Part shown: positions 1 through 64,000 of the stretch, piece by piece | Position numbering within the stretch: the first letter of the stretch is position 1 | Layout: each line of letters begins with the position of its first letter | Assembly: GCF_038050375.1 (NCBI RefSeq) | Contig: NZ_CP150886.1 | Span: 2,893,318 to 2,957,317, forward strand | From: Okeanomitos corallinicola TIOX110 | GTDB lineage: Bacteria > Cyanobacteriota > Cyanobacteriia > Cyanobacteriales > Nostocaceae | Reading direction: 5' to 3' | Length of the DNA stretch: 64,000 bases | Notes under the pieces: generated by a model | What the model was told of the DNA's origin: nothing | Seen by the model: the letters and a program-made list of their open reading frames with translations, nothing else | Databases searched by the model: none | Program-made: the position numbers and the translations under genes

Positions 1-764
1 TGATCAGCAACTTCCAAAGGTGCAATTAATTCCTCTGGAGTTGCAGCACCTACACTTAAAGTAGTAATTCTGGGATCACTTAATAAAAATCGGTAATTTA
101 ATTCTAAAGGTGTGAAAGGTTGACACAGTTCTTTCAATTTATCCGGTGGTGTATAAAGTCTTCCTCCCTTATCCGCAGGAGAAATTATAAACACACCCAT
201 ATCTTTTTCTATAGCTGCATCAATAGCTGAATTATGACGTTGAAAAAAATAATAATAATGCAAATTTACAAATTCAAATAAATCAGTATTAATTGCTGCT
301 AAAATAATCTCTAAACTACCATGAGTAGAAAAACCAATATGTTTAACTCTGCCATCATCCACAGCCTTATAAACAGCTTGCATACAGCCATTTTTAGCTT
401 CTACCCATTCTAAATGTTGTCTTGTATTTAAACCATGAATTCCTAAACAGTCTAAATAATCTAAATTTAAGCGTTGTAAAGATTCATCAATTAACCTCTC
501 CATAGTATCAGCATCAACACAGGGAGGAATTTTCGTAGTGATATATAATTGACTTCTGGGTACTGATAAACCGCTTTTGATAGCTGTTCCTAAATATTCT
601 TCGCTTTGACCATAACCCCTAGCAGTTTCTAGATGATTAATACCTAAAGATAAAGATTTTTCAATAGTTTGATGGGCAATTTCTACGTCACTTAAATAAC
701 GCATTGTCCCCAAAGAAAACACTGATAAATTTAAATTTGTTTTACCAAAACGTCGGTATTGCAT
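1..764 (-). CDS. Aldo/keto reductase (3' end outside window)
   Basis: The frame runs without a stop from an ATG at 764 to the window edge (about 254 codons), so the C-terminus is missing. The N-terminus (MQYRRFGKTNLNLSVFSLGT) and the segments RGYGQSEEYLG, LYITTKIPP and LDYLDCLGIH are typical of NADPH-dependent aldo/keto reductases. They supply the expected catalytic Tyr, Lys and His region of the TIM barrel. The substrate cannot be told from sequence. It is transcribed in the same direction as the nuclease gene downstream of position 835, separated by a short heptamer-repeat spacer. Confidence 0.9.
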   Translation of the reverse strand, partial: MQYRRFGKTNLNLSVFSLGTMRYLSDVEIAHQTIEKSLSLGINHLETARGYGQSEEYLGTAIKSGLSVPRSQLYITTKIPPCVDADTMERLIDESLQRLNLDYLDCLGIHGLNTRQHLEWVEAKNGCMQAVYKAVDDGRVKHIGFSTHGSLEIILAAINTDLFEFVNLHYYYFFQRHNSAIDAAIEKDMGVFIISPADKGGRLYTPPDKLKELCQPFTPLELNYRFLLSDPRITTLSVGAATPEELIAPLEVAD

Positions 765-804
765 CACAAGAAATAGGGAATGGGTAATTGGTTATGAGTT
801 ATTA

Positions 805-832
805 TTCCATGCCCAATGCCCAATGCCCTATT
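805..832. repeat. Short tandem heptamer repeat
   Basis: Three near copies of the unit atgccca fill the gap between the aldo/keto reductase and the nuclease gene. This is the STRR type of intergenic repeat common in Nostocales. Confidence 0.6.
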
Positions 833-834
833 TT

Positions 835-1332
835 TTAACCTTCACTGTTATCAAATCGTTTAATCAAATCTTCAGGGCGAAGATTAGAAATAAATTCGCG
901 GAAGGCTTCTTGTTCAGCTTCATCAGCATCACGATCAACAGGAATAGAAGCATCAGCTACCACTTCTTCCATCACCCAAATCGGTGTATTTGTACGTAAA
1001 GCAATGGCGATCGCATCACTAGGACGAGAATCAATCTCTTTTTTTACATCTCCCTGCTGCACAATCAAAGCAGCATAAAATGTATCTTTTTGTAAGGAAT
1101 GAATAATTACCTTTTCTAAGGTCATATCCCAAGTCTCTAAAACACTCACCATCAGGTCATGAGTTAAAGGTCTAGGTGGTTTTTGATGCTCCATTGCACC
1201 CATAATAGCCCTAGCCTGATCTTGACCAATATAAATTGGCAATGCCCGACGATCTGAACTATCTTTCAAAAGTACAATCGGGCTGCGGGTTATGGCATCT
1301 AATGCTATACCAGCGACTCTCATTTCAATCAT
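835..1332 (-). CDS. Bifunctional nuclease family protein (DUF151)
   Basis: This 165-residue protein has the DUF151/BFN signature: an N-terminal segment near MRVAGIALDAITRSPIVLL, then LPIYIG and a conserved SRPSDAIAIALR block at about residues 100-112. Family members have been reported to have DNase and RNase activity; the physiological role in cyanobacteria is not established. The acidic C-terminal tail (DRDADEAEQEA) is common in cyanobacterial forms. The ATG at 1332 has an AGAGGG-like ribosome site upstream; a second in-frame ATG lies at 1323. The start overlaps the stop of a small upstream frame. Confidence 0.88.
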   Translation of the reverse strand: MIEMRVAGIALDAITRSPIVLLKDSSDRRALPIYIGQDQARAIMGAMEHQKPPRPLTHDLMVSVLETWDMTLEKVIIHSLQKDTFYAALIVQQGDVKKEIDSRPSDAIAIALRTNTPIWVMEEVVADASIPVDRDADEAEQEAFREFISNLRPEDLIKRFDNSEG

Positions 1333-1523
1333 TGGCTAACCCTCTGAAATCCTTTAATTATTTGAGTGCTATGTGGCAAATAATACCCTCGATTGGGTTT
1401 TTCTAAGACAGAAGTAAACATAGGGCTTTTCTTCTCTATAATTGCTTCTATTAAACTCCGAACTTGTAGTGAAAACCAGAGTAGGTCAATCTGTTCTCCC
1501 AAAATAATAGTTGTCTTACCCAA
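1329..1523 (-). CDS. Doubtful small ORF upstream of the DUF151 gene
   Basis: A 64-codon frame with only a TTG start ends in an ATGA overlap with the DUF151 start, which could mean translational coupling. The product has no motif I recognise, and no in-frame ATG lies near the proposed start. I list it because of the overlap, but it may be chance. Confidence 0.22.
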   Translation of the reverse strand: MGKTTIILGEQIDLLWFSLQVRSLIEAIIEKKSPMFTSVLEKPNRGYYLPHSTQIIKGFQRVSQ

Positions 1524-1816
1524 GTATGCCTTGAGATTGATGTTAATGTGGCAATGTTAATCAACTGATAAAAATTCACAAAATTATCTAGAAAGTTTTT
1601 ACATTTTTAGTAGGAATTATCAGTTAATTTCCGCCAAAATTAACCAATAAAAGCAGTCAAGAGTCAGGAGTTAAGAGTTCAAAAGTAAGAATTACTAAAC
1701 TTTTGTTTCTTGCCCATTCCCCACAGTAAAAAGCTGACTACTGAACTGTTAAGTCTGGGAAACGTCCGTTAATAGCTGAATGCTTACATAAATAGAGTTA
1801 GACTGGCAGAAAAATC

Positions 1817-2473
1817 ATGTTTACAGGATTAATTCAAGGATTAGGTACAATCAAACCCCTATCTAATAATTCTTGGCAAATTACTTTTGTCAGTAAGTTA
1901 GATGTAATTATGCAAGATTTAGCTTATGGCGACAGTGTAGCGGTAGATGGGGTATGTTTGACTGTTGAGGACATTTTAAAAGATGGTTTTATTGCCACCG
2001 CTTCACCGGAAACCCTGCACCGTACCACTTTAGGAGGAGAACAAACCCAAGCCCAATATGTCAACCTAGAAACATCGCTGCGAGTGGGTGGTAAAGTTGG
2101 CGGTCATTTTGTCATGGGTCATGTAGACGGTATGGGTCAACTAATTTCCGCAGAACAGACGGCTACATCTTGGGAAATGACCTTTGCTGCACCTGATGCG
2201 ATCGCCCGTTACATCGTTCCCAAAGGTAGCATCGCCATCAATGGTATCAGTCTCACTATAGCCACATATCAACCAGAAAACTGCCAATTTTCAGTAGCAG
2301 TCATTCCTCTGACCTATTCAGAAACAAACCTCAGTTGTTTAAATCCAGGTAATTGGGTGAATTTAGAAGCAGACATCCTGGGTAAATACGTGGAAAAGTT
2401 CATTTCCCCAGGAAAAACACCTGATCAGGAGGAAGTTACACCCGCATTCTTAATAGAACACGGGTATTTGTAG
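1817..2473 (+). CDS. ribE: Riboflavin synthase alpha chain
   Basis: This enzyme dismutates two 6,7-dimethyl-8-ribityllumazine molecules to riboflavin. The 218 residues form the usual two lumazine-binding repeats. The first starts at MFTGLIQGLGTI, and the second after GGHFVMGHVDGMG (about residues 97-108). Length and N-terminus are normal. It stands alone, facing away from the DUF151 gene. I saw no FMN riboswitch in the 290-base upstream gap, which holds AT-rich sequence and a few short repeats (gagtcaggagttaagagtt). Confidence 0.96.
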   Translation: MFTGLIQGLGTIKPLSNNSWQITFVSKLDVIMQDLAYGDSVAVDGVCLTVEDILKDGFIATASPETLHRTTLGGEQTQAQYVNLETSLRVGGKVGGHFVMGHVDGMGQLISAEQTATSWEMTFAAPDAIARYIVPKGSIAINGISLTIATYQPENCQFSVAVIPLTYSETNLSCLNPGNWVNLEADILGKYVEKFISPGKTPDQEEVTPAFLIEHGYL

Positions 2474-2475
2474 GT

Positions 2476-2508
2476 TAGGGCATGGGGCATGGGGCATTGG
2501 GCATTGGT
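2476..2508. repeat. Short tandem heptamer repeat
   Basis: About four copies of gcatggg/gcattgg lie directly after ribE, in the convergent gap with the M23 peptidase gene. Confidence 0.65.
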
Positions 2509-2551
2509 AAAAATATTCTCTCCCAATCACCAGTCCCCAATCACCAATCAC

Positions 2552-4258
2552 CTACCTAGCCTGTGCAGTTCTGGTGCTATACAACAGATTGCTTAATCCA
2601 GCTTGTAATTTCACACCAGGATCAACAGCAACCCAACCGTTAGCGGTGAGGTGACGAACTTCAAAATGTAGGTGAGGGCCTGTAGAATTTCCAGTGCTAC
2701 CAACTCGACCAATTACAGTTCCTGGTTCTACCCATTGACCGGGACTAACCAAAATTTCTGACATATGACCGTAAAGAGTTTGTTGGGCAGAACTGTGGTT
2801 AACAGTAACTGTTAAACCATAACCACCCATCCAGTCAGCAGTTTCCACTTGACCTTTAGCCGCAGCCAAAATCGGTGTACCTGTAGGCGCTCCCAGGTCA
2901 GTACCTGCATGGAAACGGCGATCGCCTGTAATGGGATGTGTCCGCCAACCAAACAGAGAAGTTACAGGTGATGCAACTGACAAGGGGAACATCACTCCAG
3001 AACCACCACTATAGGCAAAAGCCTGACTATAGGGAACTTGTGGCAACACCGCAGCTAAAGCAAAATCGTAGGATACATTACTAGGACGGGGTGCGACATT
3101 ACCCTCAGCCATAGGCGCAGGTAAAGTCCCAAAACTAGGAGCGACAGGTGTAGAACTCACCACTGTAGTTGAGGAAAACTCACTGGCTTGAGGAATAAAG
3201 CGATTCTGACGATAAGCAGTTTTTGTATGACTGCTAGAATCAGTTCTGGCAGAGCGCCATGTCTGATTACTGTTCACCGCCGCAGCAACAGCCTTAACCA
3301 CATTACTCTGAGGTTTGGGGCTAGATGTTGTCGCCACCTTCTTTGTAGTCGTGGTTATAGCTGTAGCTTTAGCCGTAGTTGTAGCTGTAGATGGTACTGT
3401 CTTCAAACTAGCAGTTTCACTTTTCTTGATCCAGCTAGGAGCAGACTTTTGAGGTGCATCAGCCACACTAGGAGTTGCTGGAGATTTTTGACCACAAGCA
3501 CCAGCGGCAATTTCTCGTTTAGAGAAAATAGCTTCACAACCTGTAGAACGTTCTGTCACAACTACAGAACTAGGTGGTTCATATTTGCTATTAGCAGGAC
3601 TTTTGTATTCTGTCGGATCAATGTAGGCGTTATTGTAATCTTTTGCTTTCCTGGTAGTTGCACTGCCAGTATTTTGATTATTTTTAACTGGTTTAGCAAC
3701 TTTTGCTGGTTTTGCAGGTTCTGCTTTAACAGGAGTTTCCGCTTTTTTAATCTGTGATTTTTCTACCTGGGGTTTGCTAGTTCTCAGAATCACCGCAGGT
3801 TGAGAATTTTCAGCTTTTGGCTGAGATTTAGGCACAGATTCTGTTGTTTGAGAAACTTTTGCTTGATTAAGTTTCTGTTTGAGTCTAGCTTGCCGTGCCG
3901 CAAAATCTGGTTGTGATTTAACTGCTACTGGAGTAGTTTTAGCTTCTTGTTTTGCTTCTGTAGCAACTTTTTGGGGTTGGGAATTTTCGATAGTGGGAAC
4001 TGCTATTTCCACTGGTGATTCCGTTTGAGCAAATACAAAGCCACCACTCAAGAGACTAACACTACTCAACCAACCAAGGCTTTGGGCTGGTAATGTAGAC
4101 GCAAAACGTCTGTTTGTTAAACTTTGAGTCCGCTTTCTGGGGATTTTATGGGCAGATTTATCGGGCTGCGTCATTTTTTCTCTCAGTTGTTTGTGTAATA
4201 AGTTTACAGAAATGATATCTATGGTTTGCTTGTTCTCAAGGGAGAAATTTGTAGCCAA
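2552..4258 (-). CDS. M23 family (LytM-type) peptidoglycan endopeptidase
   Basis: A hydrophobic segment near residues 58-76 suggests a signal anchor. A long Lys/Pro/Thr/Ala-rich linker (about 80-400) follows, then a C-terminal M23 domain with the zinc ligands HAGTD (His450, Asp454) and HLHFEVRH. Such enzymes cut peptide cross-links in the cell wall or activate amidases. The ATG at 4258 gives 28 extra residues before MTQPDKSAHK; an ATG at 4174 is the more usual start in relatives. The gene is followed after 8 bases by the birA stop on the same strand, so the two may be co-transcribed. Confidence 0.9.
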   Translation of the reverse strand: MATNFSLENKQTIDIISVNLLHKQLREKMTQPDKSAHKIPRKRTQSLTNRRFASTLPAQSLGWLSSVSLLSGGFVFAQTESPVEIAVPTIENSQPQKVATEAKQEAKTTPVAVKSQPDFAARQARLKQKLNQAKVSQTTESVPKSQPKAENSQPAVILRTSKPQVEKSQIKKAETPVKAEPAKPAKVAKPVKNNQNTGSATTRKAKDYNNAYIDPTEYKSPANSKYEPPSSVVVTERSTGCEAIFSKREIAAGACGQKSPATPSVADAPQKSAPSWIKKSETASLKTVPSTATTTAKATAITTTTKKVATTSSPKPQSNVVKAVAAAVNSNQTWRSARTDSSSHTKTAYRQNRFIPQASEFSSTTVVSSTPVAPSFGTLPAPMAEGNVAPRPSNVSYDFALAAVLPQVPYSQAFAYSGGSGVMFPLSVASPVTSLFGWRTHPITGDRRFHAGTDLGAPTGTPILAAAKGQVETADWMGGYGLTVTVNHSSAQQTLYGHMSEILVSPGQWVEPGTVIGRVGSTGNSTGPHLHFEVRHLTANGWVAVDPGVKLQAGLSNLLYSTRTAQAR

Positions 4259-4266
4259 CCCGGAAG

Positions 4267-5079
4267 TTAAACAGAATTTTTACAGTAACCTAAACTGATT
4301 GTACCGGGTTCTATAGAAATTTCTGGTGTCATCAATTTGTTATTATCATCTTCAGTTATTTTTAACCTCAGATTTCCTTGGGGTGACACGCCAATCACAG
4401 TACCTAAAAGATTATTTACATACACCTGATCACCCATGTTTGTAAGTAAATTCAGATAACGAGACAATAGTATGCTTATTCCTTCGTGATGAAGACACTT
4501 GAGACCGGATTCTATTCCTAGTAAAACGGTAGCAGTAAGCATTTCTAGTCCAGACATTGGGTGAAAGTTTTGAGTAGCTTGCCACGATTTTAAATTGATG
4601 CCAGTTTCTGGAACTGGGTTGACCCAGTTAATACCAACACCAATTACTGCTTGGCTAATTTGTCCTTGACGAACTTTAGTTTCTGTTAAAATTCCGCCTA
4701 GTTTACGACCATCCAATACTAAATCATTAGGCCATTTTATTCCCACACTTACGCCATAATTTCGTAGTTGTGAGGTGATTCCCCAAGCACTAGCCAATGT
4801 TAACTGATAATTATTGGTAACTTCTAGTTTAGGGGCGATCGCCACCGACAGATATAGGCCACCAGTAGGAGATATCCACTCTCTCCCCCATTGTCCTCTC
4901 CCTGCGGTTTGTTGGGTAGCAATTACTACACAGCCTGGTTTTGCTCCTTGGTCAACTAACTGCCATACCTTTTGATTAGTTGAGGGGAGATTGTCAAAAA
5001 GATGTATGGAAAATGGTAAATATGGATGCTTACGCCCTAAGTGTAAGAAATTTTCTAAAGTTTGTTGATCAAATCCCAC
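4267..5079 (-). CDS. birA: Biotin--[acetyl-CoA-carboxylase] ligase
   Basis: This enzyme transfers biotin through biotinyl-AMP to the carboxyl carrier protein of acetyl-CoA carboxylase. The core motifs GRGQWGREW (biotinyl-AMP binding loop) and KWPNDLVLDGRKLGGIL are intact. The 270-residue form lacks the N-terminal DNA-binding domain of the E. coli repressor-ligase, so it should act only as an enzyme. It lies immediately upstream of the M23 peptidase gene and is divergent from pgeF, with a 76-base shared promoter gap. Confidence 0.94.
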   Translation of the reverse strand: MGFDQQTLENFLHLGRKHPYLPFSIHLFDNLPSTNQKVWQLVDQGAKPGCVVIATQQTAGRGQWGREWISPTGGLYLSVAIAPKLEVTNNYQLTLASAWGITSQLRNYGVSVGIKWPNDLVLDGRKLGGILTETKVRQGQISQAVIGVGINWVNPVPETGINLKSWQATQNFHPMSGLEMLTATVLLGIESGLKCLHHEGISILLSRYLNLLTNMGDQVYVNNLLGTVIGVSPQGNLRLKITEDDNNKLMTPEISIEPGTISLGYCKNSV

Positions 5080-5155
5080 AGATATTCACCTAAATCCCAT
5101 TGTTCAAGTTAGCATTGATTGACAGTTGTAAATTTTGATTGAGGTTTGATAAAAG

Positions 5156-5929
5156 ATGCACACTTGGAACTGGCAAAGTTGGCAAGGGATGTCTTACCTA
5201 ACTTGTAATCTTTTAAAATCTTGGCCTCATGGTTTTTTTACCCGTCAATACTGGCCACGTTTACCCCCAGAATTAACAACAGCACTACAACCAGAAGCTG
5301 TTACCTATCGTTTGAAACAAGTTCATGGTAATACTGTTTTGACACCTCAAGAAGTAAATGAGTTTTTGCACAGTAGCAATGATGAATTTGCTTCGGCAGA
5401 TGGTTTAATTAGTCAAGAGCCTTTACAGGCTGTTTGGGTAGCCTCTGCTGATTGTACACCCGTGCTAATTGGTGATCTTAAAACCGGACAAGTAGCAGCT
5501 TTACACGCAGGTTGGCGGGGTACAGCAGCGAAGATAGTCCCCCAAGCCGTTACCAGAATGCAATCTCAAGGCAGCAATTTACAAGATTTGCGATTTGCTC
5601 TAGGCCCGGCGATCGCTGGTGAAGTTTACCAAGTTTCTGTAGAAGTGGCAGCAGAAATTGGCAGCACAATTATATCACATCATGACTCGAATACAATAGT
5701 TACAGCTTTACAGGATTTACCTGACTCGCCTTTACTACCAGATTCAGAACCGGGAAAGATACGTTTAGATGTCAGAAAAATTAATCATCTACAATTACAG
5801 CAATTAGGAATTGATGCAGAACAAATAGCGATCGCTCCCTACTGCACTTTTCAAACTCCAGAGTATTTCTTTTCCTACCGTCGGCAAAAGGAAAAAAAGG
5901 TGCAATGGTCAGGTATTGTCAGTCTGTAA
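5156..5929 (+). CDS. pgeF: Peptidoglycan editing factor, YfiH/DUF152 family
   Basis: The protein has the multicopper-oxidase-like fold signature of the family: KQVHGN (about residues 55-60), ADCTPVLIGD and LHAGWRGTAAKI, plus a C-terminal CTF...FFSYRR motif. Known members are purine-nucleoside-active enzymes, and in E. coli the protein removes wrongly incorporated L-Ser from muropeptides. The length of 257 residues is normal. The opening MHTWNWQSW is usual for cyanobacterial homologues. Confidence 0.92.
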   Translation: MHTWNWQSWQGMSYLTCNLLKSWPHGFFTRQYWPRLPPELTTALQPEAVTYRLKQVHGNTVLTPQEVNEFLHSSNDEFASADGLISQEPLQAVWVASADCTPVLIGDLKTGQVAALHAGWRGTAAKIVPQAVTRMQSQGSNLQDLRFALGPAIAGEVYQVSVEVAAEIGSTIISHHDSNTIVTALQDLPDSPLLPDSEPGKIRLDVRKINHLQLQQLGIDAEQIAIAPYCTFQTPEYFFSYRRQKEKKVQWSGIVSL

Positions 5930-6218
5930 AATTATCTCCCACTGTAAGCTTTATTGCTCATTAGAAATATATTTATCATCTCTGCAAGAAAAGGTAAAAG
6001 TAACTCTATAAAAATCAACATCAGTTATTACTCAAATATGATTGTTATTCACCTTTTCAAACATCAATAATCTTGTATGTAGGGCTTGCTGACAGGCAAC
6101 TATTGTTGGTATTTATACTGAGACAAAAAATTAAGAAACCGGGTACTATTTACATGAGACATCAACTATCTTGATCGAATTATCAAAAATCGAGATATTT
6201 TAATGTTTATATAAAGCA

Positions 6219-8057
6219 ATGCGTTACAAAAAAGTTGAAGAGCTACCTACCCAAGTATTTACACCTCTTGTCAAACCGAGGACACAAATACCTTTAAGGT
6301 TTAAATTTACTATAGCAGTAATGATATCACTAATAATTGTCATGAGTGTAGGAGTTTGGAACTTATCTAGAATTCAAGAAAATGCCTTTAGAAAAGAAGC
6401 TCTTAACCGCAGTGAATTAGTATTAAATTTTGGAAAAGCCAGTCGTAATTATGTAATCAATGAACTTAGTCCAGCCATAGAAAAACATACAGATACAATG
6501 ATTTTGGAAGCCCAATCTCATGGTTTCACCACAAGTAGAATCTTTAAAATTTTCAACCAAGAAATGCCAGAATACATATATAGGCAACCTGCTTTAAATC
6601 CTATGAATTCTGATCATAAAGCAGACGAATTAGAATCAAAAATTATTGCCTATTTTCAAAGACATCCCAATATTACTAGAAAAACCGGATATAAAAAATA
6701 TGGTAACGAGAAATTATTTTACCTAGCCAAACCAATTATAATGGAAAATAGTTGCTTAAAATGTCACGGTAAACCAGAAAATGCACCTAAAGAAATTATA
6801 GATAAGTATGGAAAAATAAACGGTTTCAATTGGCAACTTGGTGACATTATCAGCACGTTAATAATTTATGTACCTACCAAAGATTTACTAAATCATCAAA
6901 CTTCCATGTTTCAGGTGGTTATCTTTACATTTATAGGTTTAACAATTGTCCTCATTACTCTCATCTATTTACTTTTTGATAAATTAGTTGGTAAACGCAT
7001 TGATCAAGTTTCTCAAGCCATGACTCAAGCTGCTTTACATCCCGGTGTTACAGTGAGAATTAAAGACAAAGGTAGAGACGAACTGGGAATGATGGCTAAA
7101 ATATATAATGAAATGGCTAATTCCCTTGACGATGCTTACAACAATTTAGAAAATAAAGTAGCTGTGAGAACAGCAGAAATAGAAAAAACATTACAAGAAT
7201 TACAAATTACCCAAACCCAATTAATTCAAGCCGAAAAAATGTCCAGTCTCGGACAACTTGTAGCAGGTATTGCTCATGAAATTAACAATCCTCTCAGCTT
7301 TATTTCTGGCAACATTAATCATGCAGAAATGTACACCCAGGACTTATTAAAATTAATCGAACTTTATCAAAAAAACTATCCTCAAGCAGATCCTAATATT
7401 CAAAAATATATGCAGAAAATTGACCTAGATTTTATATATGAAGATTTACCAAGTCTATTAAATTCAATGAAAATTGGTAGTGATCGCATTGATCAAATAG
7501 TCTTAAATTTACGTAATTTCTCCCGTTTAGATCAAGCAGAAATGAAACCTGTCAATATTCACGAAGGAATTGATAGTACCTTAGTAATTTTACAACATCG
7601 TTTAAAATCAAACTCAAATCATCCTGATATAAGCATAATTAAGAAATATGGTGAATTACCCTCAGTAGAATGTAATGCAGGACAAATTAATCAGGTACTT
7701 ATGAATATTATTAGTAATGCCATAGATGCTTTAAATTCTCAGTCTGAGAATAACCAAAAATTTGATTTTATCCCTAAAATTTTGATTGAGACCACAAGAA
7801 TTAATACTCAATTTGTACAAATAAACATATCAGATAATGGATCTGGGATGACCGAAAAAGTAAAATCACAAATATTTAATCCATTTTTTACTACAAAATC
7901 CATCGGTAAAGGTACAGGATTAGGATTATCAATTAGTTATAAAATTGTTGTTGAGAGACATCAGGGATCAATTTGCTGTGAATCAGAACTAGAAAAGGGA
8001 ACAACTTTTTCTATTCAACTACCCATTCAACAGATTAAACAGAATATAAGTGTTTAA
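6219..8057 (+). CDS. Membrane sensor histidine kinase with DUF3365 heme-type sensor
   Basis: The order of parts is: transmembrane helix (about 30-50), periplasmic Tll0287-like DUF3365 domain with a CLKCH motif (Cys179, Cys182, His183), a second helix (about 230-252), HAMP, coiled coil, dimerisation domain with His353 in GIAHEINNPL, and ATPase (NxxSNAIDA, DNGSGM, GTGLGLSIS). The CxxCH motif predicts covalent heme, hence a redox or gas input; this is inference from the family. No response regulator gene adjoins it, so the partner is unknown. The 290-base upstream gap shows no clear element. Confidence 0.92.
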   Translation: MRYKKVEELPTQVFTPLVKPRTQIPLRFKFTIAVMISLIIVMSVGVWNLSRIQENAFRKEALNRSELVLNFGKASRNYVINELSPAIEKHTDTMILEAQSHGFTTSRIFKIFNQEMPEYIYRQPALNPMNSDHKADELESKIIAYFQRHPNITRKTGYKKYGNEKLFYLAKPIIMENSCLKCHGKPENAPKEIIDKYGKINGFNWQLGDIISTLIIYVPTKDLLNHQTSMFQVVIFTFIGLTIVLITLIYLLFDKLVGKRIDQVSQAMTQAALHPGVTVRIKDKGRDELGMMAKIYNEMANSLDDAYNNLENKVAVRTAEIEKTLQELQITQTQLIQAEKMSSLGQLVAGIAHEINNPLSFISGNINHAEMYTQDLLKLIELYQKNYPQADPNIQKYMQKIDLDFIYEDLPSLLNSMKIGSDRIDQIVLNLRNFSRLDQAEMKPVNIHEGIDSTLVILQHRLKSNSNHPDISIIKKYGELPSVECNAGQINQVLMNIISNAIDALNSQSENNQKFDFIPKILIETTRINTQFVQINISDNGSGMTEKVKSQIFNPFFTTKSIGKGTGLGLSISYKIVVERHQGSICCESELEKGTTFSIQLPIQQIKQNISV

Positions 8058-8262
8058 AAGTTAGCTATAAACTAAAAACAACCAAATACATAAACAACTT
8101 AAATCCCATCAAAAACAATCAGAAAATATTTCTATATAATTGGTATTATTTTGATTTTCATGTAAAATTAAAATAAATCATTCATCATCAATTAAATAAA
8201 AAACCTGGGAATCATCAAATCTGGTAAATATTCACTTAAACAAATTGCCATCTCTAACTACC

Positions 8263-8754
8263 ATGATAGAACCCACAGAAAACAAAATTTCCTGGTTGGA
8301 TGTATCTGATGATGTTAAAAAACTACTAATATTAGCATCCCAAACCTGGGAAAATACAGAAGAATCCGAAAAATATATGCAGCAAGCAATAGCTAAAACA
8401 GGAGAAAATACAGATGTTTTAGTGGCAGCTTATAGATTTTTTTATTACAAAAATAATTATGTTTTAGCACTGACAACAGCAGAAAAAATAACTGCTAAAA
8501 TCAAAGAAATGGAAAAATTACCTGATAACTGGGAAGAACTGCAACCGATCCTCATTCAACGTCAAGAAGAAACCAACATCAGATTATTCCTAAATGCTTA
8601 TGCTGCTTCTGGTTTAGTATTAGCTAAATTAGGAAACATAGAAAAAGCCAAAGAAATCAGTACCAAAATTAAAAGTATTGACAATAAAAATAACTTTGGT
8701 GCAGGTATCCTCTTTGAGATTTTAACCCGTCCCCCCGAAGAAGAAGACGAATAA
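8263..8754 (+). CDS. Conserved hypothetical protein, helical TPR-like
   Basis: This soluble protein of about 163 residues (start MIEPTENK) is mostly helical and resembles a short tetratricopeptide protein: runs such as TWENTEESEKYMQQAIAKTG and GNIEKAKEISTKIK have the TPR spacing. The frame can extend to a TTG at 8245, but the ATG at 8263 is preferred. The tail is acidic (EEEDE). No enzymatic motif is visible. It lies close to a possible small gene and a cupin gene on the same strand. Confidence 0.7.
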   Translation: MIEPTENKISWLDVSDDVKKLLILASQTWENTEESEKYMQQAIAKTGENTDVLVAAYRFFYYKNNYVLALTTAEKITAKIKEMEKLPDNWEELQPILIQRQEETNIRLFLNAYAASGLVLAKLGNIEKAKEISTKIKSIDNKNNFGAGILFEILTRPPEEEDE

Positions 8755-8796
8755 TTCATAATTCGTAATTACTAATCAATCACAAATCACTAAAGT

Positions 8797-8967
8797 ATGA
8801 ATAACTGGTTCTCCACACAAATTCCTAGTTCCGCATTCTCATTATCCAGTAGTAATAAAATCATCTTTCCAGAACTTCCTGAAACTCCTACACAACCATT
8901 AGTCCAATTACCAAAGGCAAATCCGCCGATACTTTTTTTACCGCAAAGTTCACAGCTAAATTTGTAA
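8797..8967 (+). CDS. Possible small proline-rich protein, 56 residues
   Basis: An ATG frame lies between two co-directional genes and fills the gap almost exactly. The product is Ser/Pro/Leu-rich (PELPETPTQPLVQLP) with no Cys, no clear membrane helix and no recognised motif. It ends 30 bases before the cupin start. Only position and an intact frame support it. Confidence 0.4.
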   Translation: MNNWFSTQIPSSAFSLSSSNKIIFPELPETPTQPLVQLPKANPPILFLPQSSQLNL

Positions 8968-8997
8968 TTATAGGTATTACTAATTAAATTTAAAATT

Positions 8998-9609
8998 ATG
9001 GAATGTAAGGATTGGTTTATTCCTGGAGATGGACAGTATCAACTTTGTAAATCAGCCAGAGAATGGGATTTATTACGTGAAAATTATCGGCTATATCGGT
9101 TTTTAACAGAAGTAGAAGATGTACTGATTAATGTTGAAGATGAATCAAATTGTTTACCAGAATTAAGAATATTAGTTAGAAGATTAATAACTAATTCTTA
9201 CTGGGTACAAACCCAAAACTTAGAACCAGATCCAAAAACCGGTGTATCTGTTTTATTATTGTATGATGAATTAGGATTTCCCCTAACTGTACAGACAGTT
9301 ACCTTTGCACCAGGAACAAAATCTAACATTCATAATCATGGAACATGGGGAATAGTTTTAATATTAAAAGGTCAAGAAAAAAACACATTTTGGCGTAGAA
9401 AATCTAATCCAGAATTGACTGATCAAATAGAACAAGTTGGAGAACTAAATTTACACCCTGGAGACTTAATTAGTTTTACCCCAGATACTATACATCAAGT
9501 TCAATCAATAGGAGAAGAACCCACAGTTACATTTAACATTTACGGAGAAACAGATTCTCAAAAGAGATTTGAATTCGACATCATTAATCATATTGCTAAA
9601 AAATTTTGA
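8998..9609 (+). CDS. Cupin protein, cysteine-dioxygenase-like
   Basis: The 203-residue protein has a cupin core: NIHNHGTWGIVLILKGQE (motif 1, metal-binding His pair, about residues 110-127) and LHPGDLISFTPDTIHQV (motif 2, about 150-166). It resembles the cysteine dioxygenase/3-mercaptopropionate dioxygenase group of thiol dioxygenases, which use one non-heme iron. The substrate cannot be assigned. The next gene is a thioredoxin-fold ArsC-like protein, which loosely fits a thiol-related context. Confidence 0.8.
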   Translation: MECKDWFIPGDGQYQLCKSAREWDLLRENYRLYRFLTEVEDVLINVEDESNCLPELRILVRRLITNSYWVQTQNLEPDPKTGVSVLLLYDELGFPLTVQTVTFAPGTKSNIHNHGTWGIVLILKGQEKNTFWRRKSNPELTDQIEQVGELNLHPGDLISFTPDTIHQVQSIGEEPTVTFNIYGETDSQKRFEFDIINHIAKKF

Positions 9610-9677
9610 ATTTAGCAGCCAAAAATATAAATAACAGACTAACGTAAAAAACATAGAACCATAAACTCATTATTTAT

Positions 9678-9728
9678 CTGTGTTCATCTGCGTACCCTTC
9701 GGGAAGCAAGCTACATCTGCGTTTAATT
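9678..9728. repeat. Dispersed intergenic repeat fragment
   Basis: The stretch tctgtgttcatctgcgt, interrupted by cccttcgggaagcaagct, is a common dispersed cyanobacterial intergenic motif. Related fragments (atctgcgtt) occur near 39230 and 42620. Confidence 0.45.
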
Positions 9729-9774
9729 ACTAAACATCGAAAAATTCAACAAAAAACCCACAGGAGAAACACCA

Positions 9775-10266
9775 ATGGCCAGAGTAATTTTCTATGAAAA
9801 ACCAGGCTGTAAAAACAATACTAGACAGAAAGTATTACTCACAGCCGCAGGTCATCAAGTCATAGCATATAGCCTATTAACAGAACCTTGGACAGTAGAA
9901 AGATTAAAATCATTTTTTGGCGATCGCCCCGTCATAGAATGGTTCAATAAAGCCGCACCCAGCATTAAATCAGGACAAGTCAACCCTGAAAATATCAATG
10001 CAGAAACTGCCTTGATCATGATGCTGAGAGATCCCCTCTTGATCCGTCGTCCATTATTAGAAGTAGGAGATCAAAGAGAAATAGGTTTTGATGTTGAAAA
10101 AATAGACGCATGGATCGGTTTAAAACCCGTAGATGAATCATTCCAACAAATGAGTGAAAGTCTCATGCAGCAAGACTTACAAGGTTGTAGTCACGGTAAA
10201 AACCACCACCATGATCACCCAGAAGGTAGTTGTAAAAACAACTCTCAACAACAACACCAGCACTAA
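9775..10266 (+). CDS. Nitrogenase-associated ArsC/Spx-like protein with His-rich tail
   Basis: The N-terminal part is a thioredoxin-fold ArsC/Spx-like domain (YEKPGCKNNTRQK at residues 7-19, single Cys12). It best fits the nitrogenase-associated family (TIGR01616 type), which lies near nif genes in diazotrophs. The catalytic CX5R of arsenate reductase is absent (C-K-N-N-T-R), so arsenate reduction is doubtful. The last 30 residues contain HGKNHHHDHPEG and QQQHQH with two Cys, a likely metal-binding tail. No nif gene is in the window. The start has a clear ribosome site (aggag). Confidence 0.8.
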   Translation: MARVIFYEKPGCKNNTRQKVLLTAAGHQVIAYSLLTEPWTVERLKSFFGDRPVIEWFNKAAPSIKSGQVNPENINAETALIMMLRDPLLIRRPLLEVGDQREIGFDVEKIDAWIGLKPVDESFQQMSESLMQQDLQGCSHGKNHHHDHPEGSCKNNSQQQHQH

Positions 10267-10377
10267 AAAACTCAGCTAATATTTTCCACAACAGTAGGTT
10301 GGGTTGACGCAAGGAAACCCAACATTTTCCATGACAAGATGTATGTAAACTGTTAACTAACCCAAAAAATTATCAAC

Positions 10378-10797
10378 ATGAGTCCATTACCAGACTACCA
10401 ACCCAAACAATTATCCGTCGGTCCCCTAGAAGCAGAAATACTCAGCATCGTTTGGGAACTAGGTTCAGTCACAGTCAAAGACGTACATGATCGCATCCTT
10501 GCCGATCCTAACCGTGAACTAGCTTACACCTCTGTCACCACAGTTTTACGCCGACTTACTGAAAAAGGTTGGTTAACTTGCGATAAACAGGGAAAAGCCT
10601 TTTATTGGCGGCCATTACTCACCAAAAAACAGGCAGACATGATCAAAGCCCATGATCAACTACAGCGGTTTTTAGCAGTAGGAAACCCCGATGTTGTAGC
10701 CGCCTTTGCTGATAGTTTAGATGAAGCAGCTAGTGAACAGATAGAAGCGATCGCTAAACGTATTCAAGCTGCACGTCAAGCCAAGGGAGAAAAATAG
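10378..10797 (+). CDS. BlaI/MecI/CopY-family transcriptional repressor
   Basis: A 139-residue winged-helix protein with the family pattern GPLEAEILSIVWELGSVTVKDV at its start and AYTSVTTVLRRLTEKGWL as the recognition and wing region (residues 48-65). The downstream M56 peptidase gene starts 16 bases later. Such pairs form the BlaI-BlaR1 type switch, in which the protease inactivates the repressor after a signal. The target genes are unknown; autoregulation is likely by analogy. Confidence 0.93.
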   Translation: MSPLPDYQPKQLSVGPLEAEILSIVWELGSVTVKDVHDRILADPNRELAYTSVTTVLRRLTEKGWLTCDKQGKAFYWRPLLTKKQADMIKAHDQLQRFLAVGNPDVVAAFADSLDEAASEQIEAIAKRIQAARQAKGEK

Positions 10798-10813
10798 GAG
10801 AAAAATAATAATT

Positions 10814-11653
10814 ATGCACCTACTCATGATTTTCACCGCCATTACCATCGCTTACTGGTTAAGACATTCAGCCAGCATCCCCGATGGTAACTGGTATTTA
10901 CGATGGCGTAAAACCTTATTTTTATTTCTCTTCCCTCCCCTACTCATCTTTATGACAGTCACCGCTGTGGTTTGCATGGGTACACAAGGAAAAATGGGAG
11001 GAATGTACACAGGTTCCTCCAGTTACATCATCGCCTTAATTTTCCTCAGTTTTTTTAACATCCTGGCATTAAAACAAGCCTTTCAAGGCTGGAAATCCGT
11101 AAAATCTGCCCGTGAATGTCCACAGATAAATCTTGCAGGTAAACCAGTCAGACTCCTACAAACAAAAGCCTTATTTGCCGGTCAAATGGGTTTTTGGCAA
11201 CCAGAATTAGTCGTTAGTCAAGGACTACTAGAAACCCTCTCACCTTCCCACCTAGAAAGCGTTTTAGCCCATGAACAAGGGCATTATCAGTATAGGGATA
11301 CATTTTGGTTTTTTTGGCTTGGTTGGATGCGTTCCTGTACAGCATGGTTGCCAAATACAGAACCTCTATGGCAAGAACTGTTAATGTTAAGGGAATTAAG
11401 GGCTGATAGCTATGCAGCATCCCAAGTAGATCCCCTCACATTAGCAGAATCATTATTGTTAGTTGTCAATAATCAACTCCTAACCTCAGATGTATGCTGT
11501 GCAGCTTTAGGTTCTTCGGGAGTAGACCGTTTGGAAAAAAGAATAGACGCTTTATTAACAACTCCAGAACCAACTTCAGAAATACAAATGCAATCTTTTC
11601 ATATCTTTTTCTTAGCCTTTCTACCTTTGGTGACAGTAGTTTTTCACACCTAG
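10814..11653 (+). CDS. M56 family membrane metallopeptidase (BlaR1-like)
   Basis: Two to three membrane helices in the first 100 residues precede a zinc protease motif VLAHEQGHYQYRD (HExxH form, about residues 152-164). A later ELRADSYAA supplies the third ligand Glu, and a C-terminal hydrophobic helix follows. At 279 residues it lacks the extracellular penicillin-binding sensor of BlaR1, as is usual for cyanobacterial members. It is paired with the repressor gene upstream and probably cleaves that repressor, an inference from BlaR1/MecR1. Confidence 0.9.
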   Translation: MHLLMIFTAITIAYWLRHSASIPDGNWYLRWRKTLFLFLFPPLLIFMTVTAVVCMGTQGKMGGMYTGSSSYIIALIFLSFFNILALKQAFQGWKSVKSARECPQINLAGKPVRLLQTKALFAGQMGFWQPELVVSQGLLETLSPSHLESVLAHEQGHYQYRDTFWFFWLGWMRSCTAWLPNTEPLWQELLMLRELRADSYAASQVDPLTLAESLLLVVNNQLLTSDVCCAALGSSGVDRLEKRIDALLTTPEPTSEIQMQSFHIFFLAFLPLVTVVFHT

Positions 11654-11747
11654 CAGATGTTCCCTCCACCAGATGATAGAGGGATATATTAAAAAATCAA
11701 AAAGCATGAAGTATTAAACTCCATGCTTCTCAAAAAATACTTATTAA

Positions 11748-11819
<72 letters not shown>

Positions 11820-12011
11820 ACGCTCTCAACGTTTACTATAATAGACTTAAAAAAAGATGTTGTCAACTACTTTGGGAAAATTTTTGGGATTTTTTTTAAA
11901 TTAATTTTTGACTCCCTTAACTGGCAGCAGAAATATATAATCACTTATACAATTTCTTACAGGCTAAAGCCGCTCCCAAACAGGAGTCTAGACCTTTGGG
12001 CATAGAGTGAG

Positions 12012-12560
12012 CTACAATCCTAAACGCAATTGCGCTAACTTCTGCCTAGCCTTAGCATCAATGGCATTAGCCAAAAATCTACCTTTGGATTGTTTGCGGG
12101 ATTGATATCTATGACGCATTCGACAAGCCGTAGATTCAACTTCACCGCACAGTTGTTGCGCTGACAACCATTCCGCACCGTACCCCTGAACCATTAATTG
12201 TTGCGCTCGGTCTGATGTGGCAACAATGACGCGAGAAATCAAACATTGTGCAACTTGCTGACGCAAACCCGCACAAGCTTTTTCTATGTAAGTATCTGCT
12301 GTCTGTCCAAACTCTGTGTAATGAACCGTGAGAAAGTCTGTAATCATTTCTCTATTACTAGCAGTGTTTTGATATTGAGCATCAAAAACTATTTGAGTTT
12401 CATATCCTTGGAAGGCACTATAATTAGTCATAGATTCGACTAATTCAGCACGTGCAACTTCTAGTCCAGCATGATCACGGGTTTTTTGCAAGCAAGGCCA
12501 AGCGCCTATAATATTGTAACCATCCACTAATAAAAGGGATGGAATGATAGAACGGGGCAT
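12012..12560 (-). CDS. NYN-domain ribonuclease, YacP/Rae1-like
   Basis: The 182-residue protein opens with LLLVDGYNIIGAWP, the first acidic motif of the PIN-like NYN nuclease fold. The acidic positions in VFDAQY and ATSDRAQQ also fit DUF901/YacP. Bacterial relatives cut mRNA, Rae1 doing so on the ribosome. The C-terminal 40 residues are basic (RHRYQSRKQSKGR), suggesting nucleic-acid contact. It stands alone downstream of tRNA-Asn on the same strand. Confidence 0.85.
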   Translation of the reverse strand: MPRSIIPSLLLVDGYNIIGAWPCLQKTRDHAGLEVARAELVESMTNYSAFQGYETQIVFDAQYQNTASNREMITDFLTVHYTEFGQTADTYIEKACAGLRQQVAQCLISRVIVATSDRAQQLMVQGYGAEWLSAQQLCGEVESTACRMRHRYQSRKQSKGRFLANAIDAKARQKLAQLRLGL

Positions 12561-12821
12561 CGTTTTTAATCACAAATATCTAGAGTTAACAAAAATCATT
12601 CATAAGACTTATAGTAATTGAAGCATCGCTTGTAACACTATGTTACAGAGAATAAAAAATATCTTACACAGCAAAAATAAACCCTCAGACAGAGGGAAAA
12701 AGTTAATAAAAGTACCTATTCATCAGGGTTATATTAATTTTCGATATAAAAATAAATAATTCTTATATATTTAATTGGTGATAGGTAATTGGGGAACTGC
12801 TCATATTTGCTCATATCTATA

Positions 12822-13496
12822 TTACTTTTCTCCACCTTCTTTCATTAATAGTTTTTTCAGCCGTTCAGCCTCCCCAGCATCCACCAGAGAACCCCTATCT
12901 AATAAGAAAGCACCATCACAATAATTCAACTCATCTAAACGGTGAGTCACCCATAAAGCAGTAATACCGCGACTTTTGACCAAACGACGCACACTAGCCA
13001 CCAAATCTAGCTGACTATCTGGATCTAATAACGCAGTCGGTTCATCTAATAATAAAACTTCACAGTGACGAGCGATCGCCCCAGCAATTGCCACACGTTG
13101 TTTTTGTCCGCCAGAAAGAGCATAAATAGGCCGTCGTTGTAAAGACAGCAAATTCACAGCCCCTAAAGCCTCCTCAACCCTAGCTCTCACCATAGTCGGA
13201 GGTAATTTTTCTTCCACTAACCCAAAAGCCACATCAGCGCCAACCGTAGGCATAACCAATTGATGATCAGGATTTTGGAATACAAAACCAACCGGGGGAG
13301 AGATGCCAATTTCCCCAGATTGAGGAGTTAATAAACCAGCTATTAACCTCAAAAGAGTTGACTTCCCGCTGCCATTAGTCCCCAAAAGCATCCAAAATTC
13401 GCCTCTAGGAACTTGTAGAGAGCAAGATTTAATTACTTGCTCCCCACTAGGCCAAAAGAAGTTCAAATTATTAACTTCAATGCCTACTGCTGTCAT
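12822..13496 (-). CDS. ABC transporter ATP-binding protein, ECF/CbiO type
   Basis: A single 224-residue ATPase with Walker A GTNGSGKST (about residues 39-47), signature LSGGQKQRVA, Walker B VLLLDEPTALLD and the H-loop WVTHR. The sequence is closest to energy-coupling-factor A subunits, which power uptake of vitamins or metal ions. No S or T component gene lies nearby, so the substrate is unknown. The gene follows the UPF0367 gene by 14 bases, so the two are probably one operon. Confidence 0.9.
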   Translation of the reverse strand: MTAVGIEVNNLNFFWPSGEQVIKSCSLQVPRGEFWMLLGTNGSGKSTLLRLIAGLLTPQSGEIGISPPVGFVFQNPDHQLVMPTVGADVAFGLVEEKLPPTMVRARVEEALGAVNLLSLQRRPIYALSGGQKQRVAIAGAIARHCEVLLLDEPTALLDPDSQLDLVASVRRLVKSRGITALWVTHRLDELNYCDGAFLLDRGSLVDAGEAERLKKLLMKEGGEK

Positions 13497-13510
13497 GTTT
13501 ATACCTTGAG

Positions 13511-13786
13511 TTACTCAGCAGCAGTGAACGCAGCAAAGCCAGGTGGTTTACCACTGCCACTAGCTGCACCATCTTTCTGCGAAACTTGTACTCCCGAAAT
13601 TTCACTAGCCCGAACAGCCACCTTTTTTTCAGTTTTGCCTTCACACTTGAGTTCCACAATATCAGGATTGCCAGAACGCATAGCCGCCAAGATTAGCTGG
13701 TAGACAGCTTCTGCATCCTCAGCAGACTTACGTTGTACTGAAATTGGAAAAGCAGTATTTTTGATGCTTAAGTCTATGGTAAACAT
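13511..13786 (-). CDS. UPF0367-like conserved cyanobacterial protein
   Basis: A 91-residue protein of the type kept across cyanobacteria and some plastids. The features are FPISVQRKSAEDAEAVYQ (residues 13-30), the ELKCEGKTEKKVAV block, and a Gly/Ser-rich tail (GAASGSGKPPGFAAF). Function is unknown. It is the likely first gene of a two-gene operon with the ECF ATPase. Confidence 0.8.
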   Translation of the reverse strand: MFTIDLSIKNTAFPISVQRKSAEDAEAVYQLILAAMRSGNPDIVELKCEGKTEKKVAVRASEISGVQVSQKDGAASGSGKPPGFAAFTAAE

Positions 13787-13835
13787 TGAGAGTTAATTAC
13801 ATTTCACAGATTGTAGGACTAATTCTAGCGTTATT

Positions 13836-13946
13836 AGTCATCGGTCATTAGTCATTGGTTATTAGTCATTGGTTATTAGTCGTTGGTTAGTTATTTTTTT
13901 ACCAATTACCCATTACCAATTACCCATTACCAGTCACCAAGATTAA
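13836..13946. repeat. Tandem heptamer repeats in the gap before psbD
   Basis: This part of the 335-base gap between UPF0367 and psbD consists of copies of attagtc/attggtt followed by the complementary-type attaccc/attacca runs. Both are standard STRR units. The remaining 170 bases up to psbD are AT-rich and must hold its promoter. Confidence 0.7.
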
Positions 13947-14025
13947 ATTTTATCTCCTATACCGCTGGAAAAATTAGAGAAAATCACTTATTATGATTAG
14001 AGACAGTAAAAAATTGTAAACTAGA

Positions 14026-14070
14026 TTGACAATCTGGTTAACTTTCTGTTTATGGAAATTATGTCATAAT
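14026..14070 (+). promoter_or_regulatory. Candidate psbD promoter region
   Basis: A TTGACA hexamer at 14026-14031 lies 91 bases upstream of the psbD start. The base run 17 bases further on (TTTATG) is a poor -10 box, and CATAAT slightly downstream is an alternative. This is a weak prediction from hexamers alone. Confidence 0.3.
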
Positions 14071-14121
14071 CAACCCATAGACAGATAATATCCGTACTTA
14101 TAATATTTGGAGATTTTTCTC

Positions 14122-15177
14122 ATGACCATCGCAGTTGGGCGCGCCCCCTCAAGAGGGTGGTTTGACGTACTAGACGACTGGTTGAAGCGCGATCGCTTCG
14201 TATTCGTAGGTTGGTCAGGAGTATTACTATTCCCCTGCGCCTTCCTAGCACTAGGCGGTTGGCTAACTGGTACAACCTTCGTCACCTCCTGGTACACCCA
14301 CGGATTAGCATCATCCTACCTAGAAGGTGCAAACTTCTTAACAGTGGCAGTATCCACACCAGCAGACAGCATGGGACATTCCTTATTGTTCCTGTGGGGA
14401 CCAGAAGCCCAAGGTGACTTCACCCGCTGGTGTCAATTGGGTGGCTTATGGCCATTCGTAGCACTACACGGTGCATTCGGATTGATAGGCTTCATGTTAC
14501 GCCAATTTGAAATTGCCAGACTCGTAGGCATTCGTCCTTACAACGCCCTAGCATTTTCAGGTCCGATTGCGGTATTCGTCAGCGTATTCTTGATGTACCC
14601 CTTGGGACAATCTAGCTGGTTCTTCGCACCCAGCTTTGGAGTAGCAGCAATCTTCCGTTTCCTATTATTCCTGCAAGGTTTCCACAACTGGACACTAAAC
14701 CCCTTCCACATGATGGGAGTAGCAGGGATCTTAGGAGGTGCATTACTTTGTGCCATCCACGGTGCAACCGTAGAAAACACGCTATTTGAAGACGGTGAAG
14801 GTTCAAACACATTCCCCGCATTCAATCCTACCCAAGCAGAAGAAACCTACTCCATGGTGACAGCAAACCGTTTCTGGTCACAGATTTTCGGGATTGCATT
14901 CTCCAACAAACGCTGGTTACACTTCTTTATGTTGTTTGTACCAGTAACAGGCCTGTGGATGGCATCCGTAGGCATTGTCGGTTTAGCATTAAACCTGCGA
15001 GCTTATGACTTCGTGTCCCAAGAATTACGGGCAGCAGAAGACCCAGAGTTCGAAACTTTCTATACCAAAAATATTTTGTTGAACGAGGGTATCCGTGCTT
15101 GGATGGCACCTCAAGACCAACCCCACGAACAATTCGTATTCCCAGAAGAAGTATTACCACGTGGTAACGCTCTCTAA
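14122..15177 (+). CDS. psbD: Photosystem II D2 protein, copy without psbC
   Basis: The D2 reaction-centre protein (351 residues, five membrane helices) binds the P680 chlorophyll, pheophytin and QA. The ATG at 14122 follows a GGAG site at 14109; a TTG at 14107 would add five residues and is unlikely. The protein is identical to the copy at 26244-27299. By eye the DNA is also identical except four synonymous changes at codons 342-345 (15145-15156). There is no psbC after it, and a terminator begins 59 bases past the stop. A second, solo psbD is normal in cyanobacteria, where such copies are often light-regulated. Confidence 0.98.
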
Positions 15178-15235
15178 TTTGATGATGGATTAATCTCATC
15201 CTTTAAAATTCATCGTTTTTAATTTAATCAACTTC

Positions 15236-15263
15236 CCCCAGGCAAATAGTCTGGGGTTTTTTT
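15236..15263 (+). terminator. psbD terminator
   Basis: The stem CCCCAG/CTGGGG with a 9-base loop is followed by seven T residues. It ends the solo psbD transcript. Confidence 0.88.
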
Positions 15264-15274
15264 ATTTTTCAATC

Positions 15275-15302
15275 TTGCTAAAATAATTTTATGTGTTACG
15301 AT
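15275..15302 (+). promoter_or_regulatory. Candidate promoter of the structured RNA
   Basis: TTGCTA at 15275-15280 and TACGAT at 15297-15302 are spaced by 16 bases and lie just after the psbD terminator. They would start a transcript near 15309. This is a hexamer match only. Confidence 0.3.
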
Positions 15303-15383
15303 GATTTTAGGTTAAAAACCCAGAGTTTTTTGGCTCTGCCTTTTTGAAACTAAGACCGTTTAGGCAATAAGGAGGTGATGCCC

Positions 15384-15455
15384 ATGATAGAAAGTAGTAT
15401 ACGCATGGGTCATCAGGTTGCAGTTAGCCGGCTGTGCGCCGGGGCTGTTCTCTAA
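15384..15455 (+). CDS. Possible 23-residue peptide inside the structured RNA
   Basis: An ATG frame starts 8 bases after GGAGG in a perfect match to the 16S anti-Shine-Dalgarno region and ends at TAA 15453-15455. The predicted peptide starts MIESSIRMGHQVAV. Another in-phase ATG lies two codons upstream. Translation is possible but unproven. The start region is also part of a hairpin (15376-15386 with 15404-15415), so it could be a regulated leader peptide. Confidence 0.25.
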   Translation: MIESSIRMGHQVAVSRLCAGAVL

Positions 15456-15558
15456 TAGTTAGCCTTAGTCATCCTGAGATACTAAGTTAGCTCAAGTAGC
15501 TAGGCTAAAAGTCGGAGTTCCTTCCGGCAGTCTGGTTGCAACCTGAAGACCCGCTAGA

Positions 15559-15606
15559 CCGCCCTAAGTTAGATCAACCGATCTGAATTAGGGCGGATAG
15601 TTTTTT
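15559..15606 (+). terminator. Terminator of the structured RNA
   Basis: A nine-pair stem CCGCCCTAA/TTAGGGCGG (15559-15567 with 15588-15596) holds an inner AGAT/ATCT helix and is followed by atagtttttt. Confidence 0.88.
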
Positions 15607-15609
15607 ATA

Positions 15610-15703
15610 TATACAGCAGAATTCAGGAGTCAGGAGTGAAACTAGCTTGGTGTCTAGGTTTCAATTTTGATTCTGTACCTTATTGATCTACACTCTGCTG
15701 TAT
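15610..15703. repeat. MITE-like inverted-repeat element A
   Basis: A segment of about 94 bases bounded by ATACAGCAGA and its complement TCTGCTGTAT, with an inner aattcaggagtcaggag motif. It has no coding capacity. The form suggests a small dispersed palindromic repeat. Confidence 0.5.
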
Positions 15704-15754
15704 GTAGAGGGAATTTTTATCTAAAAATACATAAAGAAATTAAGCTTTGAGATA

Positions 15755-15868
15755 TAGCAATGGACAAGGCGGTTAGGATATTAAGCAGAACTAGAACTTA
15801 GACACTGAAAGACTTCTAGCTCTGTCACCGTGGCGTAGCACCTGTTCCCTGTCACCTGCTATATATTC
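15755..15868. repeat. MITE-like inverted-repeat element B
   Basis: The boundaries ATATAGCA and TGCTATAT flank about 110 bases including heptamer-like ctgtcacc/cctgttccctgtcacc runs. Part of the reverse complement resembles 61130-61175 (aacag...gaaagtctttTagt), a probable degraded copy. The rest of the 15.9-16.3 kb gap is AT-rich and without features I can name, apart from the porin promoter that must lie there. Confidence 0.5.
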
Positions 15869-16360
15869 TACATAAATTTTAGGTTTTAATTTTGTCTTCT
15901 TATCTTTAGAGTTATATATTTGACTGTTTAATCAGGTTTAATCTTAGCAATACATAATTTAAGCAAAATTTATGTAATAACCAATAACTCTGTTTATAAG
16001 GGTTGAATATTATCCAGCATTCAGAAATTCCAAGCCAACACAACAAGGATAAACAGGTGAAAATAATGGTTTCAGGCTTTTTATATTTCTGTAAACCAAG
16101 AATATAACTTATATTGAGGGACTAGTCTTGATTATTCATCTGACATATCATATAATATCTAACTATAGTGTGGAAGTTTTTACATAAGCTAATTGCATGG
16201 AATTTTAATGATTCGTTAATCAATTATTAGCCTTGTGAAAACTAAGATTATATTAGGGGCAGTTATGCCTCGATTCACAGGTATCAGTTGAGATGTCGCA
16301 TTTCTGGTAAATAAATACGACACGAACGGCTATCTAAAAAATATGGTGTGAGGAGTAAAG

Positions 16361-18046
16361 GTGAAGATGTCTAATCTCTTGTGGAAATCTCTAATTGTTA
16401 GCCCAGCAGTGTTAGGGGCAACAATATTAGTATCTGGAACTGCTATTGCATCTCCAAGTGGCAGTGTTGAAGTAGCACCAGAAACAGATGTAGCGCAACA
16501 ACCTGTAATTCTGGCTCAGAAATTAGATCAAGTTCAACGCTACAGTAACGAAGGTAATACACAATCTCAGGTAACATCAGTTTCTCAATTTTCTGATGTT
16601 CAACCTACTGACTGGGCATTCCAGGCTTTACAGTCTTTGGTAGAAAGATATGGTTGTATTGCTGGTTATCCCAATGGTACATATCGCGGCAACCGGGCGT
16701 TAACCCGTTATGAATTTGCTGCTGGTTTAAATGCTTGTTTAGATAGAGTTAATGAATTGATCGCCACAGCTACCGCTGATATGGTGACGAAACAAGATTT
16801 AGCAACTCTGCAACGTTTACAAGAAGAATTTTCTGCTGAATTAGCAACCTTACGTGGTCGTGTAGATGCTTTAGAAGCACGTACCGCTGAGTTAGAAGCT
16901 AACCAGTTCTCTACCACCACCAAGTTACAAGGTGAAGCAATTTTTGCTGTTAGTGACTCTTTTAATGGTAATCCTGCTGGTAAGACTGTTTTCCAAGATC
17001 GTGTACGTTTGAACTTGCAAAGCAGTTTCACTGGTAGAGATATGTTAAATACCCGTTTAGCTGCGGGTAACACAGGTGGTTTTGGTACAGATGGTACTAG
17101 CCCCTCTGGAGAAACAACACAAACCTTTGATGTTGGTAGCACTGGAACAAACAATGTTGTTATTGACAAATTAACCTACGAATATCCTGTTGGACCTGCA
17201 CAGGTTTACATTGCTGCTACTGGTGGTCAACACAGTCATTATGCAGCTACCAATAACCCTTACTTCTTCGATAAGACCGATGGTGGTAATGGTTCTTTAA
17301 GTACCTTCAGTTCTGAAAACCCCATTTATCGAGTTGGTGGTGGTTCTGGTATTGCTCTGAATGTACCTTTTGGTCAAGGTGGCGGTATTCTCAAACCTAG
17401 TTCTGTGACTTTAGGTTATTTAGCTTCAGAAGCTAATGATCCTAATGCGGGTGCTGGTTTGTTTGATGGTAACTATGCTGCTTTAGGTCAGTTAAACTTC
17501 AATGTTGGTAATCGCATTGCTTTAGCTGCTACTTATGTACATGGCTATCATGGTTCAGGTAGTACCTTGTTTGACTCAGGTCTAGGTCTGACAAATAGAG
17601 GAGGAGCGCCTGTTGGTGTGGTTGGTACTAATGCGGCTAATGGTCTGAGTGCATCCGATGCATCTTCCAGTAACTCCTACGGTATTTCCGCAGCTTTCAG
17701 ACCCAGTGATAAACTTTCCATCAGTGGTTTCGTTTCTTACCATGATGTTACGGGCTTTGGAGCTAATGATGATTATGAAGCTTGGTCTTATGGAATGGGT
17801 GTAGCATTACCTGACTTTGGTAAGAAAGGTAACGTTTTAGGTGTCTTTGGTGGCGCTCAACCTTATTCCTTTAACAATGGTGCTGCTGGAAATGATATTC
17901 CTTACCAAGTAGAAGGTTTCTATAAGTATCAAGTTTCCGAAAACATCTCTGTTACTCCTGGTGTAATTTGGTTGCCCAATATTGGACAAAGCAGCAACAA
18001 TGAAGATGTATTTATCGGTACACTGAGAACTACTTTCAGCTTCTAA
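16361..18046 (+). CDS. SLH-domain OprB-family porin (iron-uptake porin type)
   Basis: A signal peptide (about residues 1-30, ending GTAIAS) precedes an SLH domain (DVQPTDWAFQALQSLVERYGC, about 79-130) that ties the protein to peptidoglycan. A coiled coil (LQRLQEEFSAELATLRGRVDALEARTAELE, split here for reading as residues about 145-185) and a C-terminal OprB beta-barrel ending in Phe follow. This is the common major outer-membrane porin of cyanobacteria; some family members help ferric iron pass. The start is GTG 16361 or ATG 16367, both after AGGAG at 16351. The upstream gap is over 700 bases, fitting a highly regulated gene. Confidence 0.93.
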   Translation: MKMSNLLWKSLIVSPAVLGATILVSGTAIASPSGSVEVAPETDVAQQPVILAQKLDQVQRYSNEGNTQSQVTSVSQFSDVQPTDWAFQALQSLVERYGCIAGYPNGTYRGNRALTRYEFAAGLNACLDRVNELIATATADMVTKQDLATLQRLQEEFSAELATLRGRVDALEARTAELEANQFSTTTKLQGEAIFAVSDSFNGNPAGKTVFQDRVRLNLQSSFTGRDMLNTRLAAGNTGGFGTDGTSPSGETTQTFDVGSTGTNNVVIDKLTYEYPVGPAQVYIAATGGQHSHYAATNNPYFFDKTDGGNGSLSTFSSENPIYRVGGGSGIALNVPFGQGGGILKPSSVTLGYLASEANDPNAGAGLFDGNYAALGQLNFNVGNRIALAATYVHGYHGSGSTLFDSGLGLTNRGGAPVGVVGTNAANGLSASDASSSNSYGISAAFRPSDKLSISGFVSYHDVTGFGANDDYEAWSYGMGVALPDFGKKGNVLGVFGGAQPYSFNNGAAGNDIPYQVEGFYKYQVSENISVTPGVIWLPNIGQSSNNEDVFIGTLRTTFSF

Positions 18047-18094
18047 GTCAGAAAGTTGAAGTCAGAAAGTTACAGCTTATTTCATTTGGGTGAG

Positions 18095-18130
18095 GTATAT
18101 AAGGGCGGGCAAGATGCCCACCCCACAAGA
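18095..18130. repeat. Dispersed repeat (gggcgggcaagatgcccaccc)
   Basis: The palindrome-like gggcgggcaagatgcccacc is a common dispersed motif in cyanobacterial intergenic DNA. A relative (gcgggcatcttgcccgc) is at 62958-62974. Confidence 0.45.
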
Positions 18131-18212
18131 ATTTGATAGTTTTTGTACCTCATGTATCTGTAAACTGCTGTCAGAATTTAGTTAAAACTTGAGAGTTTAA
18201 ACATTTATTTGT

Positions 18213-18236
18213 ACCCGCTTTGTGGCGGGTTTTTTG
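18213..18236 (+). terminator. Porin terminator
   Basis: ACCCGC/GCGGGT stem with a 6-base loop and a run of six T residues, in the 317-base gap after the porin gene. Confidence 0.85.
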
Positions 18237-18363
18237 TTGCTGATTAAATAAAAGTACAAACCCCACTGGAGAACCGGAGTATACTATAAATATGAACAAT
18301 TTTGATAATTTATCATTTTTCTTTCATCCTTACTCTTGATCCTTTATTCTTAAATAGCAGCCT

Positions 18364-18801
18364 GTGGAATTATCTTGTAAATCTGAATACGCAATTTTGG
18401 CGTTGTTAGAAATGGCAACTCATTATGAAAATGGCGAACCGATGCAAATTCGGCAAATTGCTACTCAACAAAATATCCCTGATCGTTATTTGGAGCAGTT
18501 ATTGGCTACTTTAAGACGGGGGGGTATTGTGAAAAGTCAACGAGGTTCAAAAGGTGGCTATTTGTTAGCGCGAGAACCTTGGAAAATTAGTGTTTTTGAT
18601 ATTTTGGAATGTTTAGAAGGGTTAGATGTTAAAGCTGGTGAAGAAGACAGTAACCCTAAAAGTGTAGATAGTTCGATTATAGAAGAAATTTGGCAAGAAG
18701 CTGGTCAGGCGGCAAATTCAGTTTTACAAAAATATTCCCTTCAGGATCTCTCTGAACAGCGAGATTTACGAAGACAGTTAGATATCATGTACTACATTTA
18801 A
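18364..18801 (+). CDS. Rrf2-family transcriptional regulator (CymR-like)
   Basis: A 145-residue winged-helix protein with the Rrf2 pattern SCKSEYAILALLEMA, IPDRYLEQLLATLRRGGIVKSQRG and GGYLLAR. It lacks the three-Cys cluster of IscR/NsrR (only Cys5 and one Cys near 90), so it probably holds no Fe-S cluster and resembles CymR. The start is GTG at 18364. The cysK gene follows after 17 bases. CymR forms a complex with CysK in Firmicutes, so control of cysteine synthesis is a reasonable inference. Confidence 0.9.
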   Translation: MELSCKSEYAILALLEMATHYENGEPMQIRQIATQQNIPDRYLEQLLATLRRGGIVKSQRGSKGGYLLAREPWKISVFDILECLEGLDVKAGEEDSNPKSVDSSIIEEIWQEAGQAANSVLQKYSLQDLSEQRDLRRQLDIMYYI

Positions 18802-18818
18802 AGGAATCATAATTTATC

Positions 18819-19754
18819 ATGCGGATTGCTAAAAATATTACACAATTAATTGGCCGGACTCCTTTGGTGGAGTTAAACCGTATTCCTCAAGAGGAGGGGT
18901 GTGTTGCACAAATTGTGGTGAAGTTGGAAAGTATGAACCCTTCAGCATCGGTAAAAGACCGCATTGGGGTAAGTATGATTAATGATGCGGAAGCTGAGGG
19001 TTTAATTACTCCTAGTAAGACGGTGTTGGTTGAACCAACATCAGGAAATACGGGTATTGCGTTGGCTATGACTGCGGCGGCTAAGGGGTATAAGTTAATT
19101 TTGACAATGCCAGAAACCATGAGTTCGGAACGCAGGGCGATGTTGCGGGCTTATGGGGCAGAGTTAGAATTGACACCGGGTATTGAAGGGATGAGTGGGG
19201 CAATTCGCAAGGCGCAGGAAATTGTGGAAACTACACCCCATGCTTATATGTTGCAACAGTTCCGGAATCCTGCTAATGCTAAAATACATAGAGAAACTAC
19301 AGCTTTGGAAATCTGGGAAGATACGGATGGCTTGGTAGATATGATTGTGGCGGGTGTGGGTACTGGTGGTACTATTACTGGTGTAGCGGAAGTATTAAAA
19401 GCTAAAAAACAGGGTTTTCAGGCGATCGCTGTTGAACCAGCTAACAGTCCAATTTTATCTGGTGGTAAACCAGGTCCCCATAAAATTCAGGGTATTGGTG
19501 CTGGTTTTATTCCCCAAGTTTTGAATGTAAAATTGATTGATGAAGTAATTGCTGTTACTGATGAAGAGGCGATCGCCTATGGTCGGAGATTAGCAAGAGA
19601 AGAAGGTTTACTATCGGGAATATCTAGTGGTGCGGCTTTATGCGCTGCTATTCGTGTTGCTCAACGTTCTGAAAACCAAGGACGCTTGATAGTAGTAATT
19701 CAACCTAGTTTTGGTGAAAGATATCTAAGTACACCATTATTTCAAGACCTATAG
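18819..19754 (+). CDS. cysK: Cysteine synthase A (O-acetylserine sulfhydrylase)
   Basis: The enzyme makes cysteine from O-acetylserine and sulfide with PLP. The PLP lysine is in [11 protein letters not shown] (about residues 37-47), the substrate loop is TSGNTG (about 70-75), and the phosphate-binding loop is GTGGTITG. The length of 311 residues is normal. It is co-directional with the Rrf2 gene 17 bases upstream, very likely one operon. Confidence 0.96.
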
Positions 19755-19795
19755 AACCCATTTGGAATCTATCTAACCAGTTGCTAATTTTTTGT

Positions 19796-20230
19796 TTACC
19801 CCAAACGAGGACGAATCCCATAATTCCTATACCGCAAATAATCCCGTAAAATCCGATCATGGTCAAAGCATAAATTCATCGGAATACACCAAGGTTCAAA
19901 AATACCCACACCCTTAGCATCATCACCCGCCACAGGTTCACCGGTTGCAGTAGCCAAAAACACAATACTAATCGTGTGCTGGCGGGGATCACGACTGGGA
20001 TCAGAATAAACCAGAAACTGCTCTATTAACTCTATTTGTAGCCCGATTTCTTCCTCAGCTTCCCGTCTTGCTGCTACTTCCAGCGGTTCACCATAATCTA
20101 CAAAACCGCCGGGAATAGCCCATCCTAAAGGTTCATTGTGTCGTTCAATTAGAATGATCGGACGGTGAGGTTTATCAATTAATTCAATAATAATATCAAC
20201 AGTAGGTACAGGATTTCTATAAGCCATCAT
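19796..20230 (-). CDS. Nudix hydrolase
   Basis: A 144-residue protein with a complete Nudix box, [20 protein letters not shown] followed by EIGL (about residues 41-64), which binds the divalent metal for diphosphate hydrolysis. The substrate is not clear from sequence; the ADP-ribose/NADH subgroup is possible. It converges with cysK and is divergent from malQ. Confidence 0.9.
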
Positions 20231-20434
20231 TGTTAATTAGGTAAGGATCTAAGTCTGAGTATGACTGAGTTCTTGTAATTAATCTTCTCATTTCTTTACC
20301 ATATTTCCTATTTCTTCATGAATACCAAATATCAAGCCTGAGTATGTCATGATAAATGCGATGTCTGTCTTTTAAATGATCGCCTTTTGTAATACGGTGC
20401 GCGTAATTGTTTTCTTTTATATTTTAGGTTAATT

Positions 20435-21943
20435 ATGCCTTTTCCTAGATCAAGCGGAATTTTACTCCATCCTAGTTCCTTCCCCAGTCGTTTCGGAATT
20501 GGGGATTTAGGTTTACAAGCCTATAAGTTTATTGATTTTCTCAAAAATAGCTACCAGCAATATTGGCAAGTTTTACCTCTTGGGCCCACTGGTTATGGTA
20601 ATTCTCCCTATATGTGCTACTCTGCAATGGCAGGAAATCACCTGTTAATTAGTCCAGAAAAATTGGTTGATGAAGGTTATTTAGTAGAAACTGATTTTGC
20701 AAACTTGCCAGTATTTTCCACTGATAAAGTGGATTTTGAGCAAGTTATCCCCATCAAAATTAATCTCCTCAAACAAGCCTGCGAAAAGTTTAAAACCGAT
20801 GCCACAGCTATTCAAAGAGAAGCATTTCACACCTTTTGTAATACGAGAGGCTACTGGTTAAATAATTATGCTTTATTTATGGCACTCAAAGATGCCAATA
20901 ATGGAGCAAGTTGGTACAAGTGGGAAAAAGAATTAACTCAAAGAGAACCAACAGCATTAGCTAAAGTTGAACGGGAATTAGCCCCAGAAATATTTTATTA
21001 CAAGTTCATTCAATATGAATTTTTCCGTCAGTGGTCACAACTAAAAAATTACGCTAATCAAAATGGTGTAGATATTATTGGTGATATCCCCATTTATGTC
21101 TCCCATGACAGCGCTGATGTGTGGGCAAATCCGGAAATTTTTGCCTTAGATGAAGAAACAGGAGAAGTGGCTTTAATGGCAGGAGTACCACCCGATTATT
21201 TTAGCGCTACAGGTCAATTATGGGGCAACCCGGTTTACAACTGGGAAGCTTTGCAGAAACAAGATTTTCAATGGTGGGTACAACGGTTTGAAGCCATGCT
21301 GGATTATGTAGATATAATTCGCATTGACCACTTCCGGGGATTTGAAGGTTATTGGGCTGTACCTCAAGGTGAAGAAACTGCTATTAATGGGGAATGGATT
21401 AAAGCCCCAGGAGTAGAATTTTTTGAAGTTATTAAACAAAAATTGGGGAAATTACCAATATTAGCGGAAGATTTGGGAATTATTACCCCCGAAGTAGAAG
21501 CATTGCGAGATCAGTTTGAATTTCCAGGGATGAAGGTATTACATTTTGCCTTTGGTTCTGATCCTGGTAATCCGTTTTTACCTTTTAATTATCCACGTAA
21601 TGCAGTAGTTTATACTGGTACTCACGATAATGATACGACTGTAGGCTGGTTTAATACTACGAATGATTACGAAAAGCAAAATTTGTTGTTATATTTGGGA
21701 TCTATCAGTCCTGATGGCATAAACTGGAATCTCATTCGTTTAGCTCTCAGTTCCATTGCCAATCAGGCAATTATTCCTTTGCAAGATGTTTTAGGATTGG
21801 GAAATGAAGCCAGAATGAACTATCCGAGTACGGCTGAGGGTAATTGGGAATGGCGTTATCGGGACGGTGTTTTAAGTGAAGAATTGGGCGATCGCCTAAA
21901 AAATCTTACCCAACTTTACGGACGCGCTCCTATTAATTCCTGA
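20435..21943 (+). CDS. malQ: 4-alpha-glucanotransferase (amylomaltase, GH77)
   Basis: The enzyme moves alpha-1,4-glucan segments between chains during glycogen breakdown. The 502-residue protein begins with the GH77 motif RSSGILLHPSS and contains the nucleophile region IIRIDHFRGFE, the acid LAEDLG and the transition-state Asp in THDNDT. Length is normal for the short bacterial type. It stands alone. Confidence 0.96.
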   Translation: MPFPRSSGILLHPSSFPSRFGIGDLGLQAYKFIDFLKNSYQQYWQVLPLGPTGYGNSPYMCYSAMAGNHLLISPEKLVDEGYLVETDFANLPVFSTDKVDFEQVIPIKINLLKQACEKFKTDATAIQREAFHTFCNTRGYWLNNYALFMALKDANNGASWYKWEKELTQREPTALAKVERELAPEIFYYKFIQYEFFRQWSQLKNYANQNGVDIIGDIPIYVSHDSADVWANPEIFALDEETGEVALMAGVPPDYFSATGQLWGNPVYNWEALQKQDFQWWVQRFEAMLDYVDIIRIDHFRGFEGYWAVPQGEETAINGEWIKAPGVEFFEVIKQKLGKLPILAEDLGIITPEVEALRDQFEFPGMKVLHFAFGSDPGNPFLPFNYPRNAVVYTGTHDNDTTVGWFNTTNDYEKQNLLLYLGSISPDGINWNLIRLALSSIANQAIIPLQDVLGLGNEARMNYPSTAEGNWEWRYRDGVLSEELGDRLKNLTQLYGRAPINS

Positions 21944-21953
21944 TTAATAGTTG

Positions 21954-21996
21954 ATGAGTACGTAGTATTAAACAACAGATTTTACGCCGTACTCAT
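21954..21996. repeat. Inverted repeat after malQ
   Basis: A nine-base pair of arms ATGAGTACG/CGTACTCAT with a 25-base loop lies 10 bases after the malQ stop. There is no T run, so it is a weak terminator at best. The rest of the 314-base gap to 22257 shows a palindromic ggtttac...gtaac patch but no gene. Confidence 0.4.
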
Positions 21997-22257
21997 AACC
22001 TACTGCTGAGGTAAAAACTGGTTTAACTAGGTTTACTAAAAAGTCTCTTCTTGAAGGGGTAGGAGAATGGTTTACACCACGCTTCGCTATCAGCAAACCG
22101 TAACTAAATCACCAGACTGCGTGCAACATGACTAGATTGAGTGATGTTAAATCAGCTATGTTTTTTCATAGCAGAAATTTTTCTGATACGCATTTTGCGG
22201 TTCAGTGGTAAATTCTTTATTCATTTCAAAATTAACATCTAAGTAAGTGATCAAGTT

Positions 22258-23058
22258 TTAAGATTTGACTTTATTCGCAATCCTAATTTCTCCTGATTTT
22301 CCTTGTTCTCCCATTTGCTTGGGTTGTTCTTGATTAATACTCATTAACACACTACCAGCATTATCAGTGATGACTGTCAATTCTTCCTTAGCTTTCCAGT
22401 TACGATGCGATCCTTTTGGTAAAACTCCTTCAAACTTTGTTTGACCATCAGTAATCACACGAATCCAAGATGATGATTTGAAAGTGACATCAATTTCTAC
22501 CGTTTTAAATGAGGAAGTATTAATCTCCGTTTTTATTTTCTCTAAATCTGCTGCTTGGAGATTCTGAGATGTGAAGTCCGAATTTGTTTGTACCTTGAGT
22601 TGATTTTGGCTGTTATTTGCTTGCAGTGCAGTTTGGTTTAACAACTGGGATAAACCATTGACAGAGCAGAAAATTACAAAAATGTATAACAAATACAGAT
22701 GTATGGGACGTAGTTGCAAAAATGGTTCAGACACTTTATGACTCGGTAGACTCACCTTGTGAAAACCTACAGGAAAATCACTAGCAAAATCTATTCCCCT
22801 GAGTCCCAATGCGTCAGCAAATTGCCTGATCAAACCCTGGGTATAAATTGGTTCTGGTAAATCTTGTATATCACCTACCTCTATAGCGTTCAATAATCTA
22901 CTGGGAATCCTTGTAATTGCTACAATTTCATCTAGTGATAAACCTTTTTTTTGCCGTAATTCTGCCAGTTTAGCCCCTAATTGTGTTAATTTTGCTGATT
23001 GTTGTTCCTCTATTGACGGTTTATTGAGCTTTTCTGCATTGTTTCTGAGCCATTTCAT
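22258..23058 (-). CDS. RodZ-like membrane protein with HTH and DUF4115
   Basis: The N-terminal Xre-type helix-turn-helix (LGAKLAELRQKKGLSLDEIV, about residues 28-95) is followed by one membrane helix (about 118-137) and a periplasmic DUF4115 beta domain (SSWIRVITDGQTKFEGVL). This is the layout of RodZ, which links MreB to the cell-wall machinery. The 266-residue form is usual in cyanobacteria. It lies 27 bases after the pseudouridine synthase gene on the same strand. Confidence 0.88.
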   Translation of the reverse strand: MKWLRNNAEKLNKPSIEEQQSAKLTQLGAKLAELRQKKGLSLDEIVAITRIPSRLLNAIEVGDIQDLPEPIYTQGLIRQFADALGLRGIDFASDFPVGFHKVSLPSHKVSEPFLQLRPIHLYLLYIFVIFCSVNGLSQLLNQTALQANNSQNQLKVQTNSDFTSQNLQAADLEKIKTEINTSSFKTVEIDVTFKSSSWIRVITDGQTKFEGVLPKGSHRNWKAKEELTVITDNAGSVLMSINQEQPKQMGEQGKSGEIRIANKVKS

Positions 23059-23085
23059 GATTTTTATTGCACTCCTTAGTTTAGT

Positions 23086-23886
23086 TTAATCATTAATAGA
23101 TATCCGCTTTATCTGGTTTTTTAAAAAAATAATCTCTTCTGGAGTGAGATGACGATATTCACCTACACCCAGTGAAAATCTGGTTTTTGGTGTTTGTAAT
23201 TCAATCGAACCGATCGCAATACGATGGAGTTGGTATACAGGATATCCTAACTGTTCAGCTACACGACGAATTTGCCTATTCCTCCCCTCTTGTAGAATAA
23301 TTTCTAATTTACTATGGGTTGCCAATTCTTCAATTAAACGTACTTTTGCAGGTCTTGTTTGTCTACCTGCGAGTAAAACACCTTTACGCCACATCTTCAG
23401 AATTTTTTCTGGGGGATGTCCTTTAACCACAACATGATATGTCTTAGAAATATTATGTCTAGGATGAGTGAGGGCAAATGTCAAGTCCCCATCGTTTGTG
23501 AGTATTAATGCACCCGTAGACTCTGCGTCTAAGCGTCCAACTGGGTGAATACCTGAACCATTCTGTAATTGTGGTGGTAGTAGATTTAAAACAGTCGTCC
23601 TTCCTTGGGGATCATAACAGGTAGAAACTACTCCGGCTGGCTTGTGTAGTAAGAGATAAATCAAAGAGGGTCGCTGTTCGGCACAAATAGGTTTACCATC
23701 AACATAGATAGTATCTGTTTGGGGATCAACTTTTTGACCTAAATGTGCCAGAGTTCCGTTTATTTGTACCCTAGACTGCTTAATCATTTCCTCAGCTTCA
23801 CGCCGAGAAGCAATACCCCATTGAGAAATTATTTTTTGTATCCGTGCCTCCATGCCAAAATTTCTTCTTCCTTTATTAGTTGTCAA
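23086..23886 (-). CDS. rRNA pseudouridine synthase, RsuA/RluB/RluE family
   Basis: An N-terminal S4 RNA-binding domain (RIQKIISQWGIASRREAEEM) precedes the catalytic domain with GRLDAESTGALILTNDG, whose Asp attacks uridine. The YPVYQLHRIAIG and EGRNRQIRR motifs are typical. The likely start is the ATG for MEARIQK at 23853, because the 11 codons upstream do not match the family. It probably modifies 23S or 16S rRNA; the exact site cannot be told. Confidence 0.92.
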   Translation of the reverse strand: MTTNKGRRNFGMEARIQKIISQWGIASRREAEEMIKQSRVQINGTLAHLGQKVDPQTDTIYVDGKPICAEQRPSLIYLLLHKPAGVVSTCYDPQGRTTVLNLLPPQLQNGSGIHPVGRLDAESTGALILTNDGDLTFALTHPRHNISKTYHVVVKGHPPEKILKMWRKGVLLAGRQTRPAKVRLIEELATHSKLEIILQEGRNRQIRRVAEQLGYPVYQLHRIAIGSIELQTPKTRFSLGVGEYRHLTPEEIIFLKNQIKRISIND

Positions 23887-24035
23887 CTGATATGATTGGG
23901 GATTATTAGATTTAATACCAAAAATTTAATCATCTCATTTACTGGTCATTTTCCAGTTAATAGTTATCACTATTAAGTTTAATAAAAGTTTAAGAACATT
24001 GATTTTTGGGCAAACATAGCCATTAATTTTGTTAG

Positions 24036-24749
24036 ATGACAGATCCAGACACCTCAACAGCAAATAACAAAAGAGTACGATTAGTGACTAAAACTCTCAC
24101 CGCTGCAATTAAGCTATGGCTGAGAACACAGTTGGATCAAATATCTCAGATGGAAATTGAGATTGGGGCAAGCGATCGCCAACTTCTTGCCGGCAATATT
24201 CCTGTAGTATCTATTTTGGCAAAAAATGCCGTTTATCAAGGTATTCATGTTACCAGTGTTGAACTGACAGCTAAAAATATACAAATAAATATCGGAGCAA
24301 TACTTAAAGGTAAAAGCCTAAGATTATTGGAAATAGTACCTATAGTTGGTGAGTTGATAGTAGAAGAACAGGATCTGAATAATTCCCTATCATCAGAACT
24401 ATTATCAACAGCTTTAAATGATCTACTATTTAAACTCTTACCAGAAATCAACGAAAACTACCAGCCTACTGCCTGGAAAAAAATTACCATTGAAAATCAA
24501 TTGTTAACTCTTTTTGCCATCTTACCATCTGAAGGCAAAAATACACATCTGGAGATAGAAGCTGGTTTGGAACTTATTAACACTCAGGAAATACAACTAG
24601 CACCAATTACAATTAAACGCAATCAAGTAATTATCTTAGAAAATAACTCTGGATACAACATAGACCTGGGAGCAGATGTTGCCCTTCAAGAAATAACCTT
24701 AAATTCTCAACAATTATTATGTAGTGGGCGAGTCAATGTAAATCCATAA
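24036..24749 (+). CDS. DUF2993 (LmeA-like) protein
   Basis: A 237-residue beta-rich protein of the DUF2993 family, with the patterns LRTQLDQISQMEIEIGASDRQ, VYQGIHVTSVELTAKNI and a C-terminal beta stretch. LmeA of mycobacteria acts in cell-envelope lipomannan maturation, but no role is known in cyanobacteria. There is no signal peptide. It converges with the psbDC operon. Confidence 0.82.
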   Translation: MTDPDTSTANNKRVRLVTKTLTAAIKLWLRTQLDQISQMEIEIGASDRQLLAGNIPVVSILAKNAVYQGIHVTSVELTAKNIQINIGAILKGKSLRLLEIVPIVGELIVEEQDLNNSLSSELLSTALNDLLFKLLPEINENYQPTAWKKITIENQLLTLFAILPSEGKNTHLEIEAGLELINTQEIQLAPITIKRNQVIILENNSGYNIDLGADVALQEITLNSQQLLCSGRVNVNP

Positions 24750-24799
24750 CTAGAAAGATAATAAGTAATTTTTTGCTGTTAAAAGTTTAAAAATTAAAC

Positions 24800-24828
24800 A
24801 AAAAAAAGCCCTTGCAACATTGCAAGGA
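24800..24828 (-). terminator. psbDC operon terminator
   Basis: On the minus strand CCTTGCAA/TTGCAAGG with a two-base loop is followed by GC and a run of T residues, 47 bases after the psbC stop. Confidence 0.88.
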
Positions 24829-24874
24829 CTTAAAAATATTAATTGGTTGTCAGTGATAAAAAGACTAGCAACAC

Positions 24875-26260
24875 CTAGTCAAGATCATTCATGGACATAA
24901 CTGGTTCGTTCTCACGATCCAAACCTCTTTCAAAACCACCAGCAGCAGCACGAGCGCGTCCTGCGTGCCACAGGTGGCCGATGAGGAAGAAGAAACCTAA
25001 TACAAAGTGAGAAGTAGCCAACCATGCACGAGGAGATACATAGTTGAAAGAGTTGATTTCGGTAGCCACACCACCTACAGAGTTCAAAGAACCCAGAGGA
25101 GCGTGAGTCATGTACTCAGCAGCGCGGCGAGCTTGCCAAGGCTGAATATCATTCTTAACTTTTTCTAAGTCAAGACCATTAGGACCACGGAGAGGCTCTA
25201 ACCAAGGGCCACGGAAATCCCAGAAACGCATGGTTTCACCACCGAAGATGATTTCACCAGTCGGAGAGCGCATCAAGTATTTACCAAGACCTGTAGGACC
25301 TTGAGCAGAACCAACGTTAGCACCTAAGCGTTGGTCACGGATTAAGAATGTCAAAGCTTGTGCTTGAGAAGCTTCTGGACCAGTAGGACCAAAGAACTCA
25401 CTGGGGTATGCAGTGTTGTTGTACCAAACCATGACGGAAGCAATGAAGCCCATCAAGGAAAGAGCGCCCAAACTGTAGGATAGGTAAGCTTCACCAGACC
25501 AGATGAACGCGCGACGCGCCCATGCAAAAGGCTTAGTGAAAATGTGCCAAATACCACCAGCAATACAAATGAAAGCGATCCAGATGTGACCACCTATCAA
25601 GTCTTCCATGTTGTCAACACTGATGATCCAACCTTCGCCACCGAAGGGAGCTTTGGTGAGATATCCAAAGATAACAGCAGGGTTCAAAGTGGGGTTAGTA
25701 ATCACACGAACATCACCACCACCAGGTGCCCAGGTGTCATATACACCACCGAAGAACATAGCCTTCAGAACCAACAGCAACGCACCACAACCCAAAATGA
25801 TCAGGTGGAAACCGATGATGTTGGTCATTTTGTTCTTGTCTTTCCAGTCATAACCGAAGAAAGAAGAGTATTCTTCTAAGGTTTCTGGACCACGTACAGC
25901 GTGGTAGATACCACCAAAACCAAGAACAGCGGAGGAAATTAAGTGTAATACACCTGCTACGAAGTAGGGGAAGGTGTCAATAACTTCACCACCTACACCA
26001 ACGCCCCAACCTAATGTGGCGATGTGAGGGAGAAGAATTAAGCCTTGCTCATACATAGGCTTTTCTGGGATGAAGTGAGCAACTTCAAATAAAGTCATTG
26101 CTCCTGCCCAGAATACGATCAAACCAGCGTGAGCAACGTGAGCGCCCAGCAGTTTACCAGACAAGTTGATTAAACGAGCGTTACCTGACCACCAAGCAAA
26201 ACCGCTTGATTCTTGGTCACGGCCGCTACCGACAAGGGATCTATTAGAGAGCGTTACCAC
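24875..26260 (-). CDS. psbC: Photosystem II CP43 antenna protein
   Basis: CP43 binds chlorophyll and a Mn-cluster ligand. The 461-residue form starts at a GTG (26260) inside the end of psbD and overlaps it by 17 bases. A strong AGAGGAGGT ribosome site ends 8 bases before it. Six membrane helices and the large lumenal loop are intact ([17 protein letters not shown]). The open frame runs upstream to 26326 and even encodes a [10 protein letters not shown] stretch like plastid CP43, but the internal GTG is the accepted cyanobacterial start. Confidence 0.97.
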
Positions 26261-27299
26261 GTGGTAGAACCTCCTCTGGGAATACGAATTGTTCGTGGGG
26301 TTGGTCTTGAGGTGCCATCCAAGCACGGATACCCTCGTTCAACAAAATATTTTTGGTATAGAAAGTTTCGAACTCTGGGTCTTCTGCTGCCCGTAATTCT
26401 TGGGACACGAAGTCATAAGCTCGCAGGTTTAATGCTAAACCGACAATGCCTACGGATGCCATCCACAGGCCTGTTACTGGTACAAACAACATAAAGAAGT
26501 GTAACCAGCGTTTGTTGGAGAATGCAATCCCGAAAATCTGTGACCAGAAACGGTTTGCTGTCACCATGGAGTAGGTTTCTTCTGCTTGGGTAGGATTGAA
26601 TGCGGGGAATGTGTTTGAACCTTCACCGTCTTCAAATAGCGTGTTTTCTACGGTTGCACCGTGGATGGCACAAAGTAATGCACCTCCTAAGATCCCTGCT
26701 ACTCCCATCATGTGGAAGGGGTTTAGTGTCCAGTTGTGGAAACCTTGCAGGAATAATAGGAAACGGAAGATTGCTGCTACTCCAAAGCTGGGTGCGAAGA
26801 ACCAGCTAGATTGTCCCAAGGGGTACATCAAGAATACGCTGACGAATACCGCAATCGGACCTGAAAATGCTAGGGCGTTGTAAGGACGAATGCCTACGAG
26901 TCTGGCAATTTCAAATTGGCGTAACATGAAGCCTATCAATCCGAATGCACCGTGTAGTGCTACGAATGGCCATAAGCCACCCAATTGACACCAGCGGGTG
27001 AAGTCACCTTGGGCTTCTGGTCCCCACAGGAACAATAAGGAATGTCCCATGCTGTCTGCTGGTGTGGATACTGCCACTGTTAAGAAGTTTGCACCTTCTA
27101 GGTAGGATGATGCTAATCCGTGGGTGTACCAGGAGGTGACGAAGGTTGTACCAGTTAGCCAACCGCCTAGTGCTAGGAAGGCGCAGGGGAATAGTAATAC
27201 TCCTGACCAACCTACGAATACGAAGCGATCGCGCTTCAACCAGTCGTCTAGTACGTCAAACCACCCTCTTGAGGGGGCGCGCCCAACTGCGATGGTCAT
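26244..27299 (-). CDS. psbD: Photosystem II D2 protein, copy in operon with psbC
   Basis: The 351-residue product is identical to that of the copy at 14122-15177. The DNA is identical over about 1.02 kb by eye. The only differences I found are in codons 342-345 (26265-26276), which read GAG GAG GTT CTA here instead of GAA GAA GTA TTA. They form the psbC ribosome site. The upstream site AGAGGA precedes the ATG. This is the standard cyanobacterial psbDC operon. Confidence 0.98.
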
Positions 27300-27983
27300 T
27301 TAACTAAAATCCTCTTGTTTACTAAAATTGCGACGTTTTTTAAGACAGGATGCTGTTAAAGTTTTTATGCTTTCAGCTACTGTCATGAGGAATTAAACGT
27401 AATTTTGACATTCTTCGCTACCTTTAGGTAACTAAGATGCTCTGAGATTTTATCACCTAGCTATTGAGGCATTTCTCAGAATTATGCCATTACTGCCACC
27501 ACTTTCTAATCATTTAGCCTGTGGTAACTTAATGATTCTTAACTTATCACATTCATCAATTTTTAGCCTGATGGAATAGGTGAATTTAGTTAATTATTGA
27601 GAACGTTAAATTTATAAATGTATCATAATTTTAACAAAATGATACAACTTGTCTCATAAATATTATAACTTGCAATACATATTGCTCAACCAAGAGAATG
27701 TTAGCTTGATCAGTAAACTGCCCTGGAATGCTGAAATTGTGGGGTAGTTTTATCGTCAAAATGGTAAAATTCACTAAAATCTCTAACACAAGACTCATCA
27801 TCAAATCAAAGAGTAACAGTTTTGTGGCTACAAGTCTGATCACCCTAATTTTTAAATAAAGATTGAGGCATAAGCTTGAGAAAATGTATCTTTGATGGTT
27901 TAGGTGCAGTTAAATTCGAGATCCATCTCTCATTAACCATTTCCCAGTTTGCAAAGAAAATCTCACGGTCTAAGGTAGTTTAA
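27300..27983. promoter_or_regulatory. Divergent promoter region psbDC / ycf4
   Basis: A 684-base AT-rich gap between divergent photosystem genes. It must hold both promoters. I could not define them: no confident -35/-10 pair or known light box stands out. A 70-codon minus-strand frame at 27631-27843 shows no protein-like features. Confidence 0.5.
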
Positions 27984-28553
27984 ATGACGACATCAACAAC
28001 GATCAATAAAGGCGATAGCCTGCTGCATCAAAACGTTCTCGGTTCTCGTCGGTTGAGTAACTACTGTTGGGCAGCTATTGTGACTATGGGAGCATCTGGC
28101 TTTTTGTTGGCTGGTATCTCTAGCTATCTCAGAGTCAATTTACTCATTGTTACTGATCCGACTCAACTGGTGTTCATACCCCAAGGATTAGTAATGGGTT
28201 TGTACGGTACAGCGGGTTTGCTGCTATCTTTATACTTGTGGTTAGTTATTTTATGGGATGTAGGCGGCGGTTACAATGAATTTAATCAGGAAACTGGTAA
28301 ATTTAAAATTTTTCGCTGGGGGTTTCCTGGTAAAAACCGTCAAATTGAAATAGAAAACCGCATACAAGATGTACAGTCTGTTCGCATCTCTATTAAGGAA
28401 GGTTTGAATCCCCAACGCGCTCTTTATCTCAAGGTGAAGGGAAGACGTGATATTCCTCTCACTAGAGTGGGTCAACCTATGTCTCTAGCTGAATTAGAAA
28501 CCCAAGGCGCTCAGTTAGCTCGCTTTTTAAGCGTACCCTTAGAAGGACTTTAG
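27984..28553 (+). CDS. ycf4: Photosystem I assembly protein Ycf4
   Basis: The 189-residue membrane protein has two helices (about 27-47 and 70-92) and the conserved C-terminal part (RWGFPGKNRQIEIE, ALYLKVKGRRDIPLTR, LAELETQGAQLARFL). In plastids and cyanobacteria Ycf4 assists assembly of photosystem I in the thylakoid. It is divergent from the psbDC operon, a photosynthetic grouping. Confidence 0.96.
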   Translation: MTTSTTINKGDSLLHQNVLGSRRLSNYCWAAIVTMGASGFLLAGISSYLRVNLLIVTDPTQLVFIPQGLVMGLYGTAGLLLSLYLWLVILWDVGGGYNEFNQETGKFKIFRWGFPGKNRQIEIENRIQDVQSVRISIKEGLNPQRALYLKVKGRRDIPLTRVGQPMSLAELETQGAQLARFLSVPLEGL

Positions 28554-28719
28554 GAAGTTTGGATTTTAGATGTTGGATTGAACAGAGGTTATTCGTAAGT
28601 AAGGGAATAGGGAAAAGGCAAAAATAGGCAAAAATTATGATTGTATTTTTCCCCATTTTCCAATCCCCAATCTAAAATCCAAAATTGTTAAGATACTCTG
28701 GTTGAGTAAATAATTATCA

Positions 28720-29478
28720 ATGCGTTTAAAATTTTCACAATTTTTAGTGCTTTTTCTGATGATTGGTGGTTTGATGTTGGGGGGATGTTCAACAGAACAG
28801 GTTTCTTCTAACACATCTCCAGCTTCTACAACTACCTCTAAGGTAACGGAGACAAGCTCCAATTCAACAGCTAAAGTGACAACTGTATCAGAAAATAAAA
28901 GTGAGAGTATTCCAGGAATGAAAAATTTACCACGGCTCGACGGTAAAGCTACTGTAGTGATGACAGTTAAAGGTAGTCCAATTACTATCGAAGTTGATGG
29001 TGATAATGCTCCTATTACTGCGGGAAATTTTGTTGATTTAGTCCAAAAGGGCTTCTATGACGGTTTAACATTCCACCGGGTTGTGCGTGATCCCCAGCCT
29101 TTTGTTGTTCAAGGTGGTGATCCTCGTGGAGATGGTACAGGTGGTTATGTAGATCAAAAAATTGGTACTGAACGTCGCATACCTTTGGAAATTAAACCAG
29201 AGGGTGAAGATGAACCTGTTTATGGGCAAATAATTAAGAAAAAGCCTGTTTTGACTCATAAATTGGGGGCAGTAGCTATGGCAAGATCCCAAATGCCTGA
29301 TTCTGCATCTTCTCAATTTTATTTTGCTCTTGCGGATTTAGCATTTCTAGATAGCAACTATGCTGTTTTTGGTTATGTAACCGATGGGTTTGATGTGGTT
29401 AACCAAATTCAGCAGGGTGATAAAATTGATTCTGCTAAAGTTACCCAAGGGGCTGAGAATTTAAAGACTCCTGAGTAG
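28720..29478 (+). CDS. Cyclophilin-type peptidyl-prolyl isomerase lipoprotein
   Basis: A lipoprotein signal peptide (lipobox LMLGGC, Cys near 23) and a Ser/Thr-rich linker precede a cyclophilin domain (about 70-245) with [21 protein letters not shown] and SQFYFALAD. It should speed proline isomerisation of proteins outside the cytoplasm, anchored to a membrane. Confidence 0.93.
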
Positions 29479-29572
29479 TTGGTAGTTAGTAGTCAGTGGT
29501 CAGTTGCAAATATTGACTGTTGACTACTTTAATCATTGATCATTTATTTTCTGAAATATAAAAAATCTAAAC

Positions 29573-30727
29573 TTGGTTAGGGTTGTTGTTACTGGTATTG
29601 GTTTAGTTTCTGCCTTGGGTAATGACTTGGCAGATAGCTGGGAAAATTTACTGAGTTGGAAAACGGGAATTAAGTTACACCAACTATTTCCAGAATTACC
29701 AAAAGTTCCTTTAGGGCTAATTTCAGATCAACCATCTAAATTAAATGTTTTAAATCACAGTGTGGTTAATGATGCGTTGGAGGATGCAGAATTAACAACT
29801 CCTCTGTCTGAATGTGCTGTGGTCATAGGTTCTAGTCGTGGTTATCAAGGTTGTTGGGAAGATTTAGCACGACGAATGTATGGTAATGATCCCAATCCAG
29901 AATTGTTAGGTTTAGACAACTGGTTAGATACTCTACCCCAGATGAATGCGATCGCAGTGGCTAGACAAATTGGGGCATCAGGCACTGTTTTAGCACCGAT
30001 GGCGGCTTGTGCTACGGGTATTTGGGCAATTTCCCAAGCTGTCATGTTAATCCAAACTGGACAATATCAACGGGCGATCGCTGGTGCAGTGGAAGCACCT
30101 ATTACTCCTCTAACTATCTGCGGATTTCAACAAATGGGAGCTTTAGCAAAAACAGGTGCCTATCCTTTTGATTTACACCGGGAAGGTTTGGTTTTAGGTG
30201 AAGGTGGGGCGGTGTTTGTGCTGGAATCTGCTGAGTTAGCAAAGCAACGTCAAGCTAAGATTTACGGGGAAATTTTAGGTTTTGGGTTGACAGCAGATGC
30301 TTTTCATGGTAATAAGCCCGAACCGGCAGGGAAAAGTGCGATCGCTGCTATTAAACAATGTTTACAACGTAGTCATTTGCAACCGCAGGATGTAGATTAC
30401 ATTCACGCTCATGGTACTGCTACTATTCTTAATGATAAGATAGAAAGCAAAATTATACAGTCCTTATTTCCTCCACAAGTAGCAATTAGTTCTACTAAAG
30501 GTGCTACGGGGCATACACTAGGAGCTTCGGGAGCTTTAGGTGTTGCATTTTCCCTATTGAGCTTACAGCATAAAATACTACCCCCCTGTGTGGGATTACA
30601 ACAACCAGAATTTAACCTAAATTTTGTCAGCAAGGCAATAAAACAGCAAATGCAAACATCATTATGTTTTAGTTTTGGTTTTGGGGGACAAAATGCTGTG
30701 ATCGCGTTGGGTTCTAGAAATTCGTAA
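29573..30727 (+). CDS. Beta-ketoacyl-ACP synthase, FabF-like
   Basis: The thiolase-fold condensing enzyme has the catalytic triad in AACATG (Cys, about residue 145), HAHGTATI (His) and GATGHTLGASGA (His). At 384 residues it is shorter than typical FabF (about 410) and diverges at the N-terminus, so it is probably a KAS paralogue rather than the main fatty-acid enzyme. The start is a TTG (29573) directly before VRVVVTGIG. No acyl carrier protein gene adjoins it. Confidence 0.88.
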   Translation: MVRVVVTGIGLVSALGNDLADSWENLLSWKTGIKLHQLFPELPKVPLGLISDQPSKLNVLNHSVVNDALEDAELTTPLSECAVVIGSSRGYQGCWEDLARRMYGNDPNPELLGLDNWLDTLPQMNAIAVARQIGASGTVLAPMAACATGIWAISQAVMLIQTGQYQRAIAGAVEAPITPLTICGFQQMGALAKTGAYPFDLHREGLVLGEGGAVFVLESAELAKQRQAKIYGEILGFGLTADAFHGNKPEPAGKSAIAAIKQCLQRSHLQPQDVDYIHAHGTATILNDKIESKIIQSLFPPQVAISSTKGATGHTLGASGALGVAFSLLSLQHKILPPCVGLQQPEFNLNFVSKAIKQQMQTSLCFSFGFGGQNAVIALGSRNS

Positions 30728-30799
30728 ATTTATCATTATGTCACTTTCTGACTTTTATTCCTAATAAAGAGTTCTGAACAGACGTAATATCAATAGATA

Positions 30800-30827
30800 A
30801 AAATCCCTATGAAAAAGAGGGGATTTT
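30800..30827. terminator. Possible bidirectional terminator
   Basis: The hairpin AAAATCCC/GGGATTTT sits between the convergent KAS and transglycosylase genes. A and T runs flank it on both sides. Confidence 0.5.
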
Positions 30828-30853
30828 CAAATATTTTCGCCCTCTTTTACAAA

Positions 30854-33043
30854 TTACTGCTTTGGTAATTGAGGCTGATTCTCTGAATATTTTGCTACCA
30901 AAGCTGACATAGAAGGATTATACAACCGCAGATAATTCCAGTAATTACCAAACACTAAACGGACATAATTTCTAGTTTCACCAAAGGGAATTTCCTCTAC
31001 AAATTCATCAGGATCTTGTTTTGGCATAGTTCGCAACCATTTGGCAACATTTCCTGGGCCTGCATTATAACTAGCGATCGCCAACATAGAATTATTGCTA
31101 TATTGTTGATGAGTATGATCTAAATACCACGTACCCAACATAATATTATCATTGGGATTTTCCAAATCTAAATCTTTGATATTCATCCCAATTTGTGGGG
31201 CTATCCATTCTCCCGTCGTTGGCATTACCTGCATTAAACCAGTTGCACCAACTACAGATTTAATCTTAGGTTGAAAACGGGACTCTTGCCGCATCAAAGC
31301 TGTCACCAATAAAGGATTTAAATTACGTTTAGTAGACCATTGTTGTATTTCTTGAAAATAAGGAAAAGGATAACGGGCTTGCCAATAGGTTATTTGTTGA
31401 CTTAAAGCTGCATATTCTGCCTGTTCTTCTGGTGTTTCTCGATCTTCTAATTTAGAGATAGTTGCAATACCAATGAGATTTTGACCCCTGGTTAATTGCA
31501 TCAAACCTTCTGTAAATTGTTCATTTACCGTAGGTTTACTTTTGTTTTTAAAATCAGTTTCCCACTCATACCAAGCATCTCGATCTTGTCCTAATAAATA
31601 CAACTCTTTAAAAGCATCAGAACCCGCAGGAGGTACTGGTCGCTGCCGAGGAACAATTTCAGGATTCATCAACCGGACATTACTAAAATCACCCACATCT
31701 AAACCTAAAATACTGGCAGAACGCCAAGCATAATAGGACTGAGGAAATTGACTTAATACATACTGATAAGCTGTACGTGCATCTTCCGGTTTACCTAGTA
31801 AAGTTGCCCATTTACCTACCCAAAAACCGGCTCTGGGAGCTAAAATACTATGCTTATTTTCTGTGACTATTGGTTGGGCCCATTGCCATGCACCTGCATA
31901 ATCTTTATTCTTGGCTTTATCCAGGGCATTTTTCCAGCGAAATTCCGCAGCTTCTTCAGAATTACTATACTGACCTAATAATAATTTCCAAGTGGTATTA
32001 GCAGACTCATTATCTTTTAAAGATGCTAATCGTTTAGCCTTTTGTTCTAATGCTTGGGGTGCTGTCTTAGGAAACTTATTAATAATTTGATCTAGATAAG
32101 GGATGGCAGCTTTACCAGTAGCAAGTTCAGCTAGTCTTAATAGTGCTGTTCCTGTTTCTTCATCATCAGGAAATTGTTGTACCTGTTGTTGATAAATAGT
32201 AATTGCTTGATCTCGTTTTTTATCTATCTGTAAACCCCTAGCCCGACGGTAGAGATTTTTAGCTGTTTGGGGTGCTTTACTGTAAGCATTGGCAGCTTTA
32301 GCGAATTGGTTATTTTCCCAATATACTGAACCAATCAGATCCCAGTCTGCTGCTGTCAGTTGTGGTTGCTTTGCTAACTGATCTAAAATTCCTACAATTC
32401 CCGGTTCGTCAGCTGCATATTTGGCCAGAATTAATTGTAATTTAGGTTGATTTGGGTTTTCTCGTAAGCGTCGGCGGATAATTTCCCAGGTGAGGGGATG
32501 GGAAGGAAAATTAGCGATCGCCTGATCATTTATTGTTGGTAGTCCGATCAAATACATAGCTTTGACTACCACTGGTTGATCTGGATATTCTTTTAAAACT
32601 TTTTGGCGCAGATCCGAGGCTTTGCCTTTATCACCCACCATATCATGGGCTTGGGCTTGTTTGAGTAAAATATACGGTGCTAAAACGGGGTAATCTTTCT
32701 CTAAACCCGTCAATAAATCCAGCGCTTTTCTACCTTGATCTGTTTCAATATAATCACTAGCTAAAAGATAACGTGCTTTTTCTCGATCTGGAGAACTACC
32801 ATTTTCAGCAATTTCTACTAACTGTGCTGCTCTTTCTGGTAAAGATTTAGACGATAAATTAAAAACGATTGACCGTGATTGATTGATTTCAGCTATTTTT
32901 CCAGGCTGACTCTGACTCAAGTTCAACCATTTATTCAGGATTTTTCCAGCTTCCGGGGCAGCAAACATACCCCCAACTAAAAAGGCACATAGCCCCGCGC
33001 CAGCAATCAGAACAATTTGCTTGTTGTGTAGTTTCTTTTGCAT
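30854..33043 (-). CDS. Soluble lytic murein transglycosylase with TPR repeats
   Basis: A membrane anchor (about residues 10-30) precedes a long TPR-like helical region (60-540) and an SLT domain with catalytic Glu587 in MRQESRF, then GATGLMQVMP and ASYNAGPGN. The enzyme cuts the glycan chain of peptidoglycan and forms 1,6-anhydro ends. The length of 729 residues is normal for Slt70-like cyanobacterial forms. Confidence 0.93.
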   Translation of the reverse strand: MQKKLHNKQIVLIAGAGLCAFLVGGMFAAPEAGKILNKWLNLSQSQPGKIAEINQSRSIVFNLSSKSLPERAAQLVEIAENGSSPDREKARYLLASDYIETDQGRKALDLLTGLEKDYPVLAPYILLKQAQAHDMVGDKGKASDLRQKVLKEYPDQPVVVKAMYLIGLPTINDQAIANFPSHPLTWEIIRRRLRENPNQPKLQLILAKYAADEPGIVGILDQLAKQPQLTAADWDLIGSVYWENNQFAKAANAYSKAPQTAKNLYRRARGLQIDKKRDQAITIYQQQVQQFPDDEETGTALLRLAELATGKAAIPYLDQIINKFPKTAPQALEQKAKRLASLKDNESANTTWKLLLGQYSNSEEAAEFRWKNALDKAKNKDYAGAWQWAQPIVTENKHSILAPRAGFWVGKWATLLGKPEDARTAYQYVLSQFPQSYYAWRSASILGLDVGDFSNVRLMNPEIVPRQRPVPPAGSDAFKELYLLGQDRDAWYEWETDFKNKSKPTVNEQFTEGLMQLTRGQNLIGIATISKLEDRETPEEQAEYAALSQQITYWQARYPFPYFQEIQQWSTKRNLNPLLVTALMRQESRFQPKIKSVVGATGLMQVMPTTGEWIAPQIGMNIKDLDLENPNDNIMLGTWYLDHTHQQYSNNSMLAIASYNAGPGNVAKWLRTMPKQDPDEFVEEIPFGETRNYVRLVFGNYWNYLRLYNPSMSALVAKYSENQPQLPKQ

Positions 33044-33209
33044 GAATACCCGCTTTTAGCCTAAAGTCTGGAAAATCAAAATTTTGATCGGTTTCTTGCC
33101 ACTTTAACACTACTCGCGGAAAATGTTATCAATCCTAAGAATTTACTATTCAGGATATTTTATCAACAAATAGCAAAAATTGCAGATCAACAGATGTTTT
33201 CAAATTTAG

Positions 33210-33794
33210 TTATTTTGCTAATAACTTAAACGAATCACAAAAACCACTGATACTTTTAGTTAGATATTTTTGCTTTGCTTGATCGCTTTCTGCACTCACT
33301 TGATATAGTCTATTTCTTACTAAAAATATTCTGTGCTTAGTCACTCTTTGTCCTGGTTTAGTATAATTTATCTCTTTCCCTAAATAACCATCTAAGGTGA
33401 TTTTTTCTTCACTGATAATCGTTCCCTTTGCACTGTCTAAAGCTGTATTTTTACCAGTATCTATTGCCTGTTCTACAAGATTCTTCTTGATTAAGAGGTC
33501 AATATATTCCTGTGGATAATCAATATAAGCTACGGTATATTTAGTACCCTCCTCTTGACGCTCAACAGTAAACATATTAACTTCTATTTCACCTGTTTTA
33601 GTTTTCACTTTTTGTGTGGTTTCAGTAGGTTGACCTGGCATTAAAATCTTAAAACCACCTGCCGTTGAAGAGAATACAGACCAAATAGATTTTACTTCTG
33701 TTTCTGCTTGGTTAGCGAACACAGGTTGAGTGATGATAAAACCACCACATAAAATAGATAATGCGAGGCTGAAAGGGATGATTTTAAAGTTCAT
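33210..33794 (-). CDS. Secreted hypothetical protein
   Basis: A clear Sec signal peptide (about 1-27, cut after VFA) is followed by a compact domain with FKILMPGQPTETTQ, IDYPQEY and GYLGKEIN. I know this pattern only from uncharacterised cyanobacterial secreted proteins. No enzymatic motif is visible. It lies on the same strand as the FAD monooxygenase gene, 33 bases after that stop. Confidence 0.78.
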   Translation of the reverse strand: MNFKIIPFSLALSILCGGFIITQPVFANQAETEVKSIWSVFSSTAGGFKILMPGQPTETTQKVKTKTGEIEVNMFTVERQEEGTKYTVAYIDYPQEYIDLLIKKNLVEQAIDTGKNTALDSAKGTIISEEKITLDGYLGKEINYTKPGQRVTKHRIFLVRNRLYQVSAESDQAKQKYLTKSISGFCDSFKLLAK

Positions 33795-33827
33795 ATATAA
33801 ACAAGGTTTTGATTGCTGAAAGCTGAC

Positions 33828-35084
33828 TTACATTTTACCTAATTCGGGAGTTTTACCTTTTAACCCAATCATTAATTTTAGGGAAAAGGTTTTTAACATT
33901 GGGACTCGTTTCATTAACCATAAACCCAAGCGACGGACAACTACCACAGGTAAGAAGTTATTAGAAAATACTCGATCTAATAAATCAGTAAAACCTAAAA
34001 TTGCTAGATTTTCTTTTTTCCGCCAACTTTGGTATTTTTTGAGAACTTCTATTTTACCAATATCTGCACCTGCTTGGTGTGCGGTTTGAATAACTTCAGC
34101 TAAAGCAGCAGCATCACGAATACCTAAATTCAAACCTTGTCCACCGACGGGATGACAGTTGTGTGCAGCATCACCAATTAAAGCTAAACGGGGAAGAACA
34201 TAGCGATCGCTTTGCATTAATTGTACCTGAAAAACAAAGCGATCGCCTAACAATTCTAATTTACCCATCTGTTCCCCATAGCGTTTAGTTAATTCCGCTA
34301 AAAATTCCTCATCACTCAAAGCACACAAAGCTTTAGCTTCCTCATGAGGTGCAGTCCAAACAATCCGACATCTGTTACCAGGTAAAGGTAAAATCGCAAA
34401 GGGACCACTAGGCCAAAATTTCTCATAAGCTGTATAGTTATGTGATTTTTCTGGTTTTACAAAAGCAACTATACAAGATTGCCAATATTTCCAACCTTTA
34501 GTTTTAATTCCCGCAGCTTCACGAATTCGAGAACGTGAACCATCAGCAGCGACTAACAACTTAGTTTTAATTTTTTGTTCTACACCATCAACTTTAATAT
34601 TAACAGTAACTAGATCATTTTCAGTTTGTGTATTTAACACTTCTGCTGGACATAAATAAGTGACATTTTGACAATTTTGGACAAACTCTTGTAAAGGTTC
34701 TAAAAGTGCAAAATGTTCAGCAACATAACCTAACTCTGGTGTTTTTGTGCTAATATCAGCGGTTTGAAATTTCACCACATCGGGATATTCAGCATCAGAT
34801 AAAAATACCTGTCTATATTTAGCAATCTGGGGTAAAATTTTATCCCAAATACCGATACCTTGGAAAATACGCGCTGATAACATATGTACAGCATAAGCTT
34901 GACCTTTAGATACCGCAGCAGATGTAACCCTAGCTTCAATCAACAATATATTTAAACCAGAGTTTTTCAAAGCAGCGGCCAAGGTTAAACCAACAATACC
35001 ACCACCGACAATCACTAAGTCATAGTCATATTTGCGGTTGTCTGTGGTTGTTTGGGGAGGGGTGAGAGTTTGAGTAAGTGACAT
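33828..35084 (-). CDS. FAD-dependent monooxygenase, UbiH/COQ6 family
   Basis: The protein has the Rossmann motif LVIVGGGIVGLTLAAAL and the second FAD motif RLALIGDAAHNCHPVGGQG. This family hydroxylates aromatic rings, for example in quinone synthesis. Cyanobacteria make plastoquinone by another route, so the substrate is unknown. The ATG for MSLTQTLTPP at 35084 is preferred; the frame extends to 35126. Length is about 418 residues. Confidence 0.85.
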   Translation of the reverse strand: MSLTQTLTPPQTTTDNRKYDYDLVIVGGGIVGLTLAAALKNSGLNILLIEARVTSAAVSKGQAYAVHMLSARIFQGIGIWDKILPQIAKYRQVFLSDAEYPDVVKFQTADISTKTPELGYVAEHFALLEPLQEFVQNCQNVTYLCPAEVLNTQTENDLVTVNIKVDGVEQKIKTKLLVAADGSRSRIREAAGIKTKGWKYWQSCIVAFVKPEKSHNYTAYEKFWPSGPFAILPLPGNRCRIVWTAPHEEAKALCALSDEEFLAELTKRYGEQMGKLELLGDRFVFQVQLMQSDRYVLPRLALIGDAAHNCHPVGGQGLNLGIRDAAALAEVIQTAHQAGADIGKIEVLKKYQSWRKKENLAILGFTDLLDRVFSNNFLPVVVVRRLGLWLMKRVPMLKTFSLKLMIGLKGKTPELGKM

Positions 35085-35230
35085 TGTGAATATAGATAAA
35101 GGCGTTTTACTCTTATTTTTACGCAAGTCTCATAATAGAGCAAGATCAGGGAAAAACTTTTTTATAACCTTTGTTATAACCTTTTTTATAAATAAACTTG
35201 TGTCTGATCGCGACATTTAATAGGATAGTT

Positions 35231-35333
35231 ATACCAATTCTGTGTAAAGTTGCGCCAAATAAATACCGTAGATACGTTCCATGGAACATCTCTCCATTTG
35301 CAAATAAAGCGCATCCTCATAAAGAAATAGTAT
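35231..35333. repeat. MITE-like element C, copy 1
   Basis: A 103-base non-coding element that begins ataccaatt and ends aaatagtat. Its reverse complement closely matches 43918-44005: ttctttatgaggatgcgctt, then a variable centre, then ctacggtatttatttggcgc, then aactttayayarAATTGGTAT. The ends are imperfect inverted repeats. Two copies 8.6 kb apart in opposite orientation show it is a dispersed element. Confidence 0.7.
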
Positions 35334-35421
35334 TAGTCTGTTTTATGATTACTTACTATTAAGTATATTTCATAAATATGTTAGGATAGGAAGTAGTTAT
35401 GATCAAAATTATAGTAAAATA

Positions 35422-35868
35422 ATGACTCAAATCAATGACATATATTCTCTGTATGAGGTTGATAACGAGAAATGGTTAGCAGCAACCATAACAATGTTAA
35501 AAGAACAGCAGTTAGAACACCTCGACTTAGAGCATTTAATTGAAGAATTAGAAGCCATGAGTCGTCGAGATAAATTGACAGTTGAGAGTTTTTTAGAACA
35601 AATAATTAGACATTTATTACTCTTACAATACTGGAAAAGTGAACATCAATATAATGCGAATCATTGGCAAGCTGAAATTATCAGTTTTAGAACTCAATTG
35701 AATGAGTATTTAACTAAAAATTTACGCAATCATTTACAAGAAAATCAAGATAAAATTTATCAGAAAGCATTAAAATATGTCAATAAAAAAACAGGTATGA
35801 TGGTTGAATTTCCTCTAGAATGTCCGTATACTATCGAACAATTATTAGATGAAAATTGGCTACCATAA
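35422..35868 (+). CDS. DUF29 family protein
   Basis: A 148-residue, mainly helical protein with the DUF29 pattern: LYEVDNEKWLAATITMLKE, LDLEHLIEELEAMSRRDK and HLLLLQYW. DUF29 genes are very abundant in cyanobacteria and often lie in mobile or accessory DNA. No function is established. Confidence 0.92.
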   Translation: MTQINDIYSLYEVDNEKWLAATITMLKEQQLEHLDLEHLIEELEAMSRRDKLTVESFLEQIIRHLLLLQYWKSEHQYNANHWQAEIISFRTQLNEYLTKNLRNHLQENQDKIYQKALKYVNKKTGMMVEFPLECPYTIEQLLDENWLP

Positions 35869-35915
35869 CGATAATCACCAAAACAACGACGGATTTTTGT
35901 TTGTAAAGTATTATA

Positions 35916-36060
35916 TGAAACCCATAATCTCCAAAAACCTAACCCCCCTACCCCCCTTCCCTACCAGGGAATGGGGTTTTCAAAGCCTCTCTCCTTGTAG
36001 GGGAGAGGTACTCTTCGAGAAGCCGCTTCGCGTCTATGGAGAGGGGTCAATTTATACATT
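35916..36060. repeat. Dispersed repeat cluster after the DUF29 gene
   Basis: The run cctaacccccctacccccct, the ctctctccttgtaggggaga motif and the insertion ttcgagaagccgcttcgcgt are well-known types of intergenic repeat in Nostocales. The short open frame across it is not a gene. Confidence 0.6.
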
Positions 36061-36096
36061 AAAAACTTTTAAAACATCCTCTCAGAAGTCGGGGAT

Positions 36097-39000
36097 CTAA
36101 ATATCCGACATTTCTTTAATTATTTTCATCGTCTCTACACTGACTGTACACACTCTCATTAATAATTCTATTACCTGTTCTTTATAATCTGCGAAACGAT
36201 AATTATTGAATTTTTCCGCAATGGTTTGATCTTTGGGTTTCTTTTCTTTGTATTGATCTAAAATCCATTCTAATGCACTGCGATTTCCTAGCATATATTC
36301 CCAAGCTATTTCAGGAATTCCTGTTAATGTGGTAATATCATCTAAGATGATTACACCTTTATTTTTATCTGCTTTTAGTTTAACTTTAATGGTTTTTTGA
36401 TTGTCTTTTAAAGGAATATCCACACGGGTTAAATTATAAGGTGTGACTGTTTCATAATTTATATGTAATTCCATGAGTTGTTTTCCCCAGTTCACCCATT
36501 TTTGGAAGTTTTCATAATAGGGTAAGCGGGGAAATTCGCGTTTTAAATTTAGTTCGTATTTTTTGCGGTATTCTGGGTTATGTAATACTGCATAAGTATA
36601 ATGGAAGATATCTATTTTGGTGATTGTTTCATCTTGATAATGGGTTTGAATTTGTTTTAATCCCCAGTCGGTTATGTTATCAATGCGGTTTCCTTCTTTG
36701 TCGTATCGGTGGAGGGGGAGACATTGAGAGTCACCTGTAAAATGTAAATCAACTAATGAATTAGCAGCTAAACACTGAAAAGGTTTACTTGAACCAACAC
36801 AAGAAAAAGCAATTAAAAAATTATCACTCTGTAAACTTTGTGAAAATAATTCATAATGGTTTTGTGTTAATCTGTGATTAAAGATTTTTTCTCTATAGTG
36901 ATATAATTTTAAATATGGTCTATATAAAGTGAATTGGATTAAATTTTGATCAAATTCAACTCGTTTACCACTTTGCAAATAACTCTCTAGTGATGAACTC
37001 CATTTAATAGAGTTATCCATAGTTTGATTTTGAACAGACAAGTTATACACTTTTGTCATTAATTGCATTTTTTGAGTTAAATTCAAATCATTGAAATCAT
37101 AAACCCATTCATCTCGATTCGTAACTACTCCAATTGTAAATAACTTGAAAACTGCTGCTTCTCCCGTACCTGATTTTACGTTTTTATCAACCAAGGGTAA
37201 AAGAGAATCAAAATTATTATCAGATTGATTTATCCAATTATATTTTTTATCAGGTGTGATATGTTGAAAAGGAATTTGATTAAATTTATTTGCTGCTAAA
37301 TAGCTAATTTTATTTTCTCTTATTTCATGAACATGGAAAGGATGAGAATAGAATATTTTACAACCTGATGAATTACTATCTTTAATCAGAAAGCAGATAA
37401 CTATACCAGTCATTGCGCTTTCACCAAAAATAGTATGTTTTTCAGAAATAAATACACCATCTTTTCCTGATATTTCTCTAACATTACCTCCTAAATCAAT
37501 ACAATATACATAATTAAATTCATCTTGAATAGATTTTCTGAAGCCATCAAATGCACGACTATCTAGAAAAGATGAATTAGTAATAAAACAGATAAGACCA
37601 TTTTTTACTCTATCAGTTGCCCATCTATAAAAACGAACATACATATCATAAACAACTATTTTATTTTGTGCATTACTATTTTTAATATAACTTTCCTTAA
37701 TTAATTTATCTATTGCTTTATAACTACGATTAGCATTATTTTTGTTAAAGTTATCTTGTCTAGCATTATAAGGAGGATTCCCAATAATTACCGAAATAGT
37801 CCGATTATTCTGTCGTTTAATTCTTGCGGTATTTTCCACACTCGTAACAAATAAGTCCAATTGTTTATCTACAAAAGGTACATTATCCAAAGTATCCACA
37901 AAACAAATATTCTCAAACTCCTCATAAACTCCCATCTTCTGTTTATAAGTATATTCAATATTCAAATTCGCTATATAATAAGGTAAAATTGCCACCTCAT
38001 TACAATGAATTTCATGTTTATATTTATGCTGTAAACTATGGGGAGGTAAATAATCAATCAACTCAGTAATAAACGTACCCGTACCCGTCGCAGGATCTAA
38101 AATTTCTACATCTTTATCTGCTAACAACTTACCAAAATGTTGATGTACCAAAAAATCCACACTCTCAATCATAAACCGGACGATTTCATTAGGAGTATAA
38201 ACAATTCCTAATCTATCCGCAGCTTTGGGATTATATGCTTTATAAAAATTCTCGTATAATGCTTTTAAAAACTTCTGTTTTTCTTGATGGTTGACAATAT
38301 TAGCAGCGGTTCTTTTAATTACTGCATAATATCTTTCAATACTTCCCAAAGTATTCCGCTTTAAACTTCCGGTAAAAAACGTGGAAATTACCCCTTGTAA
38401 TTCCCGCGCAACATTATTTTCTTGATGAAACTGCGACTCACTGAAAATATTAATAAAAATATCCTCAGTTAAAATATGCTGAATCATCATTTCCCGAATA
38501 TCTAACAACGTAATTTCCGGGTTAATGGACTTTTTACAAAGTTCCCAAAACTTATTTCTAGCAGTTGCAAAAGATTGATTATTCCCCTCTTGACAATCAA
38601 TCAACTTTCTGAGAGAATCTAAGATAATGGGAATATCTTGTTTAAAAATTTCTATAGCTGATCGAAAGTCTTGAACTTCAGGACGAACAAAATTTATAAA
38701 ATTATTAATTAGACTATCCAGCGCGTCAGCATCTTGCATAGATACACGCTGAGTTTCTGTACCTGCTTGAATTAAAACCGCAGTTTGGGAATCTTCAAAT
38801 AAAATATTACTATCAGGATAACCCTTATTTAACTTCTTCTCAATTTCTTGATCTAAATTATCATATTCGTCCTTAGCTTCCCAATAACCCCAATCTAACC
38901 GCAAAGCATCTTTAACTGTTCCATCGGGATAAACAACTTTACCATTTGGGAGTTTAAAATCTAATTCAGGAATAAGTAAAAAATCTCTAGGTTTGCAATA

Positions 39001-39114
39001 TTCATTTAACAGATTTTGGAAAGCGAACCGGATAGAAGTTTCTTTTCTTGACCCACCAAACTGGATAATTTTTTGTACTTCCGTTTGGTATTGGGTGACT
39101 AATAATCTGGACAT
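36097..39114 (-). CDS. Single-chain restriction-modification enzyme (type IIG/ISP-like)
   Basis: The 1005-residue protein joins an N-terminal nuclease-like domain (WEAKD at 78-82, a PD-(D/E)xK-type core) to an adenine-specific methyltransferase domain with SAM motif I (DPATGTGTF from residue 340) and NPPY (446-449). A long C-terminal region (about 600-950) is the likely target-recognition part. There is no helicase motif, so it is not a classical ISP enzyme; it fits type IIG better. One protein would both cut and methylate. No separate specificity or methylase gene adjoins it. Confidence 0.85.
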   Translation of the reverse strand: MSRLLVTQYQTEVQKIIQFGGSRKETSIRFAFQNLLNEYCKPRDFLLIPELDFKLPNGKVVYPDGTVKDALRLDWGYWEAKDEYDNLDQEIEKKLNKGYPDSNILFEDSQTAVLIQAGTETQRVSMQDADALDSLINNFINFVRPEVQDFRSAIEIFKQDIPIILDSLRKLIDCQEGNNQSFATARNKFWELCKKSINPEITLLDIREMMIQHILTEDIFINIFSESQFHQENNVARELQGVISTFFTGSLKRNTLGSIERYYAVIKRTAANIVNHQEKQKFLKALYENFYKAYNPKAADRLGIVYTPNEIVRFMIESVDFLVHQHFGKLLADKDVEILDPATGTGTFITELIDYLPPHSLQHKYKHEIHCNEVAILPYYIANLNIEYTYKQKMGVYEEFENICFVDTLDNVPFVDKQLDLFVTSVENTARIKRQNNRTISVIIGNPPYNARQDNFNKNNANRSYKAIDKLIKESYIKNSNAQNKIVVYDMYVRFYRWATDRVKNGLICFITNSSFLDSRAFDGFRKSIQDEFNYVYCIDLGGNVREISGKDGVFISEKHTIFGESAMTGIVICFLIKDSNSSGCKIFYSHPFHVHEIRENKISYLAANKFNQIPFQHITPDKKYNWINQSDNNFDSLLPLVDKNVKSGTGEAAVFKLFTIGVVTNRDEWVYDFNDLNLTQKMQLMTKVYNLSVQNQTMDNSIKWSSSLESYLQSGKRVEFDQNLIQFTLYRPYLKLYHYREKIFNHRLTQNHYELFSQSLQSDNFLIAFSCVGSSKPFQCLAANSLVDLHFTGDSQCLPLHRYDKEGNRIDNITDWGLKQIQTHYQDETITKIDIFHYTYAVLHNPEYRKKYELNLKREFPRLPYYENFQKWVNWGKQLMELHINYETVTPYNLTRVDIPLKDNQKTIKVKLKADKNKGVIILDDITTLTGIPEIAWEYMLGNRSALEWILDQYKEKKPKDQTIAEKFNNYRFADYKEQVIELLMRVCTVSVETMKIIKEMSDI

Positions 39115-39362
39115 AATAGATAATAATTTTTGGTAATGGTAAAGAAACTGTTTTGTAAGGGTTTAGCAATGCTAAATGCCTATTTATTATCCTAATTTTA
39201 ATTATTTGAAATCTTGTTTTTTCTATCTGCGTTAATCTGCGTTTAATTATATGATATCTTCTCTGTAATGTTGAGAATAATAAGTAAAGAATTATTACCT
39301 ACAAAATTTAATTTGGTGCGTTACGTTGACGCTAACACACCCTACAGTCTCAGAAGATTTAA
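39115..39362. repeat. Repeat-bearing spacer between R-M gene and yebC
   Basis: The spacer holds ctatctgcgttaatctgcgt and a ttggtgcgttacgttgacgc/acaccctac motif, both common dispersed repeats in cyanobacteria. The 68-codon frame across it is not convincing. Confidence 0.45.
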
Positions 39363-40115
39363 TTACAAACTCAACTCCATTAAACTTTCAGAAATATCAA
39401 AATTAGCCGTCACATTTTGGACATCATCTAAATTTTCCAAGGTATCAATTAATTTAAACACAGATTTAGCCTGATCTGGATCTGTCACCTCAATTTGATT
39501 TCCTGGTATCCAACGTAATTCTATATCTGTGACATGAAAACCTTTTGCTTTGAGAGTTTGACTAAGGTTTTCTAAATTGGTAAATTCTGTAAAAACTTCT
39601 GCAACTTCATCATCTGTCATTTCATAACTATCAGCATCAGCTTCTAAGGATGCTTCCAAAAGTTTTTCTTCATCCATTACATCTTCGACTATACAAACAC
39701 CTTTTTGGGAAAACATCCAACTTACACAACCGGTTTCCCCCAAATTACCGCCATTTTTACTAAAAGCAACTCGCACATCAGCAGCGGTACGATTACGATT
39801 ATCTGTTAAAGCTTCAATTAAAACCGCTACCCCACCAGGCCCGTAACCTTCATAGCGAATTTCTTCTAAACTGTTACCATCGCTGAAAGTACCTGCACCT
39901 TTAGCAATAGCCCTATCAATATTATCATTAGGAATACCCGCCGCCTTCGCTTTATCTATCGCAGTTCGCAGTTGAAAATTTCCTGCTGGGTCTGGAATAC
40001 CACTCCTAGCTGCAACTATAATCGCCCGTGATAGCTTTGTAAATACATTTCCCCGTTTAGCATCAACTACCGCTTTTTGACGCTTAATATTTGCCCATTT
40101 ACTATGTCCAGCCAT
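39363..40115 (-). CDS. YebC/TACO1/PmpR family protein
   Basis: The 250-residue protein starts MAGHSKWANIKRQKAVVDAK, the family hallmark, and contains GIPNDNIDRAIAKG and EGYGPGGVA. Members act as transcription regulators or as translation factors at proline-rich or difficult stretches. The ATG at 40115 is used; a further upstream start adds 18 unrelated residues. Confidence 0.95.
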   Translation of the reverse strand: MAGHSKWANIKRQKAVVDAKRGNVFTKLSRAIIVAARSGIPDPAGNFQLRTAIDKAKAAGIPNDNIDRAIAKGAGTFSDGNSLEEIRYEGYGPGGVAVLIEALTDNRNRTAADVRVAFSKNGGNLGETGCVSWMFSQKGVCIVEDVMDEEKLLEASLEADADSYEMTDDEVAEVFTEFTNLENLSQTLKAKGFHVTDIELRWIPGNQIEVTDPDQAKSVFKLIDTLENLDDVQNVTANFDISESLMELSL

Positions 40116-40307
40116 AACTTTTAAGAAAATTAACACTCTACTCAAACATAGGATATATCTAGATTTCACTCTAATGCAAATCTCTGATTAAATATTTTTT
40201 AAGATTTTCAAGTTACATCTTGTATTAAAATAGTATTTAAAATTGTCCTGAGATGAAATTTACTAAATTTGTTTGCAGTGAATTTCATACTCCAATTTCA
40301 CAACATT

Positions 40308-41612
40308 ATGTCTAGATATCGCCAATATTTTAATATTCCTCTACTATGCAGTTTATTTTTGATTTCCCTAATTTTAGTTTCCTGTTTTAGTGGTACAAAA
40401 AATAATAACACTTTAAATATTTGGGTTCATGCAGGACAAGAAGCAGAAAGAAAAACAATATCTGCACAAGCACAAAGATATAATCAATCAAAACCAGAAA
40501 TCAAGGTAAAATTAACCTTTATTCCCGAAGGTTCTTATAATTCCCAAGTCCAAGCAGCCGCACTTTCTAACGACTTACCAGACATTTTAGAATTTGATGG
40601 CCCCTTTGTTTATAACTATGTTTGGCAGCAAAATTTAATCCCCATTGATGAGATCATTTCCCCGGAAGTAAAAGCAGATTTACTACCATCAATAATTGCA
40701 CAGGGAACTTATGGGAATAAACTCTATTCCGTCGGTACATTTGATTCTGGTTTAGGAATTTACGGCAATCGTCAACAATTAGAAACCGCAGGAATTAGAA
40801 TTCCTGAAAATAATCAAGATGCTTGGAAAGTCAAAGAATTTAATCAAGCATTAGCCAAATTAGCCAAACAAGATCCAAATCAAGATGGACAAGTTTTAGA
40901 CTTAAAATTAAATTATGGCGGTGAATGGTTCACCTATGGATTTTCACCAATTATACATTCTGCTGGCGGAACTTTACTCAAACAAAAAGGTAATTCACTG
41001 CAAGCAAATAGCGCAATTAATAGTAGAAAATCAATCAAAGCAATTAATAATTTACAAACTTGGATAGAAAAAAATTATGTAGATTCTAACCTAGATGATG
41101 CTGCTTTTACCAGTGGCAGAGTAGCCCTTTCTTGGGTTGGACATTGGGCTTATGATGGCTATAAAAAAGCATTAGGAAATGATTTAGTATTATTACCATT
41201 ACCTAATTTTGGTCAAGGTTCAAAAACGGGACAAGGTTCATGGAATTGGGGAATAACTGCTAATTGTAAAAACCCTAAAGCAGCGGTAAAATTTCTAGAA
41301 TTTCTATTACAACCCCAAGAAATATTAGCCATGACAAACGCCAATGGTGCAGTACCAGCTACAAAAAGTGCGATCGCTCAATCACCATTGTATCAAGAAG
41401 GCGCACCTTTAAGATTATTTGCCGAACAATTATTAAATAGTCAAACAGTACCCCGTCCCCAAACTCCTGGATATGCAGTAGTAACTTCAGCATTTCAACA
41501 AGCAGTCAACAATATTATTGATGGTATGGAAGTTAAAAAAGCCCTAACCCAAGCAGCCATAACCATTGATATAGACATAGAAGATAATCAAGGATATCCA
41601 CAAATTTGGTGA
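40308..41612 (+). CDS. Sugar ABC transporter substrate-binding lipoprotein
   Basis: This is the solute-binding part of a carbohydrate importer. The lipobox ISLILVSC lies about residues 21-28, and the mature domain has the MalE/UgpB-like folds IWVHAGQEAERKT and AFTSGRVALSWVG. The ATG at 40308 is chosen; upstream TTG codons do not fit. It heads the operon with two permeases and, after degraded genes, the ATPase gene. The sugar is unknown. Confidence 0.92.
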   Translation: MSRYRQYFNIPLLCSLFLISLILVSCFSGTKNNNTLNIWVHAGQEAERKTISAQAQRYNQSKPEIKVKLTFIPEGSYNSQVQAAALSNDLPDILEFDGPFVYNYVWQQNLIPIDEIISPEVKADLLPSIIAQGTYGNKLYSVGTFDSGLGIYGNRQQLETAGIRIPENNQDAWKVKEFNQALAKLAKQDPNQDGQVLDLKLNYGGEWFTYGFSPIIHSAGGTLLKQKGNSLQANSAINSRKSIKAINNLQTWIEKNYVDSNLDDAAFTSGRVALSWVGHWAYDGYKKALGNDLVLLPLPNFGQGSKTGQGSWNWGITANCKNPKAAVKFLEFLLQPQEILAMTNANGAVPATKSAIAQSPLYQEGAPLRLFAEQLLNSQTVPRPQTPGYAVVTSAFQQAVNNIIDGMEVKKALTQAAITIDIDIEDNQGYPQIW

Positions 41613-41642
41613 CTGGTGACTGGTGACTGGTGACTGGTGAAA
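41609..41642. repeat. Tandem heptamer repeat (tgactgg)
   Basis: Four copies of tgactgg lie between the substrate-binding and first permease genes, then an atttctgcgtctctgcggtg motif typical of dispersed repeats. Confidence 0.75.
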
Positions 41643-41715
41643 AGTTGTTAGTATCGTTATCTTCTCTGTATTTTCTGCGTCTCTGCGGTGCTTTATCAAT
41701 AAATTGAATGAACCA

Positions 41716-42621
41716 ATGAATAGATTAATTACCCAACTTACAAAAGGAAAAAATACACACATTGTATTCATAACCCCAGCATTAATAGGACTATTCCTAT
41801 TTTTAGGAATACCATTTATTTCCGCCATCATTTTATCCTTTACAAATTTACGCCTTGGTTCACCACTTCCCTTAGAATTTATCGGTTTAGAACAATATTA
41901 TCGCATCCTTAAAGACCCAGCATTTTTGCGAGCATTATTAAACAACGGAATTTTTGCATTAGTTATAGTTCCCGTGCAAACAGCAATAGCTTTAGGAATA
42001 GCAATATTATTAAATCAACCATTAAAAGGAATGGCAATTTTTAGAACATTCTTTTTTATGCCGGTTGTATTTCCCATGTCCTTAGTTTCAGTCGTTTGGA
42101 TCTTAATTTATGCTCCTAACCCTGATGGAATGATGAACTCATTAATGGAATTTTTAACATTTGGAAGTTGGGAAACAACCGACTTTTTACGTAATTCAAC
42201 ATTTGCTTTACCTGCGATTATGTTATTATCTATGTGGCAAGGAGTAGGCTTTCAAATGGTAATTATTTTAGCTGGTTTACAATCAATTCCAGAGAATTTA
42301 TATGAAGCCGCCGCCATAGATGGAAGTAATAAAATTAATCAATTTATTTATATTACTTTACCCCAATTACGGAATACTTTGATTTTCGTGATGTTGGTGA
42401 CATCAATTTTAGCATTTCGGTTATTTGATCAAGTTAAAATCATGACTGAAGGTGGACCAAATAATGCTACAACTACAGTAATGTACGAAGCAGTAAAGGC
42501 AGCGTTTGAACAACAGAAAATGGCTAAAGGTGCTGCGATGACGGTAGTCTTTTTCTTGGTAGTTTTATCAATTACAATTATTCAGAGAGTTGTTGTTAAG
42601 CAGGAAAGGGCAATTGATTGA
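41716..42621 (+). CDS. Sugar ABC transporter permease, MalF/UgpA type
   Basis: A membrane protein of about 301 residues with six helices and the EAA loop motif LYEAAAIDGSNKINQF (about residues 198-213), which contacts the ATPase. The ATG at 41716 (MNRLITQLTKG) is preferred over the TTG at 41704. It is followed directly by the second permease gene. Confidence 0.92.
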   Translation: MNRLITQLTKGKNTHIVFITPALIGLFLFLGIPFISAIILSFTNLRLGSPLPLEFIGLEQYYRILKDPAFLRALLNNGIFALVIVPVQTAIALGIAILLNQPLKGMAIFRTFFFMPVVFPMSLVSVVWILIYAPNPDGMMNSLMEFLTFGSWETTDFLRNSTFALPAIMLLSMWQGVGFQMVIILAGLQSIPENLYEAAAIDGSNKINQFIYITLPQLRNTLIFVMLVTSILAFRLFDQVKIMTEGGPNNATTTVMYEAVKAAFEQQKMAKGAAMTVVFFLVVLSITIIQRVVVKQERAID

Positions 42622-42671
42622 ACGCAGATAAATGCAGATGGACGCAAGATGAATTTAAGGGTTTAGTTAGT

Positions 42672-43523
42672 ATGTCTATTTCTCCAGTAAAATATCAAAA
42701 GATAATCGGTAAGTTTGCTGTTTATTTAATATTGACTTTGTTAGCTTTTTTATTTATTGCCCCAATTTTATTTATGATTGTAGGGAGTTTAAAACCTGAT
42801 GATTTAGTATTAGTTGAATCTGGGAGTATTAAGGCCTTTATTCCTGAGCAAATATCATTACAGAATTATGAAAATGTTTTTGAAAGAGTTAAATTTACCC
42901 AGTATTTCTTTAATTCTCTGTTCATTACCAGTATGATAGTATTAATAGGATTATTGATAAATTCAATGGCAGCTTATGCTTTTTCTAGGATGCAATGGCA
43001 AGGGAGAGATATCTTATTTGCTGTAGTTTTGGCATTAATGATTATACCCTTTGAAGCTATTGCAGTACCCTTATTTTTTCAAATTACCTTAATCGGTTTG
43101 CGTAACACTTATATAGCGCAAATTGTACCTTTTATCGCTAATGCCTTTTCTATTTACTTATTTTACACATTTTTTATTGACCTCCCCAAAGAATTAGAAG
43201 AAGCTGCAAAAGTAGATGGTGCGAGTGCATTGCAGACATTTTTTCAAATTATAGTACCCGTTGCTAAACCTGCATTTGCTACTGTGGCAATTCTGACCTT
43301 TTTAACACAATGGGGTTCATTTTTATGGCCTGTTATGATTACAGTAGGAGAAGAAGTTAGACCATTACCCGTTGCGATCGCCGAATTTCAAACCTTACCA
43401 CCACTACAATGGGGTGATATCATGGCCTTTGGAGTCATGATGGTAGCACCAGTATTAATCCTCTTTTTAATCTTCCAAAAATGGTTTGTTAAAGGTGTTG
43501 CTTCTTCAGGAGTGAAAGGGTAA
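42672..43523 (+). CDS. Sugar ABC transporter permease, MalG/UgpE type
   Basis: Six helices and the EAA motif LEEAAKVDGASALQTF mark the second permease of the importer. The frame extends upstream to a TTG at 42618, but the extra part is made of the dispersed repeat gaacgcagataaatgcagat. The ATG at 42672 (MSISPVKYQ) is therefore the likely start. Length is about 283 residues. Confidence 0.92.
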   Translation: MSISPVKYQKIIGKFAVYLILTLLAFLFIAPILFMIVGSLKPDDLVLVESGSIKAFIPEQISLQNYENVFERVKFTQYFFNSLFITSMIVLIGLLINSMAAYAFSRMQWQGRDILFAVVLALMIIPFEAIAVPLFFQITLIGLRNTYIAQIVPFIANAFSIYLFYTFFIDLPKELEEAAKVDGASALQTFFQIIVPVAKPAFATVAILTFLTQWGSFLWPVMITVGEEVRPLPVAIAEFQTLPPLQWGDIMAFGVMMVAPVLILFLIFQKWFVKGVASSGVKG

Positions 43524-43599
43524 AAAACTCTATTCTTGAATTACTACATCAAACATCAAACAAAATCCTGTAAATCTTGATAAAACAAAATTACAAATT

Positions 43600-43889
43600 A
43601 TGAACAGAGAATATTTAATTAACTTTCTTAGAGAAAACTTAAACACTATTAAAAGTTATGGTGTCACTTCCTTAGCTTTATTTGGTTCTTATGCAAGAGA
43701 TGAAGCGAAAACTACTAGCGATATTGATTTACTGGTAGAATTTCAAGGAAAAATATCCTTTGATAAATATATGGACTTAAATTTTTTTTAGAAGATAATT
43801 TATCTTTATCCGTTGATTTAGTCACTAAAAAGATGTTAAAACCTCAAATTATTGATGCTGTAGAAAAGGATGCTATTTATGTCGCGTAG
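43600..43889 (+). pseudogene. MNT-domain nucleotidyltransferase antitoxin, frameshifted
   Basis: The frame codes for the catalytic core (GVTSLALFGSYARDEA, then SDIDLLVEF) and stops at residue 63 right after a run of eight T (43782-43789). Adding one T restores the usual MNT C-terminus (SVDLVTKKMLKPQI...AIYVA) up to TAG at 43887. This is a minimal nucleotidyltransferase of the MntA/HEPN toxin-antitoxin type. A single-base loss in a homopolymer explains it; ribosomal or polymerase slippage, or a sequencing error, cannot be excluded. Confidence 0.8.
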
Positions 43890-44091
43890 CTTAAAACTTT
43901 ATTGTGATGATATTGTAATACCATTTCTTTATGAGGATGCGCTTTATTCGCGGATGTAGAGTCTCTACGGTATTTATTTGGCGCAACTTTATATAAAATT
44001 GGTATAAGATGAAATTATTTGGGATATTATTTAAACTAAAATTAGTTCTTTGAAATCAGCAATTTTAATTATTCTTGTTCAAGAATTTTAA
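43879..44091 (+). pseudogene. HEPN (DUF86) toxin remnant split by a repeat element
   Basis: An ATG overlapping the end of the MNT gene begins MSRSLKLYCDDIV, the usual HEPN start. At 43918 the sequence becomes MITE-like element C. After it, from 44008, the frame reads DEIIWDII, then a stop, then TKISSLK, matching the (V)D(Y)EI(V)WDI end of DUF86 proteins. The central part with the RNase motif RX4-6H is gone. The toxin cannot be active. Confidence 0.7.
43918..44005. repeat. MITE-like element C, copy 2
   Basis: An 88-base element matching the reverse complement of 35231-35333, with a shorter centre. It lies inside the HEPN remnant. Its ends (ATACCA and TGGTAT) are inverted repeats. Confidence 0.7.
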
Positions 44092-44147
44092 ATTACTTAA
44101 ATTACTGTATTAACTAACAAAAAACATCATCTTATTGAGAATAAATC

Positions 44148-45329
44148 ATGGCAACAATAGAATTCCAACAAATATTCAAAGTTTATTCCAACGGCTACAC
44201 CGCCCTAAAAAACCTCTCCTTAGATATCAAAGACGGAGAATTTTTAGTATTCGTTGGACCTTCTGGTTGTGGAAAATCAACAGCATTAAGAATGCTCGCA
44301 GGACTAGAAGAAATTAGTGGTGGTAAACTCTTAATTGGGGGAGAAATAGTCAACGACAAAACCCCCCAAGAAAGAAACATAGCAATGGTATTTCAAAACT
44401 ACGCCCTTTACCCACACATGACAGTTAGGGAAAACATGGAATTTCCCTTGAAAATGTTAAAAATGCCCAAAGCAGAAAGACAAAAACGGGTAATAGCAGC
44501 AGCAGAAAAATTAGGTTTAACCAACCTATTAGATAATAAACCCAAACAAATGTCAGGAGGACAAAGACAAAGAGTAGCAATGGGAAGGGCCATTGTGCGT
44601 AACCCCTCGGTATTTTTAATGGATGAACCATTATCTAATTTAGATGCCAAAATGCGGGTACAAATTAGAACCGAAATATCCCAATTGCAAAGAAATATGG
44701 GCATTACAATGGTGTACGTTACCCATGATCAAGTAGAAGCAATGACAATGGGCGATCGCGTCGCAGTCATGAAAGGAGGAGAACTCCAACAAATTGCCCC
44801 ACCACAAGAACTTTATGACTCTCCAGCTAATACATTTGTCGCTGCTTTTATTGGTTCTCCAGCCATGAATATTTTTAGAAGTAAGCTAATTAAAAATGAG
44901 ATGGGAGACTTAATAATTAACTTTGGAAATCAACCATTAGTAATAGATCCAGAAACAATAAATCGTTATCAACAATTAGAAAATTATCTCAATCAAGAAA
45001 TTTTAGTAGGTTTACGTCCAGAAGCATTTGCCTATGGAGATAAAATTTCTCAAGGTCATAATATTGAAGTAGATATAGAAACTGTTGAATCTCTGGGACA
45101 TGAAATGATCATTTATTTTCATGCTGGAGTTGATAAAATAGAAGTAGCAGAAAATCGAGATGGTGGTTCAGAAATAGGAACAAATAAAGAAGAAAATCCA
45201 CAAGATTCTTCATTATTAATTGCTAGAGTTGCTACAGCACAAGAAATTTTAGGGAAATCAAAAATAACCTTAACAGTAGATACGAAAAAGTTATATTTCT
45301 TTGATCAGGATGGTGAGGCTATTATTTGA
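44148..45329 (+). CDS. Sugar ABC transporter ATP-binding protein, MalK/UgpC type
   Basis: The ATPase has Walker A GPSGCGKST, signature MSGGQRQRVAMGRAIVR, Walker B VFLMDEPLSNLDAK and a C-terminal MalK-like OB region (about 240-390) with GLRPEAF. It would power the importer whose other genes lie upstream. A toxin-antitoxin wreck of about 500 bases separates it from the second permease gene. The 393-residue length is slightly over normal because of an acidic insert near residue 345. Confidence 0.95.
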   Translation: MATIEFQQIFKVYSNGYTALKNLSLDIKDGEFLVFVGPSGCGKSTALRMLAGLEEISGGKLLIGGEIVNDKTPQERNIAMVFQNYALYPHMTVRENMEFPLKMLKMPKAERQKRVIAAAEKLGLTNLLDNKPKQMSGGQRQRVAMGRAIVRNPSVFLMDEPLSNLDAKMRVQIRTEISQLQRNMGITMVYVTHDQVEAMTMGDRVAVMKGGELQQIAPPQELYDSPANTFVAAFIGSPAMNIFRSKLIKNEMGDLIINFGNQPLVIDPETINRYQQLENYLNQEILVGLRPEAFAYGDKISQGHNIEVDIETVESLGHEMIIYFHAGVDKIEVAENRDGGSEIGTNKEENPQDSSLLIARVATAQEILGKSKITLTVDTKKLYFFDQDGEAII

Positions 45330-45386
45330 TATTTATCAACAAACAGCAACTAACTAAACACAAGGTACTATGGAACAAACTAAAAA

Positions 45387-45818
45387 ATGACTAGACCTTA
45401 TCAAATTGTAGTAGACACTAATGTAATTCTAGCTGGTCTACGCTCTAACCGTGGTGCATCCTACAAGTTATTAAGCATACTCAACGATACTCGTTGGCAA
45501 TTAAATATTTCGACCGCTTTAATCTTCGAGTATGAAGAAATACTTAAACGAGAAAAAGACCAGTTAAACCTAGAAGATGAAGATATTGATAATATTATAG
45601 AAGCGATTTGTGCCATATCCAACCAATGTAATATTTTTTATCTATGGCGGCCAGTTGCACGCGACCCAGATGATGATTTTGTCATAGATTTAGCTGTAGA
45701 ATGCCAAGCCGACTTTATTATCACTTACAATCAAAAGGATTTACAAGCAGCAGAAAAATTTGGCATCAAAGTATTAACTCCTAAACAATTCTTACAACAA
45801 GTAGGAGAATTATCATGA
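45387..45818 (+). CDS. PIN-domain toxin
   Basis: The 143-residue protein belongs to the putative toxin PIN family: VVDTNVILAGLRSN (first Asp at about residue 9), FEYEEIL, ARDPDDDFVIDLAVE and ADFIITYNQKDL give the acidic active site of a Mg-dependent RNase. Its gene overlaps the next by four bases (ATGA). It lies 57 bases after the sugar ATPase gene but is probably independent. Confidence 0.92.
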   Translation: MTRPYQIVVDTNVILAGLRSNRGASYKLLSILNDTRWQLNISTALIFEYEEILKREKDQLNLEDEDIDNIIEAICAISNQCNIFYLWRPVARDPDDDFVIDLAVECQADFIITYNQKDLQAAEKFGIKVLTPKQFLQQVGELS

Positions 45819-46051
45819 GTAACTTAAACGTACAAATCCCTGAATCTTTATATAAACAAATCGAAGCCTTAGCAGCCAAAGAAAATATGTCCCTAGAACA
45901 ACTTGTAGCTATTGCCCTATCAGCACAAGTTTCTGCATGGATGACCAAAGACTATATCGAAGAAAAAGCTAAACGCGGTAGTTGGGATAAATTCCAACAA
46001 GTTTTAGCCAAAGTCCCCAATGTAGAACCAGAAGATTATGACAAATTGTAA
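45815..46051 (+). CDS. Antitoxin of the PIN pair
   Basis: The 78-residue protein starts with a ribbon-helix-helix type segment (LNVQIPESLYKQIEALAAK) and ends with a variable acidic tail that would bind the toxin. The toxin gene comes first, the reverse of most TA operons but common in PIN pairs of cyanobacteria. RHH antitoxins often repress their own operon. Confidence 0.88.
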   Translation: MSNLNVQIPESLYKQIEALAAKENMSLEQLVAIALSAQVSAWMTKDYIEEKAKRGSWDKFQQVLAKVPNVEPEDYDKL

Positions 46052-46601
46052 TCCTAAACAACACGGTGGATTGTTAACTTGGGTTTTTTGTCAAAAATTA
46101 TCGCCACCTAACGCACCCTACAAACTGCAATATCACACTCAAATTAAGAGCAAAATACTTTCCGTTTCACTGTTGTAAAATTGCATAATAGTAGTAAAAT
46201 TCTCTCTTAAAATCTGCACAATTTTTGATGTTGGGATCCAAATAAATATCGCCCTCCAATCCTCACAAAAAAACCGATCGCACTAATAAATTACCCTATA
46301 AATGATCAGCCTTCCCCAAAAGCGATCGCACCCTGAATCTATACTGATCGCATTTCCATATAATTATAAATTGTAGGGTGGACTAGCGACAGTGTAATCC
46401 ACCGCATATTCCATTAGGGTGGTGCTTTCCCCATTATCAAACAATGGAATAACAAAGCTTCAGGAAAAGTACCCTACAAAATCAAGTGATCGCACTATAC
46501 ATCAAATTGAATTAAGTTTATTTCCATTTGATATATGGATTAATTACGGAATCTAACAACGAAGCATTTCGTTCCCTTCAAACGTATCTCCGTAGTAAAT
46601 G
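46052..46601. other. Gene-free 550-base spacer with dispersed repeats
   Basis: No convincing gene on either strand. It contains cctaacgcaccctac, several gtgatcgcact-type and gcgatcgc motifs, and a gtagggtgg...accaccc-like inverted pair (46373-46433). The RHS gene ends at 46602, and this spacer shows no immunity gene. Confidence 0.6.
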
Positions 46602-49600
46602 TTAGCTTAAACCAATTTTTGAACTAATGTACTCTATTCCTATATCTTCTCCTAGATCAAATCCTTTTTTAATTGCTCTACCTAAAGGTTTTGGTGTCCC
46701 TTTAGCTATTATTTTGACTGCCTTTTCAATTTTATCCAGTTGTGTTTTAGTTTTACTCAAAGCGACTTGAAGAAAATTATCTGCTCTACTATTGCCATCA
46801 TTAGCACCCTCTAAAACATTTCCTATAAATAATAGGTTAGCAGAACCAAATGTTTGTAATGCAGTTATGGTGAAGAAAGCAGCTTGATTTGCGGGAGATG
46901 TTAGTAAACTAGGATAAATTAGAACTGCAACTTCCCCACTAGGATCGATCGCATTGATTGGATTCCCTTCCGTATAAGTATACTTATTCAGACTCAATGG
47001 TCTTTCAGTAAAGCCTGCAAATGGATCTCTTGAAACAAACCTTCCAGTAGATGGGTTGTAATATCTTGCTCTCAAATAATAACTTTGTAATTCTGGGTCA
47101 AATTGCTCTCCAGTATATTTGTAACTGTTCTGAACAATCTCTGTTTGCTGACTGATACTACCGTAGGGATTATAAATGTAAGCATTCGCAATATTACCAA
47201 CATTATCTGTAATAATCTGCGTACTTCCTAAAGCATCAGTATGATAGAAATATGTCTCTCCATTCCGCTGCTGACTGATTAAATCAAGTCCGTGGGTATA
47301 GGTAACATCTGTATTACCTGCATTATATTCTTCAATCACCTGAGCAAATTCTGGTTGGGTTGTATCAATCAAGAAATTGGTAGTTTCTCCATCAATCGTA
47401 GACGCAACGCGGATACCATCTGTATTGTATTGATACTCAATTGTTTGTTCAGTTCCATCTTGATTTATAACTGCTTTACTCAGTTCACCTTTACTGTTCC
47501 AGGTGTAGGTAACTTGAATTTCACCATTTGTAGCGGTGGTAATTAAATTACCCGCATCATCGTAGCTATAGTTAGTAACAATTCCGTCATTGGTTTGAGT
47601 CAGCAGTCTTTCATTTTCATCGTAGGTGTAGGTGGTTGTACCATCGTTTGTGCTGGTACGACTTAACCGATTACCCACATTATCGTAAACATAATTTGTA
47701 GTTTCGTTACCGTTCGTTGTGTCAGTAACCGTTGCTTGAGTTAAGCGATAAAGGTCATCATAACTATACTCAATTCTGCGTCCTGTATTTTCTTCCAGTA
47801 CCAATCTGTTACCAACATTATCCAAATTGTACTCGTAGCTAGAGATAATGTTACCTTCGCTGTTGATATTTTCAATGAGAATCGGGCGATTGAGCAAGTC
47901 ATACTGACGAGTTTCAACAATACCATTAGCAAACTCGGTTTCAATCAAATTGCCAACCAAGTCATAGCTGTAGGTTGTGACGTTGTTTTGACGGCCTGTT
48001 ACTGTTTCCAGTAAACCTAGTGCATCGTAAGTATAATTAACAGTCCCAGTTGGAGTAGTTAAAGTGTTGATATTACCCTCAAGGTTATACGTATAGGCAA
48101 TAGTTACGCCATCCGGGTTGGTACGTCTGACTAGTTGATCCAGTGAATCATATTCGTACTGAGTAGTACCGCGAGCGTCAGTAATTGTACTAACTTCCCC
48201 TGTGGGTGTATAGGTGTAAATCTCATCATCAGCATCGGGTAAACGTACCGCACTTAACATATTGTTCGGGTCGTATTCGTAGGTAATTATTTCCCCGTTG
48301 AAGTTAGTAAAGCTGGTTAGATTGTCAATTACATCATAAGTAAAAGTTTCAGTTTGTCCCAGAGGTAATTCCGTCGCAATGAGACGATTGAGCGCATCAT
48401 ATTCAAACTCAGTAGTACGTCCGAGCGCATCAGTTTGAGTAATCTGGTTTCCGCTTGCGTCATAACCATACTGGGTTTTGTTACCTAACGCATCAACAAC
48501 CGAAATCAAGCGAGCTACTCCATCATATTCAAACTCCGTTGCGTTGCCGTTTTGGTCAATTTCTTGAACAACTCTATCTAAGGCATCATAAACAGTTTCA
48601 CTGACTGTACCATCAGCGTAGCGAATCTGGGTTTGTAAGCCGCGATTGTTGTAAATAAATTCAGTACGACGACCTAAAGCATCAATAACCGCAGTGCGAT
48701 CTCCTGCTGCATTGTACTCAATCTGAGTAATATTGCCTTTTGCATCTGTCACCTTGACCAATTGACCTTCTGCGCTATAGTCAAAGGCTGTAGTATTACC
48801 CAATGGTGTGGTGAAAGTCTTGATATTTCCAGTATCGTCATAGGTAAATCTGACAATTGCTCCAATTGCATCTTCAACTTCTGTGAGACGACCCAAACTG
48901 TCATAACTATAGTTCGTAAAATTACCTGCTGCATCTGTAACTGTTTCCAGATTGCCCAAAGCATCATAGCTATAGTTCGTAACATTACCAGCCGCATCTT
49001 CTCGTTCTATTAAATTACCGCGACTATCATAACGATTGGTAGTAACGTTACCTTTAGCATCAGTAGTAGTTAACACTTGATTCAAGTCGTTGTAAGTAAA
49101 TGCATTGATGTTCCCTAGCGCATCTGTTTCAGTTAAAAGATTGCCACGGTCATCATAGGTAAAGGTAGTGGTATTGCCACGTGGGTCGGTGACACTTGTT
49201 AAATTATTATTATCATCGTAGGTGTTGATTGTAATTCCACCTTCAGCATCTACTTCTTGAACAACATTACCCCGTCCATCAAACACAAGAGTAGTATCAT
49301 TTCCCAGTGGGTCTGTAACAGTTTGGGATGAAACTGCGGTATCGAAATTCAAATCTAAGGCATTACCATCAGCGTCAATAATGCGAATAAGCTGACCCTG
49401 CTCGTTATATTCGTTACGAATTCCACTTCTTCCTAATGGGTCTACAACTTCGGTTAAATAATGAGGAAGTTGGGGCTGTTCATAAACCAGTTCTGTTGTA
49501 TTGTTAGTCCGGTCAGTTACAGAAACTAAATCACCATTGGCGTTGTAATCATACTTGATTGATTCACCTGCTGTGTCAATAATTTCAGTAATCCGACCTT

Positions 49601-52600
49601 CTGAATCACGAAGGAACTCTATTGATTCTCCAGTGGAACTGACAATACCTGAGTCGCTGTAGGTAAGGGTATTGCCATTGCGGTCAGTAATATCAATTAA
49701 ACCATCAAACTGGCCGTAATTATAAGTCGTACCATCTTTGGTTGTGAGACGGTATTCCGACGGATTGTACGGTAAGCCGAAGAGGAAAAGCCCCGCAGTA
49801 CCATCAGAACGAATACTTAAAGGAGTATTCTCAACTTCAAGCTTGTCAAATACTCCCGGTTCGGCTACAAATCTGGGAGACCAAACTGTTCCGATTAAGC
49901 TATTTCCAGTGATTACTGGGTCGAAGGTAAATGTAACTCGTCTTCCTTCTGGATTAGTCAGTGTGACAGTGCTTCCTACTTGAAATGGTGTTGAGGTGAA
50001 AAGACTTAAACCATTTGGGTCGGTGACGGGTACTGATTCAGTAATGCGAGCATCTTGCACTCCCAGATTCCAACCATAACCAAAATCACCAATTTGGTTT
50101 GATTGCAAGCTATCGTAAACTCGACTTACCTCAATTGGTAATCCTGCCAGGGGAACAGAAAGGTCAACAAATTCTTGAGTGAAGCGTCCTGGTTTGATTT
50201 CACCATTAATTGAAACCCCGAAACCTTGAATGCTGATATTACCACTAAAGTCTTGGGTAACAACTCGTAAATGGTAGCTGTCATTGGCAAGAAATCTGGG
50301 GTCAACTTGTCCAATAACTCCATTTTCAATGTTAGTGTGACCTTCAGCCAAGACACGATAATCAGGGTCAGCAGCACCAGGATTATTCAGGTCAATCAGA
50401 TTAACTGGTGCAATTTCCAGGCGATAAAACTCTAAATTATCATCGCTGATAGTACCAATAATATCCGTAGGAATATTAATTAATGTGCCGTTCTCCTGGA
50501 ATTGGGTGAGGTCAATTTCGGTAATTGGTGCGGTAGTGTCGGTGGGGTCAATTACGCGAACTGACAAAGTTTGAGTACCGACATTTCCATCAGCATCGTT
50601 GGCGATCGCCACAATATCAACTAACCCAGATTGGTTAAAATTAACCACTGCTTGATTAACGGTACCGTTAGTAATATCACCAGGATTTAATGTAACGGGT
50701 GAACCATCTACCAACAGTTCTAAACTGGTAATTCCTTGATCATCAACCGCTCGAACTTGTAAATTGAGGTCTTCACCAATTTCAATTACGCTGGAGTTAA
50801 AGCCCAAGGAAACGATAGGAGTTTCGCTATCGGTACCACCCGTACCACCTCCGGTTCCACCACCACCAGGATTACCAACGTTTAACAGGAAGGATTGTAC
50901 CGCTCGTTCACCTTCAGCATCATTCGCAAAAACTGTAATTGGGAACTGTCCTTGTTGCTCTGCTGTCGGTGTCCACTGAATTACTCCAGTATCTGGATCG
51001 ATAGTCATACCGTCAGGGGCACCATTACGTAAACTGTAGGTTATAGCCGTTCCTTCGGGGTCGCTAGCATCTACGTCATATTCGTAGATTTGATTGGGGT
51101 TTCCAGTCAACAACGGATTGGAAGTAAAGACGGGTTTTTGATTTTCGTTAACGGTAAGGGTAAAACTTTGATTATCCGAACCACCGCGACCATCCACAAC
51201 CTTTACGGTAATCGTTTGTTCTCCCGTTTGTGATTCAGTTGGTGTCCAGGATACTAAACCTGTATTGGAAGCGATTGTCACTCCTTCTGGAGCTTCTGCG
51301 AGGAAATAGGTAAGCGGGTCGCTTTCAGCATCTGTAGCAGTGACTTGGTATTCAAGATTGCTACCAACTCTTACTGTATCCGGTGCAGTTGACGTAATGC
51401 TAGGTGCGGTATTATCTCCCCCAGCAGCAACTACCTCAACTTCAAAACTTTGAGTGGTTTCGGCACCCCGATTATCAGCTACGGCAATTTCAAACTGGTA
51501 AATACCCGTAGTTGGAGGTGTCCAATCAATGCGTCCGGTTGTAGAATCTATGGAAGCTCCAGTGGGTGCGTTGAGCAAACTGTAGGTAATTGGGTCACCA
51601 TCCGGGTCAACTGCTTGAGCAAGATAAAGGTAATTTTGATTAATTGAAACGGGAATCGAACCTAGAACAAACCCGGTATCGGGTCTTACAAAGAATAGTT
51701 CAAAGTCACGAGCTAGACCATCTCCAGTAATTTTGGTATCAAAGCTAGCTGTTTCACCAGGATTAACACCGAACAGCGGTCCCGTTAAATTTTCAACGGT
51801 AATATTGGGGTCAGCTACAAGAATATCAACGGCTAACTGATTGCTAATTTCTTCAGCTTTGACGTTGACAAATGCTTTAGTAAATGAAACTGCGGTATCC
51901 CCACCTTCTCTAAGCTGATTGAGGTCCCAAGCTGCTCCCGCGCTATCCCATGCTAAATCAACGTAATCTGCTTTAATAGCACTAAAGGAGTTGTTAGCAT
52001 CAAATGCTCCACCCGGAATAGTAATAAATCCACCCACACCATCTGCAATATAAGCAATACCTTGAGAATCTACACCAAGAGCGGAACTGCCATTTCCATC
52101 AAGGAAGAAACCGTTAATAGTGACATTGAGTAAAGCATCTTGAGAATCTAACTTATTGAAAATGCTTTCAAAGGTTAATTCTAGGTTAACAATATCTCGG
52201 TCTTCGTCAGTAACCAAGATAATGTTAGTTGCCGCACCGTCGCGGAAAGGTAGCCCAAGTGCAGTATCAATACCTAGATAACCATCTTCTACTCCTCCTT
52301 GTGCAGTACTTAGGAAGCTAGTAGCGTTAGATGCTTGGGTCGCAGCACCAAAAGTTCCCTCTGTAGGGTTAGTAGTAAATTTTTGTCCCTTGATTCCTTC
52401 AAACTGAAAGACTTGCGATTCGTTAGGAAGATTAAATGTGCCAGTAATATTATTCGGTAAGGTGAGATTTGGCGTAATTTCTAGAACCTGGAAACTGTAA
52501 TCACCAGTAACGCTTCCTGGATTACCTCTGCCACTGTTGACAATTAAGGAATACTCACCAGACTCAAATAAAGTGAAGGGAGTATCACTATCTTGATTGA

Positions 52601-55600
52601 GTCTTACCCGCTCGAAGATTCTCTCACCAAAAGGATTCACCAGTGCTACTTCTATTTCAGAAGCAGCCGATTCCAACCCATCAAACCAGAACTGCTGACC
52701 GACAACCCCATTAAACTGGTAAATATCTTGTTCACCTGGTTCTGCGAGCGTACCAGATACAATATCCCCAATAGCTAATGTTGACACCTGAGTTTGGGGA
52801 GTAGCTACCTGAACGCTAAAGTCAAAGGGAGTTTGATTTTCACCATCAAACAGAATTTTATAAATACCATCTGCTGCTAAAGTTGCAGTAAAATCACGGT
52901 CTAATCTACTTTGTGCTAGCTCAAGGTTCTCTGGACTATACAACTGCCAATTCCCCGAACCAGTTGCGGAAATACCATCAAAGAAGAGCCTTTGACCTTT
53001 GCTACCCGTAAACTCATATACATCAATGCCTTGACCTACATTTAAAGTACCGTTAAAGACGCTATCTAAAGGTAATGTTTTTGCATCATCTAGGTTAAGA
53101 ACTCGGAAACTGTAATCTCCCAAGTCTCCCCTGGTATTGACTGCGATGGAGTAGGTTCCTGACTCTGGCAAGGTTAACTGACCAAAATCATTGTTCAGAC
53201 GCTGATTTGAGAAGAGTGCAGTTCCGTCAGGAGCAGTTAATCGTGCGTTGATATTAAAGGAAGCCGAAGTTAGTCCATCAAATACAATACGGGTACCAGC
53301 AGTTGCATCGAAAGTAAAAATATCTTCTTGGTCTGATGTAGTTAAGGTACCCGTGCGAATTGTATCAAAGCCGCTCGAGGTAATATTAGTAGGTGTAGTA
53401 ATATCGCTGATGTTAAATGTGTAGTTAATTGGGTTACTGCTCTCACCATCTACTACCAGAGTGTAGGTTCCATCAGCCGGTAACACTGCGCTAAAATCAT
53501 CAAGAAAAGTATTTCGAGCAATAAAGTCATTTGATGCAGCCCCATAAAGCGCCCAACTACCCCTGAATCTATTATCAACGGCAATCATACCAAATAAAAG
53601 CTCTTGACCAGATGTACCTTCAAGGGTGTAAATTTCTGTACCACTACCTGGTTCAATTGTACTGGTAAAATTAGTATCCAATGTCAGCGAATTTGCATTG
53701 TCTTCATCCAGTACCCGGAAACTATAGTCTCCAGTAAAATCATCACCATTAACAACTATGCTGTAAGTTCCTGTTTCCGGTAGCGTCAGCATACCAGAAT
53801 CACGATTTGCATCCAGGTTATTAATTAGGGTTTGACCCGTCGGACTGGTGATGCGGACATCAATATTAAACGAATCTGAGGCTAAACCATCAAACCAAAT
53901 CCGCTGTCCCGCAGTACCTTCAATTAAGTAAACATCTTTTTCACCAGCTTCGCTAAGACTACCAGTTACAACCTCCCCGATTGTCAAAGTTGTTTGCTCA
54001 ATTTCCGGAGTTACTAATCTAAAGTTGTAATCAACTGCGTTTTCACTATCGCTGCGAAGAATCAAAGTGTAAGTTCCATCATTAGGAACAACTGCGCTAA
54101 AATCTCGTAGAGCAAAGCTACTACCAAGCAGTTGATTATCTGGTGCGTAAATAGCAGCCCTTATATTTTGACTGACTGCCGAATCAAAGTAAATTTGTTG
54201 TCCTTTATTAGCATCGAATTGAAAGACTTTTGTTTCTAGACCTGTAGCAATTGTACCAATGATTTCAGTATCGGGAGCAATTTTAGTTGCAGCCGAGTTA
54301 AAATCTAGCAGTTGGAAACTAAAGTCACCTCCAGCATTACGACCACTAACGATTAACGAATAAGTGCCAGCTTCTGATAGCAGATATGGACTACTATCTT
54401 GATTGAGACGGGCAAAGCTGAAGACGTTATCACCATTGGGGTCTACCAGACGAGCGCGAATATCATTTGATGCGATCGAACCCAATCCATCAAGTAAAAT
54501 TTGAGAACCCGCAGGAGCATCAAAGGTAAAGGTTTCTTCCGCTTGGGGTGCAACAGTTCCGGTAAATGGGGTATTGAAGTTAGTTAAAGCAACTGCTGGG
54601 ATATCGATTACAGTTCCATTCAATTCGTACTCAAACGGTACTGCTGTTCCTAACGGATTAACTACAACTGTATAAGTACCATCCGCTAACAAATCAAACA
54701 CTAATTCTGACTCATTAATTACCGATTCAAAACTGCCAGAGCCAACTAGCTGATTTCCTGGTCCATAGACTGAAACCTGGGTTTGGGCTGCCAAGTTAAA
54801 CAACCGAGTTTGGTTTGTATAACCAATCAAGCTATAGCGATTGTCAGTAATACCACGGTCTTGTAGAGCTGCATCTAACTCCAATACCATGTCAGTAAGC
54901 CATTCATGCTCCCCACTCATGGAGCCAGATTCGTCTACCACAAATACAATATCAGCTTGCCCACCAGTAGAAACACCGCCACCTGGCAGCGTGATGGATA
55001 CTGCTTCTGTAGCCATTTCCCCATCAGAAAGGCTGAGTGAAATTAGTTCAGGGTTAACATCTCCTGTGGCGGCGTTGGGAACAGCTACAGCAAAATCAGT
55101 AATGGGTTCGCTAATGAAAATAGGTGCGCCATTGGTGGGTCTATCTTCGATAGTAATGGTAAAGGATTGAATGTCCGTTAACCCTCCTTCATCACTGGCT
55201 TGAATTGTGACTAAGTTATCCCCTAGCTGATTACCAGTAGGATTCCACAATAAAAGTCCTGTTCCAACTTCAATGCTCAACCCTTCTGGACTTTCAATTA
55301 AAGAAAAGGTTAAGGAGTCGCCATCTGGATCGGTTGCGATCGCTTGATAGCTGTATTCTTCCCCAATATTACTTTCAATAATTGGAGTGGAGGTAAAAGT
55401 CGGTGGGCGGTTTTCAATAAAATTAGGAACTTCTACTGTAAAGGTTTGAACATCAGTACCACCACGACTATCGCTGACCTCCACAGTAAAGTCATAGGAA
55501 GGCTGTAAATCTGTCAAGGGGCTAAAACTTAAAAATCCATCCCCATCAACATCTGCTCCCAAAGGTGCATTCAGCAGGGTATAGGTAAGCTCATCTCCAT

Positions 55601-58292
55601 CAGGGTCAGTCGCTTCAACTTGGTAAGTATAAGTTGCTTGATTTTCAGTATTAAAAATTAAATTTGGACTGCTGGTAATCTCCGGTGCGCCGTTAATACC
55701 TTCTCTTGTCAACAACTCTTGCGCTCGTCCTTGATTTCCCACTTCATCTACCACCACCATTGTAAATGGTACTTCACCCACACTGGGCATATTCACATCA
55801 GTAAAGGTAAAATCACCATTTTCATCAGCAGTAACTGTCTGTTGGGTTTCTACCAGAATAACTTCCAAAGCAGGGTCGGTTTGACCAACTAAGTTAACAG
55901 TATATGCACTAGTAATATTGTCCCCTATCACATCCGTATCACTTTCGGGAGCTAAGGTAAAACTTAGAGGTGGAGCAATTCTGTCAAGGGTAAAGTTAAC
56001 GGTAACTACTTCTGAATCTTGAATCGAGGCATTACCCGCTTTCAATTCCAGGGTATAATCCCCAGAAGGCAAAGCACCATTACTTAATACCTCATACTGT
56101 TCTAAAGAGATAGTAAAACTACCATCTGGGTTGAGCGCATCGCTGATATCAACAAAACCATTTCCATTGAGACTACCTTGCAGAGAGGTTGCATTTGTTG
56201 TCTGTCCGCTAATAGTAGGGTCAAGGGTAATGCGATCGCTATCACTTACTCCTGTATCATTAGTCAAAGATGCACTAATGATTGGTTGGTTAATTGTTTC
56301 ATCATCATCATTAATAATTGTAGCGGTAGCTTCTCCATCAACAATTACCGCATTAGTAACATTAGTTAATTTTAGATTGAAAACTTCGTCTGACTCTTCA
56401 TTCTCATCACCAAAAACTTCCACCAAAATAGTTTTTTCAATTTCCCCAGGTAAGAATGTTAAACTTCCTGTTACTGCTTGATAATCTTCACCACTAATTG
56501 CCGTATCATCTTCTGTGGTATAGTCAATTGTGATGGGGTTTAGATGGGGTTCAGATAAACTTACCTTAAACTCAGCGAAATTATTTTCATCATCTAATTC
56601 AGTTAATGACACATCATCAACGGTTACATTAATTATATTAATATCTCTGGAATTACCAAAATTAAAGTTAAAAACTAGATCATTATAATCTTTATCTCCT
56701 AGTCCTAAAACATCTTCCCAACCCATTTGGTTATTAGAATAATGAATGAGATGATTTAATTTATCTGGGTTAGCTTCAGCATAGGAAAAGTAAGCTAAGA
56801 CTTCACCATTAGGATTATTATTAGCATTGGTTTGTAAAAATCTCTCACTGGTATTATTAGAAATCAAATACCATCCAATATATTGATCACCTGTTAAGTT
56901 ATATTCCTGAACTCCGTTATAGTTACCTTCTCCAAATATTACTTGATAATTAGCTTGTTTGAATACTTCTCTGGCATAATTAGAATCATTGGGAGAAATA
57001 CCGTTAATAGTACCATTTATATCATCAACATAATAAAAACCTATTTCGTTTTTATAGGATGCTTCATTAGATACAAATTCTACAGTTAATGGTACTATTT
57101 GATTATTGCTATATCCAGGGTTAAAGCCTTTTTCAAAAACATTGAATACTACATCATTAAAATCTTTATCTCCTCCTCCGGTTAAGTCTTCCCAATTAAA
57201 ACGATAAACTCCTTCACCTAAACTTGTACTAATAACATGATCAAAATTATCTGTATTTGCGGCTGTAATGGATGAGAAAATATTGATAGAGTTGGGGTTG
57301 TTTAAATATTCCGATGTACTAGCATTCTGGATCAAATAAAAACCAACATAATCTCCAGTTTTTAAATCTATCTCTTGCCAATTTCCAGCACTATTTCCTT
57401 TGCTAAAAATAACTTCGCTTTTCCCGGAAGTTAATACTTTTTGGAAATAACCTACATCTTGGGGTGAAACTCCATCTATGTCACCTGTGGGATTATCAAA
57501 TACTATGATTCCTACTTCATTATTATATTTTGCTTCTCGTTGTGTCCATTGAAAAACTAAAGTCGTATCTTCATTTATAACTAAAGTTTCTCCAATATCA
57601 TTAATTATTTCAAGTTCGGATTTCTCAATTTTGATAAATTGATTATTATAGTAAATAACTCCCAGATCATCTTCTGCTTTTAAGCTGTTTAATTCTTCTG
57701 GTGAAAAAGATTGATTAAATACTAACTTGGCAAAAATCCTACCTTCATCTCCTGCACTATCTATTTCATTGATTTGAGCATCAATAAAATGTCCAAATTC
57801 TTCTGTTAATACTTCAGCAATTATTTCAGTTGAGTTATTTTTAACAAACTCATCTGCTAAAAAGATAGTATTCAGAGATTCTGCATAAGCTCCATTAGCA
57901 TTACCTAAGATTTCCGCATCTATAATACTAATTTCTACATTTTTAAAACCTTCATTAATTTGAGTTTGTAACAGAGAAGTGGCTAAAGTTATTTGTTCAC
58001 CTACGCCATAGGGAATACTTAACAAGTCATGAGCATCAGGATTATTGATAAAATTACTAAATTTTTCTCTGATTAAATAATCAGCATCAATGATTTTTTG
58101 TTCTAAAGAAGAATCTGTTAGGGGAGGAATTAATTCATTTCCTAAACTTAATATAGCCGAAGTATTGTGAATGTTAGTAAAAGGGTTTAAAATTTCGCTG
58201 GAAAGCCCATAAGCCTCGCCATTGTAGGGTGTGGTAAAAAGACCTGTCGCAAAAACAGCAAGGTCTTGATTGTTTATTGCAGAATCTAACAT
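46602..58292 (-). CDS. Giant RHS-repeat multidomain protein (3896 residues)
   Basis: From the N-terminus: a metal-protease-like EEFGHFID motif (about 165) as in other cyanobacterial giant proteins; two DUF4114 units (244-390, 401-545); a Calx-beta unit (551-665); Ig-like units; two cadherin-like units (868-1050); the first half of a vWA domain (MIDAS DESGS at 1120-1124); an alternating array of PPC-like repeats (about 1160-1975); the second half of the vWA domain (LVTDEDRD near 2029); cadherin-like units; a DUF6531-type cap (about 2702); YD repeats (2910-3690); the RHS core ending with DPSG near 3788; and a variable tip of about 108 residues. No signal peptide is visible, so the export route is unknown. 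It resembles polymorphic toxins or adhesins. Confidence 0.9.
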   Translation of the reverse strand: MLDSAINNQDLAVFATGLFTTPYNGEAYGLSSEILNPFTNIHNTSAILSLGNELIPPLTDSSLEQKIIDADYLIREKFSNFINNPDAHDLLSIPYGVGEQITLATSLLQTQINEGFKNVEISIIDAEILGNANGAYAESLNTIFLADEFVKNNSTEIIAEVLTEEFGHFIDAQINEIDSAGDEGRIFAKLVFNQSFSPEELNSLKAEDDLGVIYYNNQFIKIEKSELEIINDIGETLVINEDTTLVFQWTQREAKYNNEVGIIVFDNPTGDIDGVSPQDVGYFQKVLTSGKSEVIFSKGNSAGNWQEIDLKTGDYVGFYLIQNASTSEYLNNPNSINIFSSITAANTDNFDHVISTSLGEGVYRFNWEDLTGGGDKDFNDVVFNVFEKGFNPGYSNNQIVPLTVEFVSNEASYKNEIGFYYVDDINGTINGISPNDSNYAREVFKQANYQVIFGEGNYNGVQEYNLTGDQYIGWYLISNNTSERFLQTNANNNPNGEVLAYFSYAEANPDKLNHLIHYSNNQMGWEDVLGLGDKDYNDLVFNFNFGNSRDINIINVTVDDVSLTELDDENNFAEFKVSLSEPHLNPITIDYTTEDDTAISGEDYQAVTGSLTFLPGEIEKTILVEVFGDENEESDEVFNLKLTNVTNAVIVDGEATATIINDDDETINQPIISASLTNDTGVSDSDRITLDPTISGQTTNATSLQGSLNGNGFVDISDALNPDGSFTISLEQYEVLSNGALPSGDYTLELKAGNASIQDSEVVTVNFTLDRIAPPLSFTLAPESDTDVIGDNITSAYTVNLVGQTDPALEVILVETQQTVTADENGDFTFTDVNMPSVGEVPFTMVVVDEVGNQGRAQELLTREGINGAPEITSSPNLIFNTENQATYTYQVEATDPDGDELTYTLLNAPLGADVDGDGFLSFSPLTDLQPSYDFTVEVSDSRGGTDVQTFTVEVPNFIENRPPTFTSTPIIESNIGEEYSYQAIATDPDGDSLTFSLIESPEGLSIEVGTGLLLWNPTGNQLGDNLVTIQASDEGGLTDIQSFTITIEDRPTNGAPIFISEPITDFAVAVPNAATGDVNPELISLSLSDGEMATEAVSITLPGGGVSTGGQADIVFVVDESGSMSGEHEWLTDMVLELDAALQDRGITDNRYSLIGYTNQTRLFNLAAQTQVSVYGPGNQLVGSGSFESVINESELVFDLLADGTYTVVVNPLGTAVPFEYELNGTVIDIPAVALTNFNTPFTGTVAPQAEETFTFDAPAGSQILLDGLGSIASNDIRARLVDPNGDNVFSFARLNQDSSPYLLSEAGTYSLIVSGRNAGGDFSFQLLDFNSAATKIAPDTEIIGTIATGLETKVFQFDANKGQQIYFDSAVSQNIRAAIYAPDNQLLGSSFALRDFSAVVPNDGTYTLILRSDSENAVDYNFRLVTPEIEQTTLTIGEVVTGSLSEAGEKDVYLIEGTAGQRIWFDGLASDSFNIDVRITSPTGQTLINNLDANRDSGMLTLPETGTYSIVVNGDDFTGDYSFRVLDEDNANSLTLDTNFTSTIEPGSGTEIYTLEGTSGQELLFGMIAVDNRFRGSWALYGAASNDFIARNTFLDDFSAVLPADGTYTLVVDGESSNPINYTFNISDITTPTNITSSGFDTIRTGTLTTSDQEDIFTFDATAGTRIVFDGLTSASFNINARLTAPDGTALFSNQRLNNDFGQLTLPESGTYSIAVNTRGDLGDYSFRVLNLDDAKTLPLDSVFNGTLNVGQGIDVYEFTGSKGQRLFFDGISATGSGNWQLYSPENLELAQSRLDRDFTATLAADGIYKILFDGENQTPFDFSVQVATPQTQVSTLAIGDIVSGTLAEPGEQDIYQFNGVVGQQFWFDGLESAASEIEVALVNPFGERIFERVRLNQDSDTPFTLFESGEYSLIVNSGRGNPGSVTGDYSFQVLEITPNLTLPNNITGTFNLPNESQVFQFEGIKGQKFTTNPTEGTFGAATQASNATSFLSTAQGGVEDGYLGIDTALGLPFRDGAATNIILVTDEDRDIVNLELTFESIFNKLDSQDALLNVTINGFFLDGNGSSALGVDSQGIAYIADGVGGFITIPGGAFDANNSFSAIKADYVDLAWDSAGAAWDLNQLREGGDTAVSFTKAFVNVKAEEISNQLAVDILVADPNITVENLTGPLFGVNPGETASFDTKITGDGLARDFELFFVRPDTGFVLGSIPVSINQNYLYLAQAVDPDGDPITYSLLNAPTGASIDSTTGRIDWTPPTTGIYQFEIAVADNRGAETTQSFEVEVVAAGGDNTAPSITSTAPDTVRVGSNLEYQVTATDAESDPLTYFLAEAPEGVTIASNTGLVSWTPTESQTGEQTITVKVVDGRGGSDNQSFTLTVNENQKPVFTSNPLLTGNPNQIYEYDVDASDPEGTAITYSLRNGAPDGMTIDPDTGVIQWTPTAEQQGQFPITVFANDAEGERAVQSFLLNVGNPGGGGTGGGTGGTDSETPIVSLGFNSSVIEIGEDLNLQVRAVDDQGITSLELLVDGSPVTLNPGDITNGTVNQAVVNFNQSGLVDIVAIANDADGNVGTQTLSVRVIDPTDTTAPITEIDLTQFQENGTLINIPTDIIGTISDDNLEFYRLEIAPVNLIDLNNPGAADPDYRVLAEGHTNIENGVIGQVDPRFLANDSYHLRVVTQDFSGNISIQGFGVSINGEIKPGRFTQEFVDLSVPLAGLPIEVSRVYDSLQSNQIGDFGYGWNLGVQDARITESVPVTDPNGLSLFTSTPFQVGSTVTLTNPEGRRVTFTFDPVITGNSLIGTVWSPRFVAEPGVFDKLEVENTPLSIRSDGTAGLFLFGLPYNPSEYRLTTKDGTTYNYGQFDGLIDITDRNGNTLTYSDSGIVSSTGESIEFLRDSEGRITEIIDTAGESIKYDYNANGDLVSVTDRTNNTTELVYEQPQLPHYLTEVVDPLGRSGIRNEYNEQGQLIRIIDADGNALDLNFDTAVSSQTVTDPLGNDTTLVFDGRGNVVQEVDAEGGITINTYDDNNNLTSVTDPRGNTTTFTYDDRGNLLTETDALGNINAFTYNDLNQVLTTTDAKGNVTTNRYDSRGNLIEREDAAGNVTNYSYDALGNLETVTDAAGNFTNYSYDSLGRLTEVEDAIGAIVRFTYDDTGNIKTFTTPLGNTTAFDYSAEGQLVKVTDAKGNITQIEYNAAGDRTAVIDALGRRTEFIYNNRGLQTQIRYADGTVSETVYDALDRVVQEIDQNGNATEFEYDGVARLISVVDALGNKTQYGYDASGNQITQTDALGRTTEFEYDALNRLIATELPLGQTETFTYDVIDNLTSFTNFNGEIITYEYDPNNMLSAVRLPDADDEIYTYTPTGEVSTITDARGTTQYEYDSLDQLVRRTNPDGVTIAYTYNLEGNINTLTTPTGTVNYTYDALGLLETVTGRQNNVTTYSYDLVGNLIETEFANGIVETRQYDLLNRPILIENINSEGNIISSYEYNLDNVGNRLVLEENTGRRIEYSYDDLYRLTQATVTDTTNGNETTNYVYDNVGNRLSRTSTNDGTTTYTYDENERLLTQTNDGIVTNYSYDDAGNLITTATNGEIQVTYTWNSKGELSKAVINQDGTEQTIEYQYNTDGIRVASTIDGETTNFLIDTTQPEFAQVIEEYNAGNTDVTYTHGLDLISQQRNGETYFYHTDALGSTQIITDNVGNIANAYIYNPYGSISQQTEIVQNSYKYTGEQFDPELQSYYLRARYYNPSTGRFVSRDPFAGFTERPLSLNKYTYTEGNPINAIDPSGEVAVLIYPSLLTSPANQAAFFTITALQTFGSANLLFIGNVLEGANDGNSRADNFLQVALSKTKTQLDKIEKAVKIIAKGTPKPLGRAIKKGFDLGEDIGIEYISSKIGLS

Positions 58293-58667
58293 GAAGAAGA
58301 CTATCCTTTGTCAAAAATAATGTATGTCTGTGATGGCTAGAATTTTAATTATTATTAAGATGAGAAAACCCTATAAATTTTATGTGGTTATAAGTTTAGG
58401 TATGCCAGTTTCCAACTATAGAATTAAACTAATAAGCAAGTCTTGTTTATTATCAGGTAAACCATTTTCTGTTGACAATAAGTAAAAATACTTGATTTTT
58501 TTGATATAACCTACGTATGTACTTATAAATAAAGATTCTCAGGACTTAACCCATCCCCAAAACAAAACTCAGTTGCGACATCTGCGGTAAAAACTACTAA
58601 GCTGGTATATAGCACGTTCAAACCTTACCGAACACTCTCACTGGCTAACTTACGTTGTAACTGAATT
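58293..58667. promoter_or_regulatory. Divergent promoter gap RHS gene / ffh
   Basis: A 375-base AT-rich gap between divergent genes. It must contain both promoters. I found no terminator, repeat or clear hexamer pair. Confidence 0.4.
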
Positions 58668-60125
58668 ATGTTTGATGCACTATCTGACCGTTTAGAATCT
58701 GCCTGGAAAAAACTGCGGGGACAGGATAAAATCTCTGAATCCAATATTCAAGACGCATTGCGGGAAGTGCGCCGCGCCTTGTTGGAAGCAGATGTTAACC
58801 TCCAGGTAGTTAAAGATTTTATTGCCGAAGTCGAAACCAAAGCCCAGGGAGCAGAGGTAATAGCTGGCGTGCGCCCAGATCAACAGTTTATCAAAATTGT
58901 CCATGATGAACTGGTACAGGTGATGGGGGAGGAAAATGTTCCCTTAGCAGAAGAAGAAGGTAAAACCACCGTTGTATTAATGGCAGGTTTACAGGGTACT
59001 GGTAAAACCACCGCCACCGCCAAATTAGCTCTACACCTACGGAAATTAAATCGCAGTTGTTTATTAGTCGCCACAGACGTATATCGTCCCGCCGCTATTG
59101 ATCAGTTAATCACACTGGGTAAACAAATTGATGTTCCCGTGTTTGAAATGGGAAGCGACGCTAATCCGGTGGAAATTGCCCGTCAAGGGGTAGAAAGAGC
59201 TAGAGCAGAAGGAATTAACACTGTAATTGTTGATACCGCTGGACGCTTACAAATTGACCAAGACATGATGGCAGAATTAGCCAACATCAAGTCAACCATC
59301 GCACCAGACGAAACCCTGTTAGTTGTGGATGCAATGACAGGTCAAGAAGCCGCCAATCTTACCCGTACTTTTCATGACCAAATCGGGATTACTGGGGCAA
59401 TTCTGACGAAAATGGATGGTGATAGCCGTGGTGGTGCAGCTTTATCAGTCAGGCAAATTTCCGGCGCACCCATTAAATTTATTGGTGTCGGTGAAAAAGT
59501 GGAAGCCTTGCAGCCCTTTTATCCCGACCGCATGGCCTCCCGGATTTTGGGCATGGGTGACGTTCTCACCTTGGTAGAAAAAGCTCAGGAAGAAATTGAT
59601 ATCGCTGACGCTGAAAAAATGCAGGAGAAAATGCTGTCAGCGAAGTTTGATTTTACAGACTTCTTAAAACAGCTACGCCTAATGAAAAACATGGGTTCAT
59701 TAGGTGGAATCATGAAGTTAATTCCAGGGATGGGTAAACTTTCCGATGACCAGTTAAAGCAAGGCGAAACCCAGCTAAAACGCTGTGAAGCCATGATTAA
59801 TTCCATGACTAAACAGGAGAGAAAAGATCCAGAATTATTAGCCAGTTCTCCCAGTCGCAGACGACGTATTGCTTCAGGTTCAGGTTACAGAGAACCAGAT
59901 GTGAGTAAATTGGTGGCTGATTTCCAAAAAATGCGAGCGATGATGCAGCAAATGGGACAAGGTAATTTCCCCGGAATGCCAGGAATGTTTGGTGGCGGTG
60001 GTATGGGCAACCCCCTAGCCGCAGGAAATCGCCCCGCACCCGGTTGGCGTGGTTATCCCGGCGGCGCAGCACCAGCCAAGAAAAAAAAGAAAGAAAAGAA
60101 GAAAAAAGGTTTTGGCACGCTTTAG
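58668..60125 (+). CDS. ffh: Signal recognition particle GTPase Ffh
   Basis: Ffh brings signal-bearing ribosomes to the membrane. The N domain and G domain (GLQGTGKTT from residue 107, DTAGR, TKMDGD) are followed by the Met-rich M domain. The C-terminal tail (MPGMFGGGGMGNP and a lysine stretch) is of the cyanobacterial type. The length of 485 residues is normal. It heads the ffh-rpsP-KH-phoH cluster. Confidence 0.97.
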   Translation: MFDALSDRLESAWKKLRGQDKISESNIQDALREVRRALLEADVNLQVVKDFIAEVETKAQGAEVIAGVRPDQQFIKIVHDELVQVMGEENVPLAEEEGKTTVVLMAGLQGTGKTTATAKLALHLRKLNRSCLLVATDVYRPAAIDQLITLGKQIDVPVFEMGSDANPVEIARQGVERARAEGINTVIVDTAGRLQIDQDMMAELANIKSTIAPDETLLVVDAMTGQEAANLTRTFHDQIGITGAILTKMDGDSRGGAALSVRQISGAPIKFIGVGEKVEALQPFYPDRMASRILGMGDVLTLVEKAQEEIDIADAEKMQEKMLSAKFDFTDFLKQLRLMKNMGSLGGIMKLIPGMGKLSDDQLKQGETQLKRCEAMINSMTKQERKDPELLASSPSRRRRIASGSGYREPDVSKLVADFQKMRAMMQQMGQGNFPGMPGMFGGGGMGNPLAAGNRPAPGWRGYPGGAAPAKKKKKEKKKKGFGTL

Positions 60126-60161
60126 GTGACAGGTGACAGGTGACAGGTGACAGGTGACAGT
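60125..60161. repeat. Tandem heptamer repeat (aggtgac)
   Basis: Five copies of aggtgac follow the ffh stop. Further on, to 60303, come gcgaagcgtggcgttcgcg and ctcctgaactcctgac dispersed repeats. Confidence 0.8.
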
Positions 60162-60368
60162 AAGAAGGCAAAAGGCAAGAGTTGAACAATTAATTCCTTC
60201 TCCTGATAGCGAAGCGTGGCGTTCGCGTTAGCGTGCCGGAGGCATCAGCCATACTCCTGAACTCCTGACTTCTGAATTCTGAATTCTAAATTCTCAATTC
60301 TGAACCGTGCTACAATTATCATTTTATTCCGAAAATCATTACCTAAGAACAGGACAAAAGTTTTCAAC

Positions 60369-60629
60369 ATGATCAAACTGCGCTTGAAGCGATTTGGTAA
60401 AAAGCGGGAAGCAAGCTACCGTATCATTGCTATTAATGACCTAGCTCGTCGTGATGGCCGCCCCCTAGAAGAACTAGGATTTTATAACCCCAGAACAGAT
60501 GAAGTACGACTGGATGTCGAAGGTATCGTCAAGCGACTAAAACAGGGCGCTCAACCGACTGATACCGTACGTCGGATTTTAGTAAAAGCTAATGTTTTTG
60601 AACAAGTCAGTGCAACAGCCGCATCATAA
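60369..60629 (+). CDS. rpsP: 30S ribosomal protein S16
   Basis: The 86-residue protein begins [19 protein letters not shown], as in all S16 proteins, and has the [12 protein letters not shown] motif. It is a 30S assembly protein. The KH-domain gene starts 7 bases after its stop. Confidence 0.98.
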
Positions 60630-60636
60630 TTCGGAG

Positions 60637-61023
60637 ATGAAATTATCAACAACCAGTCCTAATTATGTTGGCCTGGTTAAGTTCCTAGTACAGCCGTTTT
60701 TGGAATCTCCAGAGTCTTTAAGTGTTGATTGTGAAATGTCCCACTCCCTAAAACGGGCTTGGATTCGTATCGCTTTTGACCCTACAGACAAAGGGAAAGT
60801 GTTTGGTAGGTGGGGACGCAATATTCAGGCGATTCGCACGGTAATTGCTACAGCAGCAGAATTGGCTGGGCAATCAGTATACCTAGACATCTACGGCAGT
60901 AATTCTCAAAGTCGTGATGGTATGTCTTTTGATGAAGAACAGGAAGAAAGAATACCTCCACCCAGATCAAGAGACAGAAGTGGAAGCATACCCAGACCTA
61001 TTGCTAAACCCCGCTTACGTTAG
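60637..61023 (+). CDS. khpA: KH-domain RNA-binding protein (KhpA-like)
   Basis: The protein of about 128 residues carries a single KH domain, with the GxxG loop in GRWGRNIQAIRTV (about residues 56-68). The C-terminal tail is Arg/Pro-rich. The rpsP-khpA order is conserved in bacteria. The frame extends upstream to 60592 inside rpsP, but the ATG at 60637 with its GGAG site is the better start. Confidence 0.9.
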   Translation: MKLSTTSPNYVGLVKFLVQPFLESPESLSVDCEMSHSLKRAWIRIAFDPTDKGKVFGRWGRNIQAIRTVIATAAELAGQSVYLDIYGSNSQSRDGMSFDEEQEERIPPPRSRDRSGSIPRPIAKPRLR

Positions 61024-61129
61024 ATATTAACTGCAAAAAGTAAGCAAAATGGGTGATTATTCCTAACTGAGCAAGATTGAGAAATATGACATTAAAATTG
61101 TCAAATATTTTCTCAATCCCTCTCTAGAT

Positions 61130-61200
61130 ATAGTAGGGAACAGGTAACAGGTAACAGGGAACAGAGTTGAAAGTCTTTTAGTATATAGATTTTGCGGTCA
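61130..61200. repeat. Heptamer repeats and relic of MITE-like element B
   Basis: Copies of ggtaaca/gggaaca are followed by gttgaaagtcttttagtata, similar to the reverse complement of part of 15755-15868. The rest of the 353-base gap before phoH is AT-rich and holds the phoH promoter, which I cannot place. Confidence 0.45.
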
Positions 61201-61376
61201 ATTATGTATCTTATCGAAGTACATACCGCTAGAAATTAAAAGTTAAGAATTTAGTTACAAGTTAGAATAAAAATATTGTAAATCTAGTACATTACAAAAA
61301 TCACAAGTAATTTTGTGGAATTTTTCAGAAAAACACTCTTATCAAAAACTGCTCCTAACTTAATTATGAAAAAACT

Positions 61377-62330
61377 ATGGCAGGTGCTTTAACAATTCAG
61401 CTGCCTAATATTCCTAGCGCGATCGCTCTAGCAGGATATGGGGAAGCAAATCTCAAGTTTTTGTCTCAACAAACTGGAGCTAATTTAGTTCTCAGGGGAC
61501 AAGAAATACTGATTACTGGTACAGAAAAACAAATTGATTTAGCAGCGCGGTTAGTGCGATCGCTGGAAAATCTCTGGAGTAAGGGTAATGATATTTCAAC
61601 TGCTGATATTTTAACAGCCCGCCAAGCTATAGATAGCGATCGCCAAGGGGAACTACTAGACCTTCAACAAGATATCCTCGCTAAAACCCGTCGCAGTCAA
61701 GAAATCCGCGCTAAAACATTTCGACAAAAACAATATATTGAATCTATCCGTAAACGGGATCTCACCTTTGGTATTGGACCTGCGGGAACAGGTAAAACCT
61801 ATCTTGCTGTTGTCGTTGCCGTTCAACAACTTCTATCTAACCAATTTGAAAGATTGATTTTAACCCGGCCAGCAGTAGAAGCAGGGGAAAAATTAGGATT
61901 TTTACCAGGAGACTTACAACAAAAAGTTAACCCCTATCTTCGTCCTCTTTATGATGCCATCAATGAATTTATTGATCCTGAAAAAGTCCCAAACTTAATG
62001 GAACGAGGGATAATTGAAGTTGCTCCTTTAGCATATATGCGAGGGCGGACGTTAAATAACGCATTCATAATTGTTGATGAAGCTCAAAATACAACCCCAG
62101 CACAAATGAAAATGGTGTTAACCCGTTTGGGTTTTGGTTCACGCATGGTAATTACAGGTGACATCACACAAACTGATTTACCAACTCATCAACAATCAGG
62201 ATTAACAATGGCTTTGCAAATTTTAAAACGCGTTGAAGGTATAGCTTTTTGTGAATTTGGCCAAAAAGATGTCGTTCGTCATCCCTTAGTACAACGCATC
62301 GTTGCTGCCTACGAACAACACGAAAAGTAG
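61377..62330 (+). CDS. phoH: PhoH-family ATPase
   Basis: The 317-residue protein has an N-terminal KH-like part and a P-loop GPAGTGKTYLAV (from residue 134), Walker B FIIVDEAQNTT and sensor TGDITQTDLP. PhoH proteins are linked to RNA metabolism and ribosome maturation. The exact reaction is not settled. It ends the ffh-rpsP-KH cluster. Confidence 0.95.
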   Translation: MAGALTIQLPNIPSAIALAGYGEANLKFLSQQTGANLVLRGQEILITGTEKQIDLAARLVRSLENLWSKGNDISTADILTARQAIDSDRQGELLDLQQDILAKTRRSQEIRAKTFRQKQYIESIRKRDLTFGIGPAGTGKTYLAVVVAVQQLLSNQFERLILTRPAVEAGEKLGFLPGDLQQKVNPYLRPLYDAINEFIDPEKVPNLMERGIIEVAPLAYMRGRTLNNAFIIVDEAQNTTPAQMKMVLTRLGFGSRMVITGDITQTDLPTHQQSGLTMALQILKRVEGIAFCEFGQKDVVRHPLVQRIVAAYEQHEK

Positions 62331-62331
62331 T

Positions 62332-62412
62332 AAATTAGTCATTAGTCATTAGTCATTAGTCATTAGTCATTAGTCATTAGTCATTAGTTATTAGTTATTA
62401 GTTATTAGTTAA
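62332..62412. repeat. Long tandem heptamer repeat (attagtc)
   Basis: About eleven copies of attagtc, decaying to attagtt, follow directly after phoH. It is the longest such array in the window. Confidence 0.9.
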
Positions 62413-62503
62413 TACTAAATTTGATAAATGATTTTGATAAAAACTAAAAATTTGCTGTACTAACGATTTTCAAAGTCCAAAATCAAAAATCAAAAATTAC
62501 ATT

Positions 62504-62911
62504 ATGAGTACAACATTGAGAGAATTTTTAGAAGCTTGTGAAAGTTTAGGAACTTTACGTTTAATTGTTACTAGCAGTGCCGCAGTTTTAGAAGCACGAG
62601 GAAAAATAGAAAAACTTTTTTACGCCGAACTCGCTAAAGGTAAATATGCCAATCTGCACACCGACGGGTTTGAATTTCATTTGAATATGGACAAAATTAC
62701 TCAAGTGAAATTTGAAACGGCAGAAGCTAAAAGAGGTAACTTTACAACCTATGCAATTCGGTTTTTAGATGAAAAACAAGAACCTGCATTAAGCCTGTTT
62801 TTACAATGGGGTAAACCAGGAGAATATGAACCAGGACAAGTAGAAAACTGGCAAGCTTTAAAAGAGAAATATGGGGAAATTTGGCAACCTTTACCAATTG
62901 AAACCTTGTAG
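62504..62911 (+). CDS. HemS/ChuX/HutX-like heme-utilisation family protein
   Basis: The 135-residue protein has a pattern close to the heme-carrier fold: GKYANLHTDGFEFHLNMDKI, a VKFETAEAKRGN segment and PALSLFLQWGKPGEY. The family takes part in heme handling, but cyanobacterial members are not studied. No heme transporter gene adjoins it. Confidence 0.65.
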   Translation: MSTTLREFLEACESLGTLRLIVTSSAAVLEARGKIEKLFYAELAKGKYANLHTDGFEFHLNMDKITQVKFETAEAKRGNFTTYAIRFLDEKQEPALSLFLQWGKPGEYEPGQVENWQALKEKYGEIWQPLPIETL

Positions 62912-62954
62912 TTTTATCACCTAGAGAAAGATAACCTAATTCTGTAATTCTTTT

Positions 62955-62978
62955 GTTGTGCGGGCATCTTGCCCGCTA
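62955..62978. repeat. Dispersed palindromic motif
   Basis: The sequence gcgggcatcttgcccgct has inverted arms and matches in reverse complement the motif near 18103. Confidence 0.45.
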
Positions 62979-63024
62979 ATACTATACCTATTTTTCAAAT
63001 ATTAACTAATCAATTTGATTGAGT

Positions 63025-63798
63025 ATGTTTTTAAAAACAATCCTGAGCATTTTCTTAATAATTTTATTTTTATTCCCTACTGGAAAAGCTCAAGCTGGTG
63101 AACTAGCAGAAAGATTAGCAGATTTTACCAAATGGGAAAAACTCACATCAGTCAAAACAGCAGAGGGAGATTTAATTTACCCTAATTGGATGTCTGGAAC
63201 ATGGAAAGTTACCAGTACCTTAGTAGATTTAGCTGCACCCTTAGCACCAGATATAGTAACACCAGGTTTTGTAGGAAATCGTAGTCAAATAAATCAACCT
63301 GTAAGTTTTTTAGTCAGATTTATAAAAGTTAAACAACCAATTTCCGGTTTAAAAAATATTCATAAACAAGAAAATAAATCAGAAATATTAGTAGCAGATA
63401 GAGTATTTAATAGTTTAAATTTATCCAGAGCTTATTTAGGAGATGAAGCAGTAATAGCAGTCAAACCAGATCCCAAATCTCCTAACCGTCAAATTACCTT
63501 TTTTGGGGGTGAACGTCAATTAGTTTCCCTCGTCACAGCGCGGACTACAGAAAATACAGCAGATGGTAAATTTATTACCGCAGAGGTTTTCCAACAATAC
63601 TTTAAAGGCGGTTCTCGTGCTTATTTTAATACTGTAGAATCTACCACAGCCTATTATCAAACTCCTACATTAAACCCAAAAATAGCAGCAGATCAAGTTA
63701 CTGCTGTTTATCTCTCTCCTCAAGATCCTGATTACTTTACCGCAGGTTCTCGGCCAGTAGCACTTTATCGTTATCGCTTAGAATTTTTCCCTCAATAA
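63025..63798 (+). CDS. Secreted protein, DUF6816-like
   Basis: A signal peptide (about 1-24, cut after KAQA) precedes a domain with WMSGTWKVTSTLVDLAAPLA and VTPGFVGN, found in cyanobacteria and plastids. The gene opens TTG AGT ATG; the ATG at 63025 is preferred. No enzymatic motif is visible. The function is unknown. Confidence 0.75.
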   Translation: MFLKTILSIFLIILFLFPTGKAQAGELAERLADFTKWEKLTSVKTAEGDLIYPNWMSGTWKVTSTLVDLAAPLAPDIVTPGFVGNRSQINQPVSFLVRFIKVKQPISGLKNIHKQENKSEILVADRVFNSLNLSRAYLGDEAVIAVKPDPKSPNRQITFFGGERQLVSLVTARTTENTADGKFITAEVFQQYFKGGSRAYFNTVESTTAYYQTPTLNPKIAADQVTAVYLSPQDPDYFTAGSRPVALYRYRLEFFPQ

Positions 63799-63926
63799 AT
63801 AGAATTGATAAATTATTGATAGTACATCTCAAGATAGATTTTATAGATTTAGTATTGACAACTTTGTAGTATAATTGTAATATAAACATTCTCAGCTAAA
63901 AATTGTGTTTTAAAATAGTGTGCATC

Positions 63927-64000
63927 ATGGCGAATTATCGAGATATTCTCAATTATTTTCGTCCTTATTGGAAGCTAAGTATTTTTAGTATTACAGCAGC
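63927..64000 (+). CDS. Start of probable ABC transporter, cut by window edge
   Basis: Only 24 codons are present (MANYRDILNYFRPYWKLSIF...). The basic start and following hydrophobic stretch fit the first helix of an ABC-type exporter fused with an ATPase, but the assignment rests on this short piece. Confidence 0.45.
   Translation, partial: MANYRDILNYFRPYWKLSIFSITA

Follow-up and report, generated by a model that had tools for sequence, protein, structure and literature searches.

The window examined here, a stretch of 64,000 nucleotides from Okeanomitos corallinicola TIOX110, carries two copies of psbD, and the question that they raise is why they differ only in a few codons close to the end of the gene. 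The copy referred to here as solo has no psbC after it and lies at 14122..15177 on the forward strand; the operon copy, which overlaps psbC, lies at 26244..27299 on the reverse strand. Both were located from the list of open reading frames and the sequence. A first-pass annotation had described the copies as identical save for four synonymous changes in codons 342-345, and its coordinates and codons were right: exact alignment of 14122-15177 with the reverse complement of 26244-27299 gave four differences and none elsewhere. Each gene is 1056 nt long and encodes the same D2 protein of 351 amino acids, with 4 of 1056 sites different in the pairwise comparison. The differences (solo/operon) fall at gene positions 1026 (A/G), 1029 (A/G), 1032 (A/T) and 1033 (T/C). 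All four are synonymous and all four lie within codons 342-345, which read GAA GAA GTA TTA in the solo copy (15145..15156, forward strand), where there is no Shine-Dalgarno sequence, and GAG GAG GTT CTA in the operon copy (26265..26276, reverse strand). The genes end in CCAGAGGAGGTTCTACCACGTGGTAACGCTCTCTAA (operon) and CCAGAAGAAGTATTACCACGTGGTAACGCTCTCTAA (solo). Under random placement, four changed codons would fall within four consecutive codons anywhere in the gene with a chance of about 6e-7, and in exactly codons 342-345 with a chance of about 2e-9.

A DNA search of the organism's own genome listed the two psbD copies in the window and no third. Beyond the genes, no alignment between the copies could be made out by eye. 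A 12-nt word, TTTAATCAACTT, occurs after both stop codons (15177-15300; 26120-26243) at unequal distances, with a local score of 24 against a class mean of 15.4; its presence in both flanks is probably due to chance. Together the two copies make up an inverted repeat of 1056 nt, its arms separated by about 11 kb, through which the intervening DNA could be inverted.

A putative ribosome site for psbC within psbD

The four changes had been proposed to create, in the operon copy, a ribosome site 8 bases before the psbC GTG, and the sequence and its position bear this out. The sequence AGAGGAGGT (26269..26277, reverse strand) was assigned as the putative psbC Shine-Dalgarno site within psbD by its complementarity to the 16S tail. 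In 3 of the 4 16S copies read from the organism's own genome, the 3' end is GGATCACCTCCTTT, which is complementary to AGAGGAGGT, so that AGGAGGT is able to pair fully. The predicted duplex with the 16S tail has an energy of -14.6 kcal/mol for the operon copy and -3.4 kcal/mol for the solo copy. The GTG (26258..26260, reverse strand) follows the site at a distance of 8 nt, and its position as a start is conserved in 107 of the 126 pairs described below. From this GTG, psbC, encoding CP43, occupies 24875..26260 on the reverse strand; the start was set by comparison, and the frame in the list of open reading frames runs upstream to 26326. The solo copy too has a GTG at the psbC-start position (15161..15163, forward strand), in a frame that ends after 10 codons. 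We infer that ribosomes use the psbC site in this organism.

Survey of psbD pairs

Pairs of psbD genes were collected from several sources. Among the matches listed, an order-wide search of 148 genomes gave 91 with a match at E 1e-150 and 57 without, the latter, we guess, owing to broken repeats in drafts; a family-wide search of 192 genomes gave, again among the matches listed, 191 with a match. Further sources were 23 named genomes, at least 80 loci of genome_contigs and at least 80 viral loci. We kept 126 genomes that had one psbD followed by psbC and one psbD without psbC, and left out 37 with an operon copy only, 23 with a solo copy only and 1 at an edge. The pairs of genomes G236, G152, G262 and G190 were also left out; the coordinates of G262 are those of G338, which is in the set. 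The phage set comprised 79 of at least 80 copies, one shorter than 1035 nt having been left out. In the overlap class (n=107) a start in the psbC frame lies 17 nt before the end of the psbD stop codon; in the split class (n=19) there is no such overlapping start and psbC begins 87-241 nt downstream. The sample is rich in Nostocaceae, and close relatives are not independent. The last 12 psbD codons specify the same residues in all 126 pairs, and the proteins are identical over their last 344 residues in 103 of the 126.

In the overlap class, every operon copy (107/107) has both GAG at codon 343 (GAG343) and CGT at codon 347 (CGT347). AGGAGG is present in 85 of these copies and an AGAGGT-type core in the other 22. 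Pairing with the anti-Shine-Dalgarno sequence is stronger in the operon copy than in the solo copy in 88 of the 107 pairs, about equal in 18 and weaker in 1. The annotation's view that one codon stretch serves two genes is supported.

Concerted evolution and its gap

Over the body of the gene, the two copies within a genome are close kin. In 102 of the 107 overlap genomes the operon copy is closer to its own paralog than to the operon copy of any other sampled genome, and body distance averages 1.45% within a genome against 8.4% to the nearest other genome. The earlier suggestion that gene conversion keeps the copies alike agrees well with these values. In the 15-nt block, by comparison, distances are 22.6% between paralogs and, between nearest genomes, 9.1% from solo to solo and 5.7% from operon to operon. 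Kinship is therefore reversed, paralogs being closer in the body and orthologs closer in the block: the copies behave as a concerted pair, in which paralogs, synonymous sites included, are more alike than orthologs, except that homogenisation does not extend to the whole gene.

The enrichment of differences in the block, first noticed in the window, held across the 107 overlap pairs, where codons 342-347 differ within a genome in 50, 81, 50, 75, 60 and 55% of pairs against 4.1% for body codons. In the 19 split pairs the same codons differ in 5, 5, 5, 11, 0 and 0%, against 5.4% for the body. With relatives clustered at a 12% cut, the mean block difference was 0.236 versus 0.018 for the body in 48 overlap clusters, and 0.022 versus 0.017 in 13 split clusters. 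Taken together, the 28 overlap pairs with 1-9 differences have 166 of them: 67 fall within the 15-nt block and 37 beyond it, the first 60 nt hold 14 and the remainder of the gene 48. The window pair, with 4/4 in the block, is the extreme among such near-identical pairs.

The direction of conversion in the body appears to be about even, with the operon copy as donor in 155 cases and the solo copy in 127, although later mutations can mimic such events. Solo copies do, then, receive operon sequence, and the same counts give no sign of a one-way donor bias that would explain site-less solos. In the lineage of the window, 7 of 11 informative sites match the operon copy of the sister species and 4 match its solo copy, so there was no single donor. 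A draft genome of the same genus has the block states of the window (operon GAGGAGGTACTACC, solo GAAGAAGTATTACC); between its copies there are, besides, 11 differences in the 350 nt preceding the block and one beyond it. This fits homogenisation that took place recently in the lineage of the window and left the block untouched.

These observations can be brought together as follows. Recurrent gene conversion would homogenise the two psbD copies in roughly even direction. The last codons of the operon copy would also spell the Shine-Dalgarno sequence and GTG of the overlapping psbC, which would place GAG343 and CGT347 under purifying selection, fixing these two codons in the operon copy and nearly fixing those around them. 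A solo version written over the operon block would weaken or remove the psbC start, and we infer that selection removes such conversions. The solo stretch would encode D2 only and keep to ordinary codon use. With converted operons lost and solos under ordinary codon use, the block would stay distinct by copy type in genus after genus, solos resembling other solos and operon copies other operon copies, even as the rest of the gene undergoes repeated rewriting. We put the probability that conversion combined with psbC-driven purifying selection on the operon block explains the pair at about 0.9. The psbC Shine-Dalgarno block is very probably an island that escapes the concerted evolution of psbD; the selection in at least one copy that a divergence island calls for is indicated, as sequence constraint, by the invariance of GAG343 and CGT347 in the operon copies.

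Relaxation or selection in the solo copy

The operon side of this explanation is firm. On the solo side two readings must be weighed, and we lean slightly towards relaxation with a barrier to recombination over selection. The first reading, to which we give an even chance, holds that the solo stretch drifted towards usual codons and that the resulting cluster of mismatches near the end of homology hinders conversion, with no selection on the solo copy. Solo codon use is near background: GAG343 occurs in 18.7% of overlap solos (20/107), and GAG at other Glu codons in 16.3%. Also in its favour, within-genome differences are raised at codons 339 and 341, a little before the block, in overlap pairs (17% and 21%) and not in split pairs (5% and 0). 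Complete block conversions are found in some pairs and so are not forbidden. Eight overlap solos keep GAGGAG: those of G086, G103, G160 and G172 match the operon copy at every base from block to stop, that of G016 differs only in the stop codon, those of G326 and G338 differ at two tail bases each, and in that of G036 the GTG is lost. The annotation would have been contradicted by solo copies in relatives that keep the block; a minority do so, 8/107 with GAGGAG and a further 12/107 with GAAGAG.

What relaxation does not readily yield, at even site preference, is the pattern of intermediates. The solos that accompany the 85 GAGGAG operon copies read GAAGAA in 52 cases, GAGGAA in 24, GAGGAG in 8 and GAAGAG in 1. 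GAGGAA and GAAGAG thus stand at 24:1 in these solos, against a genomic ratio of 83:57 (p 4e-5), although before Val the genomic counts are only 3:3; at the cluster level, 11 to 20 clusters have GAGGAA solos and 1 has GAAGAG. In addition, under neutral symmetric conversion, with a conversion-to-mutation ratio of 8.4 estimated at 13 other Glu sites, 91% of solos should carry GAG343, far above the frequency seen. The gap and the asymmetry are a hint of selection on the solo copy, and the even donor direction, by which solos do get operon sequence, is in keeping with it. On this second reading both copies are selected, the site being kept in the operon and removed from the solo, where a strong Shine-Dalgarno sequence and a GTG late in a highly expressed gene would start useless translation. 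Solo psbD would be under lasting selection against a working psbC start, and conversions bringing in GAGGAGGT would be purged as well, opposite selection on translation initiation keeping apart two copies that usually encode the identical protein. We regard this, both as an account of the pair and as a statement about the solo copy, as somewhat less than an even bet.

Several results count against it. A heterology barrier could explain the gap between 91% and 18.7%, and site-specific codon preference could explain part of the 24:1 asymmetry: GAG is more favoured at codon 342 than at codon 343 in genomes without the overlap too (0.24 versus 0.13), and the relatives compared are not independent. 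Solos showed no avoidance of GTG beyond codon use, CGT347 being present in 48/107 solos and the same codon making up 34% at other Arg codons. Whether or not a solo has the GTG made no difference to the length of its would-be mini-ORF (p 0.28), and no joint loss of Shine-Dalgarno sequence and GTG was detected in solos (p 0.33); the 20 solos that tolerate GAG343 have kept the GTG in 11 cases and lost it in 9. The annotation had held that the solo copy lost a site that it does not need or that would be harmful. The harmful half of that claim is unproven, because solo codon use is near background and 20/107 solos have GAG343. If there is selection on the solo copy, the block would offer a natural measure of what an unwanted internal start costs.

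Genomes in which psbC has moved away

A further reading makes psbC irrelevant and attributes the block to the edge of the gene, whose last bases conversion tracts would seldom reach. There is such an effect at the very end: in split pairs codon 350 differs in 37% of cases and codon 351 in 26%, which means that the final few bases do escape conversion. For the block, the split class rules out an edge effect alone, which we consider very improbable. Beyond the stop codon neither class has homologous flanks, alignment in overlap and in split pairs being no better than that of shuffled sequence, and yet split pairs homogenise codons 342-347. Where the 60 nt before the block are identical, codon 343 is identical in 8/8 split pairs versus 14/58 overlap pairs (p 6e-5). 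An edge would also not place the Shine-Dalgarno sequence on the operon side as consistently as in the overlap pairs, where the order is reversed once. Sequence comparison establishes that the block exists, that it depends on psbC overlapping psbD, and that kinship in the block is the reverse of that in the body. The claim that the block is held apart is accordingly supported where psbC overlaps, and does not extend to split pairs or to the third psbD genes described below (2/2).

The split class also indicates that the site moves with the start. By parsimony on a midpoint-rooted tree of psbD bodies, the overlap/split trait changed 5 times. Split psbC genes have GAGG 9-10 nt before the GTG in 19/19 cases, and split psbD genes end without the site in 16/19. 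GAG343 is found in 3/19 split operon copies and 2/19 split solos, and pairing with the anti-Shine-Dalgarno sequence is stronger in the operon copy in 2/19 split pairs and equal in 17. One split pair, that of G038, has GAGGAG in both operon copy and solo, without an overlap. In 16/19 cases the 23 nt up to the split psbC start agree with an overlapping psbD end at no fewer than 15 positions; for 15 of those 16, as good a match arose in no more than 3 of 500 shuffles. GAGG itself contributes part of the match. The leaders look like relics of a former overlapping psbD end, one that remained with psbC when psbD acquired an end of the solo type. Examples are the split loci L213, L222, L238, L252 and L244, where the leader resembles the overlapping end, as in GAGGTTCTACC, with a 9-nt spacing. 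An origin of the split spacer from the downstream flank of the solo was rejected, no homology having been found between them.

A third psbD occurs in Calothrix parasitica NIES-267 (L463) and Calothrix sp. NIES-3974 (L464), with an 84% identical protein; the psbC-like gene that comes after it does not overlap it and begins with ATG. These copies read GAAGAAGT or GAGGAAGT, without the site (2/2), and the operon copies of the same genomes read GAGGAGGT or GAAGAGGT. The third psbD and its psbC-like gene are presumably a far-red light set. Among the phage matches listed, GAG343 is present in 13/79 psbD copies; other phage Glu sites span 0.05-0.85, so the phage genes are not decisive as proof of avoidance.

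Drafts and assembly

Near-identical copies do break short-read assemblies, as in G209, where psbD is spread over several contigs, but an assembly or sequencing artefact is a negligible explanation here, as the window lies on a contig of 5.1 Mb and many pairs on contigs of several Mb, the signal lies in synonymous changes at specific sites and runs one way across genera, and repeat collapse would erase differences. Among 33 unpaired overlap rows (some genomes appear twice), the operon copy of one, L276 (G196), reads GAAGAA, and in L048/L465 an operon flank goes with a solo-type psbD end, the psbC GTG being gone. We suspect collapsed repeats in these fragmented drafts, a true solo-to-operon conversion being a possible alternative. 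In Oscillatoria sp. PCC 10802 (L461), a second psbD match has an in-frame TGA immediately ahead of a run of N. The results also carry a warning that the two psbD copies may be merged in short-read assemblies.

Comparison with known systems

The psbD pairs amount to a replicated natural experiment, in which the same protein is encoded twice in the same cell and conversion erases nearly all other differences, with a control class in which, by parsimony, the start of the neighbouring gene shifted away on about five occasions. They suggest that what the next gene requires can keep a few synonymous codons different for long periods in spite of conversion, and they offer a way to measure what unwanted internal ribosome sites cost. 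A full-text literature search, judged by title and opening abstract and conducted mostly outside subscription papers, found no description of the psbD block difference. The concerted evolution of psbD is itself already published: long-lasting concerted evolution of the paralogs in cyanobacteria, with recurrent gene conversion inferred and psbD listed for 20 species, was reported (Commun Biol 2018, PMC6053082). As in our pairs, the passages of that paper considered here describe two types with conserved neighbours and copies that cluster by species; unlike our account, those passages contain neither a 3' block that escapes conversion nor the psbC ribosome site.

The overlap has a counterpart in chloroplasts. 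In tobacco, psbC reportedly has a GUG start inside the end of psbD and needs an extended Shine-Dalgarno sequence located in psbD codons. The tobacco genes overlap by 17 nt and, in the portion of the study considered here, translation of psbC is not strongly coupled to that of psbD in vivo (PMC8133689), so we do not claim translational coupling for the cyanobacterial genes. Tobacco thus resembles the operon copy in its GUG start and its Shine-Dalgarno sequence within psbD, and differs in that no second psbD is described and there is no paralog contrast. For the island, the closest parallels are RHD/RHCE and the red/green opsins, where divergence islands are kept by selection against gene conversion between paralogs. 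There too a short stretch under different selection stays distinct amid homogenisation; those islands consist of amino-acid differences, whereas the psbD island is synonymous and would serve the neighbouring gene.
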